Positions 1 through 64,000 of a stretch of 64,000 bases of DNA are shown here, piece after piece. Both the position numbers and the translations under genes were made by a program. Below the pieces are notes generated by a model, which was not told the origin of the DNA, did not search any database, and saw only the letters and a program-made list of their open reading frames with translations. Origin of the DNA: Sporosarcina jeotgali (GTDB taxonomy: Bacteria > Bacillota > Bacilli > Bacillales_A > Planococcaceae); NCBI RefSeq assembly GCF_033304595.1, contig NZ_CP116341.1, positions 2,769,001 to 2,833,000 on the forward strand, in the 5' to 3' direction. How positions within the stretch are numbered: the stretch's first letter is position 1; every line of letters starts with the position of its first letter.

Positions 1-40
1 AAAAAGAGCGGACCGCCTAAACGCTGCGTTCCGCTTTTAA
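1..40 (-). terminator. Intrinsic terminator after the GNAT gene
   Basis: A GC-rich hairpin with arms around GCGGA and TCCGC is followed, on the minus strand, by a T-run that reaches the window edge. It lies just past the stop codon at 47, so it should end transcription of the acetyltransferase gene. The outer end may be cut by the window. Confidence 0.6.
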
Positions 41-46
41 ATTTGG

Positions 47-328
47 TTATGCTTTCACATCGTTATATTCTTCGTATCGATTGAACGCGGTTACTACGTA
101 TGAACAAACCGCTTCCATTTTCAAATTGTTCTCACGCGCATAATCAGCAGCACGATCTAGAAGTTTTTTCGCAACGCCTCCGCCGCGGAGCTCTTCAGAA
201 ACGTACGTATGGTCCATCACCATTACATCGCCAAGAAGTGTCCACGTAATTTCAGCCAGCGCTTTGCCATCTTTCTCATTGCGAAATGCATAAGCATCTC
301 CGCCGAGATCTTTGAATTCAAATTCCAT
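47..328 (-). CDS. Small GNAT-type N-acetyltransferase (COG2388/YidJ-like)
   Basis: A 93-residue protein with the compact GNAT core: a strand ending in MDHTYVSEELRGGGVAKKLL, where RGGGVA is the acetyl-CoA pyrophosphate-binding loop, then a helix and a strand ending near SYV. This short COG2388 class, about 90 residues, has no known substrate in most bacteria. The start is set by GGGAGG seven or eight bases before the ATG. It is a single gene with its own terminator. The family call is safe; the substrate is unknown. Confidence 0.85.
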   Translation of the reverse strand: MEFEFKDLGGDAYAFRNEKDGKALAEITWTLLGDVMVMDHTYVSEELRGGGVAKKLLDRAADYARENNLKMEAVCSYVVTAFNRYEEYNDVKA

Positions 329-392
329 GAGAACAGCCTCCCTTTTAATTGGGTGATACGAATAGTTGAATCGTTCAACAATCCTTGCTTAT

Positions 393-1277
393 TTATTGAA
401 ACACGGATTTAACTGAATCCACAAGTCCTTTGAAGAATTCTTTGACTTTATCCCAAAAACCAGGATCGATTTCGCCTAATTTGTCTTTAACTTTTGAAGC
501 CATGTCATCCAATTGCTGGGAAAACTTCGAGAAATCGATATCGAGTTTACTAATTCTGTCCATCAGGTCAGTCAGTAGTTGACGATCTGCATCGCTCAGC
601 TCAATTTTGTGTTTCTCTAATTGTTCTTTGACAATTTTTTCGACGTCTTCTTTAGTCGCAGGTTTTTTGTCTGAAATCTGTTGTTTAATATCGGTTAACA
701 ATTCAGCGACTTTATCTTTGTCTACACCTTTTTCAGACAGTTTCGTTGCAACGTCCAGTTCGTCATTGGCGACGTCAGTCCGCTCTTTATCCAACGTTTC
801 ACCGCTTACTTCATACGCTTTGTAGATCCCGACTAACGCAGAATGCCCTGTTACTTTTTTAGGTGCTGCCACTTCTACTTTAGCATCTTCAATCCCTGCA
901 GTCAGCATTGCTGTTGCGTACATATCTGGAGTAACTTGAGTTATATTATCTTGCGTGACGATTGAAATCACGAGCCCTTTTCCCGCATCCTGTCTCATGA
1001 TTTTCGCTGAAGAATACATACGGGCATTCGGATCACCGTCTTTGATATACGTAACCAAGTCTTTACCTGTCACTTCAATTTCTTCAACTTCCGCTTCCTC
1101 GTCAACTTTCAGACTTTTTTTCACGCTCGCCTTTTCGTCATCGGAAAGGTTGGCACCGTAAACTACAATTGGCACTCCCAGCTTCTCATTAATCGTTGAA
1201 TCCGCTGAAGCAATGTTCGGTAATAGCAGTCCTACAGAGAGCATCAATGCAAGACTGGCAGTAAGCGTTCGTTTCAT
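393..1277 (-). CDS. Secreted DUF1002 protein, YpuA-like
   Basis: A 294-residue protein with a clear N-terminal signal peptide: KR, then a hydrophobic stretch, then a likely cleavage site near ASADS. The mature part matches the DUF1002 family typified by B. subtilis YpuA: an alpha/beta region containing VVYGANLSDDEK and a long charged helical C-terminus of about 110 residues with coiled-coil character. AAGGAGG precedes the ATG. The protein should act outside the membrane; YpuA has been linked to the cell envelope, but no reaction is known. Next upstream is cvfB, 54 bp away on the same strand. Confidence 0.85.
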   Translation of the reverse strand: MKRTLTASLALMLSVGLLLPNIASADSTINEKLGVPIVVYGANLSDDEKASVKKSLKVDEEAEVEEIEVTGKDLVTYIKDGDPNARMYSSAKIMRQDAGKGLVISIVTQDNITQVTPDMYATAMLTAGIEDAKVEVAAPKKVTGHSALVGIYKAYEVSGETLDKERTDVANDELDVATKLSEKGVDKDKVAELLTDIKQQISDKKPATKEDVEKIVKEQLEKHKIELSDADRQLLTDLMDRISKLDIDFSKFSQQLDDMASKVKDKLGEIDPGFWDKVKEFFKGLVDSVKSVFQ

Positions 1278-1331
1278 CGTCTAACCTCCTTGTTTCCAAT
1301 ACATACGAAATCTGCAGCAAAAAGGTTCCCG

Positions 1332-2192
1332 TTACACTTTGAGGGATGTCCAGCCATCACGCTGTTCGATTTTGCCGTCTTTCATCAAACGGCCTAAAGC
1401 ACGTTTAAAAGCACCTTTGCTTAAGCTGAACATTTCCTCGATTTCCTCTGGTGACGATTTGTCGGTGAACGGCATTTTCCCGTTCGTCTCCTGCAAGTAT
1501 GCAAAAATCATTTCTGCATCGTCACCCATGCGCTCTTGCTTTCGCGGCAGAAGCGATCCGTTTAACGTGCCATCTTCTTGTACATCAATGATTCGGACTT
1601 TCAGTTCTTCTCCAAGACGGGGCTCTGCAGCCATTTCGCTAGCGTGTATGAAGATCCGGAAATTATCCGGAACGCTCAGCAGGAAAGCACCTACAGGCAG
1701 CAGACGATACGGACGAGCGGTCAAGTTATCATTCATGCGCCATTGTTCAGCAACACCGATAACATCCAGTACGCGTTCTTCCGTTGCCAGACGTCCGAAA
1801 ATCGTTCCAGCCGGATCCGTGCGCAGTGTCATATAAAGCGCATCATCAATCTTCGGCCATAGCTTGCGGACATGCGGCAGATCCGCTTTGTTCACAAGCA
1901 CTTCAAAGGCTGCACCAATATCAACATATGCTCCGTATTGGTCGTCTACCCGCAATACGCGTGCCCATCCGTATGTTCCCATCGTCATGTGCGGCAATTG
2001 CATCGATGCGGCAAGTTCCCCGCGTCGGTTCATGAAGAGGAAAACATCCGGAGTATCTCCTGCTTGTAGTGTTTCAGGTGCTTCAGAAGCGTTCATATAC
2101 AATTCGGTTCCATCTAAATCGAGTGACCAGCGTGAGCCTTCAAGCTCCAGTACGCGAACTTTTTGAACTGTTCCTGCAAGTGTATTTGTCAT
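1332..2192 (-). CDS. cvfB: CvfB/YitL-like S1-domain RNA-binding protein
   Basis: A 286-residue protein of the CvfB (YitL) family. S1-type OB folds lie at about residues 1-60, 70-135 (GTYGWARVLRVDDQYGAYVDIG) and 145-215, followed by a winged-helix domain at about 225-286 containing SKGAFKRALGRLMKDGKIE. In staphylococci CvfB binds RNA and affects virulence gene expression; elsewhere its role is less clear. Length and domain order match the family. It sits 37 bp downstream of mntR on the same strand and may be cotranscribed with it. Confidence 0.9.
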   Translation of the reverse strand: MTNTLAGTVQKVRVLELEGSRWSLDLDGTELYMNASEAPETLQAGDTPDVFLFMNRRGELAASMQLPHMTMGTYGWARVLRVDDQYGAYVDIGAAFEVLVNKADLPHVRKLWPKIDDALYMTLRTDPAGTIFGRLATEERVLDVIGVAEQWRMNDNLTARPYRLLPVGAFLLSVPDNFRIFIHASEMAAEPRLGEELKVRIIDVQEDGTLNGSLLPRKQERMGDDAEMIFAYLQETNGKMPFTDKSSPEEIEEMFSLSKGAFKRALGRLMKDGKIEQRDGWTSLKV

Positions 2193-2229
2193 CTTATTCT
2201 CCCATTTCCTTAAATAATTGTTAGTAAAC

Positions 2230-2637
2230 TTATTCGTTGCGCTGTTTGAGTGCAGTCACGAAGCCTTGGTCTTCGTTCATGGCCTGTACAAGATCGGTTA
2301 TTCGATCCATCGCGTCCCAGCTCAGGTGATGTTCAATTCCTTCAACATCTCCATATATGTTTTCTTCCTTCACTCCGATAATCCGCAAAAATTGTTCCAG
2401 CAATTCATGCCGCTGCACGAGACGTTCACCAAAATTACGGCCGCGAACGGTTAAGCTGATATCTTTATAGCGTTCATAAAAGACGTAGCCTTCCTTATGC
2501 AAACGCTGCGCCATTTTTGTGACGGATGAAGGGAGGACAGCGAGTGATTCTGCGACGTCAGAAACTCTGGCCTGGCCTTTTGCTTCAATTTGCAAGTAAA
2601 TTTGTTCAATGTAGTCTTCCATACTCGGTGTTGCCAA
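2230..2637 (-). CDS. mntR: Manganese-responsive DtxR-family repressor MntR
   Basis: A 135-residue protein closely matching Bacillus MntR: the N-terminal [12 protein letters not shown], a winged helix with [20 protein letters not shown], and a dimerisation/metal domain with [14 protein letters not shown] and [12 protein letters not shown], which carry the Asp, Glu and His metal ligands. I place the start at a TTG (2635-2637) because GGAGGTG lies six bases upstream and the protein then begins like known MntR (about 142 residues). A longer frame to 2769 would add 44 unrelated residues. MntR represses Mn(II) uptake genes; none are in this window. Confidence 0.92.
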
Positions 2638-2693
2638 TCCAAGCACCTCCGGTAACATTTTATAGCCCATTATCCTCAAATAATTTTTTCTGT

Positions 2694-2719
2694 GTTTAAC
2701 ACATTTTATTGCGGGGTAT
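2694..2719 (+). promoter_or_regulatory. Sigma-B-type promoter
   Basis: GTTTAA at 2694-2699 and GGGTAT at 2714-2719 are separated by 14 bp. This matches the general-stress sigma-B consensus GTTTAA-N12-15-GGGTAT exactly. It lies about 50 bp upstream of the small membrane gene at 2770. sigB itself is not in the window. Confidence 0.7.
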
Positions 2720-2769
2720 CTAAACAACATAACCAATTCAATCACAATCTCGAAAGGAGTGAACGACAC

Positions 2770-2925
2770 ATGGGTAAATTACTTTGGATTATCATTGTAG
2801 CACTAATTGCATTCTGGGTGCTCGGCCTAGTTTTCAAAATCGGTGGTGGACTTATTCATATCTTGCTCGTCATCGCACTAATCGTATTTATTCTTAATAT
2901 GATTTCAGGTAGACGGTCAGTTTAA
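2770..2925 (+). CDS. Small membrane protein, lmo0937 family
   Basis: A 51-residue protein, [20 protein letters not shown] and onward, with two hydrophobic segments joined by a short KIGGG turn and a basic C-terminus (GRRSV). This is the lmo0937 family of tiny membrane proteins common in Bacilli; the function is unknown. The ATG is eight bases after AAAGGAGTG. The frame is open upstream to 2692, but that stretch lacks a ribosome binding site and overlaps the promoter. The sigma-B-type promoter suggests a general-stress gene. Confidence 0.85.
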
Positions 2926-2962
2926 ATAAAGGGATGTCGGGTTTTCTCCGACATCCCTTTAT
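2926..2962. terminator. Bidirectional intrinsic terminator
   Basis: A perfect hairpin, GGGATGTCGG with CCGACATCCC and a seven-base loop, is flanked by AAA and TTT. It sits between the convergent small membrane gene and the double-GNAT gene and can serve both strands. Confidence 0.85.
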
Positions 2963-2967
2963 CACGT

Positions 2968-4074
2968 TTACTGGCTGATTTTTGCATAAACAACTGTGTT
3001 CCTCAAATGTGTGCCATCAGCCGACCGATCATCATTTTTCAATACAGCTTCCTGTTCAAAGCCCGACCGTTCTGCAACGGCACGGCTTTTTTTGTTGAGC
3101 TCATCGCATCTGATTTCTACGCGCCTGGCACCTAGTTCATCGAACGCAAACTCCGTAATCCGTTCTACAGCCTCTGTCATGTATCCTTTTCCTTCATATC
3201 CATTAGCTAACCAGTAGCCGATTTCAACTTTGGGAATGGTCCAATCGATTCGATGCAACCCCGATGATCCAACGAAGTCACCTGTTTCTTTCTCGAACAA
3301 ATGCAGCCTTAGATCTTTTTTCATGATGAAATCTGCAATGCTCTGGCGCATCCGCTGTTCTGTGTCCGCCAGATTCTGCGGCTGATACGCCCACGCCATC
3401 CATTGCCGCAGAGTCGGCAGTGTCTGCAAAATTGCATTATTGACATCAGAGACGTCATTTAATGACGGCATGCGGATGAGTAACCGTTCCGATTCAAATT
3501 GGTCTGGGAAATCCGGAATTTCTTGAACTATATGAGAATCCTCGTGATCTTCCCAAACGACGGGTGTTTTCTTTCCGGCCATATAGTCTTCACGAGTGAT
3601 TCCGTAAGTAATGGCATCATAAAAACGGTCTTCTTCAGGAGAAAACCATGCTTGCCGCAAGTGCCCCTCTTTTACAAATCCTGACCGTTCAAACGTTTTG
3701 CGCATCGCCAAATTGTCATGACGTGTATGTCCAGCCAATCGGTTCTTTCCTTCCGGCAGGCCGAATACATAGTCCGCCATAAGCCGTAACGCGCTGGCTC
3801 CATAGCCTCTCCCGCGATACCGGTCTGCGATACGCAAGTCGAATAAAGGGACATCGTCTTGTAAATCATGAATCTTTGCGATGCCCACTTTTTCACCATT
3901 GTCATTGACGAGCCAAAATGTTTTAACTTCATCTGACTCGTAACCGCCTTCTCGTATCGCCTTTTCAATCAATTCACGACCTGAGTTTTCTTGCATATGA
4001 AATGGCCATGTATTCGTTGTCATGAAGTGGATCAGCTGTTCCTGTTCCACCATTGTCCATTCTTTAAGTTGCAT
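2968..4074 (-). CDS. Tandem double GNAT acetyltransferase
   Basis: A 368-residue protein made of two complete GNAT domains. The first (about residues 1-160) has RIADRYRGRGYGASALRLMA as the acetyl-CoA loop and FERSGFVKEG near its end. The second (about 190-368) is RimJ/RimL-like, with ESERLLIRMP at its start, GYWLANGYEGKGYMTEAVE and AERSGFEQEAVLKND. Two GNAT domains in one chain usually mean one catalytic and one structural or divergent unit, but both nucleotide-binding loops look intact here. The substrate is unknown. It stands alone, 28 bp from the cadA stop on the same strand. Confidence 0.85.
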   Translation of the reverse strand: MQLKEWTMVEQEQLIHFMTTNTWPFHMQENSGRELIEKAIREGGYESDEVKTFWLVNDNGEKVGIAKIHDLQDDVPLFDLRIADRYRGRGYGASALRLMADYVFGLPEGKNRLAGHTRHDNLAMRKTFERSGFVKEGHLRQAWFSPEEDRFYDAITYGITREDYMAGKKTPVVWEDHEDSHIVQEIPDFPDQFESERLLIRMPSLNDVSDVNNAILQTLPTLRQWMAWAYQPQNLADTEQRMRQSIADFIMKKDLRLHLFEKETGDFVGSSGLHRIDWTIPKVEIGYWLANGYEGKGYMTEAVERITEFAFDELGARRVEIRCDELNKKSRAVAERSGFEQEAVLKNDDRSADGTHLRNTVVYAKISQ

Positions 4075-4101
4075 TAGGAAGTTCCTCCAAACGACTGCTT
4101 C

Positions 4102-6210
4102 TTACTTTTGAATTCTCATTAATCGAAGTGAATTCAACACTACTAACAGTGTTGCCCCCATATCTGCAAAGATTGCGATCCATAGCGTCAGCCAGCCTGG
4201 GATGACGAGAAGCAGTGCAGCAATTTTTAGTCCTACTGCAAACATAATGTTTTCTTTGATAGTACGCAACGTTTTTCTACTTAATTTCACGGTATATGGC
4301 AATTGTTCCAGGTCATCAGCCATTAGGGCAATGTCCGCAGTTTCAAGTGCCGCATCCGTTCCGGCACCTCCCATTGCGATACCCACTGATGCTGCAGCAA
4401 GTGCAGGGGCATCATTAATGCCATCTCCAACCATTGCCACGCGCTTTTTACCTTCACTCAATTCACGGATTGCAATGAGTTTATCTTCCGGCATAAGCCC
4501 TGCACGCACATCGTCAATTCCTAAACGGGCAGCAATTGCTTGCGCCGTTTTCGGGTCGTCCCCTGTCAGCATGACAGTTGTATCTACACCGATTTCTTTC
4601 AAACGGTCAAGGACGAGTTTACTTTCCACTCTAACGGGGTCCGCGACTGCAAATAATCCGGCAAATACACCGTCGATCACAGCGCCCATTACAGATTTAC
4701 CTTCTGTCTGCATAGTAGCGGCAGTTGTTTTTGCATCTTTCGGCAGTTCTGTCAGTTCCTCCATCCAGCGGAGACTTCCGACAGACACTTTCTTACCACC
4801 TACATCCGCGACTGCGCCCTTACCTGTGACAGATTGGAAGTTTTCAGCTTGCATCACTTCGAGGCTGCGCGCCTCTGATGCATTGACAAGTGCACGTGCC
4901 AGGGGGTGCTGTGAGAGACGCTCTACTGCTGCGACTGACTGCAGAAGTTGCGCTTCTTCCACTCCATTTGCGGTGATAATATCCGTTACCTCTGGATATC
5001 CTTTCGTCAATGTACCGGTTTTATCGAACGCAACGGTCTTGATGTGACCCATTTCTTCTAAGTGGACGCCGCCTTTAATGAGCACACCTTGACGCGCTGC
5101 ATTGCCAATTGCTGTGACGATCGCAACAGGGGTGGATACGACTAATGCACACGGACAACCTACGACTAGAACTGCCAGCCCTTGATAAATCCACGTTTGC
5201 CAATCCGCACCGAGAAGTGGCGGAATAACGGCTGTTAGCGCTGCGATAACGATAATCGCCGGCGTATAATATTTTGCGAATTTGTCGATGAATTGTTGCG
5301 AAGGCGCTTTTTCAGCTTGTGCATCTTCAACAAGATGAATGATTTTAGCAATCGTCGTGTCTTCGACTAATTTGGTTACGGTAACTTCAAGGGACCCTTC
5401 TTCGTTCAGTGTCCCTGCGAAAACGGTATCATCTATTTCCTTGATGACGGGTACAGATTCGCCGGTAATGGCGGCTTGGTTTACGGTAGAATACCCGGAT
5501 TGGACCGTACCATCCATCGCAATTTTCTGACCCGGCTTTACAATTAGGACGTCTCCAACTCGAATATCTTCTGTTGGCAGCTCAAACGTTTCTCCGTTTC
5601 TTCTGATCGTTGCTGAAGGAGGCGCGATGTCCACTAAACTGCTAATGGATTGCCGGGCTTTGTTCATGGAATAGGATTCCAGTGCTTCACTAATTGCAAA
5701 TAGAAGTACGACAACAGCGGCTTCGCGCCATTCCCCAATGATTGCGGCGCCGATAATTGCAATGGTCATCAGGGTGTTCATATCAAATTCCAGGCGTACG
5801 AGGTTTTTGAGCCCATCGATGAACATGGAAGTTCCGCCGACTACTATTGCGATTGCAAAAAGAGCGATTGCCGTTACGTTCGTTTCTCCGTATTTATTGG
5901 ATAAAAATAAACCTGCCAGAAGAAACACGAGAGAAATAAGTGAAACAATGTTTTCTCTCCGTTTGAAGAATGGTGTTTTCTGAGTCGGTTTCCGCTGGGA
6001 TACCGGGACAACCCGAATGCCGTCAAATGCACCAGCTGATTCAAGTTCACCGACGGTCGCGTCCCCTGCAAACGAAAGTTTACTGGCACCGAAGTTCACA
6101 GTCGCCGCTTCAACATGAGGAAGACGGCTGACGTTTTTTTCAAATTTCATCGCACAGTTCGCACAGCTCAAATTCTCCAGCCGATATTCTGTTCTGTCCG
6201 TTTCAGCCAT
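4102..6210 (-). CDS. cadA: Heavy-metal P1B-type ATPase, CadA-like (Zn/Cd/Pb efflux)
   Basis: A 702-residue pump. One HMA domain at the N-terminus (about 5-65) carries SCANCA. Six to eight membrane segments follow, with the metal-binding CPC in GCPCALVVSTP, the phosphatase loop TGES, the phosphorylation site DKTGTLTKG, the HP of HPLARALV, and the hinge GDGINDAPALA. The CPC type and pairing with a CadC repressor fit export of Zn(II), Cd(II) and Pb(II). The ATG at 6210 follows GGAAGGTG and overlaps the cadC stop by 8 bp, indicating translational coupling. A frame extension upstream lies wholly within cadC and is rejected. Confidence 0.93.
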   Translation of the reverse strand: MAETDRTEYRLENLSCANCAMKFEKNVSRLPHVEAATVNFGASKLSFAGDATVGELESAGAFDGIRVVPVSQRKPTQKTPFFKRRENIVSLISLVFLLAGLFLSNKYGETNVTAIALFAIAIVVGGTSMFIDGLKNLVRLEFDMNTLMTIAIIGAAIIGEWREAAVVVLLFAISEALESYSMNKARQSISSLVDIAPPSATIRRNGETFELPTEDIRVGDVLIVKPGQKIAMDGTVQSGYSTVNQAAITGESVPVIKEIDDTVFAGTLNEEGSLEVTVTKLVEDTTIAKIIHLVEDAQAEKAPSQQFIDKFAKYYTPAIIVIAALTAVIPPLLGADWQTWIYQGLAVLVVGCPCALVVSTPVAIVTAIGNAARQGVLIKGGVHLEEMGHIKTVAFDKTGTLTKGYPEVTDIITANGVEEAQLLQSVAAVERLSQHPLARALVNASEARSLEVMQAENFQSVTGKGAVADVGGKKVSVGSLRWMEELTELPKDAKTTAATMQTEGKSVMGAVIDGVFAGLFAVADPVRVESKLVLDRLKEIGVDTTVMLTGDDPKTAQAIAARLGIDDVRAGLMPEDKLIAIRELSEGKKRVAMVGDGINDAPALAAASVGIAMGGAGTDAALETADIALMADDLEQLPYTVKLSRKTLRTIKENIMFAVGLKIAALLLVIPGWLTLWIAIFADMGATLLVVLNSLRLMRIQK

Positions 6211-6565
6211 TCTTTTCACCTTCCATCGTATGTTCGTGCGCAATTTTAACAAGCTGCAGTACGTGATCATCCGCGAGTGAGTAATAGACCATCTTACCCC
6301 TTCGTTCCGAGTGTGCTAATCCATTTTCTTTTAAATAGCGCAGATGATGAGAAGCGGTTGCGTTGGAAGCGCCGATGATCGCTCCCACGTCACATACACA
6401 AAGCTCTTGTTTCAATGTGAGTGAAAAAGCAATTTTAAGCCGCGTTTCATCTGCCAGCGCTTTAAAGAGCTGCACCATATCCCCAACACGCGGTAATTCT
6501 TCTTGAATTTCAACTACTAGCGAGTCATGAATTATCTGTTCATCGCACGTATCGATCATTTTCAA
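6203..6565 (-). CDS. cadC: ArsR/SmtB-family metal repressor, CadC-like
   Basis: A 120-residue winged-helix repressor. An N-terminal Cys in DTCDE and the pair in ELCVCD reproduce most of the alpha3N metal site of staphylococcal CadC; the recognition helix is ATASHHLRYLKENGL. It should leave DNA on binding Cd, Pb or Zn and so derepress cadA. The start is uncertain: AGGAGG lies nine bases before a TTG at 6565, three bases before an ATG at 6571, and inside the frame beginning at 6586. I prefer the TTG on spacing. It is first in a two-gene operon. Confidence 0.9.
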   Translation of the reverse strand: MKMIDTCDEQIIHDSLVVEIQEELPRVGDMVQLFKALADETRLKIAFSLTLKQELCVCDVGAIIGASNATASHHLRYLKENGLAHSERRGKMVYYSLADDHVLQLVKIAHEHTMEGEKNG

Positions 6566-6586
6566 TATCATCCGCCTCCTCATCAT

Positions 6587-6602
6587 TCAAATGTCCGTTT
6601 GA
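6587..6602. promoter_or_regulatory. CadC-type operator O1
   Basis: TCAAATGTCCGTTTGA, a 16-bp inverted repeat with TCAAA/TTTGA arms, closely resembles the staphylococcal cad operator core TCAAATAAATATTTGA. It lies just downstream of the -10 element, in the transcribed leader of cadC. Confidence 0.75.
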
Positions 6603-6612
6603 TTGTAAGGTT

Positions 6613-6641
6613 AGTATATGCGATATTCTGACGATTTGCAA
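6613..6641 (-). promoter_or_regulatory. Sigma-A promoter of cadCA
   Basis: On the minus strand, TTGCAA (6636-6641) and TATACT (6613-6618) are separated by exactly 17 bp. Transcription would start near 6606 and run into cadC. The two CadC-type operators bracket this promoter. Confidence 0.75.
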
Positions 6642-6647
6642 CTAATA

Positions 6648-6663
6648 TCAAACGGCGGTTTGA
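6648..6663. promoter_or_regulatory. CadC-type operator O2
   Basis: TCAAACGGCGGTTTGA is a perfect 6-bp inverted repeat in the same 16-bp frame as O1, upstream of the -35 element. The centre-to-centre distance to O1 is 61 bp, close to six helical turns, which would allow looping across the promoter. Confidence 0.7.
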
Positions 6664-7402
6664 ATGATCGTGAATTCTGTTTCCACTTTCTGCACTGAAT
6701 TGCTTCGCAAAGCGAAGCACACCAATTAAATCCTGGTTTTGATTGGTGAAGTGCACTTTTTTCGCGATTTTGGGAGTTGTGAGAGGAGTGGAGTGCCGCG
6801 GGCAGGATGGGGCTTGGTGGACACGGTGGGTGCGGTGTTTATGAGCGTATTTTAAGTTTTATGAGCGGAATCCGTTGGTTATGATCATATTTCATGGTTT
6901 ATGAGCGCATTCCTGGGGTTATGATCAGTTTCGGGGATTTATGAGCACTATCTCTGTTTTATGAGCTTTTATTGAGTTTTATGAGCACATGGTAAGCCAT
7001 GAGCCTTTTCTATCTCCGCCACTTGCAATCAACTACACTTTCGTCCCCACTTTCCGTACTGAATCGCTTCGCAAAGCGAAGCACACCAATTAAATCTTGG
7101 TTTTGATTGGTGAAGTGCACTTTTTTCGCGATTTAGTGAGGTGTGGGAGGAGTGGAATGCCGCGGGCAGGATGGGGCTTAATGGGCGCGGTGTTTATGAG
7201 CGTATTTTGAGTTTTATGAGCGGAATCTGTTGGTTATGATCATATTTCATGATTTATGAGCGCATTCTTGGGGTTATGATCAGTTTCGGGGATTTATGAG
7301 CGTTATCATAGTTTTATGAGCTTTTATTGAGTTTTATGAGCATCTGCTGTCATAAAGGAGGCCACAACTGCAGCACACTCGGTCGCTTATCCGAACCCAA
7401 AC
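6664..7402. repeat. Intergenic tract with two tandem copies of a hairpin + GAGCG-array cassette
   Basis: There is no supportable gene here. Copy 1 (6683-6988) and copy 2 (7047-7342) are about 90% alike and offset by 364 bp, falling to 355 bp after a 9-bp indel. Each holds, in order: the hairpin GCTTCGCAAAGCGAAGC, an imperfect CACCAAT/ATTGGTG inverted repeat, the palindrome AAGTGCACTT followed by a T-run, a GC-rich spacer, then eight repeats starting ATGAGC or ATGATC at exact 20-bp intervals (6841 to 6981, and 7196 to 7336). It lies upstream of the cadC promoter and beyond the penicillin-acylase terminator. Confidence 0.85.
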
Positions 7403-7431
7403 AAAAAACAGGGGCAACTAACACCCCTGCT
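7403..7431 (-). terminator. Intrinsic terminator of the penicillin-acylase gene
   Basis: On the minus strand, CAGGGG and CCCCTG form a hairpin followed by a run of six T with one further T-rich stretch. It lies just past the stop codon at 7440. Confidence 0.75.
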
Positions 7432-7439
7432 TCATCCGC

Positions 7440-9827
7440 TTATTTCGCTTCCAGTGTCAACACGTGCCCGTCTTTCACATCACCCGTCAAAACAGTCTCA
7501 TGGAAATCTCCTCGGACCCAATCATCCGCTTGGTCATGGAACCATTGCGACTTTACGTGGCCGCTTTGTCCTGGCCCTACAATATGGTAGGCCTTGGATA
7601 AGTCATCCATATCAGCAACGAAACGCCATGAAGCCCCGTGATTGGCACTGCCATCGTCTTTGAAAGAAGCAGCTTGAACGGTAATCCCTGATCCGCCAAC
7701 AGGCTGCTTTTTCGGATCCAGGAAACGTGCTAATATCGGTGAAGCGCCAGATAACGGATGCGGGAATACGAGCTGATGGAAATCTCCCCACTTCCACTTC
7801 TCCGACTTATCTCCATACTCTTCTTTTAAACTTGCGATCGTCTTTTCAAATGCATCAAATACCCATTGGTCAACTCCTCCATACTCAGCCACCCAAGAAG
7901 AGGGGTCTCCTTTATACGCACTTCGAAGAAACTGATCCGTCAATTGCGGCTTCCCTGGCATGAATTCGTAAACGTCCGCAGGCATATCTGAGGCAAACAT
8001 GGTAACTGGTAATTGTTTCATAAGTTTATGGAAGATTAAAGGCTGTGGTGCGTCTGCTGAATCCACTTGATCCCATTCTTTCATCTCATCTAAAACTTTC
8101 GTGTAACTCCCTTTTCGATCCAGCTTTTCAATGGATCCAATCAGTGAGTCTAAAAATTCTCCAGCATGTAAATTCTTTTGATCCATTTGTAAGTTCATCA
8201 TGTCTTTTGCAGTAAAGTCATCCCCATCGCGAAGCACTTCTGCAATCCGCTCATAGCGGTAAGGCTGCGCCCAAAACTTCGTAATGTGGTACGGATATTT
8301 TTCATCTACAACTTCATTGTTTGCGGTAGCAATGAATCCTTCGTCAGGGTTCACTAGAGTTGGCAATTCATCATACGGAACATAGCCATCCCATCCGTAT
8401 TCAGATGAATTCCCTGGAACCGGCAGCTGGGCATCGCCCTTTTTACGGATTGGGATTTTCCCATTCGCTTTGAATGCAATCGTTCCATCTGTTGAGGCGA
8501 AGACAAAATTTTGTGCAGGTGCACTGAACGATTCCAAAGCTGTTTCAAAGGACTCCCAATCGTCCGCTTTGTTCAAGTCCATAATCGCTTCAAGCTCATT
8601 ACTCGGTTCCAGTGCCGTCCATTGCATCGAGAACACCGCATCCGGTTTTTCATCCTCATAAATGATGTCAGTAATGATTGGTCCGTGCCTAGTGACGACA
8701 ACTTCGAATGGTACATCTTCTTCGTCTTTCACTCGGATGGTTTCGTCACGGACTTCGGCTTGCTCCCATTCATCATCGTATTGGAATTGAGTTGGATCGT
8801 CGGGATTTGGTATTTCGATATAGAGATCTTGAACGTCCGGACCCACGTTTGTTACGCCCCATGCAACTTTCTCGTTATGACCGAGAATGATGCCAGGAAT
8901 CCCTGCAAAAATGACACCGCTGACATTCTGTTCCGGTGACTTCAAGTGAATTTGATGCCAAATCGACGGTGTACTGAGTCCTAAATGAGGATCATCCGCC
9001 AGCAGCGGCATTCCTGATTTTGTTTTATCCCCCGATACAACCCAGTTGTTGCTTCCGTTAAATTCATGTGGAAGTAATTCGGGGTCAAACTGCCCTGTCA
9101 CTTGAACGGGATTTTTTAGATTTGCTTCCATAATGGATTCTGCATTTTCCGGATAGGTAATGAACAAATCTTGTGCTTTTTCTTCAGAATAATGATTAAG
9201 CGCCCAGTGTCTCATGGCTTGCGGCGTCCACTTTCCACCTAAGTCATATGCCATATACTTTCCAATCGTCAGCGAGTCAATCGGCGTCCATGGTTCTGGT
9301 TCATAGCCAAGCAACTTGAATTCATAGGACAACTTTCCATTGTCTTTGACTTCGTCCATGAATGCATTCACGCCATCTGCGTACCATTCCAACACTTGCT
9401 TGGCATCATCGCCGTATGTGTCAAATGATTTCTCGGCTGCGTTTCTCAGACTGAATGTGCGGAATTGTTTGTCGGTGTCAATCGCTTTCGCACCAACTAC
9501 TTCAGAGAGTCTGCCACTCGCCTGTCTCCGCGCGAGATCCATTTGAAACAGTCGATCTTGTGCATGAACATACCCTTGCGCGCGATATAAATCGGCGTCG
9601 GACGTTGCCTCCAAATGAGGGACACCATTTTCATCTCGGGTCACGGTTACGTCTTCGTCCAGAACAGAGAGTTGAACGTTTCCTTCAATCAGCGGCTTCG
9701 ATTTTCCTATGTAAACGTTTACAAAGATAAGTGCAGCTGCAACAATGACGACTAGTGCCGCGAGAATCCATAGAAGAATCTTCAGTGGTTTGCCCATTCT
9801 CTTTTGATGCTGTGCATGTTTTGCCAT
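7440..9827 (-). CDS. Penicillin acylase family (Ntn-hydrolase), membrane-anchored
   Basis: A 795-residue protein with a basic N-terminus and one membrane segment (about 15-40), then the alpha-chain region (VPHLEATSDADLYRAQGYVHAQDRL), a linker, and the beta-chain opening at Gly-Ser (about Ser259, in GSNNWVVSG). In penicillin and AHL acylases this Ser becomes the N-terminal nucleophile after self-cleavage. The substrate is probably an N-acyl amide such as a beta-lactam side chain or acyl-homoserine lactone, and cannot be told from sequence. The start at 9827 follows GGGGAG by six bases; a TTG five codons upstream overlaps that site. It is flanked on both sides by 20-bp repeat arrays. Confidence 0.9.
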   Translation of the reverse strand: MAKHAQHQKRMGKPLKILLWILAALVVIVAAALIFVNVYIGKSKPLIEGNVQLSVLDEDVTVTRDENGVPHLEATSDADLYRAQGYVHAQDRLFQMDLARRQASGRLSEVVGAKAIDTDKQFRTFSLRNAAEKSFDTYGDDAKQVLEWYADGVNAFMDEVKDNGKLSYEFKLLGYEPEPWTPIDSLTIGKYMAYDLGGKWTPQAMRHWALNHYSEEKAQDLFITYPENAESIMEANLKNPVQVTGQFDPELLPHEFNGSNNWVVSGDKTKSGMPLLADDPHLGLSTPSIWHQIHLKSPEQNVSGVIFAGIPGIILGHNEKVAWGVTNVGPDVQDLYIEIPNPDDPTQFQYDDEWEQAEVRDETIRVKDEEDVPFEVVVTRHGPIITDIIYEDEKPDAVFSMQWTALEPSNELEAIMDLNKADDWESFETALESFSAPAQNFVFASTDGTIAFKANGKIPIRKKGDAQLPVPGNSSEYGWDGYVPYDELPTLVNPDEGFIATANNEVVDEKYPYHITKFWAQPYRYERIAEVLRDGDDFTAKDMMNLQMDQKNLHAGEFLDSLIGSIEKLDRKGSYTKVLDEMKEWDQVDSADAPQPLIFHKLMKQLPVTMFASDMPADVYEFMPGKPQLTDQFLRSAYKGDPSSWVAEYGGVDQWVFDAFEKTIASLKEEYGDKSEKWKWGDFHQLVFPHPLSGASPILARFLDPKKQPVGGSGITVQAASFKDDGSANHGASWRFVADMDDLSKAYHIVGPGQSGHVKSQWFHDQADDWVRGDFHETVLTGDVKDGHVLTLEAK

Positions 9828-9883
9828 GGAACTCTCCCCCAATCCTAATTTTTCACAGTACTTTATCTATATTCGTTGCAAAA

Positions 9884-9915
9884 CTAAAAAATCCCTTTCA
9901 AATTTGAAAGGGATT
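9884..9915 (-). terminator. Perfect-palindrome terminator, probable end of the mrp transcript
   Basis: 9890-9915 is a perfect 26-bp palindrome with 13-bp arms (AATCCCTTTCAAA and its complement). On the minus strand it is followed by T6. No minus-strand gene ends nearer than mrpG at 10343, so the simplest reading is that it terminates the mrp operon after the repeat array. Confidence 0.7.
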
Positions 9916-9938
9916 GCTTGGTGTGGATTGGATTAGGT

Positions 9939-10350
9939 ATGAGCGGGTGTGCTTGTTTATGAGCGGATTCATGAGTTTATGATCACTTCTCGAAACTTAT
10001 GAGCGGATTCCGCGGTTTATGATCACTTCTCACGTTTTATGAGCGTTTCCACTGGTTTATGATCACTTCTACAGCTTTATGAGCGTTTCCACAGGTTTAT
10101 GAGCACTTCTCCAGCTTTATGAGCGTTTCCACAGGTTTATGAGCACTTCTCCAGCTTTATGAGCATTTCCACTGGTTTATGAGCACTTCTACAGCTTTAT
10201 GAGCGTTTCCATTGGTTTATGAGCACTTCCCATGCTTTATGAGCGTTTCCACAGGTTTATGAGCACTTCCCACGCTTTATGAGCGTTTCCACAGGTTTAT
10301 GATCACTTCTACAGCTTTATGAGCGTTTCTACACCTGTATGATCACTTAG
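9939..10350. repeat. Strict 20-bp GAGCG/GATCA array, 21 units
   Basis: Twenty-one units begin ATGAGC or ATGATC at 9939, 9959, 9979 and so on to 10339, with no indel. From 9979 on, two types alternate: ATGA(G/T)CACTTCY with a variable tail ending in TTT, and ATGAGCGTTTCC with a tail such as ACAGGTTT, giving a 40-bp super-repeat. The last unit overlaps the mrpG stop codon. The interval matches two DNA helical turns. I do not recognise this as a named repeat family. Confidence 0.95.
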
Positions 10351-10744
10351 CGTCGTCTATCCCGTTATCTTCCTGATCATCCCCCTTAAGGCGATCGCCA
10401 TGAATGACTTCATACAATTCATCTTCCACTGAAATCTCCGCGAGTTCTACTTTTGAGCGATACGCGGCGCGGATAATCAGATGGCCTGCGACAGGGGCTG
10501 TTAGGAAAACGAAGACGATTCCCAGCAATACACGGACACTGACGAAATGGTCGTGGAACAAGAAATACAGGAACACGCCGATTAACGTCAGCAGCACTGA
10601 TAGCGTTGAGCTTTTCGTTGCGGCGTGTGAACGCGTGTAGACATCTGGCAAGCGAATCAGCCCGAATACACTGATCACACTGAAAATACTACCGAAGAGG
10701 ATGAGCAGGGCCCCAATGAATTCACCGATCTCGTTTTCGTTCAA
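10343..10744 (-). CDS. mrpG: Mrp Na+/H+ antiporter subunit G
   Basis: A 133-residue subunit with three membrane helices (about 7-30, 37-60, 65-85) and the family motif GLIRLPDVYTRSHAATKSST. It closes the seven-gene Mrp complex. The start is a TTG at 10744, six bases after AGGGGGG; this overlaps the mrpF 3' end by 23 bp. A longer frame from 10780 lacks a ribosome binding site. The hydrophilic C-terminus (GDDQEDNGIDDAK) is lineage-specific, and its last codon and stop lie inside the final unit of the 20-bp array. Confidence 0.93.
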   Translation of the reverse strand: MNENEIGEFIGALLILFGSIFSVISVFGLIRLPDVYTRSHAATKSSTLSVLLTLIGVFLYFLFHDHFVSVRVLLGIVFVFLTAPVAGHLIIRAAYRSKVELAEISVEDELYEVIHGDRLKGDDQEDNGIDDAK

Positions 10745-11006
10745 CGATAACCCCCCTCTCGATGTATTTGGAAAAGGCAATCGTACTGATGAACGACAAA
10801 ATCCCTAGAATCAGAATGACTTCCAAATACGCTTTCGTTCCGTAAACAATTGACACGACTCCGATTGTCGCAAGCAGATTCACGCCAATGACGTCCATCG
10901 CGATTACACGATCCGGCATCGAAGGACCGATAATGAGGCGGAGAACTGCAATTGCAATCGTCACTGCAAACAGCACAACAGATATCGCAAGCATTGTTTG
11001 TATCAT
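10722..11006 (-). CDS. mrpF: Mrp Na+/H+ antiporter subunit F
   Basis: A 94-residue protein with three membrane helices. The central GPSMPDRVIAMDVIGVNLLA is the MrpF/PhaF signature, with the conserved Asp residues. It is a subunit of the cation/proton antiporter-3 complex in the cytoplasmic membrane. Its ATG shares one base with the mrpE stop (TAATG), so translation is coupled. Confidence 0.95.
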   Translation of the reverse strand: MIQTMLAISVVLFAVTIAIAVLRLIIGPSMPDRVIAMDVIGVNLLATIGVVSIVYGTKAYLEVILILGILSFISTIAFSKYIERGVIVERKRDR

Positions 11007-11488
11007 TATCGGGTCACCTCCATAATCGCTTTTTCGAAGTTCTTCAATTGTTTGATCAACCCATCACGGGATTCTTGGACATCCATCGCGTGTATGTATA
11101 ACGCATCGCTTTCCGGCGTCACTTCCATGACGACCGAACCTGGCGTCAATGTCAGCAGCATCGACAGCATCGTGATCTCCACATCACTGCGCAATATCGT
11201 TTCGTACTTGAAAATCCCCGGTTCAATCTTCAATCGCGGACTTAAGATTTGACGCAATACGACCGCACTTGATTGGATCAATTCCGAAACGAAGATAAAC
11301 AGTAATTTCACCACAGCATAGACACGGCGCAGATAGAAGCGTGTACCGAAAAAACGGTGCATGAAGAACAGGATTCCGATTCCTACGAGAAAACCTGCGT
11401 AGAACGTGGAAAAACGCAATTCGTCTTCATCGATAAGCAGCATCCATAAAAATGCGATGAACAAGTTCAATAACAGCTGACCTGGCAT
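11006..11488 (-). CDS. mrpE: Mrp Na+/H+ antiporter subunit E
   Basis: A 160-residue subunit with two or three N-terminal membrane helices followed by a cytoplasmic domain containing SMLLTLTPGSVVMEV and LYIHAMDVQ, the hallmarks of MrpE. It is required for assembly and full activity of the complex in Bacillus. It lies 23 bp after mrpD. Confidence 0.95.
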   Translation of the reverse strand: MPGQLLLNLFIAFLWMLLIDEDELRFSTFYAGFLVGIGILFFMHRFFGTRFYLRRVYAVVKLLFIFVSELIQSSAVVLRQILSPRLKIEPGIFKYETILRSDVEITMLSMLLTLTPGSVVMEVTPESDALYIHAMDVQESRDGLIKQLKNFEKAIMEVTR

Positions 11489-11511
11489 TCTCCTGTCCCC
11501 TTTCCTCCACG

Positions 11512-13008
11512 CTAGTTTTTGAGCAGCGCTTCTTTATCCAACACGGCATTGATATACGATTGCGGATCAATCAAAGTTGCAGCAGCATCATTCACAAACG
11601 GTGCAAGCACATCCGCACCGATTCCAATCGCGAGCGTCAAAATGCCAAGCAGCACAATCGGCAGCAGCGTCCGTTTCTTCAATACAGCTTGTTCCTCGCT
11701 TCCGATAATCGCTTCCCCCATGAAACAATTAAGGAAAATACGCAATAGCGAATACAGCACAAACAGACTCGACACGAACGCGAGGGTCAGCAATACAAAC
11801 GTTTCCGCTTCAATCAGTCCTTCTCCGAGCAATACTTTCCCGATGAAGCCGCTGAACGGAGGAATCCCAGTCAGTGACAGCATGGCGACGAAGAACAGCC
11901 AGCCGAGTGCGGGATAGTTCCGCAGCAAACCGCTGATCTCTCCGATTTTCGCTTTTCCTGTCAATGAGATCATCAAACCGCCAGCGAGAAATAGCATCGC
12001 TTTGACCGCCATGTCATGCAGCACATAGTAAATCGAGCCTTGTAGCGCGACTTCATTGCCAGCTGCCAGTCCCACTAGGATGAAACCAACTGCAATGACA
12101 ACATTATAGGCAATGATTTGCCGGATATCTCTTGATGAAAGTGCTCCGATGCTTCCGCCAATCAGTGTTAACGCCGCCATGATTCCGATAATCGACTGGG
12201 TAATCTCAGGAGAATGATGGAACACGAGCGTAAACATGCGGATCAGCGCATATATCCCAACTTTTGTGAGCAGCGCGCCAAACAATGCAGCAATGGCGGC
12301 TGGAGGTGCACTGTATGAACCTGGCAGCCAGAAGTAAAGCAGCAATCCCGCCTTCAAACTGAAAACAAGTAAGAAAATCAGACTGATCAGCGTCAGCACT
12401 GGCCCCTGGCCACTTTCAGTAACACGCACTGCGAGCTGCGCCATATTAAGGGTTCCTGTTGCGCCATAGAGATACGCAATCGCGAGCAGGAAAAACCATG
12501 AAGCCAGCACATTAATCGTAATATAAGTGAATGCTTCGACCAGCTGAACTTTGCGCCCTCCCAATATCAGAAGAGCGTAAGACGCGAGCAGCATCACTTC
12601 AAAGCAGACGAACAAGTTGAAGATATCTCCCGTTAAGAATGAGCCGTTGACGCCTGCCAGCAAGAAAAGCATGAAAGGATAGACATACATCCTTTCGAAT
12701 GCTTCCCCAATTGTTGAAAATGCGTACAGCAGAATAATACTCGTCACGGTTGCAGCAGCTGTCACCAGCAGCAGTGCGAACGAATCTCCTACAAATAGAA
12801 TGCCATATGGCGGCTTCCATCCCCCGAAGTCCAATCGCAAAATTCCTTCAGATTGAATTTTCAGCAACAAGTACACACCGATTCCCGCAGAACCTGCTGT
12901 CGCCAAGAAGCTGAGTGAACGCTGCATGATGAACGAATTGCGGAAGAATGTCAGCACAATCGCAGTAAGAAGAGGAATAAGAACAGGCAATACAAGAACA
13001 TTAGTCAT
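11512..13008 (-). CDS. mrpD: Mrp Na+/H+ antiporter subunit D
   Basis: A 498-residue, about 14-helix subunit homologous to the NuoN/M/L proton-channel subunits of complex I. Visible features include the Glu in helix 5 (LFVCFEVMLLASYALL), the discontinuous helix region KAGLLLYFWLPGSYSAPPAAIAALF (given here as its start and end: KAGLLLYF and PPAAIAALF) and the conserved VLHDMAVKAMLFL. It carries one of the proton or cation paths of the complex. It overlaps mrpC by 8 bp. Confidence 0.95.
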   Translation of the reverse strand: MTNVLVLPVLIPLLTAIVLTFFRNSFIMQRSLSFLATAGSAGIGVYLLLKIQSEGILRLDFGGWKPPYGILFVGDSFALLLVTAAATVTSIILLYAFSTIGEAFERMYVYPFMLFLLAGVNGSFLTGDIFNLFVCFEVMLLASYALLILGGRKVQLVEAFTYITINVLASWFFLLAIAYLYGATGTLNMAQLAVRVTESGQGPVLTLISLIFLLVFSLKAGLLLYFWLPGSYSAPPAAIAALFGALLTKVGIYALIRMFTLVFHHSPEITQSIIGIMAALTLIGGSIGALSSRDIRQIIAYNVVIAVGFILVGLAAGNEVALQGSIYYVLHDMAVKAMLFLAGGLMISLTGKAKIGEISGLLRNYPALGWLFFVAMLSLTGIPPFSGFIGKVLLGEGLIEAETFVLLTLAFVSSLFVLYSLLRIFLNCFMGEAIIGSEEQAVLKKRTLLPIVLLGILTLAIGIGADVLAPFVNDAAATLIDPQSYINAVLDKEALLKN

Positions 13009-13339
13009 CGAACTCTCTCCTTACATCATCCAAATTATCAGCACCCGTTTCGCGGTAAATCCGGTAAGCCAGCACGAGGAGAAACGCCGTAACAGCAAAA
13101 CTGATGACGATTGCAGTAAGGATGAGCGCCTGCGGAAGTGCATCCGAATACGTCGAACCTTCTTCTGTCAGCAATGGAGCATCTCCCTTTTTCAAACCGC
13201 CCATCGCGAGTATCAGCAAGTGAATGGCATGAGAAAGAATTGCGGTCCCTAAGATGATTCGCACAAAATTGCGGGAGAGCAGTAAATAGACTGCCACCAT
13301 AACGAGAACGCCTACCAGTAATGTAATTAAGGTCTCCAT
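13001..13339 (-). CDS. mrpC: Mrp Na+/H+ antiporter subunit C
   Basis: A 112-residue NuoK-like subunit with three membrane helices: the second in FVRIILGTAILSHAIHLLIL, with the glycine and histidine typical of MrpC, and the third in ALPQALILTAIVISFAVTAF. It abuts mrpB directly, with stop and start codons adjacent. Confidence 0.95.
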   Translation of the reverse strand: METLITLLVGVLVMVAVYLLLSRNFVRIILGTAILSHAIHLLILAMGGLKKGDAPLLTEEGSTYSDALPQALILTAIVISFAVTAFLLVLAYRIYRETGADNLDDVRREFDD

Positions 13340-13765
13340 TTAATTCACATCCTCACTGATCGTCAGCAGAATCGTCACGACGACGCCTACTACAGTTAGT
13401 GCGACACCTGCTTCAAACACCAGTACCATCGAAAGTTCGGTCATTCCGAAAACAGGTAACGCAAACTCCCCTTTTTCTTGTGTCAGGAATTGGTTACTGA
13501 ATAACATAGGAACTAAACTGCTCCCTACAGCTAGAAATACACCGAGCCCGGCAATCTTTTTGAAATCGAATGGGATTCCTTTATGGACCGTTTCGATATC
13601 ATACGTCATATACAGCAGCAGCAATGCTGATGCGAGGACGAGCCCCCCGGAGAATCCGCCGCCTGGATCGTTATGACCGGAGATGAAGAGCTCGACACCG
13701 AACGTCAGTATGATGAATACGACGATTTTCGTAACCGTGCGCAAGATGACGTCATTGATTTTCAT
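13340..13765 (-). CDS. mrpB: Mrp Na+/H+ antiporter subunit B
   Basis: A 141-residue subunit with four membrane helices and the conserved SGHNDPGGGFSGGLV loop of the MnhB family. The start at 13765 (MKINDVILRT) lies within the mrpA 3' end, overlapping by 14 bp, after GGTG. A GTG three codons upstream sits too close to its ribosome binding site. Confidence 0.94.
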   Translation of the reverse strand: MKINDVILRTVTKIVVFIILTFGVELFISGHNDPGGGFSGGLVLASALLLLYMTYDIETVHKGIPFDFKKIAGLGVFLAVGSSLVPMLFSNQFLTQEKGEFALPVFGMTELSMVLVFEAGVALTVVGVVVTILLTISEDVN

Positions 13766-16157
13766 TGCCGTCACCGTCCTTTTTATCTTTCAACTTGATG
13801 AGTACATACACACCGAGTCCGCCGATCAGAAGAACGACAATTTCGAGCATCGTATCGAACGCACGGAAGTCCCCTAGAATCGCGTTGACGATATTGCCTC
13901 CGCCGGTCAGTGTTTTTGCATCCTCAAAGTATTTGGAAATCGGTTCGAACAGCCGGTTTCCCTGTACAATCAGCGCTGTCACGATAACGATTAGTCCTGA
14001 TGCAACTGCGATGAACGCATTCAGCGCTTTTACTGGACGGCGTGGTCTCTCTTTCTCCCAATCCGGCATGAAGCGGAATGTGAGCAAGAATAGAACAGTA
14101 GTTACCGTCTCTACGACGATCTGCGTCAATGCCAAGTCAGGGGCGCGCAAAACAACGAACAGGAATGCAACTGTAAATCCGAGGACCCCATTCAGCAGAA
14201 TCGCAATCAACCGGGAATTTACGAATAGTATGGAGATCGCCGCAGCCATCATGACGGCGATGAGGATATACTCGTTCATAGTCACCGTTGCATCCCCCGA
14301 AAAGTTGAATGCGAGACGCCAGACAAAACTCAATGCAGTCCCCATCATGGCAATGAAAAACAGCAGAATGTACGTGAAATAACGATGCAAATGCCCCGTC
14401 ATGTACTTATTGGTCAGATGATAGGAGTTCCCTTCCAGCTGAATCAGCAATAACGTGTAAATGTTATCAATCTTCCAGCTAAATGGAGATATCGTATAGA
14501 TTCTTCTCCACTGATGAAGGAAAATGTACAGGATCGTACCCACTAGGATAATTCCGATCGTCATCCATAGAGCAGGACTCAGACCGTGCCAGGCGGCGAT
14601 ATGCGGAACAAGTGAATCAGAATCCCCAAACGATGGATAAACCGCAGCCATCGCTGGTTTTAAAATCCATTTGCCTAAAACGTTCGGGAAGAAGAACAAT
14701 CCGACAATCAACACACCTAAAATAGATGGCGCAACGAGCATCCCGGGTTGAGGGTCATGCGCGCCGCGATCGACCCAGGCAGGCTGCTGCTGCTGGCGTC
14801 CGAAAAACGTTTGGAAAACGATGATCATGCAATAGACGAATGTTAAGACACTTGCTATCCAAGCGACAATCGGAATCCACACGTGGACACCCGGCAGCGC
14901 TAAGTGCTGGACAGCGAGACTTGCTTCTAAAAAGAGTTCTTTACTTAAAAACCCGTTAAACGGAGGCAGTCCTGCCATAGAAAAACTGCCTGCAAGCGCA
15001 ATACTGAATGTAATCGGCATGAATACAGCCAGTCCGCCAAGTTTTCGAATATCCCGCGTCCCCAGTTCATGGTCAACAATCCCGATAATCATGAATAACG
15101 CGCCTTTGAATGTTGAATGATTGATCAAATGGAAAAGGCCTGCAAATGCGGCAGCGGTGTAAATGGTTTTATCCGCCCCTGAAATTTCTAACATCGCAGC
15201 TGAACCGATCCCTAGTAAACTCATAATGAGACCAAGCTGGCTGATGGTTGAATAGGCAAGCAGCGCCTTCAAGTCATTTTGACGGACCGCGTTGAATGAT
15301 CCCCATAATAAGGTCAATAAACCGATGAACGTCACCGAATAGAACCAAAGTTCACTTTCTCCAAATACAGGAATGAAGCGTGCGACAAGGTAAATCCCCG
15401 CCTTAACCATCGTAGCGGAGTGTAAATAAGCACTGACCGGCGTGGGTGCTTCCATCGCATCCGGCAGCCAAATATGGAACGGGAACTGAGCAGACTTTGT
15501 GAAGGCACCTAGTAAAATAAGCAGCATCGCCGGGATGAAAAGATCGTACGCTGGCAGCGTTTCCGCCATACCGATCATCTCTTGAATGCTGTACGTCCCT
15601 GTCATATGGTGCATCATAAGAAAACCGACAAGCATACCGATTCCGCCGGTCACTGTAATCAGCATCGCCTTCTTTGCGCCAGCACGGGAGTTTTTCCGCT
15701 GATGCCAAAAAGCAATAAGCAAGAAGGAAGAAACACTTGTCAATTCCCAAAACACATAAAGGACCAGGATGTTGTCTGAGAAGACGACACCGAGCATGGA
15801 ACCCATGAACAGCAATAGATACATATAAAAACGGCCAAGCGCTTCTCGTTCAGATAGATAATAGATGGAATACATAACAACGAGCGTCCCCATGCCTGTA
15901 ATGAGCAAACCCAAAATCATGCTGAGGCCGTCTAAGTGGGTAGTGAAGTGGATACCGGCGGAATTCAACCACCGGATTGTGTGGAACAGATTCTCGCCTG
16001 AAGCGAGGTTTGGAATCTGAAGGCTGAGAATTACAAACAACATCAATGGAACCGGTAATACCATCCAGCCGATTCTCTTACTGCGTACATATGTATAAAG
16101 CAACGGAACAAAAAGCGATGCCAAAAAAGGCACCAGAATAAGTATTGGAATGATCAT
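13752..16157 (-). CDS. mrpA: Mrp Na+/H+ antiporter subunit A
   Basis: An 801-residue, roughly 20-helix subunit: an NuoL-like core (about 1-500) with FWELTSVSSFLLIAFW and KSAQFPFHIWLPDAMEAPTP, followed by an NuoJ-like and MrpB-like C-terminal part beginning near residue 600 (LRAPDLALTQIVVETVTTVL). The length equals B. subtilis MrpA. ATG at 16157 follows AGGGGGT by eight bases; frames starting further upstream fall in the leader RNA. It is the first gene of mrpABCDEFG, which exchanges cytoplasmic Na+ for H+ and supports alkali and salt tolerance. Confidence 0.95.
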   Translation of the reverse strand: MIIPILILVPFLASLFVPLLYTYVRSKRIGWMVLPVPLMLFVILSLQIPNLASGENLFHTIRWLNSAGIHFTTHLDGLSMILGLLITGMGTLVVMYSIYYLSEREALGRFYMYLLLFMGSMLGVVFSDNILVLYVFWELTSVSSFLLIAFWHQRKNSRAGAKKAMLITVTGGIGMLVGFLMMHHMTGTYSIQEMIGMAETLPAYDLFIPAMLLILLGAFTKSAQFPFHIWLPDAMEAPTPVSAYLHSATMVKAGIYLVARFIPVFGESELWFYSVTFIGLLTLLWGSFNAVRQNDLKALLAYSTISQLGLIMSLLGIGSAAMLEISGADKTIYTAAAFAGLFHLINHSTFKGALFMIIGIVDHELGTRDIRKLGGLAVFMPITFSIALAGSFSMAGLPPFNGFLSKELFLEASLAVQHLALPGVHVWIPIVAWIASVLTFVYCMIIVFQTFFGRQQQQPAWVDRGAHDPQPGMLVAPSILGVLIVGLFFFPNVLGKWILKPAMAAVYPSFGDSDSLVPHIAAWHGLSPALWMTIGIILVGTILYIFLHQWRRIYTISPFSWKIDNIYTLLLIQLEGNSYHLTNKYMTGHLHRYFTYILLFFIAMMGTALSFVWRLAFNFSGDATVTMNEYILIAVMMAAAISILFVNSRLIAILLNGVLGFTVAFLFVVLRAPDLALTQIVVETVTTVLFLLTFRFMPDWEKERPRRPVKALNAFIAVASGLIVIVTALIVQGNRLFEPISKYFEDAKTLTGGGNIVNAILGDFRAFDTMLEIVVLLIGGLGVYVLIKLKDKKDGDGNENQ

Positions 16158-16175
16158 TTCGTCGTACCCCCTATC

Positions 16176-16370
16176 AAAAAAAGAAAACACGGGTCCTATC
16201 ATCAGAGTCTTCACATGTATGGTTAATCCATAAATTGCAGCAGCAATACTGGTACGGGGATTTCACGAATCCGAAGATATTCTCTGTGACGGCTTGACTC
16301 GGATGGAAAAGCCGGCGATAATGAGTGCCATATGAGTACAGTGAACAAGCCCGAAACTTGTGTTTAGTTT
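16176..16370 (-). ncRNA. Candidate structured 5' leader / attenuator of the mrp operon
   Basis: Read on the minus strand, about 190 nt upstream of mrpA hold: a hairpin CGGCTT/AAGCCG (16290-16314) with an 11-nt loop segment at 16296-16306; a small hairpin with a TTCG loop near 16268-16281; ATTGC/GCAAT near 16234-16247; and GAAGAC/GTTTTC followed by T7 (16176-16212), a weak terminator shape. The loop at 16296-16306 is complementary at 9 of 11 positions to 16199-16209, which overlaps the terminator's left arm, so the two folds exclude each other. This is the layout of a riboswitch or attenuator. I cannot assign a class from memory. Confidence 0.4.
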
Positions 16371-16389
16371 CAGGATTAGCGTTCAACCA

Positions 16390-16442
16390 TTGACGGTTGT
16401 GTTTTTGGATTCACTATAAAGTATACACAACATTTACTTCAA
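16390..16442. promoter_or_regulatory. Overlapping divergent promoters for mrp and the KdpD-type stress protein
   Basis: Minus strand: TTGAAG (16437-16442) and TATAGT (16413-16418), 18-bp spacing, reading towards mrpA. Plus strand: TTGACG (16390-16395) and TATAAA (16415-16420), 19-bp spacing, reading towards 16513. The two -10 elements overlap, so the promoters would compete. Spacings are a little long, so confidence is moderate. Confidence 0.45.
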
Positions 16443-16512
16443 TCGCACTTGAAGCGATACGGTCAAGCAGGTGATCGCCTGGTATTCGGATTCTCAGGAG
16501 GTGGAAGACTAC

Positions 16513-17187
16513 ATGGGTAAAGTGAAAGGACGCATGGACGAAAGCATCCTCGTCTGTGTATATTACGGACCTAACGGAGAGCGGCTCATTCGCAGAGGCC
16601 ACCAGATGGCAAGCGCAATGGATTGCCCTCTATATATATTAACTGTGGATCCGCGGCCGCTTGATGATATGGATGCAGATAAATCGGATTACATCGATCG
16701 GTGGCGTGAACTTGCGGAGGAGTTGGAAGCGGATGAATTCATCGTACGCGATGACGAAAACAGACCCACCGCAAAAGTGATTAAACAAGTGGCGCACGAT
16801 CGGAATGTCACTCAGATCATTATCGGACAAACCGCACAAAGCCGTTGGGAAGAAATTACGAAAGGTTCTTTCATGAATGTGTTGCTGCGTGAAATTACAT
16901 TTGTCGATTTTCATGTAGTTTCCGTAGCACGTTCCATCAAGCATGATGTAGAAGGACTGTTCGAAAAAGGACTGCGCGCCTATTTGACGGATGACGGAGA
17001 AGGTTTCCGGATTACGTTCAACTACACTAAGGATGCCCGATTCGAGGGGATTTTCTTCAAAGAGACGGGGACCGATTTTAATAACGGCATCTTTAAATTC
17101 ATGCATGACGGCAAAATGTGTCAAGTGAGAATCACAGATGACCGTGTTGAAGATCCGTCATTAGTCAGCTGCAAAATCGACGTTTAA
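16513..17187 (+). CDS. Stand-alone KdpD-type universal stress protein
   Basis: A 224-residue cytoplasmic protein. Residues about 8-135 form a universal-stress-protein fold of the type found in KdpD: ILVCVYYGPNGERLIRRGHQ is the first strand and loop, and IIIGQTAQSRWEEITKGSFM the later nucleotide loop. There is no KdpD sensor domain, membrane part or kinase. The last 75 residues, from GLRAYLTDDGEGF on, are a beta-rich domain I do not recognise. Start chosen at ATG 16513 after AGGAGGTGG; an upstream in-frame start lacks a site. Divergent from mrpA, so a link to cation homeostasis is plausible but inferred. Confidence 0.75.
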   Translation: MGKVKGRMDESILVCVYYGPNGERLIRRGHQMASAMDCPLYILTVDPRPLDDMDADKSDYIDRWRELAEELEADEFIVRDDENRPTAKVIKQVAHDRNVTQIIIGQTAQSRWEEITKGSFMNVLLREITFVDFHVVSVARSIKHDVEGLFEKGLRAYLTDDGEGFRITFNYTKDARFEGIFFKETGTDFNNGIFKFMHDGKMCQVRITDDRVEDPSLVSCKIDV

Positions 17188-17198
17188 TGTTAAGTAAA

Positions 17199-17231
17199 AG
17201 CAGGAAGTGCCGAAGCACTCCCTGCTTTTTG
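17199..17231. terminator. Intrinsic terminator between the stress protein gene and murB
   Basis: AGCAGG(A)AGTGC and GCACT(C)CCTGCT form a hairpin with a CGAA loop followed by T5 on the plus strand. It lies between two convergent genes. Confidence 0.85.
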
Positions 17232-17251
17232 TTTTGCTGCATGTTATACGA

Positions 17252-18169
17252 TTACTCCGCTGATTCCCCGACAATTTTCACTTCACGTTCAAGATCTACA
17301 CCGAAACGTTTTTTCACTTCTGCTTGAACCATCTCAATTGTTTGGATGTAATCCGTGGCAGTAGCGTGATTTTTGTTGATGATGAATCCCGCGTGCTTCG
17401 TTGACACTTCTGCGCCGCCGATTCCTTTTCCTTGAAGACCGCTGTCCTGAATCAGTTTCCCTGCGAAATAGCCTGGAGGACGTTTAAATACACTTCCTGC
17501 CGAGGGATACTCTAAAGGCTGCTTGGATTCACGTTGAAACGTCAAGTCGGCCATTTTGGCATCGATGGCCTCTTGGTCTCCGTATTCCAAGTTGAAGTCT
17601 GAAGAAATAACGAAATATCCTTCATCAGCAATAATACTTTTCCGATACCCGAGTTCCAGTTCGTCTTTCGACAAAACAAAGATTTCTCCCTTGCGATTCA
17701 TAAGAGTGGACTTCACGATGATGTCGTTAATCTCTCCGCCATATGCCCCGGCGTTCATCGCCATTGCCCCGCCGACTGAACCCGGAATACCGCAGGCGAA
17801 TTCAAATCCCGTAAGTCCGCCCGCTGCAGCAGCTCTCGAAACGTCGATAATATGTGCACCTGCTTCAGCATGGACATGCGTTCCATTCACAGAAATCATA
17901 TCCAATTTAACAGGATGCAACACGATACCGCGGACTCCTCCATCACGAACGACCATGTTCGATCCATTCCCGAGCAATAATAAAGGGATATCGTATTCAT
18001 ATGCATAACGGACAGTCGATTGCATCTCTTCAACTGTTTCAGGGATCACCAGCAAATCAGCATGCCCGCCTAATTCTGTTTTTGTATAATTGGAAAGGGA
18101 TTCATCCAGCAAAAGCTGCCCCTTAGTAATTGTTGTTTGTAACTCATTGAGCCATTGTTGCTTAGCCAT
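17252..18169 (-). CDS. murB: UDP-N-acetylenolpyruvoylglucosamine reductase MurB
   Basis: A 305-residue flavoenzyme reducing UDP-GlcNAc-enolpyruvate to UDP-MurNAc with NADPH in peptidoglycan precursor synthesis. The FAD domain has LLLLGNGSNMVVRDGG and GIPGSVGGAMAMNAGAYGGE; the substrate domain has YPSAGSVFKRPPG, with the catalytic Ser, and GAEVSTKHAGFIINK. Length fits the Gram-positive type II class. Start at ATG 18169, nine bases after AAAGGA; upstream in-frame codons overlap that site. Single gene. Confidence 0.96.
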   Translation of the reverse strand: MAKQQWLNELQTTITKGQLLLDESLSNYTKTELGGHADLLVIPETVEEMQSTVRYAYEYDIPLLLLGNGSNMVVRDGGVRGIVLHPVKLDMISVNGTHVHAEAGAHIIDVSRAAAAGGLTGFEFACGIPGSVGGAMAMNAGAYGGEINDIIVKSTLMNRKGEIFVLSKDELELGYRKSIIADEGYFVISSDFNLEYGDQEAIDAKMADLTFQRESKQPLEYPSAGSVFKRPPGYFAGKLIQDSGLQGKGIGGAEVSTKHAGFIINKNHATATDYIQTIEMVQAEVKKRFGVDLEREVKIVGESAE

Positions 18170-18388
18170 TCCACCCAATCCTTTCGAATGTACGTACCAC
18201 TATAACAGTATGCTGTGAATCTAGTGATTTGACAAGAGGTACGGACATGTTTTCTTTATCGTTTCATTCTACTTGCTGAACATTAACAATCCCTGAGAGT
18301 CCGTGTATTTTTAATCCGCTCTGTTAAATCTTTTGGTTTCTGGCGAAGATGGACATATATGAACTTAACGAACACGGAGGGATGCACA

Positions 18389-19765
18389 TTGTTGAACTCA
18401 CTCTGGCTAGAAACAGCCTATCCGCGTGACACCTATCCCCCGCCTGCTTCTGATACAATCTGCGATGTTTGTATTATTGGAGGTGGATTATGCGGTCTCA
18501 CTGCAGCGTACTTACTAGCTAAAGCTGGTAAAAAAGTGTTATTGCTTGAAAAGGATCGTGTGCTTGAAGGTGCGTCAGGTAATACGACCGGAAAACTAAC
18601 GACGCAGCATGATTTAGTCTATGCAGACATACTTAAGAAATTCGGCACAGAATCTGCAAAAGTCTATTATAGGACGAATGATGACGCGATTCGGTTCGCG
18701 CAGTCCATTGCCGAAGGAGACGAATTGCGCACAACGAATTCCGTGTTATTCGCACGCACCCCTGCAGGAGTGAACGCTTTAAGGGAGGAAGCCGATGCTT
18801 ATCAAGCACTTGGAATTCCTTTCGATCGACGGTTGAATTGCGAATTACCTCTTTCTTTAAAAGAAACGCTTACGTTCACGAATCAGGCACAGCTTCATCC
18901 CGTTCGATTTGGTCAGCACATTTCAAAACTGGCTGTTTCTGAAGGCGCGCAATTATGTGAAAAATCCGATGTGCATTCGATGGATTTGAAAGCAAAGTCC
19001 CTCCAGCTTTCATCCGGCATCGTCATTCACTTCGACGAACTTCTATTATGTACACATTATCCAATTGAAGCGCTGCGGGGCATGAATATTCTGAAGCTGG
19101 AAGTGAAACGGTCTTATCTCTTATCTGCGCCTGCGGATATGCCGCTGCAGAATCAATACTTATCTGTGGATGAACCGAAACGCTCAATACGGACGGTATT
19201 CATCGACGGGCGACCGCATTTTTTACTCGGTGGGGAGGATCATAGAGCCGGTGTTACAAGCAATACCGACCTTCATTACAATCGCTTGGCCGAAGAGCTG
19301 CAATCCGTCTATCATCTCGGGGAACCGATCCATAGCTGGTCGGCGCAAGATCCGTCGACTCCGGATGTAATTCCTTATGCAGGCCCGATTTCAAGAGCGA
19401 TGCCTTATGTCCATATTTGTACAGGTTTCCGCAAATGGGGCATGACGAATTCGCTCGCAGCCGCACAAATTGTTACGGACCAGATTACAGGCCAGCCGAA
19501 CCCTGCCGCATCTCTATACGCACCTGACCGTACAGGCTTTGGTACATGCTTGTTCCAGGCTTTGAAAACAACGGGATTTGTGCTGAAGGAATTCGCAGGA
19601 GGTCATGTGACTCGGACAGGTGCACCTATTTGTACTCATATGGGATGTCGAACCCGCTGGAACAAAGGGGATGAAACGTGGGATTGTGCATGTCATGGTT
19701 CCCGTTTCAGGAAGGACGGTTCTGTGTTAGAGGGACCCGCTTCACGTCCTCTCGATTTACAGTAG
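18389..19765 (+). CDS. FAD-dependent oxidoreductase with a C-terminal Rieske domain (YhfW-like)
   Basis: A 458-residue protein. The FAD-binding DAO fold begins with CIIGGGLCGLTAAYLLAKAG and continues with LEGASGNTTGKLTTQHDLVY; the C-terminal Rieske [2Fe-2S] motifs are CTHMGC and CACHGSRF. It resembles B. subtilis YhfW, about 509 residues, which has further Rieske strands between the FAD domain and the first Cys-His box. Here those roughly 40-45 residues are missing, so the Rieske fold is shortened although all four ligands remain. The start is a TTG at 18389, seven bases after GGAGGG; an ATG at 18359 lies upstream of that site. Substrate unknown. Confidence 0.8.
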   Translation: MLNSLWLETAYPRDTYPPPASDTICDVCIIGGGLCGLTAAYLLAKAGKKVLLLEKDRVLEGASGNTTGKLTTQHDLVYADILKKFGTESAKVYYRTNDDAIRFAQSIAEGDELRTTNSVLFARTPAGVNALREEADAYQALGIPFDRRLNCELPLSLKETLTFTNQAQLHPVRFGQHISKLAVSEGAQLCEKSDVHSMDLKAKSLQLSSGIVIHFDELLLCTHYPIEALRGMNILKLEVKRSYLLSAPADMPLQNQYLSVDEPKRSIRTVFIDGRPHFLLGGEDHRAGVTSNTDLHYNRLAEELQSVYHLGEPIHSWSAQDPSTPDVIPYAGPISRAMPYVHICTGFRKWGMTNSLAAAQIVTDQITGQPNPAASLYAPDRTGFGTCLFQALKTTGFVLKEFAGGHVTRTGAPICTHMGCRTRWNKGDETWDCACHGSRFRKDGSVLEGPASRPLDLQ

Positions 19766-19846
19766 AAGCCATGATGCAGCATTGTGGAATCAACGGTTTT
19801 AAGAAATGAATCGAAAACTGCGGGCAATTTGCAAGCCATTCCTATT

Positions 19847-19892
19847 AAAAAAGCTGCGAGGTGATTGAACAAATCACCCCGCAGCTTTTTAT
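19847..19892. terminator. Bidirectional terminator between the Rieske oxidoreductase and ppaC
   Basis: A long hairpin, AAAGCTGCG(A)GGTGATT with AATCACC(C)CGCAGCTTT, is flanked by A and T runs. It serves both convergent genes. Confidence 0.85.
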
Positions 19893-19897
19893 CATTT

Positions 19898-20824
19898 TTA
19901 CTTAAATGCTTCTGTCAATACCGGAACGATTTGCTTTTTACGCGATACAATTCCGTTTAATATGGCCATGTCATTCGCTGGTACAACGTTGAATGCCGTC
20001 ATTGCCGAGAATGCTTTTTCACCAATTGCAATGGCAATCGAATCATTGTTAATAATATCCGTGATCACAAACAAGAATAAATCAAGTTTCTTCACAGATA
20101 CTACATTCGTCAACAGCTCTGTCAACTCTTCCTTGCGATTCAGGACGTCGCTCAGATCCACCGCGTTAACTTGCGCAATTTCCATCGTCACATCATTGAC
20201 CTCGAACGTTTTCGCATCGAGTGAAATGAGCTCTTCCAATGTTTTGCTGCTAAGGTCTGCACCCGCTTTAAGCATGTCCAAGCCGTAAACATTTGGGTCT
20301 ACGCCCGCGATTTCTGTAAGTTCGTCGGCTGCTTTTCGATCTTCTTCAGTAAATGTAGGAGATTTGAACAGCAGCGAATCGGAAATGATTGCCGATAGCA
20401 TAAGTCCGGCAATATTTTTCGGTATCGCTACGCTATGTTCTTTAAACAACTTGTTCAAAATCGTTGCTGTACAGCCAACCGGCTCTGCACGATAGTAAAG
20501 GGGGTCGCTCGTTTGGAAATTAGCAATTCGGTGGTGGTCGATGACTTCTAACACTTGCACGTCTTCAATATCATCCACACTTTGTTGCTTTTCGTTATGA
20601 TCGACTAAAATTACTTTTGACGCTTCAGATGCTGCGCGGTCGATTTGTCTAGGTGCTTCAAAACCGAATGTTTCCAATGCAAACGCAGTCTCTTCAGAAA
20701 CACTGCCAAGTCTAACTGCTTCTGCATCCACTCCGATTTGTTGTTTCAAATATGCGTATGTAATCGCAGAAGCGATTGAATCCGTGTCAGGATTTTTGTG
20801 GCCAAATACAAGTACTTTGTTCAT
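19898..20824 (-). CDS. ppaC: Manganese-dependent inorganic pyrophosphatase
   Basis: A 308-residue family II pyrophosphatase of the DHH superfamily, hydrolysing PPi to phosphate in the cytoplasm. The Mn ligands are visible in [21 protein letters not shown] and VIDHHR; the DHHA2 domain closes the protein with [13 protein letters not shown], which binds substrate. It lacks the CBS domains found in regulated relatives. Length matches Bacillus PpaC. Single gene. Confidence 0.95.
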
Positions 20825-20876
20825 GAGTGAATTCCTCCTTAATGTCTTTACCTAATGCATCTTTCCTATCTTACCA

Positions 20877-21323
20877 TCACGACTGGGGCCGCGGAAACAG
20901 AAGCAGCCCGATTTCATCTTTATTTTGTACAAAGTCTTCAATCGTATACCGGTCCAATACCGCAAGATACGCTTGCAAAGCTTCTTGCAACACCCCTTTT
21001 AAGCGACACGCGGGTGCGAGCACACACATATTGGATTCTCGATTAAAGCATTCCACCAATTGAAAGTCGTCTTCCGTTTTACGGACAACGTTTCCTACAT
21101 TAATATGCTTTGGCGAAACCTTCAAACGGATCCCGCCGCCCCTGCCCCGGACCGTTTCAATAAAGTCTGCCTTGCCGAGTTCATGCACGACTTTTGTTAA
21201 ATGATTTTTAGAAATCGTGAATGCCTCAGATATTTCTGCTATCGTCGATAATTCGTGTTCAGGCTTAGCAGCCAAAAATATCAAAACACGCAACGAGTAG
21301 TCTGTATAGAGCGTTAAACGCAT
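20877..21323 (-). CDS. nsrR: Nitric-oxide-sensing Rrf2-family repressor NsrR
   Basis: A 148-residue protein nearly collinear with Bacillus NsrR: MRLTLYTDYSLRVLIFLAA, the helix-turn-helix SKNHLTKVVHELG, the wing RGRGGGIRL, and three Cys at the spacing CFNRESNMCVLAPACRL for an Fe-S cluster. NO destroys the cluster and relieves repression. The start at 21323 gives the family length; an open frame running 53 codons further upstream is not supported. Divergent from hmp, its classic target, with a palindromic operator between. Confidence 0.95.
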   Translation of the reverse strand: MRLTLYTDYSLRVLIFLAAKPEHELSTIAEISEAFTISKNHLTKVVHELGKADFIETVRGRGGGIRLKVSPKHINVGNVVRKTEDDFQLVECFNRESNMCVLAPACRLKGVLQEALQAYLAVLDRYTIEDFVQNKDEIGLLLFPRPQS

Positions 21324-21405
21324 CTCGTTCACCATTCCTTCTATGAGTTGCTGTATTTTTTGTCTAATCCTTGAATGAATTGTGACTAAAACTCGAACAG
21401 TCTTT

Positions 21406-21430
21406 AAAGATGTATTTTTTATATAGCTTT
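21406..21430. promoter_or_regulatory. Putative NsrR operator of hmp
   Basis: A 25-bp imperfect palindrome with half-sites AAAGATGTAT and ATATAGCTTT around a T-rich centre. It resembles the AT-rich Bacillus NsrR sites of the ATGTATTT type and lies 55 bp before the hmp start. Confidence 0.65.
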
Positions 21431-21484
21431 TTGAATTCATTAGGATTACGATTAATTCATCAACTACGAGAGGTCGTGTCAATT

Positions 21485-22672
21485 ATGTTATCCCAAGAAA
21501 AAATTGATATTATTAAATCCACTGTACCTGTTCTCGAGCAACATGGCAAAACAATAACAACTGTGTTTTACAAAAATATGTTCGAGGCGCATCCTGAACT
21601 ATTGAACGTGTTCAACCACGTGAACCAAGCACAAGGACGCCAGCAAACGGCATTATCTAATACTGTACTTGCAGCAGCAAAACATATCGACAATTTAGGA
21701 GCAATCATTCCTGCAGTTGTCCAAATTGCAAACAAACACGTTTCACTTGGTATCGTTCCAGAACAATATCCGATCGTTGGAAAGTACCTTCTTGGTGCCA
21801 TCAAAGAAGTGCTAGGCGATGCAGCAACTCCGGAAATTCTTGGAGCATGGGAAGAAGCGTACGGCATCATCGCTGACGCATTCATCGGCGTAGAAAAGTC
21901 CATGTATGATGAGATGGAAGCTGAAGAAGGCGGCTGGAAGTTGTTCAAAGGTTTTGTCCTTGCTGATAAAATCAAAGAAAGCGATGTTATTACATCGTTC
22001 TACTTTAAACCAGTCGATGGCGGTAAAGTGCCAACATACAAACCAGGACAATTCATCAGCATTAAACTTGAAATTCCAGGCGAGAAGAATACGCTGATCC
22101 GTCAATACAGCCTTTCTCAAGCACCGAACGGCGAGTCATTCCGTATTTCTGTAAAACGTGAAGGAGAAAACAATCCGAATGGTAAAGCATCTGTTTTCCT
22201 TCATGATAAGTTAAACGTAGGAGATATCGTTGAGCTTAGCGCTCCTGCAGGAGACTTCTACCTAGACGTAGAGAATGCTTCTCCTGTCACACTCATCAGC
22301 GGCGGTGTTGGAGTCACTCCAATGATGGCAATGTACGAAACAATTGCTACAACTACACCAGAACGTCCTGTAGCATTCTTGCACTCAGCTCGAACTCGCA
22401 GTCATCAGGCATTCGACAAAGTCGTTCGTGAAATGGATGAATCTCTTGCAACTTCCAGCTATGCAGCGCTTTACTCTGAAGAGGGTGACGGGTTCATCAA
22501 CCGTTCATTCCTTGAGAAGAATGTTTTAGAAGGAAGCGACGTATACGTCTGCGGTCCGACTCCGTTCATGCAAGCTGTTATCAGCGAATTGTATGCAATG
22601 GGCATCGACAAAGAAAAAGTACACTTTGAATTCTTTGGTCCTGCGGTACAACTTGAACTTGCACATGCTTAA
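21485..22672 (+). CDS. hmp: Flavohaemoprotein, nitric oxide dioxygenase Hmp
   Basis: A 395-residue enzyme converting NO, O2 and NAD(P)H to nitrate. The globin domain (about 1-138) has the proximal His in NKHVSLGIVPEQYPIVG and the distal pocket TVFYKNMFEAHPELLNVFN. The FAD domain (about 150-255) has RQYSLSQAPN; the NAD domain has LISGGVGVTPMMAMYE and CGPTPFMQAV, ending in the family's FEFFGP. Start ATG 21485 follows GAGAGGT. Divergently regulated by NsrR. Confidence 0.97.
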   Translation: MLSQEKIDIIKSTVPVLEQHGKTITTVFYKNMFEAHPELLNVFNHVNQAQGRQQTALSNTVLAAAKHIDNLGAIIPAVVQIANKHVSLGIVPEQYPIVGKYLLGAIKEVLGDAATPEILGAWEEAYGIIADAFIGVEKSMYDEMEAEEGGWKLFKGFVLADKIKESDVITSFYFKPVDGGKVPTYKPGQFISIKLEIPGEKNTLIRQYSLSQAPNGESFRISVKREGENNPNGKASVFLHDKLNVGDIVELSAPAGDFYLDVENASPVTLISGGVGVTPMMAMYETIATTTPERPVAFLHSARTRSHQAFDKVVREMDESLATSSYAALYSEEGDGFINRSFLEKNVLEGSDVYVCGPTPFMQAVISELYAMGIDKEKVHFEFFGPAVQLELAHA

Positions 22673-22680
22673 CTAACAAA

Positions 22681-22722
22681 AACAAGCCGTCATCGTTAGC
22701 GCGATGACGGCTTGTTTTTTAG
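22681..22722. terminator. Bidirectional terminator after hmp
   Basis: A perfect 15-bp stem, AACAAGCCGTCATCG with its complement, closes a six-base loop and is followed by T6 on the plus strand. It separates hmp from the convergent transporter gene. Confidence 0.9.
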
Positions 22723-22724
22723 TT

Positions 22725-23786
22725 TTATTTTGAACTTCGCATAGCTTTTTTAGGTAATTTAAACGATGCGATGAGCAGCGTAAGCATAAGGAACAATCCG
22801 ATATTCCCGATGAATGGGTACATGAGGTCCAGTAACTTGGAGAAGCCGAAGAAACTGAGCCCGAACCCAATTACCAGTACGATGAATACAAACAAACGAA
22901 AACGCGATGTACCGCGCTGTACAAATCGTGCTCCAAATGAGTAAAACATACTGACTGCCGTATTAAAAATCATTCCGTATAAAATAATCGCCATCAGAAT
23001 CGCCAAAATCGGTGAAATGTCATTGATGATTGCAAGCATTGGCAAGTCTGCATCTTTGACTACATCTATTTTCGAGAAGATGGCTAAATGACTGAGTAGT
23101 ATCATGATTCCAAGCCCCAGCCCGCCAACAAGACCGCCAAGTGCTGCTGCTTTTTCATCTTTCTCAGCTCCGCCCATGACGAGCGCCATGGAAGCCCCCA
23201 CAGCCATATTGAACGATACGTAGTTAATGGCAGAGAACCACCAATTCGGCAAAGGGGTTTGAACGGCTGTAGCAACACTATTCAAGCTTGAGAAAGATTC
23301 CGTCATAGTTGTCAGACAATAAACTGAAATGATGACAATCGCAAGTATGAGAAACGGTGTAATGCTTCCGATGACAGACACGACCCGATCGACTTTCAAT
23401 AAGACCGTTAAAAATACCAAGACGACCATAAGCAGACTTCCTATGAATGGCGGCAGTCCAAATTGCTGATTCAAGTTGGATCCCGCACCAGCAATCATGA
23501 CAACACCTACAGAAAACAACGTGATGACTATCACGGCATCGACAATGAACCCAAGGTATTTCCCGCTGATTGTATAGACCGCTTCTTTATGGGAAGTCGT
23601 TTGCATACGGCTCCCAATCCGAGTTAGAACCATACCGAAATACGCAAACAAAACAGTAGAAATGATTGCGCCTATGATTCCAAGCAGTCCGAAACTGGTA
23701 AAGTACTGAACAATCTCTTTCCCCGAAGCAAATCCAGCTCCGACGATAATTCCTATAAAAGCGCTTCCCATCTTTAAAACTTTCAA
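22725..23786 (-). CDS. YkvI-like membrane protein of the APC/LeuT superfamily
   Basis: A 353-residue, roughly ten-helix membrane protein of COG3949. It opens with FIGIIVGAGFASGKEIVQYF, the unwound first helix of amino-acid/cation symporters, and has the long loop before the fifth helix typical of this fold. B. subtilis YkvI is the nearest named relative; the substrate is not known. A 51-residue membrane peptide gene lies 42 bp upstream on the same strand and is likely cotranscribed. Confidence 0.8.
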   Translation of the reverse strand: MKVLKMGSAFIGIIVGAGFASGKEIVQYFTSFGLLGIIGAIISTVLFAYFGMVLTRIGSRMQTTSHKEAVYTISGKYLGFIVDAVIVITLFSVGVVMIAGAGSNLNQQFGLPPFIGSLLMVVLVFLTVLLKVDRVVSVIGSITPFLILAIVIISVYCLTTMTESFSSLNSVATAVQTPLPNWWFSAINYVSFNMAVGASMALVMGGAEKDEKAAALGGLVGGLGLGIMILLSHLAIFSKIDVVKDADLPMLAIINDISPILAILMAIILYGMIFNTAVSMFYSFGARFVQRGTSRFRLFVFIVLVIGFGLSFFGFSKLLDLMYPFIGNIGLFLMLTLLIASFKLPKKAMRSSK

Positions 23787-23828
23787 GCGTTTTCCCCCTA
23801 AATCGTAAACAAGCTAACACAAAACAGT

Positions 23829-23984
23829 TTATTTCATTCTCTTCAAATCTTCTGAAATCTCATCGAGTATTCCTTCGAGTCTTTTCAGTCTTGCTGAATT
23901 GTCAATTGCATTCCGCACCACGAAGTAGAGCATAAATGAAAATAGGACAAAGCTGATGACAAGCACTAATAACCATTCTCCCAA
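23829..23984 (-). CDS. Small single-pass membrane protein (51 aa)
   Basis: A 51-codon frame starting with TTG at 23984, eight bases after GGAGG. It begins MGEWLLVLVISFVLFSFML, one transmembrane helix, and continues as a charged amphipathic helix ending RLEGILDEISEDLKRMK with a heptad-like pattern. I do not recognise a family. The good ribosome binding site, membrane-plus-coil design and position 42 bp before the YkvI-like transporter gene support a real gene, perhaps an accessory subunit of that transporter (inference). Confidence 0.6.
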   Translation of the reverse strand: MGEWLLVLVISFVLFSFMLYFVVRNAIDNSARLKRLEGILDEISEDLKRMK

Positions 23985-24079
23985 TGCTTCAGCCTCCCAT
24001 CCCGCCACTTTCCAGGCTATTCTCTATGTATATTGCTTTGTTTAATTTACCACTCCTTTAACGTGTTTTCAACTCACTC

Positions 24080-24109
24080 AAAAAAGAAGACCCGCATAAG
24101 GGGCCTTCT
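24080..24109 (-). terminator. Intrinsic terminator of the PfpI-family gene
   Basis: On the minus strand GAAGGCCC and GGGTCTTC pair with one mismatch around a seven-base loop, followed by T6. It lies 25 bp past the stop codon. Confidence 0.75.
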
Positions 24110-24133
24110 CAACAATACGTCAATTTTCATTAA

Positions 24134-24649
24134 TTATGCTTCGAGTAACTTAAGGGCTTCCCGATTAAACGCAGGAATATCTTCCGGCTGCCGGCTTGTG
24201 ACAAGCTGGTTATGACAAACTACAACTTCTTTGTCATGGAATTTAGTGCCTGCGTATTCCATGTCAACGCGAATCGATTTATAACCTGTTGCGTCACGGC
24301 CTTCTAATGCTTTCGCAGTGATTAAGAGCTGCGGTCCATGACAAATTGCGAAGACAGGTTTGTCTGCATCCATGAAAGCTTTTGCGAAGTTAACGAAACG
24401 TTCGTCAGCACGGAGCTGATCTGGTGAAAATCCGCCTGGAATGAAAAGCGCATCAAAGTCTTCCGGCTTCACTTCGCTAATCCCTTTGTCGATTCTGACA
24501 GGTGTGCCCTTTTTCATGCCTTTAACGACAGTACCTGCTTCGTTTTCTATAGTAACTACTTCATGACCGGCGTCTTGGAAAGCTTTTGCCGGATCTGCGT
24601 ATTCTGAGTCCTCAAACATATTCGTAAGTACAGTTGCAATCTTAGCCAT
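24134..24649 (-). CDS. DJ-1/PfpI-family protein (YfkM-like stress protein)
   Basis: A 171-residue class I glutamine-amidotransferase-fold protein. FIPGGFSPDQLR carries the acidic loop and FAICHGPQLLI the nucleophile elbow with Cys. It resembles B. subtilis general stress protein YfkM; members have been described as proteases, deglycases or chaperones, and the true activity is disputed. Start: AAGGAG lies 10 bases before the ATG at 24649 and 5 before a GTG at 24655, so the exact start is open by two codons. Single gene. Confidence 0.88.
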   Translation of the reverse strand: MAKIATVLTNMFEDSEYADPAKAFQDAGHEVVTIENEAGTVVKGMKKGTPVRIDKGISEVKPEDFDALFIPGGFSPDQLRADERFVNFAKAFMDADKPVFAICHGPQLLITAKALEGRDATGYKSIRVDMEYAGTKFHDKEVVVCHNQLVTSRQPEDIPAFNREALKLLEA

Positions 24650-24723
24650 TTTCACATGCACTCCTTTTAATTAATTAAGTTTGTTTACCTTCATTATTTT
24701 CCACGTCCCTGCCAAAACTAAAC

Positions 24724-25317
24724 CTAAGGACGGAATTTAGATACAAAAGCATTGTCCTTTTCAAAAAAGCGCCAAGGGTAATGAACTGCTTCACCAGCGT
24801 TCGAAATACCGATTCGGGGGCTTGTAACCACTTCACCTACAGCATCAGAATTTGCAATATACAGCGGTTGTTTTGTCCAATGATGACCATAGTACTTCAT
24901 TGTAATGCCAAGTGCTTTTGTCAACTTACCCGGTCCGTTTGTCCAATCTTTCATCGCCAGGTTTTCACCGCGCTGCTCTCGCATGAACTCCAGTCCCTCC
25001 ACTGGTTCCCCGGCGCGTATTAACACCGCATGCGGAGTACCTGCAGGTCCGCTGACAACATTCATAAGAGTATGTGTGTGCATTTGATACGTATAAACAC
25101 TGCCTGGTTCACCAAACATCACTTCTGTCCGCTTGGTCCTTCTGCTTTTAAAACTATGGGCAGCTTGGTCCTCCGCTCCATGATAGGCCTCCGTTTCGAC
25201 TATGCGGACAACGACTGTGCCTGTCGGGAGTTCATGAACAATCAGTTTCCCAATCAAGTCTTTCGCAAGTTCCAATACGGGACGCTCAAAAAATTGCTGT
25301 TCAACCGGCTGATGGAT
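24724..25317 (-). CDS. 3-methyladenine DNA glycosylase (AAG/Mpg type)
   Basis: A monofunctional base-excision glycosylase removing alkylated purines. The active-site Glu lies in VVRIVETEAYHGAEDQAAHS, then KRTEVMFGEPGSVYTYQMH and NGPGKLTKALGI. The frame continues upstream of the first usual start (TTG 25275) and encodes QQFFERPVLELAKDL, the conserved family N-terminus. No ATG, GTG or TTG precedes it in frame, but AAGGAGG stands eight bases before an ATC at 25315-25317. I therefore extend the gene to a probable ATC start. The product would have 197 residues, the family's normal size; the TTG start would lose the motif. Confidence 0.85.
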   Translation of the reverse strand: MHQPVEQQFFERPVLELAKDLIGKLIVHELPTGTVVVRIVETEAYHGAEDQAAHSFKSRRTKRTEVMFGEPGSVYTYQMHTHTLMNVVSGPAGTPHAVLIRAGEPVEGLEFMREQRGENLAMKDWTNGPGKLTKALGITMKYYGHHWTKQPLYIANSDAVGEVVTSPRIGISNAGEAVHYPWRFFEKDNAFVSKFRP

Positions 25318-25325
25318 AGGGCATC

Positions 25326-25332
25326 CCTCCTT
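25326..25332 (-). promoter_or_regulatory. Ribosome binding site that decides the glycosylase start
   Basis: AAGGAGG on the minus strand, with an eight-base spacer to the ATC at 25317. An ATG starts only one base after the site and is out of frame, closing after seven codons. Confidence 0.6.
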
Positions 25333-25461
25333 TTATCATTCAACAACTGCAGATTTCAATTCACTTTGTCAGCCAGCTGGAAATGGATTCATTGTATTTA
25401 AAGGTCTACCCAAGTTTCACAGGTTGCAATCCATTTAAGAATCAAAAGAGACAAAAGAAAT

Positions 25462-25491
25462 AGGACCCTTCAAAACGAAAGGTCCTTTTCT
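25462..25491 (-). terminator. Intrinsic terminator of the ABC exporter gene
   Basis: AGGACC(C)TTC and GAA(A)GGTCCT pair around a short loop just past the stop codon at 25491, followed on the minus strand by a T-rich stretch. Confidence 0.6.
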
Positions 25492-27260
25492 TACAACAAA
25501 TGATTTGCAGTAAGTCCCTGCCCTGCTGCAAATTCTTCATACATTTTATGTGTTTTCAATAATTCGGCATGCGTTCCAACGCCAGTAATTGACCCTTTTT
25601 CTAAAAAGATTAATTGGTCCGCATCGATAACTGTTGATAATCTGTGCGCAATTATTAGTGTCGTACGCCCCATCATTAGCCGCTGGAGTGCTTCTTGGAC
25701 ATGTGTTTCAGATCCACTATCCAAATTCGATGTCGCTTCATCCAGCAAAAGGATCGACGGGTTATGCAATAATGCCCGGGCGATAGCAATCCTCTGCCGC
25801 TGTCCGCCTGAAAGTTTCATGCCGCGTTCACCGACCAGTGTGTCAAAACCGTCTTCCATCTCTTCGATGAACCCAAGTGCATTCGCTGCGGCCGCAGCGT
25901 TCCGGATTTGTTCAAGCGATGGACGCACCGCCAGTCCATAAGCAATATTATCAACAATGGTACCGCTTAGTAAGGGACTCTCCTGCGAAACATAGCCTAT
26001 TCGGCCGCGCCAGTCCGATAGTTCGATTTCTTCGACAGGTCGATCGCCAAGAAGGATCGAGCCTGATACAGGTTTGTAAAATCGTTCAATAAGAGAAAAC
26101 AGCGTCGTCTTACCGCCGCCGCTCGGACCGACAAATGCAGTAACCGTCCCCGGAATGGCACGGAAGGTTACGTTTTTCAGAACAGGCTTCTCGCTCTCAT
26201 AAGCAAACGATACCTCTTGAAAGGCAAGTGCCGATTCAGGATCGTCCGTTATCCCTTCGGTACGTTCACTGTTCATGCCTAATATCTGTTGAATGCGTTC
26301 CGTAGCTCCCACCGCTTTTTGGAATACTGTAAACACTTGAGCCATTTGAGCAAACGGGACAATAATCTGGAACATTAGAAAAATGATTGCGACCAGTGTA
26401 CCTGCGGACAATGCACCTTTTGAAACTTGTGCTCCTCCATACCCTAGGATTGCGACTAAAATCCCCATCATAATCAGGGTCATAACTGGTGATATCACTG
26501 CTTGAATTTTAGCTTCCCGCAATCCAAAACCGAATAACGTGCGAATAGCAGCAGACCCTTTTTCCTGTTCGTACGGTTCTGCACGATAGGCTTTCACAAG
26601 ACGTATATCCCCAAGCACACGACCTAAGAGCCCAGAGAATTTTGCCATTTCAGCTTGAGTCGCTTTGGCAATTTTGTGCATGACGCGGCCCAAAGGAAAA
26701 ATGATTGCCATACTGATTGGAATGCTGATCAGCATGATGAGCGTCATCTTCCAATCCAAATACAAGAGAATCGCAATCGCTCCGATAATGGAAATGATTC
26801 CAGTAATAAGCGACACCAAATGATCGGAAACCAGTTGCTTCAAAATCGTAGTATCCTGAGTAATCCGGCTCATTGTTTCACCGGTTTCGGTTTCATCATA
26901 ATAAGGGACTGGCAGACGCAGGACCTTTGCCCAGAGTTTTGTCCTCAGATCCGCAACAATCGTTTCACCGATATAGGCAAGCATGTAATAAGACATCCCG
27001 CCAAGCAGCGCCTGGATTAAAAATACAGCAAAGAGGAAAATAGCTGTTTTCCAATTAAACAAGTCGCTTGTCAATGAATCAACGAGTTGTTTGGTCACTA
27101 AAGGGATTGCCAGACTTGCCAGTGTTGAAAAGAGCGCCAATACTAATGCCGCAATTGTGACACCTTTCGGCCAGTCCAACTGTTTAAGTAATCTGGAAAA
27201 CTCTTTCAATGATCCTTTTGTTTGTTTCGGTTCCTTAACTGTATCCAAGTTACGTCCCAT
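25491..27260 (-). CDS. Homodimeric ABC multidrug exporter, BmrA/LmrA-like
   Basis: A 589-residue half-transporter, the same length as B. subtilis BmrA. Six membrane helices lie at about 35-320 with SMAIIFPLGRVMHKIAKATQ in a cytoplasmic loop. The nucleotide-binding domain has Walker A GPSGGGKTTLF, Q-loop YVSQESPLL, signature LSGGQRQRIAIARAL, Walker B SILLLDEAT and the H-loop IAHRLST. It should export drugs or lipids as a homodimer. Its ATG follows GCAGGA and overlaps the uracil-DNA glycosylase 3' end by 11 bp, so the two are cotranscribed. Confidence 0.9.
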   Translation of the reverse strand: MGRNLDTVKEPKQTKGSLKEFSRLLKQLDWPKGVTIAALVLALFSTLASLAIPLVTKQLVDSLTSDLFNWKTAIFLFAVFLIQALLGGMSYYMLAYIGETIVADLRTKLWAKVLRLPVPYYDETETGETMSRITQDTTILKQLVSDHLVSLITGIISIIGAIAILLYLDWKMTLIMLISIPISMAIIFPLGRVMHKIAKATQAEMAKFSGLLGRVLGDIRLVKAYRAEPYEQEKGSAAIRTLFGFGLREAKIQAVISPVMTLIMMGILVAILGYGGAQVSKGALSAGTLVAIIFLMFQIIVPFAQMAQVFTVFQKAVGATERIQQILGMNSERTEGITDDPESALAFQEVSFAYESEKPVLKNVTFRAIPGTVTAFVGPSGGGKTTLFSLIERFYKPVSGSILLGDRPVEEIELSDWRGRIGYVSQESPLLSGTIVDNIAYGLAVRPSLEQIRNAAAAANALGFIEEMEDGFDTLVGERGMKLSGGQRQRIAIARALLHNPSILLLDEATSNLDSGSETHVQEALQRLMMGRTTLIIAHRLSTVIDADQLIFLEKGSITGVGTHAELLKTHKMYEEFAAGQGLTANHLL

Positions 27261-27966
27261 CTATATTCCTGCTTTCACTTATAGTTTCACTAGATTGTTT
27301 TTGTTCGTTTCGTTCCTGAAGAATCCGTCCGATTTCGAGCCAATCTGATTCCAGTGATGGTCGATGGGAAGGCCGATAAAAAATAGAGGCTGGATGAAAA
27401 GTAGGGACAATGGTGTAGAGTTCATCCGTCAGTTCATACTTCACGTCCTCTAAATCACGTAAAAAATGCACAGATTGACTCAGCGGTTTCCCATGCATTT
27501 CCGTCACTTTAGCATGTTTGCCAACTAATCTTTGCAGACTGACATTCCCCAAAGTAACGATGAGTTCCGGCTGGACGTTCGCGATTTCATAATCCAAGAG
27601 AGGCGCATGTGCAAGAATTTCATGTTTTGTAGGAGGGCGATTGTATTTACGCTCAGTCAGGGTGCCGTCTCTCTCATTTCGATGACCATAACGATATGGC
27701 CGGCTTCTAACTGCACTTGTTATATATACATCTTCCCTTGTAAGTCCAATGGAGTCCAGTGATTTCATAAGCTCTTTTCCCGCTCTTCCTGTAAACGGAA
27801 TGCCCCCAAGCGCTTCCGTCTCACCAGGCGCTTCACCAATTAGCATCAGTTTCGGATGACGGGGTCCTTCGCCATAAACAAAACCTTCCACAGGGAATCC
27901 TTCAATCCGTTTCTTTCCGAGATCTGCAACAAACTCCGGTATTCTGAATGGCTGACTATTGTCCAT
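27250..27966 (-). CDS. Family-4-like uracil-DNA glycosylase lacking the Fe-S cysteines
   Basis: A 238-residue protein with the UDG fold: motif 1 LIGEAPGETEALGGIPFTGRAG as two halves, LIGEAPGETE and GIPFTGRAG, TLGNVSLQRLVG in the centre, and a late PTFHPASIFYRP matching motif 2. Family 4 enzymes bind a 4Fe-4S cluster through four Cys; this protein has no cysteine at all, with SAVRSRPY replacing the usual VKCRPP. It may still excise uracil. ATG at 27966 follows GAGGTG. It is first in an operon with the ABC exporter. Confidence 0.82.
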   Translation of the reverse strand: MDNSQPFRIPEFVADLGKKRIEGFPVEGFVYGEGPRHPKLMLIGEAPGETEALGGIPFTGRAGKELMKSLDSIGLTREDVYITSAVRSRPYRYGHRNERDGTLTERKYNRPPTKHEILAHAPLLDYEIANVQPELIVTLGNVSLQRLVGKHAKVTEMHGKPLSQSVHFLRDLEDVKYELTDELYTIVPTFHPASIFYRPSHRPSLESDWLEIGRILQERNEQKQSSETISESRNIDGT

Positions 27967-28060
27967 GTTCTTCACCTCTTTTTAGTTGTTCACAATCTTA
28001 GTGAGACTTAACAGTTCCCTTTACTACTAATACGAACTTCATCTCATCCTGTTTCAAGGT

Positions 28061-28936
28061 TCAATTTAAAACATCTTCCATGGAATATGCAATCCGGATT
28101 CTTTTAGGAGCTAAAAAAACTTCGTGACTAAATACACCATGACCTCCTATAAAAAACTCAGTGTATGGATTTCTCGCTGCAATTTCTTCCAGTTTCTCAA
28201 ACAAGCATGGATCCTGTTCAAATGGAATGGTCGTTGTCGCTGATAATAACAGTTTTTTCGGTTTCAAACGCTGCACTAAGTATTCTATCGACGACAGCTT
28301 AGGGGAAGGTCCGGCTGCAATCGTTTGCCAGCCATGCATCATCGTTTGAAGCAAGATGATATGCAGCGGAATTTCATGCGTTTCGTTTGGCAAACAGCTG
28401 CCAAGTATAATCGGGGCGCCATCCTCCAGTTCAAAATTCCTTCGAATCTGAACTAGGAAATCACGAATCACCAGGCTCGTAATCGTCTCTTGGCTTTCAT
28501 CCCACTCTCCGTTCTCCCACAACTTTCCGATTTCCAGCATTAGCGGCTGAATCGTATTACTCAAAAAGTTTTCCAATCCATGTCTGTGATGTGCTTGTTT
28601 TAAAAGCAGTATCAGGCCAGCTTCATCATAATTAGATCCTTTTTCCAAAAGCTCCAGGACATATTCACTTAACGGTTCTTTAGGAACAGCTTCTGGAATA
28701 TGCTGAGAACGAACAAGATGCAGCGATTCTTTAAGTGTATGTCCTTTCTCCCGCAACCCGCAAATTTTCATAAGCGTTGAAACATCCTCAAACGTGTACA
28801 GCCGGTAGCCATTTTCATGTCGTTTAGGACATATGATCCCATATCGATCTTCCCATTTACGAATAACTTGTCTCGACAAACCGGTCATTTCAGAAACATC
28901 TTTTACAAGGAGCCCTTGTTGTTGATTTGTCTTCAT
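28061..28936 (-). CDS. MerR-type regulator with a B12-binding-like domain (CarH/LitR relative)
   Basis: A 291-residue protein: a MerR helix-turn-helix (about 8-75) with MTGLSRQVIRKWEDRYG, a four-helix bundle (about 90-170), and a Rossmann cobalamin-type domain (about 175-291). CarH proteins carry W-x9-E-H in the bundle and E-x-H-x-x-G in the Rossmann part. Here W140 and E150 are present but the His is Thr151; E185-T-H187 is present but the Gly is Pro190. So the lower axial His is kept and the upper one lost. Divergent from crtN, with inverted repeats between; a role as pigment repressor is inferred. Confidence 0.82.
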   Translation of the reverse strand: MKTNQQQGLLVKDVSEMTGLSRQVIRKWEDRYGIICPKRHENGYRLYTFEDVSTLMKICGLREKGHTLKESLHLVRSQHIPEAVPKEPLSEYVLELLEKGSNYDEAGLILLLKQAHHRHGLENFLSNTIQPLMLEIGKLWENGEWDESQETITSLVIRDFLVQIRRNFELEDGAPIILGSCLPNETHEIPLHIILLQTMMHGWQTIAAGPSPKLSSIEYLVQRLKPKKLLLSATTTIPFEQDPCLFEKLEEIAARNPYTEFFIGGHGVFSHEVFLAPKRIRIAYSMEDVLN

Positions 28937-28986
28937 TATGCGTGCCTCTTTCCCTAAAAATCATTTTGCAATGTTATTGCTAAACT

Positions 28987-29017
28987 ATTATAAGTTTCAA
29001 CGATAAACGTTGTACAA
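28987..29017 (-). promoter_or_regulatory. Promoter of the MerR/B12-type regulator
   Basis: On the minus strand, TTGTAC (29012-29017) and TATAAT (28987-28992) with a 19-bp spacer. The -35 lies inside the left arm of inverted repeat IR1, consistent with autoregulation. Confidence 0.5.
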
Positions 29018-29038
29018 AATATATTCGTGTACAATGTT
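29006..29038. promoter_or_regulatory. Inverted repeat IR1 between the regulator and crtN
   Basis: AACGTTGTACA (29006-29016) and TGTACAATGTT (29028-29038) are inverted with one mismatch over 11 bp and an 11-bp spacer. IR1 overlaps the -35 regions of both divergent promoters, as expected for an operator of the adjacent MerR-type protein. Confidence 0.7.
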
Positions 29039-29054
29039 TAAAATCATGTATAAT
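29027..29054 (+). promoter_or_regulatory. Promoter of the crt operon
   Basis: A consensus TATAAT lies at 29049-29054, with a TG just before it. The -35 is poor (GTGTAC, 16-bp spacer) and lies in the right arm of IR1. The leader to the crtN start is about 105 nt and contains IR2. Confidence 0.55.
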
Positions 29055-29092
29055 GGGAATTAAATCTTTAATTAAGGGTTTTTTATACAACT

Positions 29093-29125
29093 CTTGTACA
29101 ATGTTATCACAAAACGTTATACAAG
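29093..29125. promoter_or_regulatory. Inverted repeat IR2 in the crtN leader
   Basis: CTTGTACAATGTT (29093-29105) and AACGTTATACAAG (29113-29125) are inverted with two mismatches over 13 bp and a 7-bp spacer. Total length is 33 bp, as in IR1, but the half-sites are in the opposite order. The half-site TGTACAATGTT is shared exactly with IR1. Confidence 0.65.
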
Positions 29126-29165
29126 TAAATTTATTTACGACTAATAGAGAACTGGGGAGATAAAT

Positions 29166-30686
29166 TTGAAGAAAAGCGTTATAGTCATCGGTGCCGGAGT
29201 TGCCGGATTAGCAAGCGCATGCAGGCTGCAGCATGCTGGGTACGACGTCACGCTCTATGAGAAAGAGAAGTTACCAGGCGGGAAAATGAATAGAATTCAA
29301 CAAGACGGTTACCAGTTTGACTTAGGACCCACGATCGTAATGATGCCTGAACTTTATCAGGAAGTATTTCAAGTTTGCGGTGTGAATCCGAATGACTATA
29401 TACCGATGCAGCGCCTGGATCCTATGTACAGCGTCTACTTTGGTGATCAAGACGATGACCACTATGAAATCAGTTCCGACCTCATCGAATTAACCAAAAC
29501 ACTCGAGTCTTTTGGTGATGAGGATGCTCAAGGGTTTCTGGAATATCTTCAAGTTATCTATAAACGTTTCTTAGTTGCTAAAGAACATTTTCTTCAAAAG
29601 CCCTTTCGTAAACCATCGGATTTCTACAATCCGTCCATGCTGCGTCAAGGTCTGAAATTGAAAACATTTGATAACGCAGATACATTCATCAGTAAATACA
29701 TTAAGAACGAACGGCTGAAACAAATGATTAGTTTTCAAACATTGTACATAGGTGTGTCCCCTTACAGCGGCCCTTCGCTTTATACAATGATTCCAATGAT
29801 CGAGTTCTTGTATGGAGTATGGTTCATCAAAGGCGGTATGTATACGCTGGCTCAATCGCTGGAACGGTTATTTAAGGAATTAGGCGGTACGGTTCATTAC
29901 AATTCACCAGTTGACGAAATTGTCATTGAAAACGGTCAAGCGACAGGAATTCGGCTGAATGGAGAAATAATTTCATCAGACTTTGTTATGTGCAATGCAG
30001 ATTTCCCTTATGCGATGAAAAATCTTGTTAAAGAACCAAAAGCTAAAGGAAAATATACCGATAAAAAGATTGATAATATGAAATATTCTTGTTCCTGTTT
30101 CCTTATGTACCTCGGAATGGATAAAAAATATGAAGAAGTGCCAAATGCACATAACTTCATATTCAACGAAGAGCTTGAACAGAACTTAAATGACATCTTT
30201 ACCGGAAAGCGTCTCGATACCGCCTCTTTCTATGTTTACATCGGTTCTAAGTTAGACCCGACTCTTGCACCGGAAGGAAAGGACGGTCTTTACATTCTCG
30301 TTCCTGTGTCCGACAAATCTTGTTCCCAATATGAGTGGAATGATGAAACGATTCAACACTACAGAGGCCATATATTAGATGCGTTAGAAAAAGTCAAAGG
30401 GTTCGAAAATGTTAAACAGGAGATTGTCTCTGAATCGTATATGACTCCGCCTGATTTCGAACAGCGTTTTAATGCATATAATGGCGCTACTTTCGGCCTT
30501 CAGCCTACACTGGCACAAAGCAATCATATGCGCCCGCAAAGTAAAGCTACTCATTGTGAGAACCTTTACTTCACAGGAAGCAGCACACACCCTGGTGCTG
30601 GCGTTCCAATTGTCTTATTGTCTGCACGAATTGCCACGGAAGAACTTTTGCATGATGATAAGGGAATTCTGTTCCATACCCGTTGA
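29166..30686 (+). CDS. crtN: 4,4'-diapophytoene desaturase CrtN
   Basis: A 506-residue FAD enzyme that desaturates diapophytoene stepwise to diaponeurosporene. It has the dinucleotide fold VIVIGAGVAGLASACRL, then FDLGPTIVMMPELY, FQTLYIGVSPYSGPSLY, and the C-terminal HPGAGVPIVLLSARI. These blocks match staphylococcal CrtN rather than CrtP. It starts with TTG after GGGGAG and overlaps the frame of crtM. First gene of crtNMPQO. Confidence 0.95.
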   Translation: MKKSVIVIGAGVAGLASACRLQHAGYDVTLYEKEKLPGGKMNRIQQDGYQFDLGPTIVMMPELYQEVFQVCGVNPNDYIPMQRLDPMYSVYFGDQDDDHYEISSDLIELTKTLESFGDEDAQGFLEYLQVIYKRFLVAKEHFLQKPFRKPSDFYNPSMLRQGLKLKTFDNADTFISKYIKNERLKQMISFQTLYIGVSPYSGPSLYTMIPMIEFLYGVWFIKGGMYTLAQSLERLFKELGGTVHYNSPVDEIVIENGQATGIRLNGEIISSDFVMCNADFPYAMKNLVKEPKAKGKYTDKKIDNMKYSCSCFLMYLGMDKKYEEVPNAHNFIFNEELEQNLNDIFTGKRLDTASFYVYIGSKLDPTLAPEGKDGLYILVPVSDKSCSQYEWNDETIQHYRGHILDALEKVKGFENVKQEIVSESYMTPPDFEQRFNAYNGATFGLQPTLAQSNHMRPQSKATHCENLYFTGSSTHPGAGVPIVLLSARIATEELLHDDKGILFHTR

Positions 30687-30700
30687 AAGGGGGACTTTGC

Positions 30701-31558
30701 ATGACTGCTTTCCTGTCTGTCCAAGACGATTTTGCGTATTGTGAACAGATTATTAAACGACATTCAAAAAGTTTTTACTATGCGTTTTCGAGACTTCCCG
30801 AAGAGAAAGCCCAAGCTGTCTACGCAATTTATGCATTTTGCCGGACAGCAGATGACAGCGTCGATGAAAACCGCGAAGGAACCGATCAATTAGTTGCATT
30901 GGACAAGTTAACAGAAGAGCTCAATCTCTTCTCGAGCAGACAAGAAATCGATCATCCATTGTGGCGTGCATTAAGGATAGTCTTTAACACGTACGAAATG
31001 GACTTAGAGCCGTTTTTCGACCAGCTGCAGGGCCAGCGCATGGATATCTCTTTTTCCACTCCGAAAACGCTGGATGATGTTGAAACGTACAGCTATTATG
31101 TTGCAGGTTCTGTTGGCCGGATGCTGCTTCCAATTATCGCTTCCAAATCAGAACGAGACTGTACAGATGCAGCGATCAGTCTGGGCGTGGCTATGCAATT
31201 GACGAATATTTTAAGAGATGTGGGAGAAGACTATCGCGAGAAAGGGAGAATCTATCTGCCTGCAGATGAACTTCAGCGGGCGGGATATCGCACAGACCAA
31301 TTAGCTAACGCTCAGATTACTGATAGTTTCATTCAAGTGTGGGAGCTGCTCGCTAGTCGTGCTGAACACTTGTACGAAGAGTTTCTTAGCTGTATTTCAG
31401 ACTTTGATAATGATAGCCAGTTTGCTGTTCTTGCCTCCGCACAGGTCTATCGGGGAATTTTAACAAGTGTGCGGCAAAATGACTACGATTGTTTTGCTCG
31501 GAAAAACTTTGTAACCAAACGGGAAATGATACGAATTTTAGCGGATTCGATTGTGTGA
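30701..31558 (+). CDS. crtM: Dehydrosqualene (diapophytoene) synthase CrtM
   Basis: A 285-residue head-to-head farnesyl diphosphate condensing enzyme, the committed step to C30 carotenoids. Both Asp-rich motifs are present: FCRTADDSVDE and LTNILRDVGEDYREKGRIYL. Start at ATG 30701, six bases after AAAGGGGGA; a TTG at 30683 precedes that site. It follows the crtN stop by 14 bp. A C40 phytoene synthase is the alternative, but the surrounding crtN, crtP, crtQ and crtO point to the C30 path. Confidence 0.94.
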   Translation: MTAFLSVQDDFAYCEQIIKRHSKSFYYAFSRLPEEKAQAVYAIYAFCRTADDSVDENREGTDQLVALDKLTEELNLFSSRQEIDHPLWRALRIVFNTYEMDLEPFFDQLQGQRMDISFSTPKTLDDVETYSYYVAGSVGRMLLPIIASKSERDCTDAAISLGVAMQLTNILRDVGEDYREKGRIYLPADELQRAGYRTDQLANAQITDSFIQVWELLASRAEHLYEEFLSCISDFDNDSQFAVLASAQVYRGILTSVRQNDYDCFARKNFVTKREMIRILADSIV

Positions 31559-31589
31559 ATAGAATTTTCGAAAGAAGGACGATGCGTGT

Positions 31590-33095
31590 ATGATGAATGC
31601 TAACAAATCCGTAATCGTTATCGGGGGAGGACTTGGCGGATTGTCTGCTGCTATATCCCTCGCACAAAACGGTTACTCTGTTTCTTTATATGAAAAGAAT
31701 ACACATTTGGGCGGCAAATTAAATCGCCTCGAGCAAGACGGCTTTGGCTTTGATCTTGGGCCATCCATATTAACAATGCCGCATATTTTCGAGAAACTAT
31801 TCCGCGGAAGCGGAAAACGGATGTCTGATTATGTTCCTATAACCCGGCTTAGCCGTGAATGGCGTTCTTTTTTTCCAGACGGTACAGTTTTAGATTTGTA
31901 TGGGGACCTTCGTTTAATGGAACGCGGAAACCCTTCACTTACCCGTGACGATATAAAAGAATATTATTCGTTTTTAAAGTATGCAAAGCGTCTCTACGAT
32001 ACAACTGAACATGGGTACTTTGCTGAAGGTCTGGATACAACGAAAGAAGTCCTTGCACATCACGGCTTAATTTCGTCCTTAAAAGGATTCGACCTAACCT
32101 CTACGATGTATGAAGCGATTTCAAAACGAATTAGTGACCCGCATTTACGTGATATGCTTTCGTATTTCATCAAATACGTCGGATCTTCTCCCTACGAAGC
32201 CCCGGCAGTTCTTAATATGATGATTTATATGCAGCATGTTCAAGGCTGCTGGTATGTCCCTGGCGGTATGCATAAATTGGCGGAAGGTTTAACAAAACTT
32301 GCTGCTGAGACTGGAGTTCAATTACATACGGGGATGGGTGTTGTACATGCACGAACAGATAAAAACAGAAAAATAACAGGGGTTGAACTGGACGACGGAT
32401 CCTTGAAGACAGCTGATTATTACGTTTCAAATATGGAAGTCATCCCTTTTTATAAAAAGATGGTCGATACTGACAAAAAATTTGTTCGCAAGTTGGAAAA
32501 GAAATTTGAACCATCCAGTTCAGGTCTCGTCCTGCATCTCGGTGTGAGCAAGTCCTACCCTTGCTTAAATCATCACAACTTCTTCTTTTCGGATAATCTG
32601 CATGAACAGATGGATAAGGTTTTCAAACAACATGAGCTGCCGGATGATCCAACACTTTACGTTGTCAACACAAACAAAACCGATCCTTCCCAAGCACCTC
32701 CTGGGCACGAAAACTTAAAGATTTTGCCGCATATTCCTTATATACAAGACAATCCATTTACAGCAGATGACTATTTGAAGCTGGAAGCACGCGTCCTGGA
32801 TAAGTTGGAACGGATGGGCTTGCATGGATTGCGGGAAAACATCGTGACACGAGATGTATGGACTCCCCACGATATCGAGCAGACTTATGGTTCTGATCGC
32901 GGAGCCATTTACGGGACCGTCTCTGATAAAAAGAAAAACAGCGGTTTTAAGCACAAAAAACAGAGTGAACTATACGACAATCTTTACTTTGTCGGAGGTA
33001 CAGTAAATCCTGGCGGCGGTATGCCGATGGTGACGTTGAGCGGCCAACAGGTAAGCGACAAAATCGTAAGGCGTGATCGGCTCCGTCAAAAATGA
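31590..33095 (+). CDS. crtP: 4,4'-diaponeurosporene oxygenase CrtP
   Basis: A 501-residue FAD-dependent CrtI-family enzyme that oxidises the terminal methyl of diaponeurosporene. [68 protein letters not shown], and [19 protein letters not shown] all match staphylococcal CrtP blocks and differ from CrtN in the same cluster. Thirty-one bp after crtM. Confidence 0.94.
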
Positions 33096-33147
33096 CGAAA
33101 TTAGTGTCAGTTGAGCGGACTTCAGGATTCAGAGAGGGGAATTACAC

Positions 33148-34275
33148 ATGCTAGACGCAGTTTTTGCAGTTGCAGCGCTCATTTCAACAGTCGGACTAGC
33201 AAGCGGTCTGCTTATGTTTTGGCGATTGCCGGTTCCTTCTACTGAAGGTTCCCTTAAACAGCAACCCTCGTCTTTCATTTCCATTATTATCCCAGCCCGT
33301 AATGAAGAACAGCGGATCGTTCCATTACTAGAGTCTCTCTCCCGGCAACAAGGTGTTTTGTTTGAGACAATCGTGATTGATGATGATAGTGAAGATCGGA
33401 CAAGCGAGGTTGCCCGGTCGTTCAATGCACTCGTTATCCGGAATACTGAACCCGAGGACGGCTGGATTGGTAAATCTGCCGCTTGCTGGGCAGGTGTTCA
33501 AGCCGCTAAAGGCGACATCCTTCTATTCCTGGATGCAGATACAGCATTTGACCGGTCTGACAGTTTGCTGCGTTGTGTCAATTCTTACGAGAAGATGGGC
33601 GGGACAGGGATTCTATCGCTTCAACCCTATCACCAAATGAAGCAAGTATATGAGAACGCCTCTGCGATCTTCAATATTATTGTCATGGCAGGCATGAACG
33701 TTTTCACGCCATTCGGCGAGCGGCTGAAAAGCGCCGGATCATTCGGACCTTGTATTCTGTGTGCCCGCGCTGATTATAAAGCTTCAGGCGGTCATGCGGC
33801 AATTCGCGGAGCTGTCATGGATGACTTGGCACTTGGGGAAGCATTCCAAGAACAAGGACTCCCGGTTCACTGCTATGGAGGACGCGGACTCATACATTTC
33901 CGCATGTATCCGGAAGGTTTCCATCAGTTGCTCGAAGGGTGGACAAAGAACTTTGGAACCGCTTCAAAATCTACCCATCCATTCGTGATGATGCTCGTGA
34001 ACTTTTGGATTACTGGCGGATTTGCGGCTCCTGTATTTCTGGTACTCTCCAGCCTATTCGGTTCTATGCCTTGGATTTTGGCTGCCGGAATTCTTTACCT
34101 GCTAAATGTCTGTGAGATGGCTTGGCTGGCACGGAGGACCGGTAACTTCTCGTGGTGGATTTTACCGTTCTATCCCGTTTTATTGCTTTTCTTCACCGTT
34201 ATTTTTTTGTACTCACTCTATCTGACCCATGTTCGCAAAACGGTTAAATGGCGCGGACGTGACGTACAAGTATAA
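33148..34275 (+). CDS. crtQ: Glycosyltransferase CrtQ (carotenoid glucosylation)
   Basis: A 375-residue family 2 glycosyltransferase. An N-terminal membrane helix is followed by ISIIIPARNEEQRIVPLLES, the DDD in IVIDDDSED, the metal-binding LFLDADTAF, and two or three C-terminal membrane helices (about 285-365). In staphyloxanthin synthesis CrtQ esterifies glucose to diaponeurosporenoic acid at the membrane. Located 52 bp after crtP. Confidence 0.92.
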   Translation: MLDAVFAVAALISTVGLASGLLMFWRLPVPSTEGSLKQQPSSFISIIIPARNEEQRIVPLLESLSRQQGVLFETIVIDDDSEDRTSEVARSFNALVIRNTEPEDGWIGKSAACWAGVQAAKGDILLFLDADTAFDRSDSLLRCVNSYEKMGGTGILSLQPYHQMKQVYENASAIFNIIVMAGMNVFTPFGERLKSAGSFGPCILCARADYKASGGHAAIRGAVMDDLALGEAFQEQGLPVHCYGGRGLIHFRMYPEGFHQLLEGWTKNFGTASKSTHPFVMMLVNFWITGGFAAPVFLVLSSLFGSMPWILAAGILYLLNVCEMAWLARRTGNFSWWILPFYPVLLLFFTVIFLYSLYLTHVRKTVKWRGRDVQV

Positions 34276-34299
34276 TCTGACTGTCGAGGTGATTCTGAA

Positions 34300-34791
34300 G
34301 TGCCTTTAATTGAATTGCCTATCGTTTGGGTCGTCTTGTTAGATGCTGTTGCATGGACTTTTTTTCATCTTTCAATTTCATTCTGCACCGTTCGAATCCC
34401 TTACAACTGGTTCGTTCATCATGAGCGACTATTTCAACCTTTCCGTTTTGAGCGGCGCGGTGAGCTGTGGCACCAGCTCTTTCGAGTGAAACGTTGGAAA
34501 CAGCTAATTCCAGACGGTACGATGTTCATCAAAAATGGATATAACAAACAGTCCCTTCATGGAAATGATCCAGCATCTTTGGATGAATTCATCATCGAAT
34601 CCAGAAGAGCTGAATTGACTCATTGGGTATCGATAATCCCCGCAGCTCTTTTCTTTCTCTGGAACCCTTTATGGGCAAGCTGGTTGAACGTTGCGTACGC
34701 GATTCTATTCAATGGACCGATTATTATTGCCCAACGGTATAATCGTCCGCGTCTTGAACGGCTGGTCTTTAGAAAACAAAACAAGCCTTAA
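34300..34791 (+). CDS. crtO: Glycosyl-diaponeurosporenoate acyltransferase CrtO
   Basis: A 163-residue membrane protein of the CrtO family, with helices near 7-30, 108-128 and 130-150 and the signature WKQLIPDGTMFIKNGYNKQ. It adds a fatty acyl chain to the glucose of the carotenoid, the last step of staphyloxanthin-type pigments. It starts with GTG seven bases after GAGGTGA. The aldehyde dehydrogenase needed between CrtP and CrtQ is not in this cluster, as in Staphylococcus where it is encoded elsewhere. Confidence 0.92.
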   Translation: MPLIELPIVWVVLLDAVAWTFFHLSISFCTVRIPYNWFVHHERLFQPFRFERRGELWHQLFRVKRWKQLIPDGTMFIKNGYNKQSLHGNDPASLDEFIIESRRAELTHWVSIIPAALFFLWNPLWASWLNVAYAILFNGPIIIAQRYNRPRLERLVFRKQNKP

Positions 34792-34827
34792 TGGGAAGTA
34801 TTTTCCGATTAAGGCTTGTTTTTGCAT
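34777..34827. terminator. Bidirectional terminator between crtO and niaP
   Basis: A 14-bp stem, AAACAAGCCTTAAT with its complement, carries a 15-nt loop followed by T5. Its left arm contains the crtO stop codon. Confidence 0.85.
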
Positions 34828-34841
34828 TCTCAAATGATGGG

Positions 34842-36071
34842 TTATTCCAGTTCCATTTGTTTCGTTTCTGTACCTAAAAATACAACCGCAAGTACACCTA
34901 TTAAAATAGCACCGCAGAAAATACCGAATATCAGACCAAATCCGTAACCAGCTGTCAGCATGGATCCCACTAATAGCGGACCGAAGATTCCACCGATACG
35001 GCCAATCCCTGCAGCCATTCCAGTCCCCGTCCCGCGGATTGACGTAGGATATTGTTCAGGTGAATATGCATATAGCGCGCCCCATGCACCTAAGTTAAAG
35101 AACGATAGCAGTGCACCAAACAATAGCAGCATTGCCAATGTATCTGCATTCCCAAATGCAAATGCACTTAACGCCGTCCCGATTAAGTAGGTTGAAAGGA
35201 CAAACTTTCGTCCGGTTCGTTCAATCAGCCAGGCTGCTGAGAAATAGCCAGGCAGCTGAGCAAGTGTCATCAGCAGGACGTAGCCAAAAGTTTTGATCAT
35301 CGCGAAGCCTTTAATGACCATAACGCTAGGTAACCATAAAAACATTCCATAATAAGAGAAAACGACTGTAAACCATACAATCCAAAGCATTAATGTGCGT
35401 CTTCTATAAGGCTTCGCCCACAGAGCCGCCATCTTTTCACCGATGGATTGTTTCTGGACACTGGCTTCTAGAAACTTCGGCGAGTCTGGTAAATTGCGCC
35501 GCAAATAAATTGCGTAAAATGCAGGTAATGCTGTGATGATCAGTGCCGCCCTCCAGCCAAGAGACGGAATGACGAAGTATGCGATTAATGCTGCGATAAG
35601 CCAGCCCGCTGCCCAGAAGCTCTCTAATAGGACAACGATTCGTCCTCTTTCCTTTGCTTCTACACTTTCTGAAACTAATGTAGAGGCGACCGGAAGCTCA
35701 CCCCCGAGTCCAGCCCCCACGAAAAATCTTAGTATAAGAAATGCTGCAAGAGTCGTTGTAAGTGCAGATAAACCGCTTGCCACAGAGAATAATACGAGCG
35801 TCAGCATGAACACTTGTTTTCTTCCGATTCGATCAGCTAATAAGCCAAATCCAATCGCACCGAACATCATTCCTAATGAGTTAATGCTTCCAACCCAGCC
35901 AATTGCTGCAGGGGCCAGATTCCACTCCACTGCAATTGCTGCAATCACAAATGATAAAATTCCTACATCCATTGCGTCAAACATCCAGCCCGTTCCCGAT
36001 ATGACCAATAATTTATTACGGGAAATCGTCTTCTGAGGTTTCGAAGCCATACGCTCCATAGTATTTGCCAT
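34842..36071 (-). CDS. niaP: Niacin transporter NiaP (MFS)
   Basis: A 409-residue, 12-helix major facilitator closely resembling B. subtilis NiaP (YceI): GWLFDAMDVGILSFIIAAL-type opening (here GWMFDAMDVGILSFVIAAIA), motif A GLLADRIGRKQVF, GAGLGGELPVASTLVSESV, YYGMFLWLPSVMV, and EQYPTSIRGTGTG. It would take up nicotinate or nicotinamide. Start at 36071 after GGGAG; frame extension to 36113 runs over the operator. Confidence 0.9.
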   Translation of the reverse strand: MANTMERMASKPQKTISRNKLLVISGTGWMFDAMDVGILSFVIAAIAVEWNLAPAAIGWVGSINSLGMMFGAIGFGLLADRIGRKQVFMLTLVLFSVASGLSALTTTLAAFLILRFFVGAGLGGELPVASTLVSESVEAKERGRIVVLLESFWAAGWLIAALIAYFVIPSLGWRAALIITALPAFYAIYLRRNLPDSPKFLEASVQKQSIGEKMAALWAKPYRRRTLMLWIVWFTVVFSYYGMFLWLPSVMVIKGFAMIKTFGYVLLMTLAQLPGYFSAAWLIERTGRKFVLSTYLIGTALSAFAFGNADTLAMLLLFGALLSFFNLGAWGALYAYSPEQYPTSIRGTGTGMAAGIGRIGGIFGPLLVGSMLTAGYGFGLIFGIFCGAILIGVLAVVFLGTETKQMELE

Positions 36072-36100
36072 TGTCTTTTCTCCCATTCTATCCAAACTAC

Positions 36101-36145
36101 TGTCATGACACATGTCATTATACAGTTATTTAAGGATGGGGTAAA
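36101..36145 (-). promoter_or_regulatory. niaP promoter with an overlapping palindromic operator
   Basis: On the minus strand, TTTACC (36140-36145) and TATAAT (36117-36122) have a 17-bp spacer. Overlapping the -10 and start site is TGTCATGACACATGTCA (36101-36117), made of two interleaved palindromes, TGTCATGACA and TGACACATGTCA. A niacin-responsive repressor such as NiaR is the natural candidate, but I cannot confirm its exact motif. Confidence 0.55.
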
Positions 36146-36165
36146 GAACAATTTAGAGAACACCT

Positions 36166-38112
36166 TTATCGGACAATCAGCATTCCATCTTGCAATTTAG
36201 CCGTGACTCCGATGAGCGTTTCCGATAAATGATACGATTGGTCACCCACTATGAGCACCGTTCCTGAATATGCAATTCCGATAACAATGGATCCTTCTTC
36301 TTTTGTACGGACAATCGTTTGCCCGCCTCGTTTCGAACCGCATTCGCGAATGGATACATGACGGTCAGCAGCAAGCTCCCCGCCTCGGCAAACCCCTTCA
36401 GCCAGGAGATCCAATTGTGCATGGACATTGCATTGAGCAAGGCCATTCCCAGTGATTTCAACCGTTCCTGCACAATTCAAAGTACTGTTTACAGCATATG
36501 GAATACGCAAACGTCCAGTAGTTAGTGTTGCTTTCGGAAGATGGCGCGCTGTCATCTCTTGGGCTTTGGAAATCAGTCCTAGGAACTCTACTCCGTCTTT
36601 CACCCCTGGATTCATCGTATTTACAAAAATACTGTACAGCGTTGTTTGTAACTCACTCCAGTCAGGATCCGTGGCAATCGGCTCTCTGCGCTGGGTAAAT
36701 GTTTGAAGCTGTTCCTGGAAAGAAGAGTACTTTTCTCCGAACCCGATCCGGAACAGTTTTTTTAGTTCTTGTCCATCTAACGCTGACAATTCCACCTCAC
36801 GAAATGCTCCAATATCTTGGATGAACGACCCAAGCTTGCAGAGAATAGGAAGCAAGGTTTCCAATTCAGCTGCATACTTCGCATCCGTTGTTAGCTGTTG
36901 GCCCACTACAATCGTCGAAGAAGAAACGTGGCCATTTGCAAACACCGCTTTCTGCGCATACACCTCAGCCTTACGAACTTCTCCTCCTATTTCAACAGCA
37001 CCTGTTACTTCTAGAAGACAGCCATGGCTAACACTTCCTTTGACCGTTACATCACCGTCAAAATGGATATTGCCGCTTGAAAAATTCACTTCTTCTATTT
37101 CTAAGGTGTCAGCGATATCGATAAAAACCCCATTATCCGTACGTTCTAAAACAAGATTTCCAGAACAACTTGCAAAGATATGGTTTCCTGTTTGCGTGAC
37201 ATTCTTACCAAGACGGATTGCAGCCGTTTGCCCGTCTTCCGCAATAATTTCATTTCCGAACACGTCTTCTCCGGATTGTCCGGGAATCGGAGGAAGAACA
37301 GCTGCCACTAGTTGACCGTTCTGAACCAGCTGAACCGATGTTTGTTCCCGGTAATTCACTTTCCCCTCATCTGCGAGTGTGCTGCCGTCTACATCGATTT
37401 GAACTTCAACATCTCCATCAAGTCCAGGTTTCGGAAAAGTTCCCCGTGCTACAATCGCTTCATAAGGTACTACCGTCTCACACGCTTCCCACAGCACTCG
37501 TTTGTCTAAAGGAGTGCTGATTCCCAATTGCGTACAGGCATCCCGAATCATTCGTTGGGAACAATCATTTACAACCTCATGTATTTCTTCAGCCACCACC
37601 GTCAAATTGCGCTCATACTTCGTGTCTTTTACAGTTCTTGTAACCTTTTTACCCGGAGAAACAGTTAACAGCGCAAGCGCTCCTTGTTCACGAACCGTGA
37701 TGGATAACTGTGCACGTGTCAGCTCGTCAATCGTTCGGATGTGTACAATATCCGATTCCGTAATCTGGCGTCTTCCATCTAATTTCTCACCATTTACAAT
37801 TATGGACACGCCATTGCCCGCTTCAATTGTCGGGTACGAGTTTGCAGATGTTTCGTGAATCTCAACATGTCCGTCACGAATCCGGACACCCGCTTGTCCT
37901 GATTCTTCTACTTGCAAATCCAAAGTAGGCGCATGATAGCGGACTGGAGTTACTGTCACTTCTGCAAATCTAGAAGTTCCTGTAAAACTGCTGGACTCCG
38001 CAGTTCTATTTACTTGGATATGCACATCTGATAAATCAAGGCATAAGATATTAAGTGCTGTCTCTACAGCTTGTTCAACCGACTTCCCTCGCACTGTAAT
38101 CGCTTTTCCCAT
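36166..38112 (-). CDS. FapA (DUF342) polymer-like protein with an N-terminal Jag-like domain
   Basis: A 648-residue protein. Residues about 1-50 (KAITVRGKSVEQAVETALNI) resemble the Jag N-terminal domain; about 170-260 match the FapA N-domain; the rest is the DUF342 right-handed beta-helix, with repeated short strands such as INFDG-like GNIHFDGDVTVKGSV and GCLLEVTGAVEIGGEVRKAE, interrupted by a helical insert near 420-510. FapA relatives are implicated in flagellar placement and surface functions; no enzyme activity is known. Single gene with a weak ribosome binding site. Confidence 0.8.
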   Translation of the reverse strand: MGKAITVRGKSVEQAVETALNILCLDLSDVHIQVNRTAESSSFTGTSRFAEVTVTPVRYHAPTLDLQVEESGQAGVRIRDGHVEIHETSANSYPTIEAGNGVSIIVNGEKLDGRRQITESDIVHIRTIDELTRAQLSITVREQGALALLTVSPGKKVTRTVKDTKYERNLTVVAEEIHEVVNDCSQRMIRDACTQLGISTPLDKRVLWEACETVVPYEAIVARGTFPKPGLDGDVEVQIDVDGSTLADEGKVNYREQTSVQLVQNGQLVAAVLPPIPGQSGEDVFGNEIIAEDGQTAAIRLGKNVTQTGNHIFASCSGNLVLERTDNGVFIDIADTLEIEEVNFSSGNIHFDGDVTVKGSVSHGCLLEVTGAVEIGGEVRKAEVYAQKAVFANGHVSSSTIVVGQQLTTDAKYAAELETLLPILCKLGSFIQDIGAFREVELSALDGQELKKLFRIGFGEKYSSFQEQLQTFTQRREPIATDPDWSELQTTLYSIFVNTMNPGVKDGVEFLGLISKAQEMTARHLPKATLTTGRLRIPYAVNSTLNCAGTVEITGNGLAQCNVHAQLDLLAEGVCRGGELAADRHVSIRECGSKRGGQTIVRTKEEGSIVIGIAYSGTVLIVGDQSYHLSETLIGVTAKLQDGMLIVR

Positions 38113-38183
38113 ACCATTTCCCACTCTCTTCGTTCTTGTGCTTACGCTTAATCACAATTATCTTTTTATAAGTTTATCCGTGG

Positions 38184-38230
38184 ATTGGAGCGGAAAGCGT
38201 CCGCCTGCAGCGCACATCAACACCGTTTAA
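38184..38230. repeat. GC-rich intergenic element with an internal hairpin
   Basis: A short GC-rich element in an otherwise AT-rich gap, containing GGAGCGGA and the hairpin GCGGA-AAGCG-TCCGC. It looks like a degenerate member of the intergenic repeats common in Planococcaceae, and shares GAGCGG with the phased arrays. One copy is seen here. Confidence 0.35.
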
Positions 38231-38276
38231 CCGTTGCTTAAAGTGTAGCATAGCGGAGACTCATTCGGCAGACACC

Positions 38277-38312
38277 AAAAGACCGATTCCACGTATGGAA
38301 TCGGTCTTTTTC
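38277..38312. terminator. Intrinsic terminator of the siderophore uptake operon
   Basis: AAAAGACCGATTCCA and its complement form a perfect 15-bp stem with a four-base loop, flanked by A and T runs, six bases past the binding-protein stop codon. Confidence 0.9.
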
Positions 38313-38318
38313 ATAAAA

Positions 38319-39296
38319 TTATAGTCCTGCTTCAACCTCTTTGATCATTTCTTTCATTGACTTCAATCCGCCGCCAGAAAGGTACCAGTATTCTCCGTCA
38401 AGATAAACAATCTTACCATTCTTGAAAGCATTTGTTTTCTTTACAAGATCATTTTCAATTGTCTTTTTAGCATTCGCGCCTTTACCAATTGCAGCATCGC
38501 GGTCAATTACGAACAGAATGTCCGGATTTGTTTCTAGAATATATTCAAATGTAATATTCTGTCCGTGTGTAGAAGCCTCAATTCCTTCATCCGCCGGTGT
38601 AAAACCAAATACATCGTGGATCAACCCAAAACGTGAGCTTGGCCCGTATGCACTTACTTTTCCTTCAGTCGCAAGCGTAATCAATGCTTTGCTGTCTGTT
38701 TCAGAAGCTTTTGTGTGAATGTCTTCAATTAGCTTATCTACATCAGCAAGTTCTGACTTCATTTCATCTTCTTTATCGAAGATTTGAGCGATGATGTCCA
38801 TGTTCTTCTTAAACGAATCCATGTAGTTTGCAGTGTCGATTCCCATGTAGATAGTCGGTGCGATTTCTTCAAATTGATCGTACAAGTCTGCTTGACGGCC
38901 AGAGATGAAAATTACGTCCGGCTTCATCGCATGAAGTGCTTCAAAGTCAGGCTCTTTCAAGCTGCCTAGGTTTGTGTAATCGTCACCAGCATATTTCTCT
39001 AAGTATGCAGGCATCGTTGCCTGTGGCACACCGGCAACTTCAACACCTAATTCGTCTAATGTATCAAGCACACCGAAGTCGAATACTGCAACTGTTTTCG
39101 GAGTATCTTTCAATGTTGCTTCGCCAAGCTCATGCTTGAACGTCATTTCTTTTGTTTCTGCTGCTTCACTGCTTTCAGATGCATTGTCTGATCCTGAGTT
39201 GTTTGCTTCTGGTTTCTTTTCTTCATCTTTAGATCCGCATGCTGCTAGAACGAGCATCAATGCGAATGCCATAAATAGCACTGTAAGTTTTTTCAT
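38319..39296 (-). CDS. yclQ: Siderophore-binding lipoprotein, YclQ-like
   Basis: A 325-residue periplasmic-binding-type lipoprotein with the lipobox LVLAACGS and a Ser/Asn/Glu-rich linker. The class III binding fold has TVAVFDFGVLDTLDELGV, DVIFISGRQADLYDQF and GKIVYLDGEYWYLSGGGLKS. It closely resembles B. subtilis YclQ, the petrobactin-binding protein. It is the last gene of yclNOPQ, and the N-to-Q order is the same as in B. subtilis. Confidence 0.9.
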   Translation of the reverse strand: MKKLTVLFMAFALMLVLAACGSKDEEKKPEANNSGSDNASESSEAAETKEMTFKHELGEATLKDTPKTVAVFDFGVLDTLDELGVEVAGVPQATMPAYLEKYAGDDYTNLGSLKEPDFEALHAMKPDVIFISGRQADLYDQFEEIAPTIYMGIDTANYMDSFKKNMDIIAQIFDKEDEMKSELADVDKLIEDIHTKASETDSKALITLATEGKVSAYGPSSRFGLIHDVFGFTPADEGIEASTHGQNITFEYILETNPDILFVIDRDAAIGKGANAKKTIENDLVKKTNAFKNGKIVYLDGEYWYLSGGGLKSMKEMIKEVEAGL

Positions 39297-39318
39297 GACT
39301 ATCTACCATCCTTTTGTT

Positions 39319-40080
39319 TTATGAGTTGAAGTACACACAGATGCGACAATTGTTCATCTGCTGGATCGGGATATCCATGTCATAGATTTCCCGAAGAGAT
39401 TCTGAGTTTATAATATCGTTCGTCGGACCATCTTTGACGACGCGACCTTCTTTTAAAGCGACAATACGATCTGAGTAAACAGAAGCAAAGTTGATGTCGT
39501 GAAGAACGATGACAACTGTTTTGCCTAGTTCATCTACAAGGCGGCGTAAAATCTTCATAATTTGGACGGAGTGCTTCATGTCCAAGTTATTTAACGGTTC
39601 ATCCAGTAAGATGTAATCTGTATCTTGCGCGATGACCATTGCGATGAACGCTCGCTGTCTTTGACCGCCCGACAGTTCTTCTAAGTACATGTCTTGCATA
39701 CTCATTAAGTCCATATAGTCGAGTGCTTGGTTTACGATTTGAATGTCTTCAGCTTGCAGACGTCCTTTAGAGTGCGGGAAACGGCCGAACGATACGAGTT
39801 CACGGATTGTTAAACGAACGTTCATGAAGTTCGATTGTTTCAAAATGGACACTCTTTTAGAAAAGTCATTGGATTTCATCTTTTTAACGTTGGTGTTGTC
39901 GACGAGCACTTCACCTGTATCTGCATCCAGCAGCCGGCTTACCATGGACAAAAGCGTCGACTTGCCTGCCCCGTTCGGTCCGATGAAAGAAGTAATTTTA
40001 CCGGGATGAATATCCACGCTCACTTTTTCAACGACTGCTTTATTCCCGTAGGCTTTTGTCAATTCTCGAACCTGGATCAT
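39319..40080 (-). CDS. yclP: Siderophore ABC transporter ATPase, YclP-like
   Basis: A 253-residue FecE-type ATPase: Walker A GPNGAGKSTLLS, signature LSGGQRQRAFIAMVIAQ, Walker B YILLDEPLNNLD, switch His in VIVLHDINFAS. It powers import through YclN/YclO. The start codon overlaps the yclO stop by 4 bp. Confidence 0.93.
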   Translation of the reverse strand: MIQVRELTKAYGNKAVVEKVSVDIHPGKITSFIGPNGAGKSTLLSMVSRLLDADTGEVLVDNTNVKKMKSNDFSKRVSILKQSNFMNVRLTIRELVSFGRFPHSKGRLQAEDIQIVNQALDYMDLMSMQDMYLEELSGGQRQRAFIAMVIAQDTDYILLDEPLNNLDMKHSVQIMKILRRLVDELGKTVVIVLHDINFASVYSDRIVALKEGRVVKDGPTNDIINSESLREIYDMDIPIQQMNNCRICVYFNS

Positions 40081-41027
40081 GCAGATCGACTCTCCTTTAA
40101 TAGTAAGTAGATGAAGTATGCTCCACCAACGAAGTTAATGATGACGCTTAGCGTTGTGGAGAAGGTGAACACTCTTTCAACAACCCATTGTCCGCCAACC
40201 AGCGCAATGATACTCATGACGGAAGCACCCGCGATTAAAATAGAGTGCTTATATGTTTTGAAAGACTGATAAGACAGATTGGCAACGATGAGCCCGAAAA
40301 ATGTAATCGGACCAACGAGCGCTGTCGATACAGCAATCAGAACTGAAGATAGGATGAGCATCGTTTTAACGATACTATCGTGATTGACACCCAGGTTAAT
40401 GGCTGTATCACGACCGAGTGACAGTACATCCAATTCGTTGAACTTCCGCCATCCAATGATAAGTGTAATAATCAGGATCCCCAGGGACCACCAGACAAGA
40501 TCTCCATTAATGTTATTGAAGCTGGCAAAGGATTTGTCTTGCACCCGCAAAAACTCGTTCGGGTCTATCAGTACTTGCAAAAACGTCGAGATACTCTGGA
40601 AAAAGGTACCGACGATAATCCCAACGAGTAACAGAAAGTAGATAGGACGCTTTCCTGCTTTAAATAAGAACTGATAAAGCAGCAGGGCGAAGACGACCAT
40701 TGCACCGACAGATAACACAAAGTTCACTTGCTTATTTACAATTGTGACGTGAGTTGACCCAAGGAAAAAGATCAGCACGGTTTGCAGCAAGATATACAGG
40801 GAATCGAGTCCCATAATACTAGGTGTCAAAATGCGGTTGTGCGTAATTGTTTGGAAGATAACTGTCGAATACGCAATCGCTACACCAGTTAATGCCATGG
40901 CAACGACTTTAATTCCACGTCGCGGCAACGCATAATCATAACTCCCATTCAATCCTTGGAACAAATACAGTCCGCAAAACACTAAAGCAGCAACAGCGAG
41001 TATAAGCAATTTTGTACGATTACGCAT
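40077..41027 (-). CDS. yclO: Siderophore ABC transporter permease, YclO-like
   Basis: A 316-residue FecCD-family permease with about nine or ten membrane helices; LVGPITFFGLIVANLSYQSF is the family's coupling region. It pairs with yclN as a heterodimer. It overlaps yclN by 8 bp and yclP by 4 bp. Confidence 0.92.
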   Translation of the reverse strand: MRNRTKLLILAVAALVFCGLYLFQGLNGSYDYALPRRGIKVVAMALTGVAIAYSTVIFQTITHNRILTPSIMGLDSLYILLQTVLIFFLGSTHVTIVNKQVNFVLSVGAMVVFALLLYQFLFKAGKRPIYFLLLVGIIVGTFFQSISTFLQVLIDPNEFLRVQDKSFASFNNINGDLVWWSLGILIITLIIGWRKFNELDVLSLGRDTAINLGVNHDSIVKTMLILSSVLIAVSTALVGPITFFGLIVANLSYQSFKTYKHSILIAGASVMSIIALVGGQWVVERVFTFSTTLSVIINFVGGAYFIYLLLKESRSA

Positions 41028-41970
41028 AGACTTTCCTCCTAAACAGCATATAGAGGAAGATTGCGCTGCCGATAACGCCTACCATTAAGCTAATTGAAAT
41101 CTCATAAGGATAAATAATGACCCGTCCGAGAATGTCACACACGAGTAAAAAAATCGCGCCTAGCATAGCTGTATGCGGCAATGTTTTTTCCAAATTGTCT
41201 CCTTTAATAATGGAAACAATATTAGGGATGATGAGTCCTAGGAATGGAATAACACCGACAGTCAAAACAACAGTCGTCGTAATTAATGCGACTAGTATCA
41301 GCCCGATGTTCACAATCCTTCGATAAGCCAGCCCCAAATTTTTAGAGAAGTCCTCCCCCATTCCCGCTACCGTAAACCGGTTTGCATAGAAATAGGTAAT
41401 GATGAGAACGGGGATACTTATGTATAACAATTCGTAACGGCCTTTCATAATGAGGGAGAAATCTCCCTGAAGCCAGGAGGACATGTTTTGAATCACATTT
41501 GCTTTGTAAGCAAAAAACGTAGTGATCGACGATAATATATTACCGAACATGAGACCTACAAGCGGGATGAAAATAGCATCTTTAAATTTAACTTGGTCTA
41601 AGATTTTCATGAACAGCAAGGTGCCGCCTAGCGCAAACGCAAATGCGACGAGCATTTTCTCGATGGTTGATGTATCCGTAAATAACAACATTGAAACGAG
41701 AATTCCAAGCTTAGCAGCATCCAAAGTACCCGCCGTTGTCGGGGATACGAATTTGTTGCGGCTGAGCTGCTGCATAATCAGACCCGTAATACTCATTCCT
41801 GCACCTGCAAGCAAAATCGCAAGTAATCGCGGCAGCCGGCTAATGAGAAAAATTTCGGTTTCCTCAGAGCGGAAGTCCAGCAGGTCTTTCGGTGAAATAT
41901 GGCTCACTCCCACAAACAAAGAAAGCAGCGAGAGGAGAATTAGCGCAACCATCAAATAACGTTTCTTCAT
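41020..41970 (-). CDS. yclN: Siderophore ABC transporter permease, YclN-like
   Basis: A 316-residue FecCD-family permease. SRLPRLLAILLAGAGMSITG at the N-terminal third and TVGVIPFLGLIIPNIVSIIK near the end are typical. It is the first gene of the operon, and two Fur-type boxes flank its promoter, so the operon should be iron-repressed. Confidence 0.92.
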   Translation of the reverse strand: MKKRYLMVALILLSLLSLFVGVSHISPKDLLDFRSEETEIFLISRLPRLLAILLAGAGMSITGLIMQQLSRNKFVSPTTAGTLDAAKLGILVSMLLFTDTSTIEKMLVAFAFALGGTLLFMKILDQVKFKDAIFIPLVGLMFGNILSSITTFFAYKANVIQNMSSWLQGDFSLIMKGRYELLYISIPVLIITYFYANRFTVAGMGEDFSKNLGLAYRRIVNIGLILVALITTTVVLTVGVIPFLGLIIPNIVSIIKGDNLEKTLPHTAMLGAIFLLVCDILGRVIIYPYEISISLMVGVIGSAIFLYMLFRRKVYA

Positions 41971-42015
41971 GAAGAACTCCGATATCTAGATATTTGCGGA
42001 CTTGAGTTGTTTAAA

Positions 42016-42030
42016 TGAAAACAATTATCA
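42016..42030. promoter_or_regulatory. Fur-type box 1 of the yclNOPQ promoter
   Basis: On the minus strand TGATAATTGTTTTCA matches TGATAATNATTATCA at 12 of 14 defined positions. It lies downstream of the -10, over the early transcribed region. Confidence 0.75.
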
Positions 42031-42046
42031 GTTAGCCGCAAATCCC

Positions 42047-42074
42047 ATTATAGCAAACGCAAATTGGAAGTCAA
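42047..42074 (-). promoter_or_regulatory. Sigma-A promoter of yclNOPQ
   Basis: On the minus strand, TTGACT (42069-42074) and consensus TATAAT (42047-42052) with a 16-bp spacer. Confidence 0.8.
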
Positions 42075-42082
42075 CAGATAAC

Positions 42083-42097
42083 TGACAATGATTCTCA
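42083..42097. promoter_or_regulatory. Fur-type box 2 of the yclNOPQ promoter
   Basis: On the plus strand TGACAATGATTCTCA matches TGATAATNATTATCA at 12 of 14 defined positions. It lies just upstream of the -35. Confidence 0.75.
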
Positions 42098-42175
42098 CTT
42101 AATCTCGAACAAGGCGGGAATGGGTTTGTAATGAGAATGAGGAAAATACTAGGTGTCCCAAAAGAAAAATCAGAC

Positions 42176-42223
42176 GCAAAAAAACAGGAAGGAGAATCAA
42201 TTATATTCTCCCAGCCTGTTTTA
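42176..42223 (-). terminator. Intrinsic terminator of the DUF6612 lipoprotein gene
   Basis: On the minus strand AAACAGG(CTG)GGAGAAT pairs with ATTCTCC(TT)CCTGTTT, then a T7 run. It lies ten bases past the stop codon. Confidence 0.8.
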
Positions 42224-42232
42224 TCAGTACCC

Positions 42233-43135
42233 TTATTCTCCGACCTTATTTCCAGACATATCATATGCGTTGCTGCGCACTTCGTCTGGAATTACGACTT
42301 CCTTCAGCTCATTGACTTTGCTCATCTTAGCATTGATATTCTGGATGGTCACTGTTCGATAGCCGGCTATATCCATAATCGCGTCCAGTTTCATGTCAAA
42401 CGAATTCGTATAGTACGTTTCTTTGTCCAAGTGAAGAGTGAGGTCAATCTTTTTCACCTCTATGTTTTCAAGCGCTTCCTCATCTCCCATTTCCTGACCG
42501 GCTACGGAAGTTTGGTCCATGAGTTCTTTTAAGAGTCCGCTGAATTTCTCCCCTGCAGCGGATAAGTTCAAAATATATTCATCACCTGATTCTTCAAGCG
42601 TAAACTCTTCCGTAAAGTCTTTGAACACTTCCAAGTCCATCATTGCATTGGAGCTGTCCATCCCTGCAAGCATTTCTTCTTGCATTTCAACCGGAACGAA
42701 AATCCAATCACCCTCCATATCTGGTGTCTGAAGGTATAGTTCATCCCCCGATCCATACATTTCAAGATCCATGTTTTCCTCTGCATCTCCAACCATCTCC
42801 ATTTTCTGATGAAGAGACATCGGCTCTGTTACCATATCCATCGTTATTGAAATAGTATTCTTCATGCTCATTGGTTCTTCATCGGTGGTCTTCAAATTTT
42901 GTTCGATTGCAAAATCTGCATGCATGCTTTTAATTGATTCAGCGGCTTCTAAAGACTTTTGATAAACTTCTTGAGCAGTGAGTTCATTTTTTTCAACTTC
43001 CTGACCCGTTTCTTTCCCCTTACTAGCCGTATCTGTATGTGCATCCGCTTTTACATTTGGCTCTTCTGCTGATCCACACGCACCAAGTGCGAGAACGAGC
43101 AAGCCCGCTGCAATTCCTTTTGTCCATTTTTTCAT
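42233..43135 (-). CDS. DUF6612-type lipoprotein
   Basis: A 300-residue secreted lipoprotein: KK, a hydrophobic stretch, the lipobox LALGACGS, an acidic linker to about residue 50, then a domain with ESIKSMHADFAIEQN, long beta strands and VTIQNINAKMSKVNEL. It belongs to the DUF6612 group, whose fold resembles LolA/LppX lipoprotein carriers (known of the family in outline only). The function is unknown. It is a single gene with its own terminator. Confidence 0.75.
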   Translation of the reverse strand: MKKWTKGIAAGLLVLALGACGSAEEPNVKADAHTDTASKGKETGQEVEKNELTAQEVYQKSLEAAESIKSMHADFAIEQNLKTTDEEPMSMKNTISITMDMVTEPMSLHQKMEMVGDAEENMDLEMYGSGDELYLQTPDMEGDWIFVPVEMQEEMLAGMDSSNAMMDLEVFKDFTEEFTLEESGDEYILNLSAAGEKFSGLLKELMDQTSVAGQEMGDEEALENIEVKKIDLTLHLDKETYYTNSFDMKLDAIMDIAGYRTVTIQNINAKMSKVNELKEVVIPDEVRSNAYDMSGNKVGE

Positions 43136-43354
43136 GAAATCTTCTCCTTTATTAGAAACTATATTACATATTAGTCTACGACAGTAACTGCGTTCAGTTT
43201 CAGAATTTTTTTAAAAGTCCTTAAAATCCTCCTTTTCATCCATACCCTATATTCCCAACAAAAGTCCCGGGTGGAAGAATATTCGGAGAGTTATGTCGAA
43301 CTTTTCTATTAAACCATGTATACTAGCTCTAAAATTGCAAAAAGGACGGATATC

Positions 43355-45073
43355 ATGCTGAAACAGTTTTTCTCCTATTACAAACCGCACAAAAGACTTT
43401 TTATAATCGATTTCTCGAGTGCTGTATTTGTCGCGCTGCTTGAACTGGCATTCCCTCTCGCCGTTCAAGGATTCATTGACATACTCTTGCCTGATCGTGA
43501 TTGGGGCTTGATTACTACAATTGGTATTTTGCTGCTCGTCATCTATCTATTCAGCACATTCCTTCAATACATTGTCAGCTACCTTGGACACAAATTGGGC
43601 ATTAATATTGAAACCGATATGCGCGAAAAACTGTTCAACCATGTTCAAAAGCAGTCGTTCCGATTCTTTGATAATACCAAAACGGGACATATTATGACGC
43701 GGATCACAACAGATCTCTTCGACATTGGAGAGCTTGCCCATCACGGACCCGAAGACGCGTTCATCGCAATCATGACCATCATAGGTGCGTTCATCCTCAT
43801 GTACTCCATCAATCCAGAACTGGCTCTCATTGCAATTGTTATGGTGCCTTTCCTGATTGTCTTAGTCGCTTTCTGCAACAAAGCTATGAATTCAGCCTGG
43901 CTTAATATGTATGGGAAAATTGCAGAAGTGAACGGGCGTGTAGAAGACTCAGTATCAGGCTCAAGAGTTGTAAAGTCATTTACAAACGAAAGTTTTGAAT
44001 TAGCTCGTTTCCAAAAAGACAACGGCAACTTCCGGATTGCCAAATTAGTCGCATATAACGTAATGGCTTGGACGACTTCTTCCATTTACATGATGACACG
44101 GCTTGTCACTCTCGTTATTTTGGTGGTGGGTGCGTGGTTTACAATCCAGGAGAAACTAACTATTGGAGAATTGGTCAGCTTCATTCTATTCGTCAATATC
44201 CTCATTAAACCCGTAGATAAAATCAGCGCATTGCTGGAGCTCTATCCGAAAGGGATGGCTGGATTCAGCCGGTTCCAGGACTTGCTGAACCAAGATCCGG
44301 AAATCATCGATATCCCTGACGCGATAGACGTCGCACACTTAAACGGAGATATCACATTATCGAATGTCACATTTGGTTATGATGGCGGAAAGCCTGTGCT
44401 TAACAACCTGAGCTTGTCGATACAATCTGGACAAACTATTGCGTTTGTCGGACCCTCCGGCGCTGGGAAGACTACGATTTGTTCATTGATCCCGCGGTTT
44501 TACGATGTGAATGAAGGACAGATTACAATCGACGGAATGGATATCCGCAATATGAGTCAGCGTTCGCTGCGCCGTCAAATCGGGATCGTCCAACAAGACG
44601 TTTTCCTCTTTACCGGCACCGTCAAAGAAAACATTGCGTACGGTGATTTAAATGCTCCGGACGAAGCAATCTATGAAGCTGCGAAGCGTGCCCACTTAGA
44701 AGAATTCATCTCCAATCTCCCTGATGGTTATGAAACGCAGATTGGTGAACGCGGGTTGAAATTGTCCGGCGGCCAAAAACAGCGTCTCGCAATTGCGCGT
44801 ATGTTCTTAAAAAATCCTCCGATTCTTATTTTGGATGAAGCAACTTCCGCCCTCGATACAGAAACCGAGCGCATTATCCAAGAATCTCTTACAGAGCTTT
44901 CTGAGAACCGAACGACACTCGTCATCGCTCACAGACTTGCGACAATTCGCGATGCAGACCGTGTCGTTGTTGTCACACCTGAAGGGATTGCAGAAGATGG
45001 CGGGTACGCTGAACTCGTTGCTCAGAACGGAATCTTCTCAAAATTACACGCAAATCAGTTTCAGCAGGTTTAA
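43355..45073 (+). CDS. ABC exporter half-transporter (MsbA-type)
   Basis: A 572-residue protein. Six membrane helices at about 15-305 include FFDNTKTGHIMTRITTDLFD in the first coupling helix region; the ATPase has GPSGAGKTTICSLIPRFY, IGIVQQDVFLFTGTVKENI, signature LSGGQKQRLAIARMF, Walker B ILILDEATSALDTE and IAHRLATI. It probably exports lipids or drugs as a homodimer. Start at ATG 43355 after AAAGGACGG; frame extension to 43316 is unsupported. It is followed closely by the IS. Confidence 0.88.
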   Translation: MLKQFFSYYKPHKRLFIIDFSSAVFVALLELAFPLAVQGFIDILLPDRDWGLITTIGILLLVIYLFSTFLQYIVSYLGHKLGINIETDMREKLFNHVQKQSFRFFDNTKTGHIMTRITTDLFDIGELAHHGPEDAFIAIMTIIGAFILMYSINPELALIAIVMVPFLIVLVAFCNKAMNSAWLNMYGKIAEVNGRVEDSVSGSRVVKSFTNESFELARFQKDNGNFRIAKLVAYNVMAWTTSSIYMMTRLVTLVILVVGAWFTIQEKLTIGELVSFILFVNILIKPVDKISALLELYPKGMAGFSRFQDLLNQDPEIIDIPDAIDVAHLNGDITLSNVTFGYDGGKPVLNNLSLSIQSGQTIAFVGPSGAGKTTICSLIPRFYDVNEGQITIDGMDIRNMSQRSLRRQIGIVQQDVFLFTGTVKENIAYGDLNAPDEAIYEAAKRAHLEEFISNLPDGYETQIGERGLKLSGGQKQRLAIARMFLKNPPILILDEATSALDTETERIIQESLTELSENRTTLVIAHRLATIRDADRVVVVTPEGIAEDGGYAELVAQNGIFSKLHANQFQQV

Positions 45074-45099
45074 GAAATCGGGAAGCGGGCATACTACTA

Positions 45100-46812
45100 C
45101 TATCCCACCCCCTTTCTCTTATAAAAAAAGAACGAGGCTGGGACACAACCAGTCAGATTGAAGCAAAAAAAGCGAGTGTTCACCGATTTTTGGTGAGCAC
45201 TCGCTTTTTTTCTCGTATTCTTTCCGTTTTCTGATGCCTGAATGTTGTTTATGGCCGTGTATTTCCTCAAATTCACGGCCATGAATGCGAAGCCCAGTTC
45301 ATTTTTCACCTTATCATTTCCCCGCACAGAGAAACGAGTGAACGCCAAATTCGCCTTCAGAAATCCAAAAACTGGTTCTACGTCGATTTTCCGTTGACCG
45401 TAGAGTGAACCTGTTTTCTCTTCTGAAAGCTTCGCTCGAATGATTGTTTTATGCATTTCCCATTTTTCATTGATATACAATTTCCGGTTGTTGCCTTCCT
45501 GCGCTTTCGTACAAAGGGAGCGCAATGGGCAATCGGAACAATCGTCGCATTCATACGCTTTGTATTCGCGTGTGAATCCGTATTTGTCGGTTCGTTTTGA
45601 AAAATGGCTAAATCCTAGCCTGCGGCCATTCGGACAAGTGTAGGAATCCGCTTCCTCATCATAAGCCCAGTTCATTGTGTTGAACGGATCTTCTTTGTAT
45701 TTCTTTGTCTTTTCCTTCCGATACTGATTATAGGTGATCAATGGTGTACGCTTTCTGTTTTCAAGGATATCTCCATAGTTCTGTTCACTGCCATAACCAG
45801 CATCTGCGACTATGTACTCCGGCAGCTCGAAATAGTCTTTCTCGATGAGATTAAGAAACGGGATGAGTGTTCGTGTATCCGTTGGGTTTGGGTAGATATC
45901 GTAAGCAAGCGCATACTGTCCTTCGGTTGCCACTTGCACATTGTAGCCTGCCTTGAGCTGGCCATTACTCATATGATCCTCCTTCATCCTCATGAAGGTG
46001 GCGTCATGATCCGTCTTGGAATAGCTGTTACGGTCTCCAAAAATCGCCATGTCGATCCGGTATTTCTCTTTGCGTTGTAAAAAATCCTGGAACTTTTTTC
46101 GATACTGTTTTGGTTCCTTGCGTTGCGACCGCAGCTCTTTTCGAACTTCTGTATCGTCGCTTTCTTCAATTTTTTCATCGTAGGTCTGTACCGTATCTTC
46201 CAGCTTGTTGAGGATGTTGGACAGTTCGTTCGTGGTAAGCTCGTCCGAACTTTCTCGTTCGATCTCCGGTATGATGTTCTTTTCCAAAAGCTCCTCATAC
46301 ATCTGATTCGATTTTTCGACCAGGCTCGCACTGTATCTTTCAACGGCTTTACGCCAGACGAAGGTGTACTTGTTAGCATTGGCTTCGAGTTTAGTCCCGT
46401 CTATGAAGATGGCTTCTTCTTCGATTTGCTTTTCTTCTACGAGTCGGCAGCGGAATTGTACAAAGCATTGGCGAAGAAGCTCTTTCACTTCGGGGTGGAC
46501 CCGGAAGCGATTGATCGTACGATAGGTTGGTTCATATCCCTGAGCCAGCCACATCATCCGGACACTGTCTTTCAAAAGCCCTTCAATCTTTCTGCCAGAA
46601 AACACGGACTGGGTGTAAGCGCAGAGCAAAATCTTCATCATCATGCGCGGATGATAGGCAGGGCAGCCGGTTTCACGCAAAAAGCCTGTGAAGGCTTCTC
46701 CGGGGATCGACTCCACGAGCTCATTCACAGCGTAGGCAATATCATCTTTCTGTAGCTTCATTTCCATATCGAGCGGCAAAATTAGTTGATTCATGTTATA
46801 CTCTTTAAACAT
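45100..46812 (-). CDS. IS1182-family transposase
   Basis: A 570-residue transposase with the IS1182 layout: an N-terminal DUF772-like region (YHPRMMMKILLCAYTQSVFSG as two halves, YHPRMMMKILL and YTQSVFSG), first catalytic Asp in IFIDGTKLEANANKY, second in YIVADAGYGSEQNY, the zinc-like CDDCSDCPLRSLC, and the Glu in RKIDVEPVFGFLKANL. ATG at 46812 follows AAGGAGG by seven bases. The frame runs through the left terminal inverted repeat, so the last eight codons lie in flanking host DNA. It appears intact. Confidence 0.93.
   Translation of the reverse strand: MFKEYNMNQLILPLDMEMKLQKDDIAYAVNELVESIPGEAFTGFLRETGCPAYHPRMMMKILLCAYTQSVFSGRKIEGLLKDSVRMMWLAQGYEPTYRTINRFRVHPEVKELLRQCFVQFRCRLVEEKQIEEEAIFIDGTKLEANANKYTFVWRKAVERYSASLVEKSNQMYEELLEKNIIPEIERESSDELTTNELSNILNKLEDTVQTYDEKIEESDDTEVRKELRSQRKEPKQYRKKFQDFLQRKEKYRIDMAIFGDRNSYSKTDHDATFMRMKEDHMSNGQLKAGYNVQVATEGQYALAYDIYPNPTDTRTLIPFLNLIEKDYFELPEYIVADAGYGSEQNYGDILENRKRTPLITYNQYRKEKTKKYKEDPFNTMNWAYDEEADSYTCPNGRRLGFSHFSKRTDKYGFTREYKAYECDDCSDCPLRSLCTKAQEGNNRKLYINEKWEMHKTIIRAKLSEEKTGSLYGQRKIDVEPVFGFLKANLAFTRFSVRGNDKVKNELGFAFMAVNLRKYTAINNIQASENGKNTRKKASAHQKSVNTRFFCFNLTGCVPASFFFYKRKGVG
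45165..45211. terminator. Hairpin terminator inside the left end of the IS
   Basis: A-run, GCGAGTG(T)TCACC, loop, GGTGA(G)CACTCGC, T-run. It can stop the transposase transcript and also transcripts entering from the ABC exporter gene. Confidence 0.8.
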
Positions 46813-46887
46813 AGGAAGACCTCCTTAAATGGTTTGTGGTGAATCTATTTTAACAGAGTGTCTTCCTATTTTCCTTTCTAAAATACC

Positions 46888-46933
46888 AAAAGAACGAATC
46901 CCTAGGATAATTCCTTAGGATTCGTTCTTTTTT
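46888..46933. terminator. Hairpin terminator inside the right end of the IS
   Basis: AAAAGAACGAATCC and its complement form a stem around CTAGGATAATTCCTTA, with flanking A and T runs. It should block hflX transcription from reading into the transposase. Confidence 0.8.
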
Positions 46934-46971
46934 AATTTACTGAGTTTTGTCCCAGCCTCGTTCTTTTCTGT

Positions 46972-48255
46972 TCAATGGCTGACGATGAATTCCTCAAGTT
47001 TCTTTCGCTCACGTTCGTCCATCTCCACAACCATCAAAGTGCCCTCTTCTTCATACTCTGTCGACTTCACATAGGTCTCTTCATTTAAATAAGATACCAA
47101 ATCTCCACGGTCAAATGGAATGAGGAGTTTACACGTAATATGTTTTTGATAGACTTTGTGCTCGATCAACGTCACTAATTCATCAATTCCTGCACCAGTC
47201 TTCGCTGAAAGCCAAATCTGGTCATCTTGTACGCGTGGGAACTCCACGTCATTTGCTAAATCCGATTTGTTATAGACATACATCGTCGGGATGTCTTCCA
47301 CACCAACTTCTTGAAGTGTCTTGTTCGTGATGTCAATCATATGACGGTACTCTGGATTTGAAACATCTACCACGTGCAATAGCAAATCTGCTTCACGGGC
47401 TTCCTCCAATGTAGAACGGAAGGCTTTTACGAGATGGTGAGGCAGCTTTGCCACAAACCCAACTGTATCGGTCAGGATGAATGGTTTCCGATCTATCAGC
47501 GTTACGCTTCTTACTGATGTGTCCAGTGTTGCAAATAACATGTCCTTCTCCATCACAGTTTTCGCTTCGTTTCCATCCGCTTCAGAAAGAATTCTGTTCA
47601 TCAACGTGGATTTCCCGGCATTCGTGTAGCCAACGATTGAAACGACAGGTGTTCCGCTGCGTTTCCGCTGTTTCCGCTGGACATCCCGCTGTTGCTTCAT
47701 ACCTTCTAGTTCTCTTCTCAACTTCGCAATCTGTTCTTCAATTTTACGGCGATCAAGCTCTAATTTAGTCTCACCCGCACCTTTGTTTTGGAAGCCTCCG
47801 CCAGTGCCCCCGCCTTGCCGGCCGAGTGATGCTCGCAAGCCTACAAGTCTTGGCAATGTATATTGCAATTCTGCAAGCTCGACTTGCATACGCGCTTCGT
47901 GGGTTCTCGCTCTTCTCGCAAATATATCGAGGATGAGCATTGTCCGGTCTATGATCTTTACTTCCAGGTCACGCTCCAAGTTCCGTAACTGCGAAGGAGA
48001 CAGCTCATCATTAAAAATGATTAAGTTTGCCCCGGCTTCATCTGCAAACAAACGCACTTCATCAATTTTTCCTTTACCGATATAGCCTGTCGGGTGCTTC
48101 CGCTCCAACTTTTGGACAACACTTCCAACAACCTTCACCCCTACAGCCGCTGCAAGATTGCCAAGTTCCTCTAACTCGTATTCAAAATGGTCATCGTTTT
48201 GCTCTTCTACCCCAACGAGTATGGCGATTTCTTTTAGTTGTTCCATTTCATCCAT
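46972..48255 (-). CDS. hflX: Ribosome-associated GTPase HflX
   Basis: A 427-residue GTPase that splits stalled 70S ribosomes under stress. The N-terminal domain has the glycine-rich GRQGGGTGGGFQNKGAGETK start (GRQGGGTGGGF) and HPTGYIGKGKIDE; the G domain has G1 GYTNAGKS, G3 LTDTVGF, G4 YNKSD and G5 WLSAKTG. Length is normal. The IS1182 element ends 4 bp past its stop codon, so the coding region is intact but its native terminator is displaced. Confidence 0.95.
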   Translation of the reverse strand: MDEMEQLKEIAILVGVEEQNDDHFEYELEELGNLAAAVGVKVVGSVVQKLERKHPTGYIGKGKIDEVRLFADEAGANLIIFNDELSPSQLRNLERDLEVKIIDRTMLILDIFARRARTHEARMQVELAELQYTLPRLVGLRASLGRQGGGTGGGFQNKGAGETKLELDRRKIEEQIAKLRRELEGMKQQRDVQRKQRKRSGTPVVSIVGYTNAGKSTLMNRILSEADGNEAKTVMEKDMLFATLDTSVRSVTLIDRKPFILTDTVGFVAKLPHHLVKAFRSTLEEAREADLLLHVVDVSNPEYRHMIDITNKTLQEVGVEDIPTMYVYNKSDLANDVEFPRVQDDQIWLSAKTGAGIDELVTLIEHKVYQKHITCKLLIPFDRGDLVSYLNEETYVKSTEYEEEGTLMVVEMDERERKKLEEFIVSH

Positions 48256-48285
48256 TCAAACACCTTCTTCCACTCATTTACCTTA

Positions 48286-48972
48286 CTATTCAGCTTGCCC
48301 CGTCTTAACCGCAAGCATACGATTTCGTTCCCCGGGATTTTCCATGAAACGAAACCGGACATCATTTAATTTCAGACTATCTGTATTTTCAGGCGTGATA
48401 CCAAGAATCGTGCACCATCGTTCAAGTGTCCGCTCAACGTCATTCGTTACTAGCACGCATTCCTCGATTCGCTCTGCATTCCTGTCATCCGTGATCGCAC
48501 CTTCTGCACGCAATGAATCGCGTCTAGTTTCTTCACTTTCTTCCCATTGAATGAAAAACGGTGCCGGAAGATCTGTAAAATCCTCCTCAAGAATAAATAA
48601 CATCTTCCACTTTTTCAGGTTGCCTGATGAGGTAAGTCGAGATGCGTCAAGCACGCCAGACGTCTTCATGTTCATGTCCAGAAGTCTGTCATTTAGCGCT
48701 AGTATATCATCTGTAGAAACACATAATGTGCCCCATCCTTCTCCAAATGTTGATAAGTCGTATTTCAACAGTTCGACTAACGGATGAGAGGAGGATTTAG
48801 CTTTATCTGCGTTTTCAATTGCCAGCCATTCCAGGTAAGCATTTTGCATGTATAGCAGCGCATTGTACGTACCCCATTGCTCGTGTCTCCCGCCAACAAT
48901 TGCCCCTGGATTTTGTGAAGCCACTGCTTCAGGAGTGCGTTCTGTAAACCACACGACATGATCGAGTTTCAT
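48286..48972 (-). CDS. VOC-superfamily (glyoxalase-like) protein
   Basis: A 228-residue protein of the glyoxalase-like PF13468 type: MKLDHVVWFTERTPEAV at the start, GRHEQWGTYNALLYMQNAYL in the first beta-alpha-beta-beta-beta unit, and a second unit from CVLVTNDVERTLERW on. His4 and Glu in YLEWLAIE could be metal ligands. The reaction is unknown. Start at ATG 48972 after GGGGGAA. It lies 30 bp upstream of hflX on the same strand and is probably cotranscribed. Confidence 0.75.
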   Translation of the reverse strand: MKLDHVVWFTERTPEAVASQNPGAIVGGRHEQWGTYNALLYMQNAYLEWLAIENADKAKSSSHPLVELLKYDLSTFGEGWGTLCVSTDDILALNDRLLDMNMKTSGVLDASRLTSSGNLKKWKMLFILEEDFTDLPAPFFIQWEESEETRRDSLRAEGAITDDRNAERIEECVLVTNDVERTLERWCTILGITPENTDSLKLNDVRFRFMENPGERNRMLAVKTGQAE

Positions 48973-49025
48973 AACGAATTCCCCCTTTACTAGTATCATA
49001 CCGTAAGAGCAGTAAGAAACCATGT

Positions 49026-49058
49026 AAAAAGCCGCCCACGTTAAATGGACGGCTTTCT
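49026..49058 (-). terminator. Intrinsic terminator of putP
   Basis: On the minus strand AAAGCCG(T)CC and GG(G)CGGCTTTTT pair around a short AT-rich loop just past the putP stop. Confidence 0.8.
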
Positions 49059-49062
49059 AAAA

Positions 49063-50547
49063 TCAGCTATCGCGTTTCAACAGGTCCAATGACTCTGTAA
49101 ATTCGCGTTCGATTTCTTTGTTTTCTTTATACGTTGCAAGACTTACAAAGTACGTAACAAGCAGACAAACGATGAATCCAGGAATGATTTCATATAATGT
49201 GCCCGTAAGTGCTGGAACGTTGCCCCATACACCTACAACAATCGCACCCGCAACCATTCCGAACAATGCACCTTTAGCTGTCAGTTTACGCCAGTACAAT
49301 GATAAGAGAATAATCGGACCGAATGCTCCGCCGAAACCAGCCCAGGCGAATGATACAAGTTTCAAGATGGACTCATTGTTAGGCCAAGCCAGCACCATTG
49401 CAATGAGGGAGACGACAAGTACCGCCATACGGCCAAGGAATACGTATTGCTTATCCGAAGCGTCTGTTTTATAGATCGCTTTATATAAATCTTCGATCAA
49501 TGCAGAAGACGTTACAATCAGCTGAGAAGAAATTGTACTCATGACAGCCGCTAAAACTGCTGCAAGCATGATTCCTGCAATGAATGGATGGAAAATAATC
49601 TGCCCCAGTGCAATGAAGATTGTTTCTGAGTCTACTAACTCTGCTCCAGGATTCTGCTGATAGTAGGCAATCCCGACGAGCGCTGTTGCGACTGCGCCGA
49701 GCAAGCTTAAAATCATCCAGCTAATCCCGATGCGGCGGGCACTTTTTGTTTCTTTCACTGATTTAATCGCCATGAAACGCACGATAATGTGCGGTTGACC
49801 GAAATATCCGAGACCCCATGCAACCGATGATATGACACCAAGAACAGTGGCTCCTTTAACAAGACTGAGCATATCCGGATTTACTGCACGGATTGACTCA
49901 GCAGTTTCAGGAATTCCACCTGTTACAAACACAGCGACTACAGGAACTAGAATAAGTGCCAGGAACATGATCAAGCCTTGTACGAAGTCCGTATAACTTA
50001 CAGCAAGGAATCCTCCGAACAATGTGTATCCTACAACAACGACAGATACTATAATCAGTCCAACGTGATAATCCAATCCGAATGAGCTGAGGAAGAACTT
50101 ACCGCCTGCAACCATTCCAGAAGATACGTAAAATGTAAAGAAGATTAGAATAATTAGTCCAGATGCAATTCTCAATAGTCTCGATTTATCTTTCAATCGG
50201 TTTTCAAGAAAACTTGGAATCGTGATTGAATCATTTGTTACTTGGGTATATACCCGTAGACGAGGCGCTACAAAGTACCAGTTCAGATACGCTCCGGTAG
50301 TTAAACCGATTGCAATCCAAATCTCTGGCAGACCTTTGTCAAAGATTGCACCCGGCAATCCAAGCAGCAGCCAGCCTGACATATCTGCAGCTCCGGCACT
50401 GAGTGCTGTAACTGCTGGTCCAAGTGAGCGTCCACCCAGCATGTAATCTGTTAAGTTAGATGTACGGCGGAACGCGTACCACCCTATGAACACCATGGCC
50501 GCCATATAAAGTATAATAGAAATCAGTTTGTAAACATCAGCTGACAT
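49063..50547 (-). CDS. putP: Sodium/proline symporter PutP
   Basis: A 494-residue, 13-helix SSS-family transporter. Signatures: NLTDYMLGGRSLGPAVTALS with the first sodium-site helix, AGAADMSGWLLLGLPGAIF, GYTLFGGFLAVSYTDFVQG, and AVMSTISSQLIVTSSALIEDLY late in the protein. It takes up L-proline with Na+ for nutrition or osmoprotection; B. subtilis has both PutP and OpuE of this type, and the sequence alone does not separate them. ATG follows AAAGGGGGA. Single gene. Confidence 0.93.
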   Translation of the reverse strand: MSADVYKLISIILYMAAMVFIGWYAFRRTSNLTDYMLGGRSLGPAVTALSAGAADMSGWLLLGLPGAIFDKGLPEIWIAIGLTTGAYLNWYFVAPRLRVYTQVTNDSITIPSFLENRLKDKSRLLRIASGLIILIFFTFYVSSGMVAGGKFFLSSFGLDYHVGLIIVSVVVVGYTLFGGFLAVSYTDFVQGLIMFLALILVPVVAVFVTGGIPETAESIRAVNPDMLSLVKGATVLGVISSVAWGLGYFGQPHIIVRFMAIKSVKETKSARRIGISWMILSLLGAVATALVGIAYYQQNPGAELVDSETIFIALGQIIFHPFIAGIMLAAVLAAVMSTISSQLIVTSSALIEDLYKAIYKTDASDKQYVFLGRMAVLVVSLIAMVLAWPNNESILKLVSFAWAGFGGAFGPIILLSLYWRKLTAKGALFGMVAGAIVVGVWGNVPALTGTLYEIIPGFIVCLLVTYFVSLATYKENKEIEREFTESLDLLKRDS

Positions 50548-50707
50548 AGTTTAATCCCCCTTTAATTTGTTCTCTATAACCGCAAACGCTTTCATTAATA
50601 TACGCGAGCCCGGTCAAATTCATTATAGGCAAGTTCGGTGTATTACGCCATACCTATTTTCGATTTATTTCCCGGGAAATAGCTACTATTCGACAGGAGG
50701 AATTGAT

Positions 50708-51178
50708 TTGGATCACGAGAGGTTTTTAAATGATGCGATTCGACTAGCAACAGATAGTGTCTTACAAGGAGGAGGGCCCTATGGCGCCGTCATTGTGCGC
50801 GACGGAGAAATCATTGCGAGCGGGGTCAATTCTGTAGAGACAGACCACGACCCGTCAGCCCATGCGGAATTGGCTGCAATTCGAGAAGCGTGTCGAACTT
50901 TGGCTTCTACAGACCTATCGGACACCATTCTATATGCAAGCGGTGAGCCGTGTCCGATGTGTTTAGCGGCTTCTTACCAGGCACGCGTTGGAGAAATCTA
51001 CTACGCTTGCAGCAAAAAAGAAGCGATGGAAGTTCTGCCAAAGCCTGATAAAACAGAGCACTTTTACAGTGACCAGGAAAAACCTGGTGCCATGCGGGAT
51101 GTTCCCTTCATCCGTATTGAAACCAGACATAAGCTGGAACCCTTTATTACTGCTGCCAATCAGCAAACCCGTAAGTAA
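50708..51178 (+). CDS. Nucleoside/guanine deaminase of the cytidine deaminase superfamily
   Basis: A 156-residue zinc deaminase, the same length as B. subtilis GuaD. Zinc ligands and catalytic Glu are in SAHAELAAI and GEPCPMCLAASYQARVG; GGGPYGAVIVRDGEII is the usual first strand. The C-terminus KPGAMRDVPFIRIETRHKL differs from TadA and resembles guanine deaminase types. Start TTG 50708, seven bases after AGGAGG; the open frame upstream to 50567 lacks a site. The next gene starts 22 bp downstream. Confidence 0.85.
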   Translation: MDHERFLNDAIRLATDSVLQGGGPYGAVIVRDGEIIASGVNSVETDHDPSAHAELAAIREACRTLASTDLSDTILYASGEPCPMCLAASYQARVGEIYYACSKKEAMEVLPKPDKTEHFYSDQEKPGAMRDVPFIRIETRHKLEPFITAANQQTRK

Positions 51179-51200
51179 AACTGCAGAGGAGGATGTACAC

Positions 51201-51566
51201 ATGCCTTGGACAAAAAATGATTATCCGGATTCTTATAAAAACCTAGATGCGGATGTCCGCAGTAAAGCGATTGAAATTGCAAACGCCTTACTGCGAGAAG
51301 GTTATGAGGATGGCCGTGCAATTTCCATCGGGCTTTCCCAAGCCAGGGAATCGATTGAAGGCAACGCAGAAGACCGTCCGCACTTTGAAGTCCGCAAACG
51401 CGAAGATGACTGGGCTTTCAGTAAAAAAAACGCTTCATCTATTATTTATAAAGAAGAAACGAAGAGCGCCCTTCTTGATAAAGCAAAGCCATACACAACA
51501 GAGCATGATGGAGTGTTGACCATTTATCATGAAGACGGAACAAAAGAACAAACCCTTTATGAATGA
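51201..51566 (+). CDS. YdaT-like DUF2188 protein
   Basis: A 121-residue hydrophilic protein: MPWTKNDYPDSYKNLDADVR at the start, as in B. subtilis YdaT, then EIANALLREGYEDGRAISIG, and a C-terminal DUF2188 part with WAFSKKNASSIIYKEETKSA and LTIYHEDGTKEQTLYE. YdaT is a general stress gene in Bacillus; no biochemical role is known. ATG follows GAGGAGG by nine bases. Likely an operon with the deaminase. Confidence 0.85.
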   Translation: MPWTKNDYPDSYKNLDADVRSKAIEIANALLREGYEDGRAISIGLSQARESIEGNAEDRPHFEVRKREDDWAFSKKNASSIIYKEETKSALLDKAKPYTTEHDGVLTIYHEDGTKEQTLYE

Positions 51567-51567
51567 T

Positions 51568-51603
51568 TAAGACGCATGCCCAATTTGGACATGCGTCTTT
51601 TTA
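51568..51603. terminator. Bidirectional terminator between the YdaT-like gene and the acyl-CoA synthetase
   Basis: AAGACGCATG(C)CC and GG(A)CATGCGTCTT form a strong hairpin flanked by A and T runs between convergent genes. Confidence 0.88.
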
Positions 51604-53238
51604 AGAATGGATCGCTTTTTCTTCAGACATTTCGCGCAGCTTGAACTTCTGAATTTTTCCTGAAGCGGTCATTGGATACTCATTCGTAAATTCAATGTAA
51701 CGGGGTATTTTGTGGTGTGAGATAGCTCCCTTACAGAATGCTCGGATTTCGTCCTCATCCAATTTCGCTCCTTCTTTCGGGATGACCCACGCCATGAGCT
51801 CTTCTCCGTACCGCTCGTCTGGCACTCCTACAACTTGAACGTCAGAAACCCCGGGATAGGTGTACAAAAACTCTTCCACTTCACGAGGATAAATATTTTC
51901 TCCGCCGCGAATGACCATGTCTTTCATACGGCCGGTGATATCCAGATATCCATCTTCGTCCAGTCTCGCAATATCCCCCGTATGCAGCCAGCCTTCTGAG
52001 TCAATCGCTTCACGCGTTGCTTCAGGGTTATTATAATAGCCTTTCATGACATGATACCCTCGTGTACAAAGTTCCCCTGAATCTCCAATCGGAAGTTCAT
52101 CGCCAGTTGCAGGATCTATAATTTTCACTTCTACATGAGGATGCGGTTTACCGACAGTAGACACCCGCTTTTCAATCGGATCATCTGTCTTCGTTTGAGA
52201 AATGACAGGTGAAGCCTCTGTCAATCCATAACAGATCGTAATTTCAGCCGCTCCCATTTCCTCAATCACTTGCTTCATCACTTCAATCGGACACGTAGAT
52301 CCTGCCATAATCCCCGTTCGCAAGTTGGAAGTGTCATAGGTTTTGAAATCAGGATGATTCAATTCCGCGATGAACATTGTTGGGACGCCGTGCAATGCTG
52401 TACATTTCTCATCCTGAACTGCACGCAGCACGCCAGCAGCATCGAATTGCTCAACAATGACCATTGTCGCCCCATGCGTAACCGCTGCAAGCGTCCCTAA
52501 GACGCAACCGAAACAATGGAAGAATGGAACTGGAATGCATAACCGGTCGTTCTCCGTTAACTTCATCGTCTCTGCAATCATATTTCCATTATTGACAACG
52601 TTATTGTGAGTGAGCATGACCCCTTTAGGAAAACCTGTCGTTCCAGAGGTGTACTGGATATTAATCACATCGTCTGGATGCAGCGTTTGCTTGCGCTGCT
52701 CCAGCTCTTCATCCAATACCATTTCTGCGTGCTTCAGAAATTCAGACCAATTATAAATGCCCGCTTCATTTTTCTCGGTCATCAAAATCACACGTTTTAA
52801 ATTAGGCAGCGCCGGACAATGGATATGCCCGCCATCACTTTCCCGTTGGGATGGACAAATGGAACGTAAAATTTCCAGATAACTAGTACCTTTAAATCCC
52901 TCGTCCAAAATGAGAGTAGTCGCTTCAGACTGCTGCAGTAAATACTTCAACTCTGCTGCCTGATAATTCGTATTGACCGTAACTAGAACAGCGCCCATTT
53001 TACCGGTCGCAAATTGACTCAGTAACCATTGTGGTTTGTTATCTGACCAAATCGCAACGTGTTCTCCTTTTTGAATTCCAATTCCCATAAATGCTTTTGC
53101 CAGGTGATCCGTTTCTTTGTCGAATTCGGCGTACGTTTTTCTTAAGTGTCTTTCCGGATACACATACGCTTCGTTTTCCGGGTGTTGAATTGCTTGCACA
53201 CATAAAATTTCTCCGACTGTTTTGTTCATCAGCTCCAT
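51601..53238 (-). CDS. Fatty-acyl-CoA synthetase, YngI-like
   Basis: A 545-residue ANL-superfamily ligase activating a carboxylic acid with ATP and CoA. The P-loop is [17 protein letters not shown]; further motifs are [50 protein letters not shown] A8 hinge and the catalytic Lys in [12 protein letters not shown]. It closely follows B. subtilis YngI, an acyl-CoA or acetoacetyl-CoA synthetase. Single gene here, without the yngEFGHJ neighbours. Confidence 0.88.
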
Positions 53239-53335
53239 TTCTCCATCCCCCTATCTAATTCTAAGTTCCTTCTATACTATCACATTTTTCTGATTGAAAT
53301 GAATAATTATTAAATTTAAAAAACTATTTTTTCGA

Positions 53336-53371
53336 CAAAAAGCAAGCAAGGGATGACTCCCCTTGCTTGCA
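53336..53371 (-). terminator. Intrinsic terminator of the YerD-like gene
   Basis: GCAAGCAAGGG and CCCTTGCTTGC form a perfect 11-bp stem with a six-to-seven-base loop and a T5 run on the minus strand, just past the stop. Confidence 0.85.
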
Positions 53372-53388
53372 CACTCTTGCTGCTGGAG

Positions 53389-54948
53389 TTACTCAATCGG
53401 AGTAACTCTTCCGCGTTCGTCTTTATAAAATACATGATGTCTTTCTAACTTCGTGGGCGAATCCAGTCCTGCTGCTGCGGCGATTCTGAATAACCCCTCA
53501 CGCATGGTTAAAATATAATTGGTGACTCGATACTTTTTCTCTTCAACGACCAGACCGCGCTGTAAGTGAGGATCCGTCGTAGCTACACCTGCCGGACATT
53601 CATTGGTATGACAGCGCTGCGCCATAATACAACCGACCGAAATCATGAACCCGCGGGCAATTTGAACGAGATCTGCACCCATTGCAAGCGCAATCGCTGC
53701 TTTGTCTGGTGTGGTCATCTTTCCTGAAGCAATAATTTTCACTCGATCCCGTACTTCATACTTTCTTAAGGCATCGTCAAGAATGATTAAAGCAGACCGA
53801 ATCGGAAGGCCCACTGAATCTGCTAAATCCTGATACGTCGCACCCGATCCGCCCTCTGATCCATCTACGGAGACAAAGTCCGGTCCCATACCCGTCTCTT
53901 TCATAAAAGATGCCAATTCTTCTGCATCAGAGATTCCGCCAATAACAATTTTAATGCCCACAGGTTTTCCTGAGTGGCTCCGAATTTGTTCGATAAATGA
54001 AAACATTGATGGAAAGTCATCAAACTGATGGAAACGGTTCGGACTATTAATCGTCTTAAATGGGGTCACATTACGAATCATGGCAATCTCTTCCGTCACT
54101 TTGGAACCTTCAACGTGCCCCCCGCGCATTTTAGCGCCTTGTGCCAGTTTCAGTTCAAATGCACGGACTTTTGGATTTTCCGCCTTCTCTGTCAGCAGGT
54201 TCCAATCGAATTCACCCTCACTTGTGCGGAATCCAAACAATCCGGAACCGATCTGTGCGATAATATCCGCATCTCCAGCTAAATGGTGGGGAGATAAGCC
54301 GCCCTCTCCTGTATTCATCCACGCACCCGTTGCCATACCAATTCCCTTGGAAAGCGCCGTAATTGCATTCTCACCAAGTGCTCCATAACTCATGGCTGAT
54401 TGCCCAAGCAAGCTGTGGACACGAAAAGGATGCTTACAGTCCGGTCCGATGACAACTGCATCTTCATCAGGCAGCAGCCATGGGTCTGCCGCTACTTCTT
54501 CACGGTGTTCTCTGCGTGAGAATAACCCTTCTCCATCTACTATATAACGCATTGAATCGACTTTACGCTGGTTATCAACGCGCATTTCTTCGTTCTGTTT
54601 CGTAAACATCGAATTCCGCAAATAATAACCAGGCGCGTCAAAATCACGTTTTGAACCGAATCCGATAACGCTTTTTAAGTATTTTCCCGGTAAAACCATA
54701 TGCAAATAATCTTCCCGGCTGAACGGTTTACCATCGTTATCGTTATCAAATAAATACTGTCTGAATTCCGGTCCCACTTTTTCAATCATATAGCGAATCC
54801 TGCCGAGTATAGGATAATTCCGCAAAATAGCATGCTGTTTCTGCTTTCGATCAAATAGGTATACATATAAAATAGCTAAAATTGGAATGACAATTACTGC
54901 AGAAATGATCAGCATGGTGGTGAGCGACAGTTCTTCTAAAAAACTCAT
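53389..54948 (-). CDS. FMN-binding glutamate-synthase-like protein, YerD-like
   Basis: A 519-residue protein with one N-terminal membrane helix (about 8-30) and the FMN/Fe-S central domain of glutamate synthase: SYGALGENAITALSKG, NTGEGGLSPHH, GAKMRGGHVEGSKV, SVDGSEGGSGATYQDLA, GADLVQIARGFMISVGCIMA and the Cys in CHTNECPAGVAT. It lacks the glutaminase domain. This matches B. subtilis YerD in size and layout; the electron donor and substrate are unknown. ATG at 54948 follows AAGGAGT by seven bases. Confidence 0.88.
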   Translation of the reverse strand: MSFLEELSLTTMLIISAVIVIPILAILYVYLFDRKQKQHAILRNYPILGRIRYMIEKVGPEFRQYLFDNDNDGKPFSREDYLHMVLPGKYLKSVIGFGSKRDFDAPGYYLRNSMFTKQNEEMRVDNQRKVDSMRYIVDGEGLFSRREHREEVAADPWLLPDEDAVVIGPDCKHPFRVHSLLGQSAMSYGALGENAITALSKGIGMATGAWMNTGEGGLSPHHLAGDADIIAQIGSGLFGFRTSEGEFDWNLLTEKAENPKVRAFELKLAQGAKMRGGHVEGSKVTEEIAMIRNVTPFKTINSPNRFHQFDDFPSMFSFIEQIRSHSGKPVGIKIVIGGISDAEELASFMKETGMGPDFVSVDGSEGGSGATYQDLADSVGLPIRSALIILDDALRKYEVRDRVKIIASGKMTTPDKAAIALAMGADLVQIARGFMISVGCIMAQRCHTNECPAGVATTDPHLQRGLVVEEKKYRVTNYILTMREGLFRIAAAAGLDSPTKLERHHVFYKDERGRVTPIE

Positions 54949-55021
54949 AAGCTCCACTCCTTTTCTATAATCTCAATCTGGTGTACCATTAATCACAATC
55001 ACTTGTTGGAGGCGATTCATA

Positions 55022-55753
55022 ATGGTCATTGACTTACTTAAATCCCATTCGTCTGTTCGCTCCTATACAGACGAACGGTTATCAAAAGAAACAGTCCGCG
55101 AATTGGTTTCAGCCGGGCAGCATGCTGCAAGTTCACATTTTGTCCAAGCCTATTCTGTTATCCACGTAACCGATGATGCCATTCGTGAAAAACTTGGAGA
55201 GTATTCAAAAAACCCTCATCAATTTAATGGCGCCGGGGCGGCATTAGTCTTTTGTGCGGATTTCCACAGGTTAGAAGCTGCAGCCGCATTACATAGTCGG
55301 TCAATCGACTTTTCTCATGCAGAAGCTATGCTTGTCGGAACCATTGATGTGGCGCTGTTTGCACAAAATATAGCCATCGCAGCCGAGTCAAAAGGATACG
55401 GCATCTGCTATATTGGCGGCGTACGCAATAATCCGGCTGATATTAGCAAGTTGCTGAACCTTCCGAATGGTGTCGTTCCTATGTTCGGTATGACCATCGG
55501 CGTCCCTGCTAAAATTAATGAAGTCAAGCCGCGTCTGCCAATGGATGCAGTACTTCACGAGAATATGTATGATGCCAGCAACTATGAAAAGGTTCTTCGT
55601 GACTACGACGCAACAATGGCGGCCTATTATGAAACGAGAAGCTCCAATCAGAAGCTCGCCGGCTGGACGGAACAGATGGCCGACTTTTTGGAAGCTCCCC
55701 AGCGTCCCCATATGAAACAATTTTTAAGAGAACAAGGATTTAAGTTTGAGTAA
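55022..55753 (+). CDS. NfsA/NfrA-type FMN nitroreductase
   Basis: A 243-residue oxygen-insensitive NADPH:FMN oxidoreductase. HSSVRSYTDERLSKETVREL and AGQHAASSHFVQAYSVI hold the FMN phosphate contacts; GYGICYIGGVRNNP and MFGMTIGVP are typical of the NfsA group. The last 25 residues are a charged helix. It reduces quinones, nitroaromatics or FMN. ATG follows GGAGG. Probably cotranscribed with the methyltransferase gene 45 bp on. Confidence 0.88.
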   Translation: MVIDLLKSHSSVRSYTDERLSKETVRELVSAGQHAASSHFVQAYSVIHVTDDAIREKLGEYSKNPHQFNGAGAALVFCADFHRLEAAAALHSRSIDFSHAEAMLVGTIDVALFAQNIAIAAESKGYGICYIGGVRNNPADISKLLNLPNGVVPMFGMTIGVPAKINEVKPRLPMDAVLHENMYDASNYEKVLRDYDATMAAYYETRSSNQKLAGWTEQMADFLEAPQRPHMKQFLREQGFKFE

Positions 55754-55798
55754 GACAGCTCTTTCTTCCCTACCTCTCTTGTAAAGGAGTCAAACCTA

Positions 55799-56959
55799 AT
55801 GGAGTTTGAAAATTTGATTACCGACTTAGCACACCGCCTCACGGATGGAACTTTTGTGCGTGCAACGTTCAGTCAGCCTCGCACGAAAGCTGATGGGCTC
55901 ATGCGTATTAAGGCGAAGCCTATAGAGTTGAAGGGTGAATTGCACATCCAGTTTGAAGAACAGTTTGAGCGGGTGCTGAATCACCATAATATTTCCGCTG
56001 CAGGCGTCGAACTATTTTTAACGAATGTTTTAATGCGTTTCAAACAAGTTCAAGCTGAATTCACAGGTGAAACGATTCAAATACAGCTGACTAAGAAGTT
56101 TAAAGTTTCCTGGAAGTCCAGTGTCACAGAATCATCCCGGACTGCTGACTTATCTCACAATCGCAAAAAGAATTATTTGCTGGAAGAAGGCACTCCCTAT
56201 CCGTTTTTAATTCGACTTGGCGTACAGACCGCAGATGGACGGGTTAAGAAACAAAAGCACGATAAGTTCAGACAAATTAACCGGTTTATCGAATACATCG
56301 ACGATGCACTGAGTCACCTTCCAAAAGATCGGACTGTCCGGATTCTGGACTTTGGTTCAGGTAAGTCGTATTTGACGTTCGCCTTGTATCATTATCTTCA
56401 TATTGAAAAGGGACTCGATATCCATGTAACTGGACTCGATTTGAAGAAAGAAGTCATTGAAGAATGCTCAGAGATTGCACGCGACCTAAACTACGATCGC
56501 TTGGAGTTTTTAGTTGGTGACATTAATGATTATGAAGATGAGACCTCAGTTGATATGGTAGTTACGCTGCATGCGTGCGATACGGCGACGGACATGGCGC
56601 TCGCCCGTGCGGTCCGTTGGGGAGCCAGTGTCATTCTAAGTGTGCCTTGCTGTCAGCATGAATTGTTCAGTCAAATCCAGTCCCCCGTATTGGATGTGAT
56701 GTTGCAGCACGGACTCGTGAAAGAACGCTTTTCAGCGCTGGCAACAGATTCAATCCGCGCTGAGCTGTTGACGCTGGCCGGATATGAAACACAGTTGCTG
56801 GAATTCATCGACATGGCACATACCCCAAAGAACATTTTGATTCGCGCGTACCATTCAGGGAAACAACCCTCGCCGGAATCGATTGCGCGGTACAAAGCAT
56901 TTCGGGATTTGTTGAATGCGAAACCGTTTTTGGAGAATGAATTGAAGTTGGATATATAG
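55799..56959 (+). CDS. SAM-dependent methyltransferase (Methyltransf_32 type)
   Basis: A 386-residue protein with an N-terminal helper domain of about 160 residues and a class I methyltransferase fold from about 175: motif I ILDFGSGKSYLTFALYHYL, acidic loop VTGLDLKKEVIE, VVTLHACDTATDMALA and VPCCQHELF. The HACD and CCQHE boxes mark the group that includes eukaryotic METTL25-like proteins. The substrate is unknown; an RNA or protein target is possible. ATG follows AAAGGAG. Confidence 0.82.
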   Translation: MEFENLITDLAHRLTDGTFVRATFSQPRTKADGLMRIKAKPIELKGELHIQFEEQFERVLNHHNISAAGVELFLTNVLMRFKQVQAEFTGETIQIQLTKKFKVSWKSSVTESSRTADLSHNRKKNYLLEEGTPYPFLIRLGVQTADGRVKKQKHDKFRQINRFIEYIDDALSHLPKDRTVRILDFGSGKSYLTFALYHYLHIEKGLDIHVTGLDLKKEVIEECSEIARDLNYDRLEFLVGDINDYEDETSVDMVVTLHACDTATDMALARAVRWGASVILSVPCCQHELFSQIQSPVLDVMLQHGLVKERFSALATDSIRAELLTLAGYETQLLEFIDMAHTPKNILIRAYHSGKQPSPESIARYKAFRDLLNAKPFLENELKLDI

Positions 56960-56976
56960 AGTGAATGAGTTAAAGG

Positions 56977-57008
56977 AAAGCACCTGCGTTTGCGGGTGTT
57001 TTTTTGTG
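56977..57008 (+). terminator. Intrinsic terminator of the methyltransferase gene
   Basis: CACCTGC and GCGGGTG form a stem with a short GTTT loop, followed by T7 on the plus strand. Confidence 0.8.
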
Positions 57009-57033
57009 GTGTTTTGGGTGGGGTGCTGCTGGC

Positions 57034-57420
57034 TTGAGCGGATTTACTTCTCGCTTGATCACATTCGCCTGGGCTTGAGCGGGTTCGTCTTACGGAACGA
57101 GCGGGTTGGCATCCGGATTGAGCGAGTCGCCTTCCGGAACGAGCGGGTTGCTCCTCGAATTGAGCGGGTCGCCTCGCGGAACGAGCGGGTTGCTCCTCGA
57201 ATTGAGCGGGTTCCCTCGCGGAACGAGCGGGTTGGCGTCCGAATTGAGCGGGTCGCCTTCCGGAACGAGCGGGTTGCTCCTCGAATTGAGCGGGTTCCCT
57301 CGCGGAACGAGCGGGTTCACGTCCGAATTGAGCGGGTCGCCTTCCGAAACGAGCGGGTTGACCCTCGAATTGAGCGGGTTCCCTCGCGGAACGAGCGGGT
57401 TCGCATCCGGATTGAGCGGG
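57034..57420. repeat. 21-bp GAGCG array, 19 units
   Basis: GAGCG starts at exact 21-bp steps from 57099 to 57414 (16 units), preceded by three looser units (57036, 57057 with GATCA, 57077). Two unit types alternate, one with AATTGAGCGGG and one with GGAACGAGCGGG, a 42-bp super-repeat. Because 21 is divisible by three and the unit lacks stops in several frames, long spurious ORFs appear on both strands. It lies between two convergent terminators. It shares GAGCG, the rarer GATCA variant and the alternating design with the 20-bp arrays near 7 and 10 kb. Confidence 0.92.
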
Positions 57421-57454
57421 TCACCTTACGGGTCGCTCCAATCCTCATCCACAC

Positions 57455-57492
57455 AAAAAAACATCCGCCTCTCAATTCAAGAGGCGGACATC
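57455..57492 (-). terminator. Intrinsic terminator of tcyP
   Basis: On the minus strand GTCCGCCTC and GAGGCGGA pair around a short loop, with a T7 run, a few bases past the stop codon at 57496. Confidence 0.85.
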
Positions 57493-57495
57493 TGC

Positions 57496-58890
57496 TTACA
57501 ATTCAGATACAGTTGTTTCCCGCGCCATGACTTCATCATACTTCGCGTTATCAAGTTCTCCTGTCACGCGTGCTGTTGTGACGCCCGCTGTCATTGATCC
57601 GCTGACGTTCAATGCTGTACGTCCCATGTCAATGAGCGGCTCGACAGATATCAAAATTCCTGCAAGTGCGATTGGCAGATTCAATGCAGATAACACAAGA
57701 ATCGCTGCGAACGTTGCGCCTCCGCCAACACCTGCGACACCGAACGAGCTAATTGCAACAATCGCCACGAGTGTCAATATGAATTGAAGATCGATTGGCT
57801 GACCGACTGTCGGTGCAATCATGACAGCAAGCATCGCCGGATAAATCCCTGCACATCCATTTTGACCGATCGAGAGTCCAAATGACCCTGCAAAGTTTGC
57901 GATCCCGTCAGGTACACCCAATCGAGTCGTCTGTGTGTTGAGTGTCAACGGCAATGTCCCCGCACTGGACCGTGACGAGAATGCGAACAGCAATGTGTCT
58001 CCCGCTTTCTTCACGTACGTAATCGGGTTTAATCCGCTTACTGCAAGAATGACTAAGTGCACTAAGAACATGACGATCAGTGCAGCGTAAGAAGCTGCTA
58101 CGAACTTACCTAAATTCACAATTGCTCCGTAATCCGAGAGCGCAACGGTTCTCGCCATGATTGCGAGAATTCCATACGGCGTCAGTCGCAATACAATTTT
58201 CACAACAGCCATGACCAATGAATATACGGCATCTATCCCTTTTTGTACGACTGCCGCTTGTTCAGGTTCTTTTCTTCGAATCGTCAAAAATGCGAATCCT
58301 AAGAACGCAGCAAAAATTACCACACCGATTGTCGATGTCGGACGAGCACCGGTAAAGTCAAGAAATGGATTGGCGGGCAATAAATCCAATAACTGTTCTG
58401 GCAGCACTTTATCTGACACACCTGCAGCCGTTTCCTCCAGCGATACTCCTCGGGAAATCTCTGCATCGCCCTGTACGATTTGTTCAGCGTCCAGACCGAA
58501 CAAGAGTGCAGAACCGATTCCGATCAGCGCTGCAATGGCAGTCGTTCCAATGAGCAATCCTAAAATCAAGGCTGCCTGTTTTCCAAAGTTTTTCCCTGCT
58601 GCCACTTTAGTAAAGGCAGTCAAAATTGAAATGAAAACGAGTGGAACAACTATCATTTGAAGCAGTTTAATATAACCTGTGCCTAAAATGTTGAACCAAG
58701 GTACTGATTGCTGCAGTGCGCTAGACTCCGCTCCATAACTGACATGTAAAATAACCCCATATAAAATACCTAAACCTAATCCTGTGAACACCCGCTTTGA
58801 AAATGAAACATGTTTGCGGTTCATCCAAAACAATATTGCTGCTAAAAGAAGCAGCCCTGCCACATTCAACAAAACAAATCCTGTATCCAT
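57496..58890 (-). CDS. tcyP: L-cystine symporter TcyP (DAACS family)
   Basis: A 464-residue sodium- or proton-coupled symporter, one residue longer than B. subtilis TcyP. Eight membrane helices and two re-entrant loops; the serine-rich hairpin FAFSSRSSAGTLPLTLNT and helix 7 region GLSIGQNGCAGIYPAMLAVM are typical of the cystine branch. It imports L-cystine as a sulphur source. Its promoter has an inverted repeat over the -35 that would suit the sulphur repressor CymR. Confidence 0.92.
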   Translation of the reverse strand: MDTGFVLLNVAGLLLLAAILFWMNRKHVSFSKRVFTGLGLGILYGVILHVSYGAESSALQQSVPWFNILGTGYIKLLQMIVVPLVFISILTAFTKVAAGKNFGKQAALILGLLIGTTAIAALIGIGSALLFGLDAEQIVQGDAEISRGVSLEETAAGVSDKVLPEQLLDLLPANPFLDFTGARPTSTIGVVIFAAFLGFAFLTIRRKEPEQAAVVQKGIDAVYSLVMAVVKIVLRLTPYGILAIMARTVALSDYGAIVNLGKFVAASYAALIVMFLVHLVILAVSGLNPITYVKKAGDTLLFAFSSRSSAGTLPLTLNTQTTRLGVPDGIANFAGSFGLSIGQNGCAGIYPAMLAVMIAPTVGQPIDLQFILTLVAIVAISSFGVAGVGGGATFAAILVLSALNLPIALAGILISVEPLIDMGRTALNVSGSMTAGVTTARVTGELDNAKYDEVMARETTVSEL

Positions 58891-58937
58891 CCCAATGTCC
58901 CCCTTTGTAAGTAATCTATGATTTTTTGATTCACTTT

Positions 58938-58976
58938 AGTTTATGTACTTAATCCCGATATGTCAACTAGGGATTA
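58938..58976 (-). promoter_or_regulatory. tcyP promoter with inverted repeat
   Basis: On the minus strand, consensus TTGACA (58961-58966) and TAAACT (58938-58943) with a 17-bp spacer. A perfect 7-bp inverted repeat, TAATCCC (58950-58956) and GGGATTA (58970-58976), is centred on the -35. A CymR-type operator is the likely reading, by analogy with Bacillus tcyP. Confidence 0.6.
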
Positions 58977-59122
58977 AAGTTTTTTTAAAAAACAAGAAAA
59001 ATTCTCGAGTCAGAATTCCTAAAACAACGCCATTACGCCAGTCTCTTTTGTTTAAACATATTCCAACGGGTCATAATTTTTGCTACAATAAACAAAATCT
59101 ACTACGTAATTGGGGGACTTAG

Positions 59123-59662
59123 ATGTTTACCTTACCTGTTTCAGAAACGGTTTCACTGAAGTTGCTAGAACAAGAAGATGCTGCAGAACTGTTCTTTCTG
59201 GTCAATGAATCAAGGACGCATTTAAGAGAATGGCTTCCATGGGTAGACGGCGCACTCTCTCCGGAAAGCTACCGCCCGGTTATTGAAATGTGGCTGAAAC
59301 AGTTCGCAGAGCACAATGGCTTTCAGGCTGGGATTCTTTATAATGGAGAAATCGCCGGGATGATCGGATTCCACAAAATTGATTGGATGAATAAAAGTAC
59401 CAGTTTAGGTTATTGGATCGGGGAACGTTTTCAAGGGAATGGCATCATGACAGACGCAGTTCGCGCAATGATTGACTATGCATTTTCAATCTATAAACTA
59501 AATCGCGTTGAGATTCGTTGCGGTACAGCGAACGCAAAGAGCCGTGCCATTCCAGAAAGACTCAACTTTCATCTTGAAGGAATACAGCGGGATGCTGAGT
59601 TTCTGTATGATCATTTTCATGATTTGGCTGTTTACAGTATTCTTGCGCGGGATTGGAACTAA
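59123..59662 (+). CDS. RimJ/RimL-type GNAT acetyltransferase (YdaF-like)
   Basis: A 179-residue GNAT protein resembling ribosomal-protein-serine acetyltransferases: ESRTHLREWLPWVDGALSPE at the N-terminus, MIGFHKIDWMNKSTSLGYWI as the core strands, the acetyl-CoA loop GERFQGNGIMTDAVRAMI, and RVEIRCGTANAKSRAIPERL. The target is unknown, and may be a ribosomal protein or a free metabolite. ATG follows GGGGGA. Single gene. Confidence 0.88.
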   Translation: MFTLPVSETVSLKLLEQEDAAELFFLVNESRTHLREWLPWVDGALSPESYRPVIEMWLKQFAEHNGFQAGILYNGEIAGMIGFHKIDWMNKSTSLGYWIGERFQGNGIMTDAVRAMIDYAFSIYKLNRVEIRCGTANAKSRAIPERLNFHLEGIQRDAEFLYDHFHDLAVYSILARDWN

Positions 59663-59673
59663 TCTATCTTTAT

Positions 59674-59710
59674 CAGCTATTTCGCTTATACAGGAAGTAG
59701 CTGTTTTTTT
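59674..59710 (+). terminator. Intrinsic terminator of the GNAT gene
   Basis: CAGCTA(TT)TC and GA(AG)TAGCTG pair around a ten-base loop, followed by T7. Confidence 0.75.
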
Positions 59711-59933
59711 ATGTAATTTGTTTGAGAAACCGGGTTCATTCCTTATCGACTCGGGTATTTTAAGTACGTGTTACTGGTTTTTCAGAATCACCAGTTACCG
59801 AACTTTCCAACCATGCAAAACACGGACTGCATAGTTTAGTTCTGTCATCTTTAGTTCATGTAAAGTTCAGGTACTTAGGATACACTGTTTAAATAGTTTA
59901 TTAACATAGACGTATTGTAAAGGAGGTCACACT

Positions 59934-61556
59934 ATGGCAGCAGAAAAAACATCCAAAGTGAATATTGGCTTTGTTATTTTGTTGGTAGGTGTGTTCATGG
60001 CAGCACTTGATAACGGGATTATCAGTGCGGCGCTAACAACCATCAACACCTCATTTGACGTAAGTGCTACACAAGGATCTTGGGGGATTACTCTATATAC
60101 GCTGGGTCTCGCTGTAATGACACCTATTGTCGGCAAGCTCGCTGACCGGTATGGACGAAAAAAACTTTTCCTCATCGAAATTGCGATTTTCACCGTCGGA
60201 TCACTGGGAGTGGCACTTAGCCCGAACTTCGAGCTATTCCTCGCAGCCCGCTTATTCCAATCATTTGGAGGCGGCGGTATTTTCATCATCGCAAGTTCTC
60301 ATGTACTAAGTACATTTACGAAAGAAAAACAAGGCAGCATGCTCGGACTTTTAGGAGGCATGAACGGGATCGCATCCGTTGTCGGACCTAACATCGGGAG
60401 CTTCCTTATCGATATCACAGGAAACTGGCATTGGCTGTTTATCATCAACGTTCCTATTGGAATCGCGCTTGTCATAGTCGGCTTCTTCTCATTGGAAGAA
60501 ACAAAATCGTATGTAATGTCTAAAATTGACTTCCTCGGAATTTCGCTCTTGTCATTTTCTATATTGAGCGTCATGTTCGCCATTAATAACGTTGGCCGCG
60601 GGGGTTCCTTCACAGAAGCAATTGTAAAATGGAGTGTACTTGGACTTCTAGTTCTCGGCATCCTAATTTTCGCAGCGCTCATCTTTGTTGAAAAACGGAA
60701 CGAACAGGGTGATACAATCGACCCGATCCTTCCCTACAGCTTACTTCGCAAGCCTACGTATGCGATGACTATGGTGATGGGATTATTATCAGGGACATTT
60801 ATCGGTGCGATTATTTTCATTCCCTCATTTGCACAGCAGATTCTCGGGATTTCAGCGGCGAAATCAGGTTATTGGATGACACCGCTTGCTTTAGCGTCAG
60901 GGATCGGTGCAGGTGGCGGCGGTTATTTTGTGGATAAAAAAGGACCTGTTCCCACGCTGATATTTGCTGGAATTGTCGGGATCATCGGATTTGGCGGACT
61001 TGGATTTTTTGTAGATACTAAATTACTATTCATTGTATTCTCTGTCATTGCAGGGATTGGTTTCGGGTTTGTTCTCGGTGCTCCATTAACCGTCCTGACT
61101 TCGAATGCTGCAGGCAATCAAAAAGGTTCAGCGATTGGAACATTATCTGTAGCCAGGCAAGTCGGATTGACGATTTCACCGGCATTTTTTGCAGCCTTCA
61201 TTCAAATGGGGTTCAGTAAAATTGGAGATCTCATTCCACAAAAATTGCAGGACCACGGAATTGACCCGAACACGCTTCCTGAAGGGGCACTGGAAGACTT
61301 GCAAGGTTCAAGTTATGGAGAACTTCAATCGAAAATCGATCAAATCCCTGCGCCAGAAGTTCGTGACGCACTTCATGAGGCATTCCAGCAAGCTGCCCAT
61401 TCAGCCTACCAGCCAATCTATTTAACAACCGCTGTCATGGCACTGCTCATTATCATCATTGCCGTCGCATTCAGTAAGCAATATAAAAAAGATGCCATTG
61501 AAAGTGACCGGTTAGAAGAGCAATCTCAACACCCATCCGACACAGTTAAAAAATAA
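59934..61556 (+). CDS. 14-helix MFS drug exporter (DHA2 family)
   Basis: A 540-residue EmrB/QacA-type drug:H+ antiporter with about 14 membrane helices. Motif D-like opening MAALDNGIISAALTTINTSF, motif A KLADRYGRKKLF, motif C in IASVVGPNIGSFLID, and a large C-terminal extracytoplasmic loop (about 420-490) before the final helix. The substrate cannot be predicted. Start ATG 59934, eight bases after AAAGGAGG. Single gene with its own terminator. Confidence 0.9.
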   Translation: MAAEKTSKVNIGFVILLVGVFMAALDNGIISAALTTINTSFDVSATQGSWGITLYTLGLAVMTPIVGKLADRYGRKKLFLIEIAIFTVGSLGVALSPNFELFLAARLFQSFGGGGIFIIASSHVLSTFTKEKQGSMLGLLGGMNGIASVVGPNIGSFLIDITGNWHWLFIINVPIGIALVIVGFFSLEETKSYVMSKIDFLGISLLSFSILSVMFAINNVGRGGSFTEAIVKWSVLGLLVLGILIFAALIFVEKRNEQGDTIDPILPYSLLRKPTYAMTMVMGLLSGTFIGAIIFIPSFAQQILGISAAKSGYWMTPLALASGIGAGGGGYFVDKKGPVPTLIFAGIVGIIGFGGLGFFVDTKLLFIVFSVIAGIGFGFVLGAPLTVLTSNAAGNQKGSAIGTLSVARQVGLTISPAFFAAFIQMGFSKIGDLIPQKLQDHGIDPNTLPEGALEDLQGSSYGELQSKIDQIPAPEVRDALHEAFQQAAHSAYQPIYLTTAVMALLIIIIAVAFSKQYKKDAIESDRLEEQSQHPSDTVKK

Positions 61557-61567
61557 AATGTGAATGA

Positions 61568-61602
61568 AAAGCCGTTCTGGAATTTCCAGAGCGGCTTTTT
61601 TG
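61568..61602. terminator. Intrinsic terminator of the MFS exporter gene
   Basis: AAGCCG(T)TCTGGAA and TTCCAGA(G)CGGCTT form a near-perfect stem with T6 following on the plus strand. Confidence 0.88.
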
Positions 61603-61603
61603 C

Positions 61604-61641
61604 ATAAAAAATCCTGAAGGCGACAAACAACCTTCAGGTTA
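61604..61641 (-). terminator. Intrinsic terminator of the lipoprotein gene
   Basis: CCTGAAGG and CCTTCAGG pair around a ten-base loop; a T6 run follows on the minus strand. The stem begins at the stop codon of the gene itself. Confidence 0.8.
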
Positions 61642-62214
61642 TTGAACCCATTCTGCTTTTAAAAGCAGACAGCGATCATACTCTTTCAGATGCTCCAGCT
61701 GTTCTTCTTCGTTCACTGGAAGTGCTTGCACTCTGCCGCTGGCTGAGACAATATAATACGCAAGATAGACGGCCTTCCCTTGTTTCAGCTTCAGTTCACC
61801 TTCAAATCCCGGCAGTAACGTAGAACCTCCCGGGACAGCTTCCAGTTCCGGCTGCAGCATTTCACCAGGCCCGCTGAATAGAATTCGATCTGCTGATTCC
61901 CCTTCCGTTGGCTGAACTCCAAAGGCAATGTGTGCGTGTGTGCCTTCTGCTGAACCGTTCCACGGCATTTCTGCCAGTGTACCGATAAACTCGCCCTGTT
62001 CAAACTGCTCAACGGAAAGCTGGATTGTTCTGCCAGCTGATAATGGATCCTTCGAGCTGAAATGCAGAGCGTCAATTCCGCCTGAACTGTAGATTAACTG
62101 CCGCTCATCTTCCGTCAATACCCGCTGCGTCAGCGTGATGGATTTACCGCCAAGACATCCTGAAAGCAAAAGTGCGACTAGTATCAGGATTCCACTTACA
62201 CCTATTCGTTTCAC
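61639..62214 (-). CDS. Uncharacterised lipoprotein
   Basis: A 191-residue secreted lipoprotein with signal KRIGVSGILILVALLLSGCL and lipobox LLSGC. The mature domain is about 165 residues, beta-rich by composition, with one Cys (YDRCLLLKAEW). I do not recognise a family. GTG at 62214 is chosen because AAAGGGG lies six bases upstream; an ATG two codons earlier abuts the site. It is 18 bp downstream of the Dph6-like gene on the same strand, so the two probably form an operon. Confidence 0.65.
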   Translation of the reverse strand: MKRIGVSGILILVALLLSGCLGGKSITLTQRVLTEDERQLIYSSGGIDALHFSSKDPLSAGRTIQLSVEQFEQGEFIGTLAEMPWNGSAEGTHAHIAFGVQPTEGESADRILFSGPGEMLQPELEAVPGGSTLLPGFEGELKLKQGKAVYLAYYIVSASGRVQALPVNEEEQLEHLKEYDRCLLLKAEWVQ

Positions 62215-62232
62215 GTGCATCCCCTTTGTCTG

Positions 62233-62895
62233 TCAGCGTTTTACCTCACAACTAGTTGGCAGAAAAACATAATTGTCTTTTTCAATTCGGTTTCCGAACG
62301 TTAATGGGACCCGTTCACTGAAAATCGGTCCATTTGCAACGACTGTATGGAATTCTCCGGACTCTCCACAACTATCGATTCCAAGAGCGTCAAGTTCATC
62401 CATCACTTCAATCGTAAATCGCTCTCCAAGGAATCGTTCCGGCATCCGATTCGTGTCGACTACAATAATATACGCTTCAAATCCTGCGGCGATGAATTCC
62501 TCAAGCAATTGTCTTCTTGGAATTAGCCATAGCGGATGCCACGCCGTCATGCCTGCCTTTTCGCACGCCTGCTGTACCCAAGTCCGATGGTCTTCTAAAT
62601 CGATATCGCCAAAGACACCGCAGTCAATACCTGCTTGCGTGCTTTCTTTCATCGCTCCGATAAACTCTTGTTCATAGGTTGCCCAGGACGCTTGCCGCTT
62701 CATGAAAGGTACACCCATGCGCTCAGCTTGTGCACGGATCACTGATTCTGGCAGGGCATGCGATCTAGAACGATCGGCCTCTTCCTCAAACATCGTCCAG
62801 ACCCGTGTGAGCTTGCCATCATTCTGTCCTGCTTTGTACACAGCCATCGCAGAGTCTTTCCCTCCGCTCCAAGAAGCTACGAATTTTTTGTTCAT
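62233..62895 (-). CDS. Dph6-like adenine nucleotide alpha hydrolase / ATP pyrophosphatase
   Basis: A 220-residue protein of the COG2102 group, related to eukaryotic and archaeal diphthine-ammonia ligase. The PP-loop is FVASWSGGKDSAMAVYKA; GVFGDIDLEDHRTWVQQACE and GESGEFHTVVANGP are the other family blocks. Bacteria lack diphthamide, so it must amidate or adenylate another substrate. Start ATG 62895 with GGGAAGTGG upstream; longer frames are unsupported. Confidence 0.85.
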   Translation of the reverse strand: MNKKFVASWSGGKDSAMAVYKAGQNDGKLTRVWTMFEEEADRSRSHALPESVIRAQAERMGVPFMKRQASWATYEQEFIGAMKESTQAGIDCGVFGDIDLEDHRTWVQQACEKAGMTAWHPLWLIPRRQLLEEFIAAGFEAYIIVVDTNRMPERFLGERFTIEVMDELDALGIDSCGESGEFHTVVANGPIFSERVPLTFGNRIEKDNYVFLPTSCEVKR

Positions 62896-62953
62896 GCGAT
62901 CCACTTCCCTTTTCATAGACTTGCAGACAGTATAGCATTTAAGAGTCGCCAAC

Positions 62954-62989
62954 AAAAAACTCCCTAGGCGCACATGGCCTCAGGGAGCT
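62954..62989 (-). terminator. Intrinsic terminator of the DinB-like gene
   Basis: On the minus strand CTCCCT(G)AGGC and GCCT(A)GGGAG pair around a seven-base loop, followed by T6. Confidence 0.85.
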
Positions 62990-63013
62990 GACTTCTAAAC
63001 TGAATTTTCCAAG

Positions 63014-63520
63014 TTAGATTGCTTTTTTTAATTGCAGCGATTCAATCGTATCGCGCAACTGTTTCAGGTGGCGCTTCTCATGCAATCCTACGAATGGGAA
63101 CCATTGACACAATGGAATTTGTCCAAAAATCGGATGCTTGAATGACTTTTTCATAAGTGATTCTTTGTTGCTGCTGTCATATACATCGAGTAAATATAAC
63201 CGGGAATTGTGTAATTCCTGCTTCATCTCGCAAAGCGTCTTAAATGTATCAGAAGGAACTGTTCGTCCTGGAGCTTCTACTTTAATAATACGGTTGGTTG
63301 AAATGGAAATCGGCTTTTTCATCGCTTTTGGGCTTTCTGGATTCTTTAATTCCTTTGCCACATTTGAAGCGATGAGCGCTTCCATGAGCGAGAGATGCTC
63401 GAGGATTTGTTTCGGTGACCAGCCGCCATTGGCAGGTTTCCGATTGAGTTCCTCATTCGTCAGTCCTTGGACTGCTTGTAAAATTTTCTTGCGTATTTTA
63501 TTATTGCCTTCAAAAACCAT
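63014..63520 (-). CDS. DinB-superfamily protein
   Basis: A 168-residue four-helix-bundle protein of the DinB/YfiT-like fold. The metal-site histidines are in ILEHLSLMEALI and FVGLHEKRHLKQL. Family members are metal-dependent enzymes or thiol transferases, mostly unassigned. Start ATG 63520, six bases after GGAGGGG. Single gene with its own terminator. Confidence 0.82.
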   Translation of the reverse strand: MVFEGNNKIRKKILQAVQGLTNEELNRKPANGGWSPKQILEHLSLMEALIASNVAKELKNPESPKAMKKPISISTNRIIKVEAPGRTVPSDTFKTLCEMKQELHNSRLYLLDVYDSSNKESLMKKSFKHPIFGQIPLCQWFPFVGLHEKRHLKQLRDTIESLQLKKAI

Positions 63521-63763
63521 GGTACCCCTCCTACGCAGTTTTCGCGTCTGCATTCTCTCTGAAATATATTTGAATCATACGCCCATATTCTTGAAAAAGA
63601 AACCCTAAATCCAACTGTCAGAATAGTAAATTCCCGTCCCTTTTACACCTCATCTGACACCGATCATAGACCACCTTTCAAAAGAATACAACCTTTATGG
63701 GTTAATCCTATTGTGAAAGGGTTTCCAGCGGTTTTTCATGCAAAAATAATGAATGGTTTTATT

Positions 63764-63799
63764 CAAAAAAACAGGCCCTCCTAGGAGAACCTGTTTTCC
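63764..63799 (-). terminator. Intrinsic terminator of the PCYCGC-type gene
   Basis: On the minus strand AACAGG(TT)CTCC and GGAG(GG)CCTGTT pair around a short TA loop, followed by T7. Confidence 0.8.
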
Positions 63800-63804
63800 T
63801 CATT

Positions 63805-64000
63805 TTATGATGGCATTGGCGTATCAGTTGGACGCGCGTACCCTGTTTTATAATCTGAATCGATTGTCGCTCGAATCTCTTTTAAAGATTTACCTTCTTG
63901 CGCCATCTTCACAGACTTGATTGCGATTTCTACACAGACGTCACAGCGCGTGCCATGGTCATCCCAGACGACAGAACCGTCTTTGCGGATTTCATCCACA
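63805..64000 (-). CDS. PCYCGC-motif (lipo)protein, 3' part only
   Basis: Sixty-four residues reach the window edge with no start of their own. GSVVWDDHGTRCDVCVEIAI and KEIRATIDSDYKTGYARPT match the C-terminal part of the PCYCGC-motif lipoproteins of Bacilli, whose missing N-terminal part carries a lipobox and the name-giving cysteines. The CDVC pair seen here is part of the conserved Cys set. The function is unknown. Confidence 0.75.
   Translation of the reverse strand, partial: VDEIRKDGSVVWDDHGTRCDVCVEIAIKSVKMAQEGKSLKEIRATIDSDYKTGYARPTDTPMPS

Follow-up and report, generated by a model that had tools for sequence, protein, structure and literature searches.

The array of 21 direct repeats found in this 64-kb stretch of DNA (the window) belongs to a genome-wide family of arrays that have a conserved core and a conserved step, pile up at a size of eight units and are indifferent to orientation; the array in the window has no RNA structure. 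The best reading of these data is that an array is a platform for cooperative protein binding, perhaps for nucleoid organization.

The array in the window and its surroundings

The initial annotation reported 21 units with an exact 20-bp step. This was borne out, since the 21 ATGAKC cores in the window start at positions 9939, 9959 and so forth up to 10339, and all 20 steps measured 20 bp. The unit consensus in the host genome, derived from a profile of 518 array units, is TTTATGAKCR-CWWTYCNNGR, with T or G as the first base. It had also been claimed that GAGCG and GATCA units alternate and form a 40-bp super-repeat. The super-repeat is real, because tail identity is 74% for units i and i + 2 as against 55% for neighbors; TRF likewise returned a period of 40 bp (9.4 copies, 89% matches). 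The labels of the two types, however, did not hold: GATC is present in 5 of the 21 units, and the alternate type is mostly GAGCA. What sets the types apart is the tail, together with the base that follows the C (GGAGAGAGAGAAAGAGAGAGA); this base is G or A in almost strict alternation.

The features of the window are listed in Table 1. Upstream of mnhG are further antiporter subunit genes (PF04066, PF01899 and PF00361). The statistic for the terminator-like hairpin is weak, with 1 found versus 0.6 expected in shuffled sequences. On either strand, the 21-unit array folded no better than shuffled sequences (z values of -0.26 and -0.34), and there were 0 matches to Rfam families at the gathering threshold in the 64-kb window, so that an RNA structure for this array was rejected. 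The array of the related subfamily sits in the gap between two convergent genes; an ORF of 189 amino acids that reads through it is probably spurious.

Table 1. Coordinates of arrays and associated features in the window and of insertion sequence copies in the host genome
Feature	Position	Strand	Remarks
Window array	9937..10356	+	21 units of 20 bp; from core positions, steps and unit profile
mnhG, Na+/H+ antiporter subunit (PF03334)	10343..10744	-	Final 14 bp (3' end) overlapped by last unit of window array
Penicillin amidase family gene (PF01804)	7440..9842	-	Other flank of window array
Intrinsic-terminator-like hairpin	9890..9915	-	Follows the array; same strand as the antiporter operon; 11-pair stem
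Second array	6839..7018	+	9 units; seven steps of 20 bp and a last one of 18
Third array	7194..7355	+	8 units; every step 20
Array of related subfamily	57075..57431	+	TTGAGCGGG and AACGAGCGGG alternate; 42-bp super-repeat, i.e., 21-bp steps
ISL3-family copy	L041 3629-5345		Host genome
ISL3-family copy	L045 1401-3117		Host genome
ISL3-family copy	L299 3256-4972		Host genome

A genome-wide family with a pile-up at eight units

The host genome is a single 3.20-Mb contig, in which the pattern TATGAKC-N5..35-TATGAKC produced 613 matches; its reversed counterpart produced 1. There were 6 chained arrays in the window plus 20 evenly spaced pieces and 0 in the reversed sequence of these regions; both comparisons exclude chance. 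A search of the genome for array starts identified 49 places (0 in the reversed control). We measured 53 arrays in 736,532 bp of the host genome; after merging, they correspond to 41 loci. Since this sample combines evenly spaced pieces with pieces around listed arrays, array density in it is not a genome average. The measured arrays span 0.4% of the genome. Their 547 steps comprised 518 of 20 bp, 27 of 21 bp and 2 of 18 bp. Unit positions 2 to 7 and 9 carried 1.8 to 2.0 bits over 518 units, a level that is partly a product of the search, as arrays were found by the core itself.

Array size was exactly 8 units in 18 of the 53 arrays and at least 8 units in 49. The four below this size (4, 5, 5 and 7 units) abut an insertion sequence or form part of a compound array, and among the 53 host arrays no TATGAKC chains of 2 to 6 units were seen other than at insertion sequences or in compound arrays. 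The measurement accepted chains with just two exact cores, and the targeted pieces were picked by two- or three-unit patterns; in the untargeted pieces and the window alone, none of the 6 arrays had fewer than 8 units. The pile-up at eight applies to the host TATGAKC arrays and to the rho site considered below. Two subfamilies are also present in the host genome. CTTGAKC arrays mix 21- and 20-bp steps (41-bp dimer) and range from 4 to 12 units in size; an example was observed in L011 (host genome, 380 to 395 kb). GAGCGGG arrays are built of 42-bp dimers (2 x 21). With regard to a viral origin, the three-unit pattern had one match in each of 14 viral contigs.

Arrays lie between genes and avoid divergent gaps

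According to a simple gene caller of our own, none of the 53 arrays is inside a called gene; a 20-bp step means that an in-frame unit repeat is not encodable. Placement was assessed for 38 of the 41 merged loci, the other 3 being at piece edges, and expected values were derived from the intergenic bases of the window and of the evenly spaced pieces. Convergent gaps harbored 14 of the 38 loci (5.3 expected; P = 0.0004), one of which is split by an insertion sequence, whereas divergent gaps harbored 1 (8.5 expected; P = 0.0008). Tandem genes flank the other 23 loci, one of which adjoins an edge array; no orientation was preferred, with 10 arrays running with the genes and 12 against them. The distances of 36 loci from the presumed origin were not significantly skewed (Kolmogorov-Smirnov [KS] P = 0.06), the contig start being placed near the replication origin on the basis of neighboring genes. 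Orientation that tracks the replichore was rejected, as plus-strand arrays occur on both halves.

Core and step are kept at an orthologous site

Constraint was counted at one locus, the gap between rho and rpmE, and read by eye at other loci. The rho-rpmE gap contains an array of 8 units in seven species (G000, G038, G046, G010, G007, G020 and G025), 8 units with one 21-bp step in G008 and 9 units in G022. Arrays in the opposite orientation were found in G012 and G045 (9 units of 21 bp) and in G039 (9 units of about 20 bp). At the remaining 18 of 30 rho loci, no GAKC chain longer than two was found within 700 bp after rho. In G012 and G045 (L262 and L266), the gap measures 212 to 213 bp, of which 189 bp are the 9-unit array, with little else.

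The seven species with the same layout were aligned, leaving out G008 and G022; all array steps were 20 bp, so that the columns of the array were set by position. The core (T3, A4, T5, G6, A7 and C9) showed a pairwise difference of 0.6%, the G/T position 11% and tail positions 11 to 20 a difference of 29%, although T at tail position 14 is also constrained (7%). The 100-bp flanks differed by 32% and 36%, and their alignments contained 12 and 13 gap runs. In units 3 to 8, the type of each unit, G or T, was retained in all seven species. Core and step look protected by selection, because they remained nearly or fully constant at rho-rpmE where tails and flanks diverged and because most array-rich genomes have a predominant step; the remainder of the unit seems to drift. 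The expectation that relatives would keep the step while tails vary was thus confirmed at this site in seven species. The related proposal of selection on spacing gained support from the same comparison, but not in the form of a wholly rigid step, since 29 of the 547 host steps are 21 or 18 bp and steps of 21 and 19 bp are present in G008.

Array length is labile, and long arrays are homogenized

In contrast to core and step, array length is labile. Among the 51 loci inspected at the mnhG site, chains of 21 (G000), 19 (G010), 24 (G046), 13 (G022) and 8 (G008) cores were found, while G007 and G020 are cut by contig ends. Arrays with a 21-bp step occur at this site in G028, G047 and G044, a 20-bp array with the core ACGAGCGGT in G017, and related 41- to 42-bp arrays of opposite orientation in G002 and G031. 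The four-core chain of G036 is not array-like, and there was no array in G025 or the other remaining loci. Nine host arrays, including that at rho, were compared with G010 and G025. Both flanks were resolved for 7 arrays in G010, where each of the 7 sites contained an array of 7 to 32 cores; 4 were resolved in G025, each likewise occupied, with 8 to 11 cores.

Homogeneity increased with array size (Spearman coefficient of 0.75). In arrays of at most 9 units (n = 28), tail identity was 0.39 to the next unit and 0.46 to the next but one; the corresponding values for arrays of at least 14 units (n = 14) were 0.50 and 0.75. Because long arrays are homogenized in 40-bp steps and short ones are not, the array appears to have a short stable form that occasionally grows through the amplification of dimers. 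An earlier warning that the array might be a neutral expansion is therefore justified for the labile length and the homogenized long arrays, but it does not extend to core and step, which were kept at rho-rpmE in seven sister species.

An insertion sequence that targets arrays

All three host copies of an ISL3-family element (PF01610; Table 1) are inside arrays, each between TTAT and GAKC, and are flanked by 8-bp direct repeats (GGGTTTAT, GGATTTAT and GGGGTTAT). An array likewise harbors the sole copy of this element in G038, which sits at a different unit position; its left end lies outside the sequence covered. A relative with 51% identity is present in G045 (2 copies) and, partially, in G006, and no pair of ATGAKC cores at 21 bp adjoins it. 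Homing of the insertion sequence to arrays as a general rule was consequently rejected, given that both G045 copies show no array alongside, and array targeting holds for this close group of copies only.

Occurrence and step length in relatives

A contig search yielded at least 120 matching stretches; the matches listed comprised, as judged by title, 80 loci, of which 43 were in Sporosarcina, 28 in other Bacillales, including Planococcus, Bacillus methanolicus, Fictibacillus, Rossellomorea and Evansella, and 9 outside this order. The pair pattern had at least one match in 58 of 61 genomes of the same genus, many of them at control level. Triples with a 20-bp step were present in 40 and triples with a 21-bp step in 49 of the 61 genomes, in some cases by one or two matches. 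Such a patchy presence indicates that array function is dispensable or replaceable. Step length divides sister species. Among the 32 genomes that had 50 or more triples, at least 90% of the triples were at 20 bp in 11 and at 21 bp in 14, and 7 genomes were mixed; the extremes are illustrated by the host (492 triples at 20 bp versus 10 at 21 bp) and G045 (1 versus 668).

In a wider group, the three-unit TGAKCR pattern was found in 143 of 261 genomes and in 14 of 19 genera, many genomes having one to three matches and some being at chance level; in G093, G094, G117 and G221 the reversed control exceeded the matches. The alternation of GAGCG and GATCA recurs, among the matches listed, in genera g8 and g6 as well as in Planococcus chinensis. 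Seven chains of 16, 11, 8, 6, 4, 4 and 3 exact-core units were found in 400 kb of G045, where one four-unit chain is irregular in step and the three-unit chain is cut by a piece end; chains in other genera had 3 to 14 exact cores. No arrays were found in a 200-kb sample of G060. In a sample of the same size from G005, a species without TGAKC triples, we observed 21-bp repeats with another core, GCTTGCACTCA (L310 12736-12849 and L317 9515-9604), as if the core had been replaced.

What the arrays may do

The polar direct repeats, strict two-turn spacing, conserved core, usual size of at least eight units in the host and indifference to orientation point to a platform that acts at the level of DNA. 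We infer that a protein reads the arrays, binds them cooperatively and has a role in the nucleoid. By a small measure, we judge it probable that the arrays are docking strips on DNA for a putative, cooperatively assembling protein and have a part in nucleoid organization. Such a sequence-specific protein would read the core TTATGAKC(R) once per two helical turns and assemble side by side along the array, with about 8 adjacent sites (160 bp) apparently being the usual minimum in the host genome. Some forty strips, intergenic and away from divergent promoters, would then provide the nucleoid with points of anchorage or nucleation. Eight units do not constitute a general minimum, however, considering the 4 to 12 units of CTTGAKC arrays, an ortholog of 7 units in G010, the chains of 6, 4 and 3 units in G045 and those of 3 to 6 exact cores in other genera. 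Nor do all cores face the same side of the helix, as had been suggested: at 10.5 bp per turn, this is exact for a 21-bp step (2.00 turns), whereas a 20-bp step drifts by about -34 degrees per unit. The two step types thus imply either a different geometry or a DNA twist that is altered by binding.

Two rival explanations concern DNA. Neutral or selfish satellite DNA would lengthen and shorten as 40-bp dimers slip or are exchanged unequally, and would owe its constant step and core to recent copying, which would agree with the greater homogeneity of longer arrays, the variable length of orthologous arrays (e.g., 8 versus 32 cores), the gain and loss of sites such as that at mnhG, and the short chains in other genomes and the subfamilies. 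Copying, however, cannot keep the rho core alike, because the tails there are unlike and the units are orthologous one by one between species; host TATGAKC chains of 2 to 6 units were, moreover, confined to insertion sequences and compound arrays. In view of the rho-rpmE comparison, this reading appears strongly disfavored, and we rate it as quite unlikely. Alternatively, the arrays might be insulators or supercoil sinks that bind a topoisomerase or a roadblock protein at gene ends in a BIME/REP-like manner. The enrichment in convergent gaps, the depletion in divergent gaps and the absence of arrays from called genes are in line with this idea, which we nevertheless regard as unlikely: with 41 loci measured, most gene ends have no array, many species manage without arrays, and array orientation is unrelated to neighboring genes.

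A ring of the RemA type as the reader has the appeal of a numerical fit to array length, as 16 subunits at 10 bp each correspond to 160 bp or 8 units. According to one report, RemA forms 8-mers and 16-mers, has been proposed to wrap DNA and leaves footprints of 7 protected bp at 3-bp intervals (PMC8481266). For this genus, RemA as the reader is refuted by the lack of PF04025 matches in all 61 genomes, the control having matched 3 of 14 named genomes, including Bacillus subtilis, and we give the ring idea hardly any credence. An element that acts as RNA is improbable, whether in a 3' untranslated region (3'-UTR) or as an array of small RNAs, an option that Subirana and Messeguer consider. The array in the window may be transcribed, as it is bordered by mnhG on one side and, on the strand of this gene, by a terminator-like hairpin on the other, and the 52-nucleotide (nt) satellites of Bacillus coagulans are reported to be widely transcribed (PMC8625621). 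Yet orientation is evenly divided among tandem loci, and the rho site has arrays in either orientation across species, an indifference that argues against a function as RNA, as do the folding and Rfam results for the window.

Returning to docking strips for a protein, it is conceivable, though we offer this as a tentative extension, that many Bacillales carry a chromatin-like system in which a putative oligomer sits on about 8 or more cores, two helical turns apart, and each species has a variant of the protein that determines the step, be it 20 or 21 bp. If so, dozens of dispersed arrays would shift core and step together, like eukaryotic satellites and the proteins that bind them. Should a dedicated reader exist, a further genome-organizing protein would be at work in many spore formers and related bacteria.

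Relation to known repeats

The BIME/REP arrays of enterobacteria are hairpin-forming elements. The present arrays resemble them in being dispersed, intergenic, mostly at gene ends and targeted by insertion sequences, but they are direct repeats with a fixed two-turn spacing, and the window array folds no better than shuffled sequences. Plasmid centromeres such as parC of ParMRC contain direct repeats of about 20 bp that are bound cooperatively by a small protein. The arrays share with parC direct repeats near 20 bp; however, a plasmid has one such site, and the present chromosome has some forty.

No relevant paper was recognized by title in a literature search for the core letters and tandem repeats. 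The initial statement that no named element has such a design needs amending, since the available text of a study on Bacillus describes noncoding repeats of constant length, 20 to 21 nt and 52 nt (Subirana and Messeguer 2021, PMC8161180). This text notes that 20 to 21 nt correspond to two helix turns, suggests protein polymerization or small RNAs, and mentions a few repeats of 40 to 41 nt, several families of different sequence per genome and a short signal that the repeats of one species have in common; some species have many such repeats, others few. For B. subtilis, its Table 4 gives one tandem repeat and none in the 20- to 21-nt range. The arrays reported here belong to this class of 20- to 21-nt repeats. 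Their steps are nearly constant, with 20 bp in 518 and 21 bp in 27 of 547 cases; they are noncoding, 0 of 53 being inside a called gene; there are several families of the same length, namely, TTATGAKC (20), CTTGAKC (41, i.e., 20 + 21) and GAGCGGG (42); and they have a short characteristic sequence, which partly follows from the core-based search.

The same text states that there is no sequence conservation and gives a signal of its own, TCGCGG in B. weihaiensis; it does not name Sporosarcina. In contrast, the same core was found here in seven sister species and in other genera, TGAKCR recurring across many of the family's genomes and TATGAKC being present in other Bacillales, both as found by core search. 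Relative to what is available of PMC8161180, the core shared between genera, the predominant step per genome, the pile-up at eight units and the constraint measured at an orthologous site are new, as are the avoidance of divergent promoters and the targeting by an insertion sequence. Orthologous arrays separate what is selected (core and step) from what is not (tails and the number of units above eight), and a descriptive curiosity about 20- to 21-nt repeats in Bacillales becomes testable.

A composite tandem element

Some arrays of 7 to 9 units are part of a composite tandem element with a spacing of 306 to 355 bp, which was observed in the window (about 6684-7355), in L046 (about 3020-4600) and in L044 (about 2630-3252). 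In addition to the array, the element consists of a GCTTCGC...GCGAAGC hairpin, a stretch resembling TTAAATCTTGGTTTTGATTGGTTAAG and a conserved lead-in of about 100 to 150 bp. Five consecutive copies are present at 2.837 Mb of the genome.
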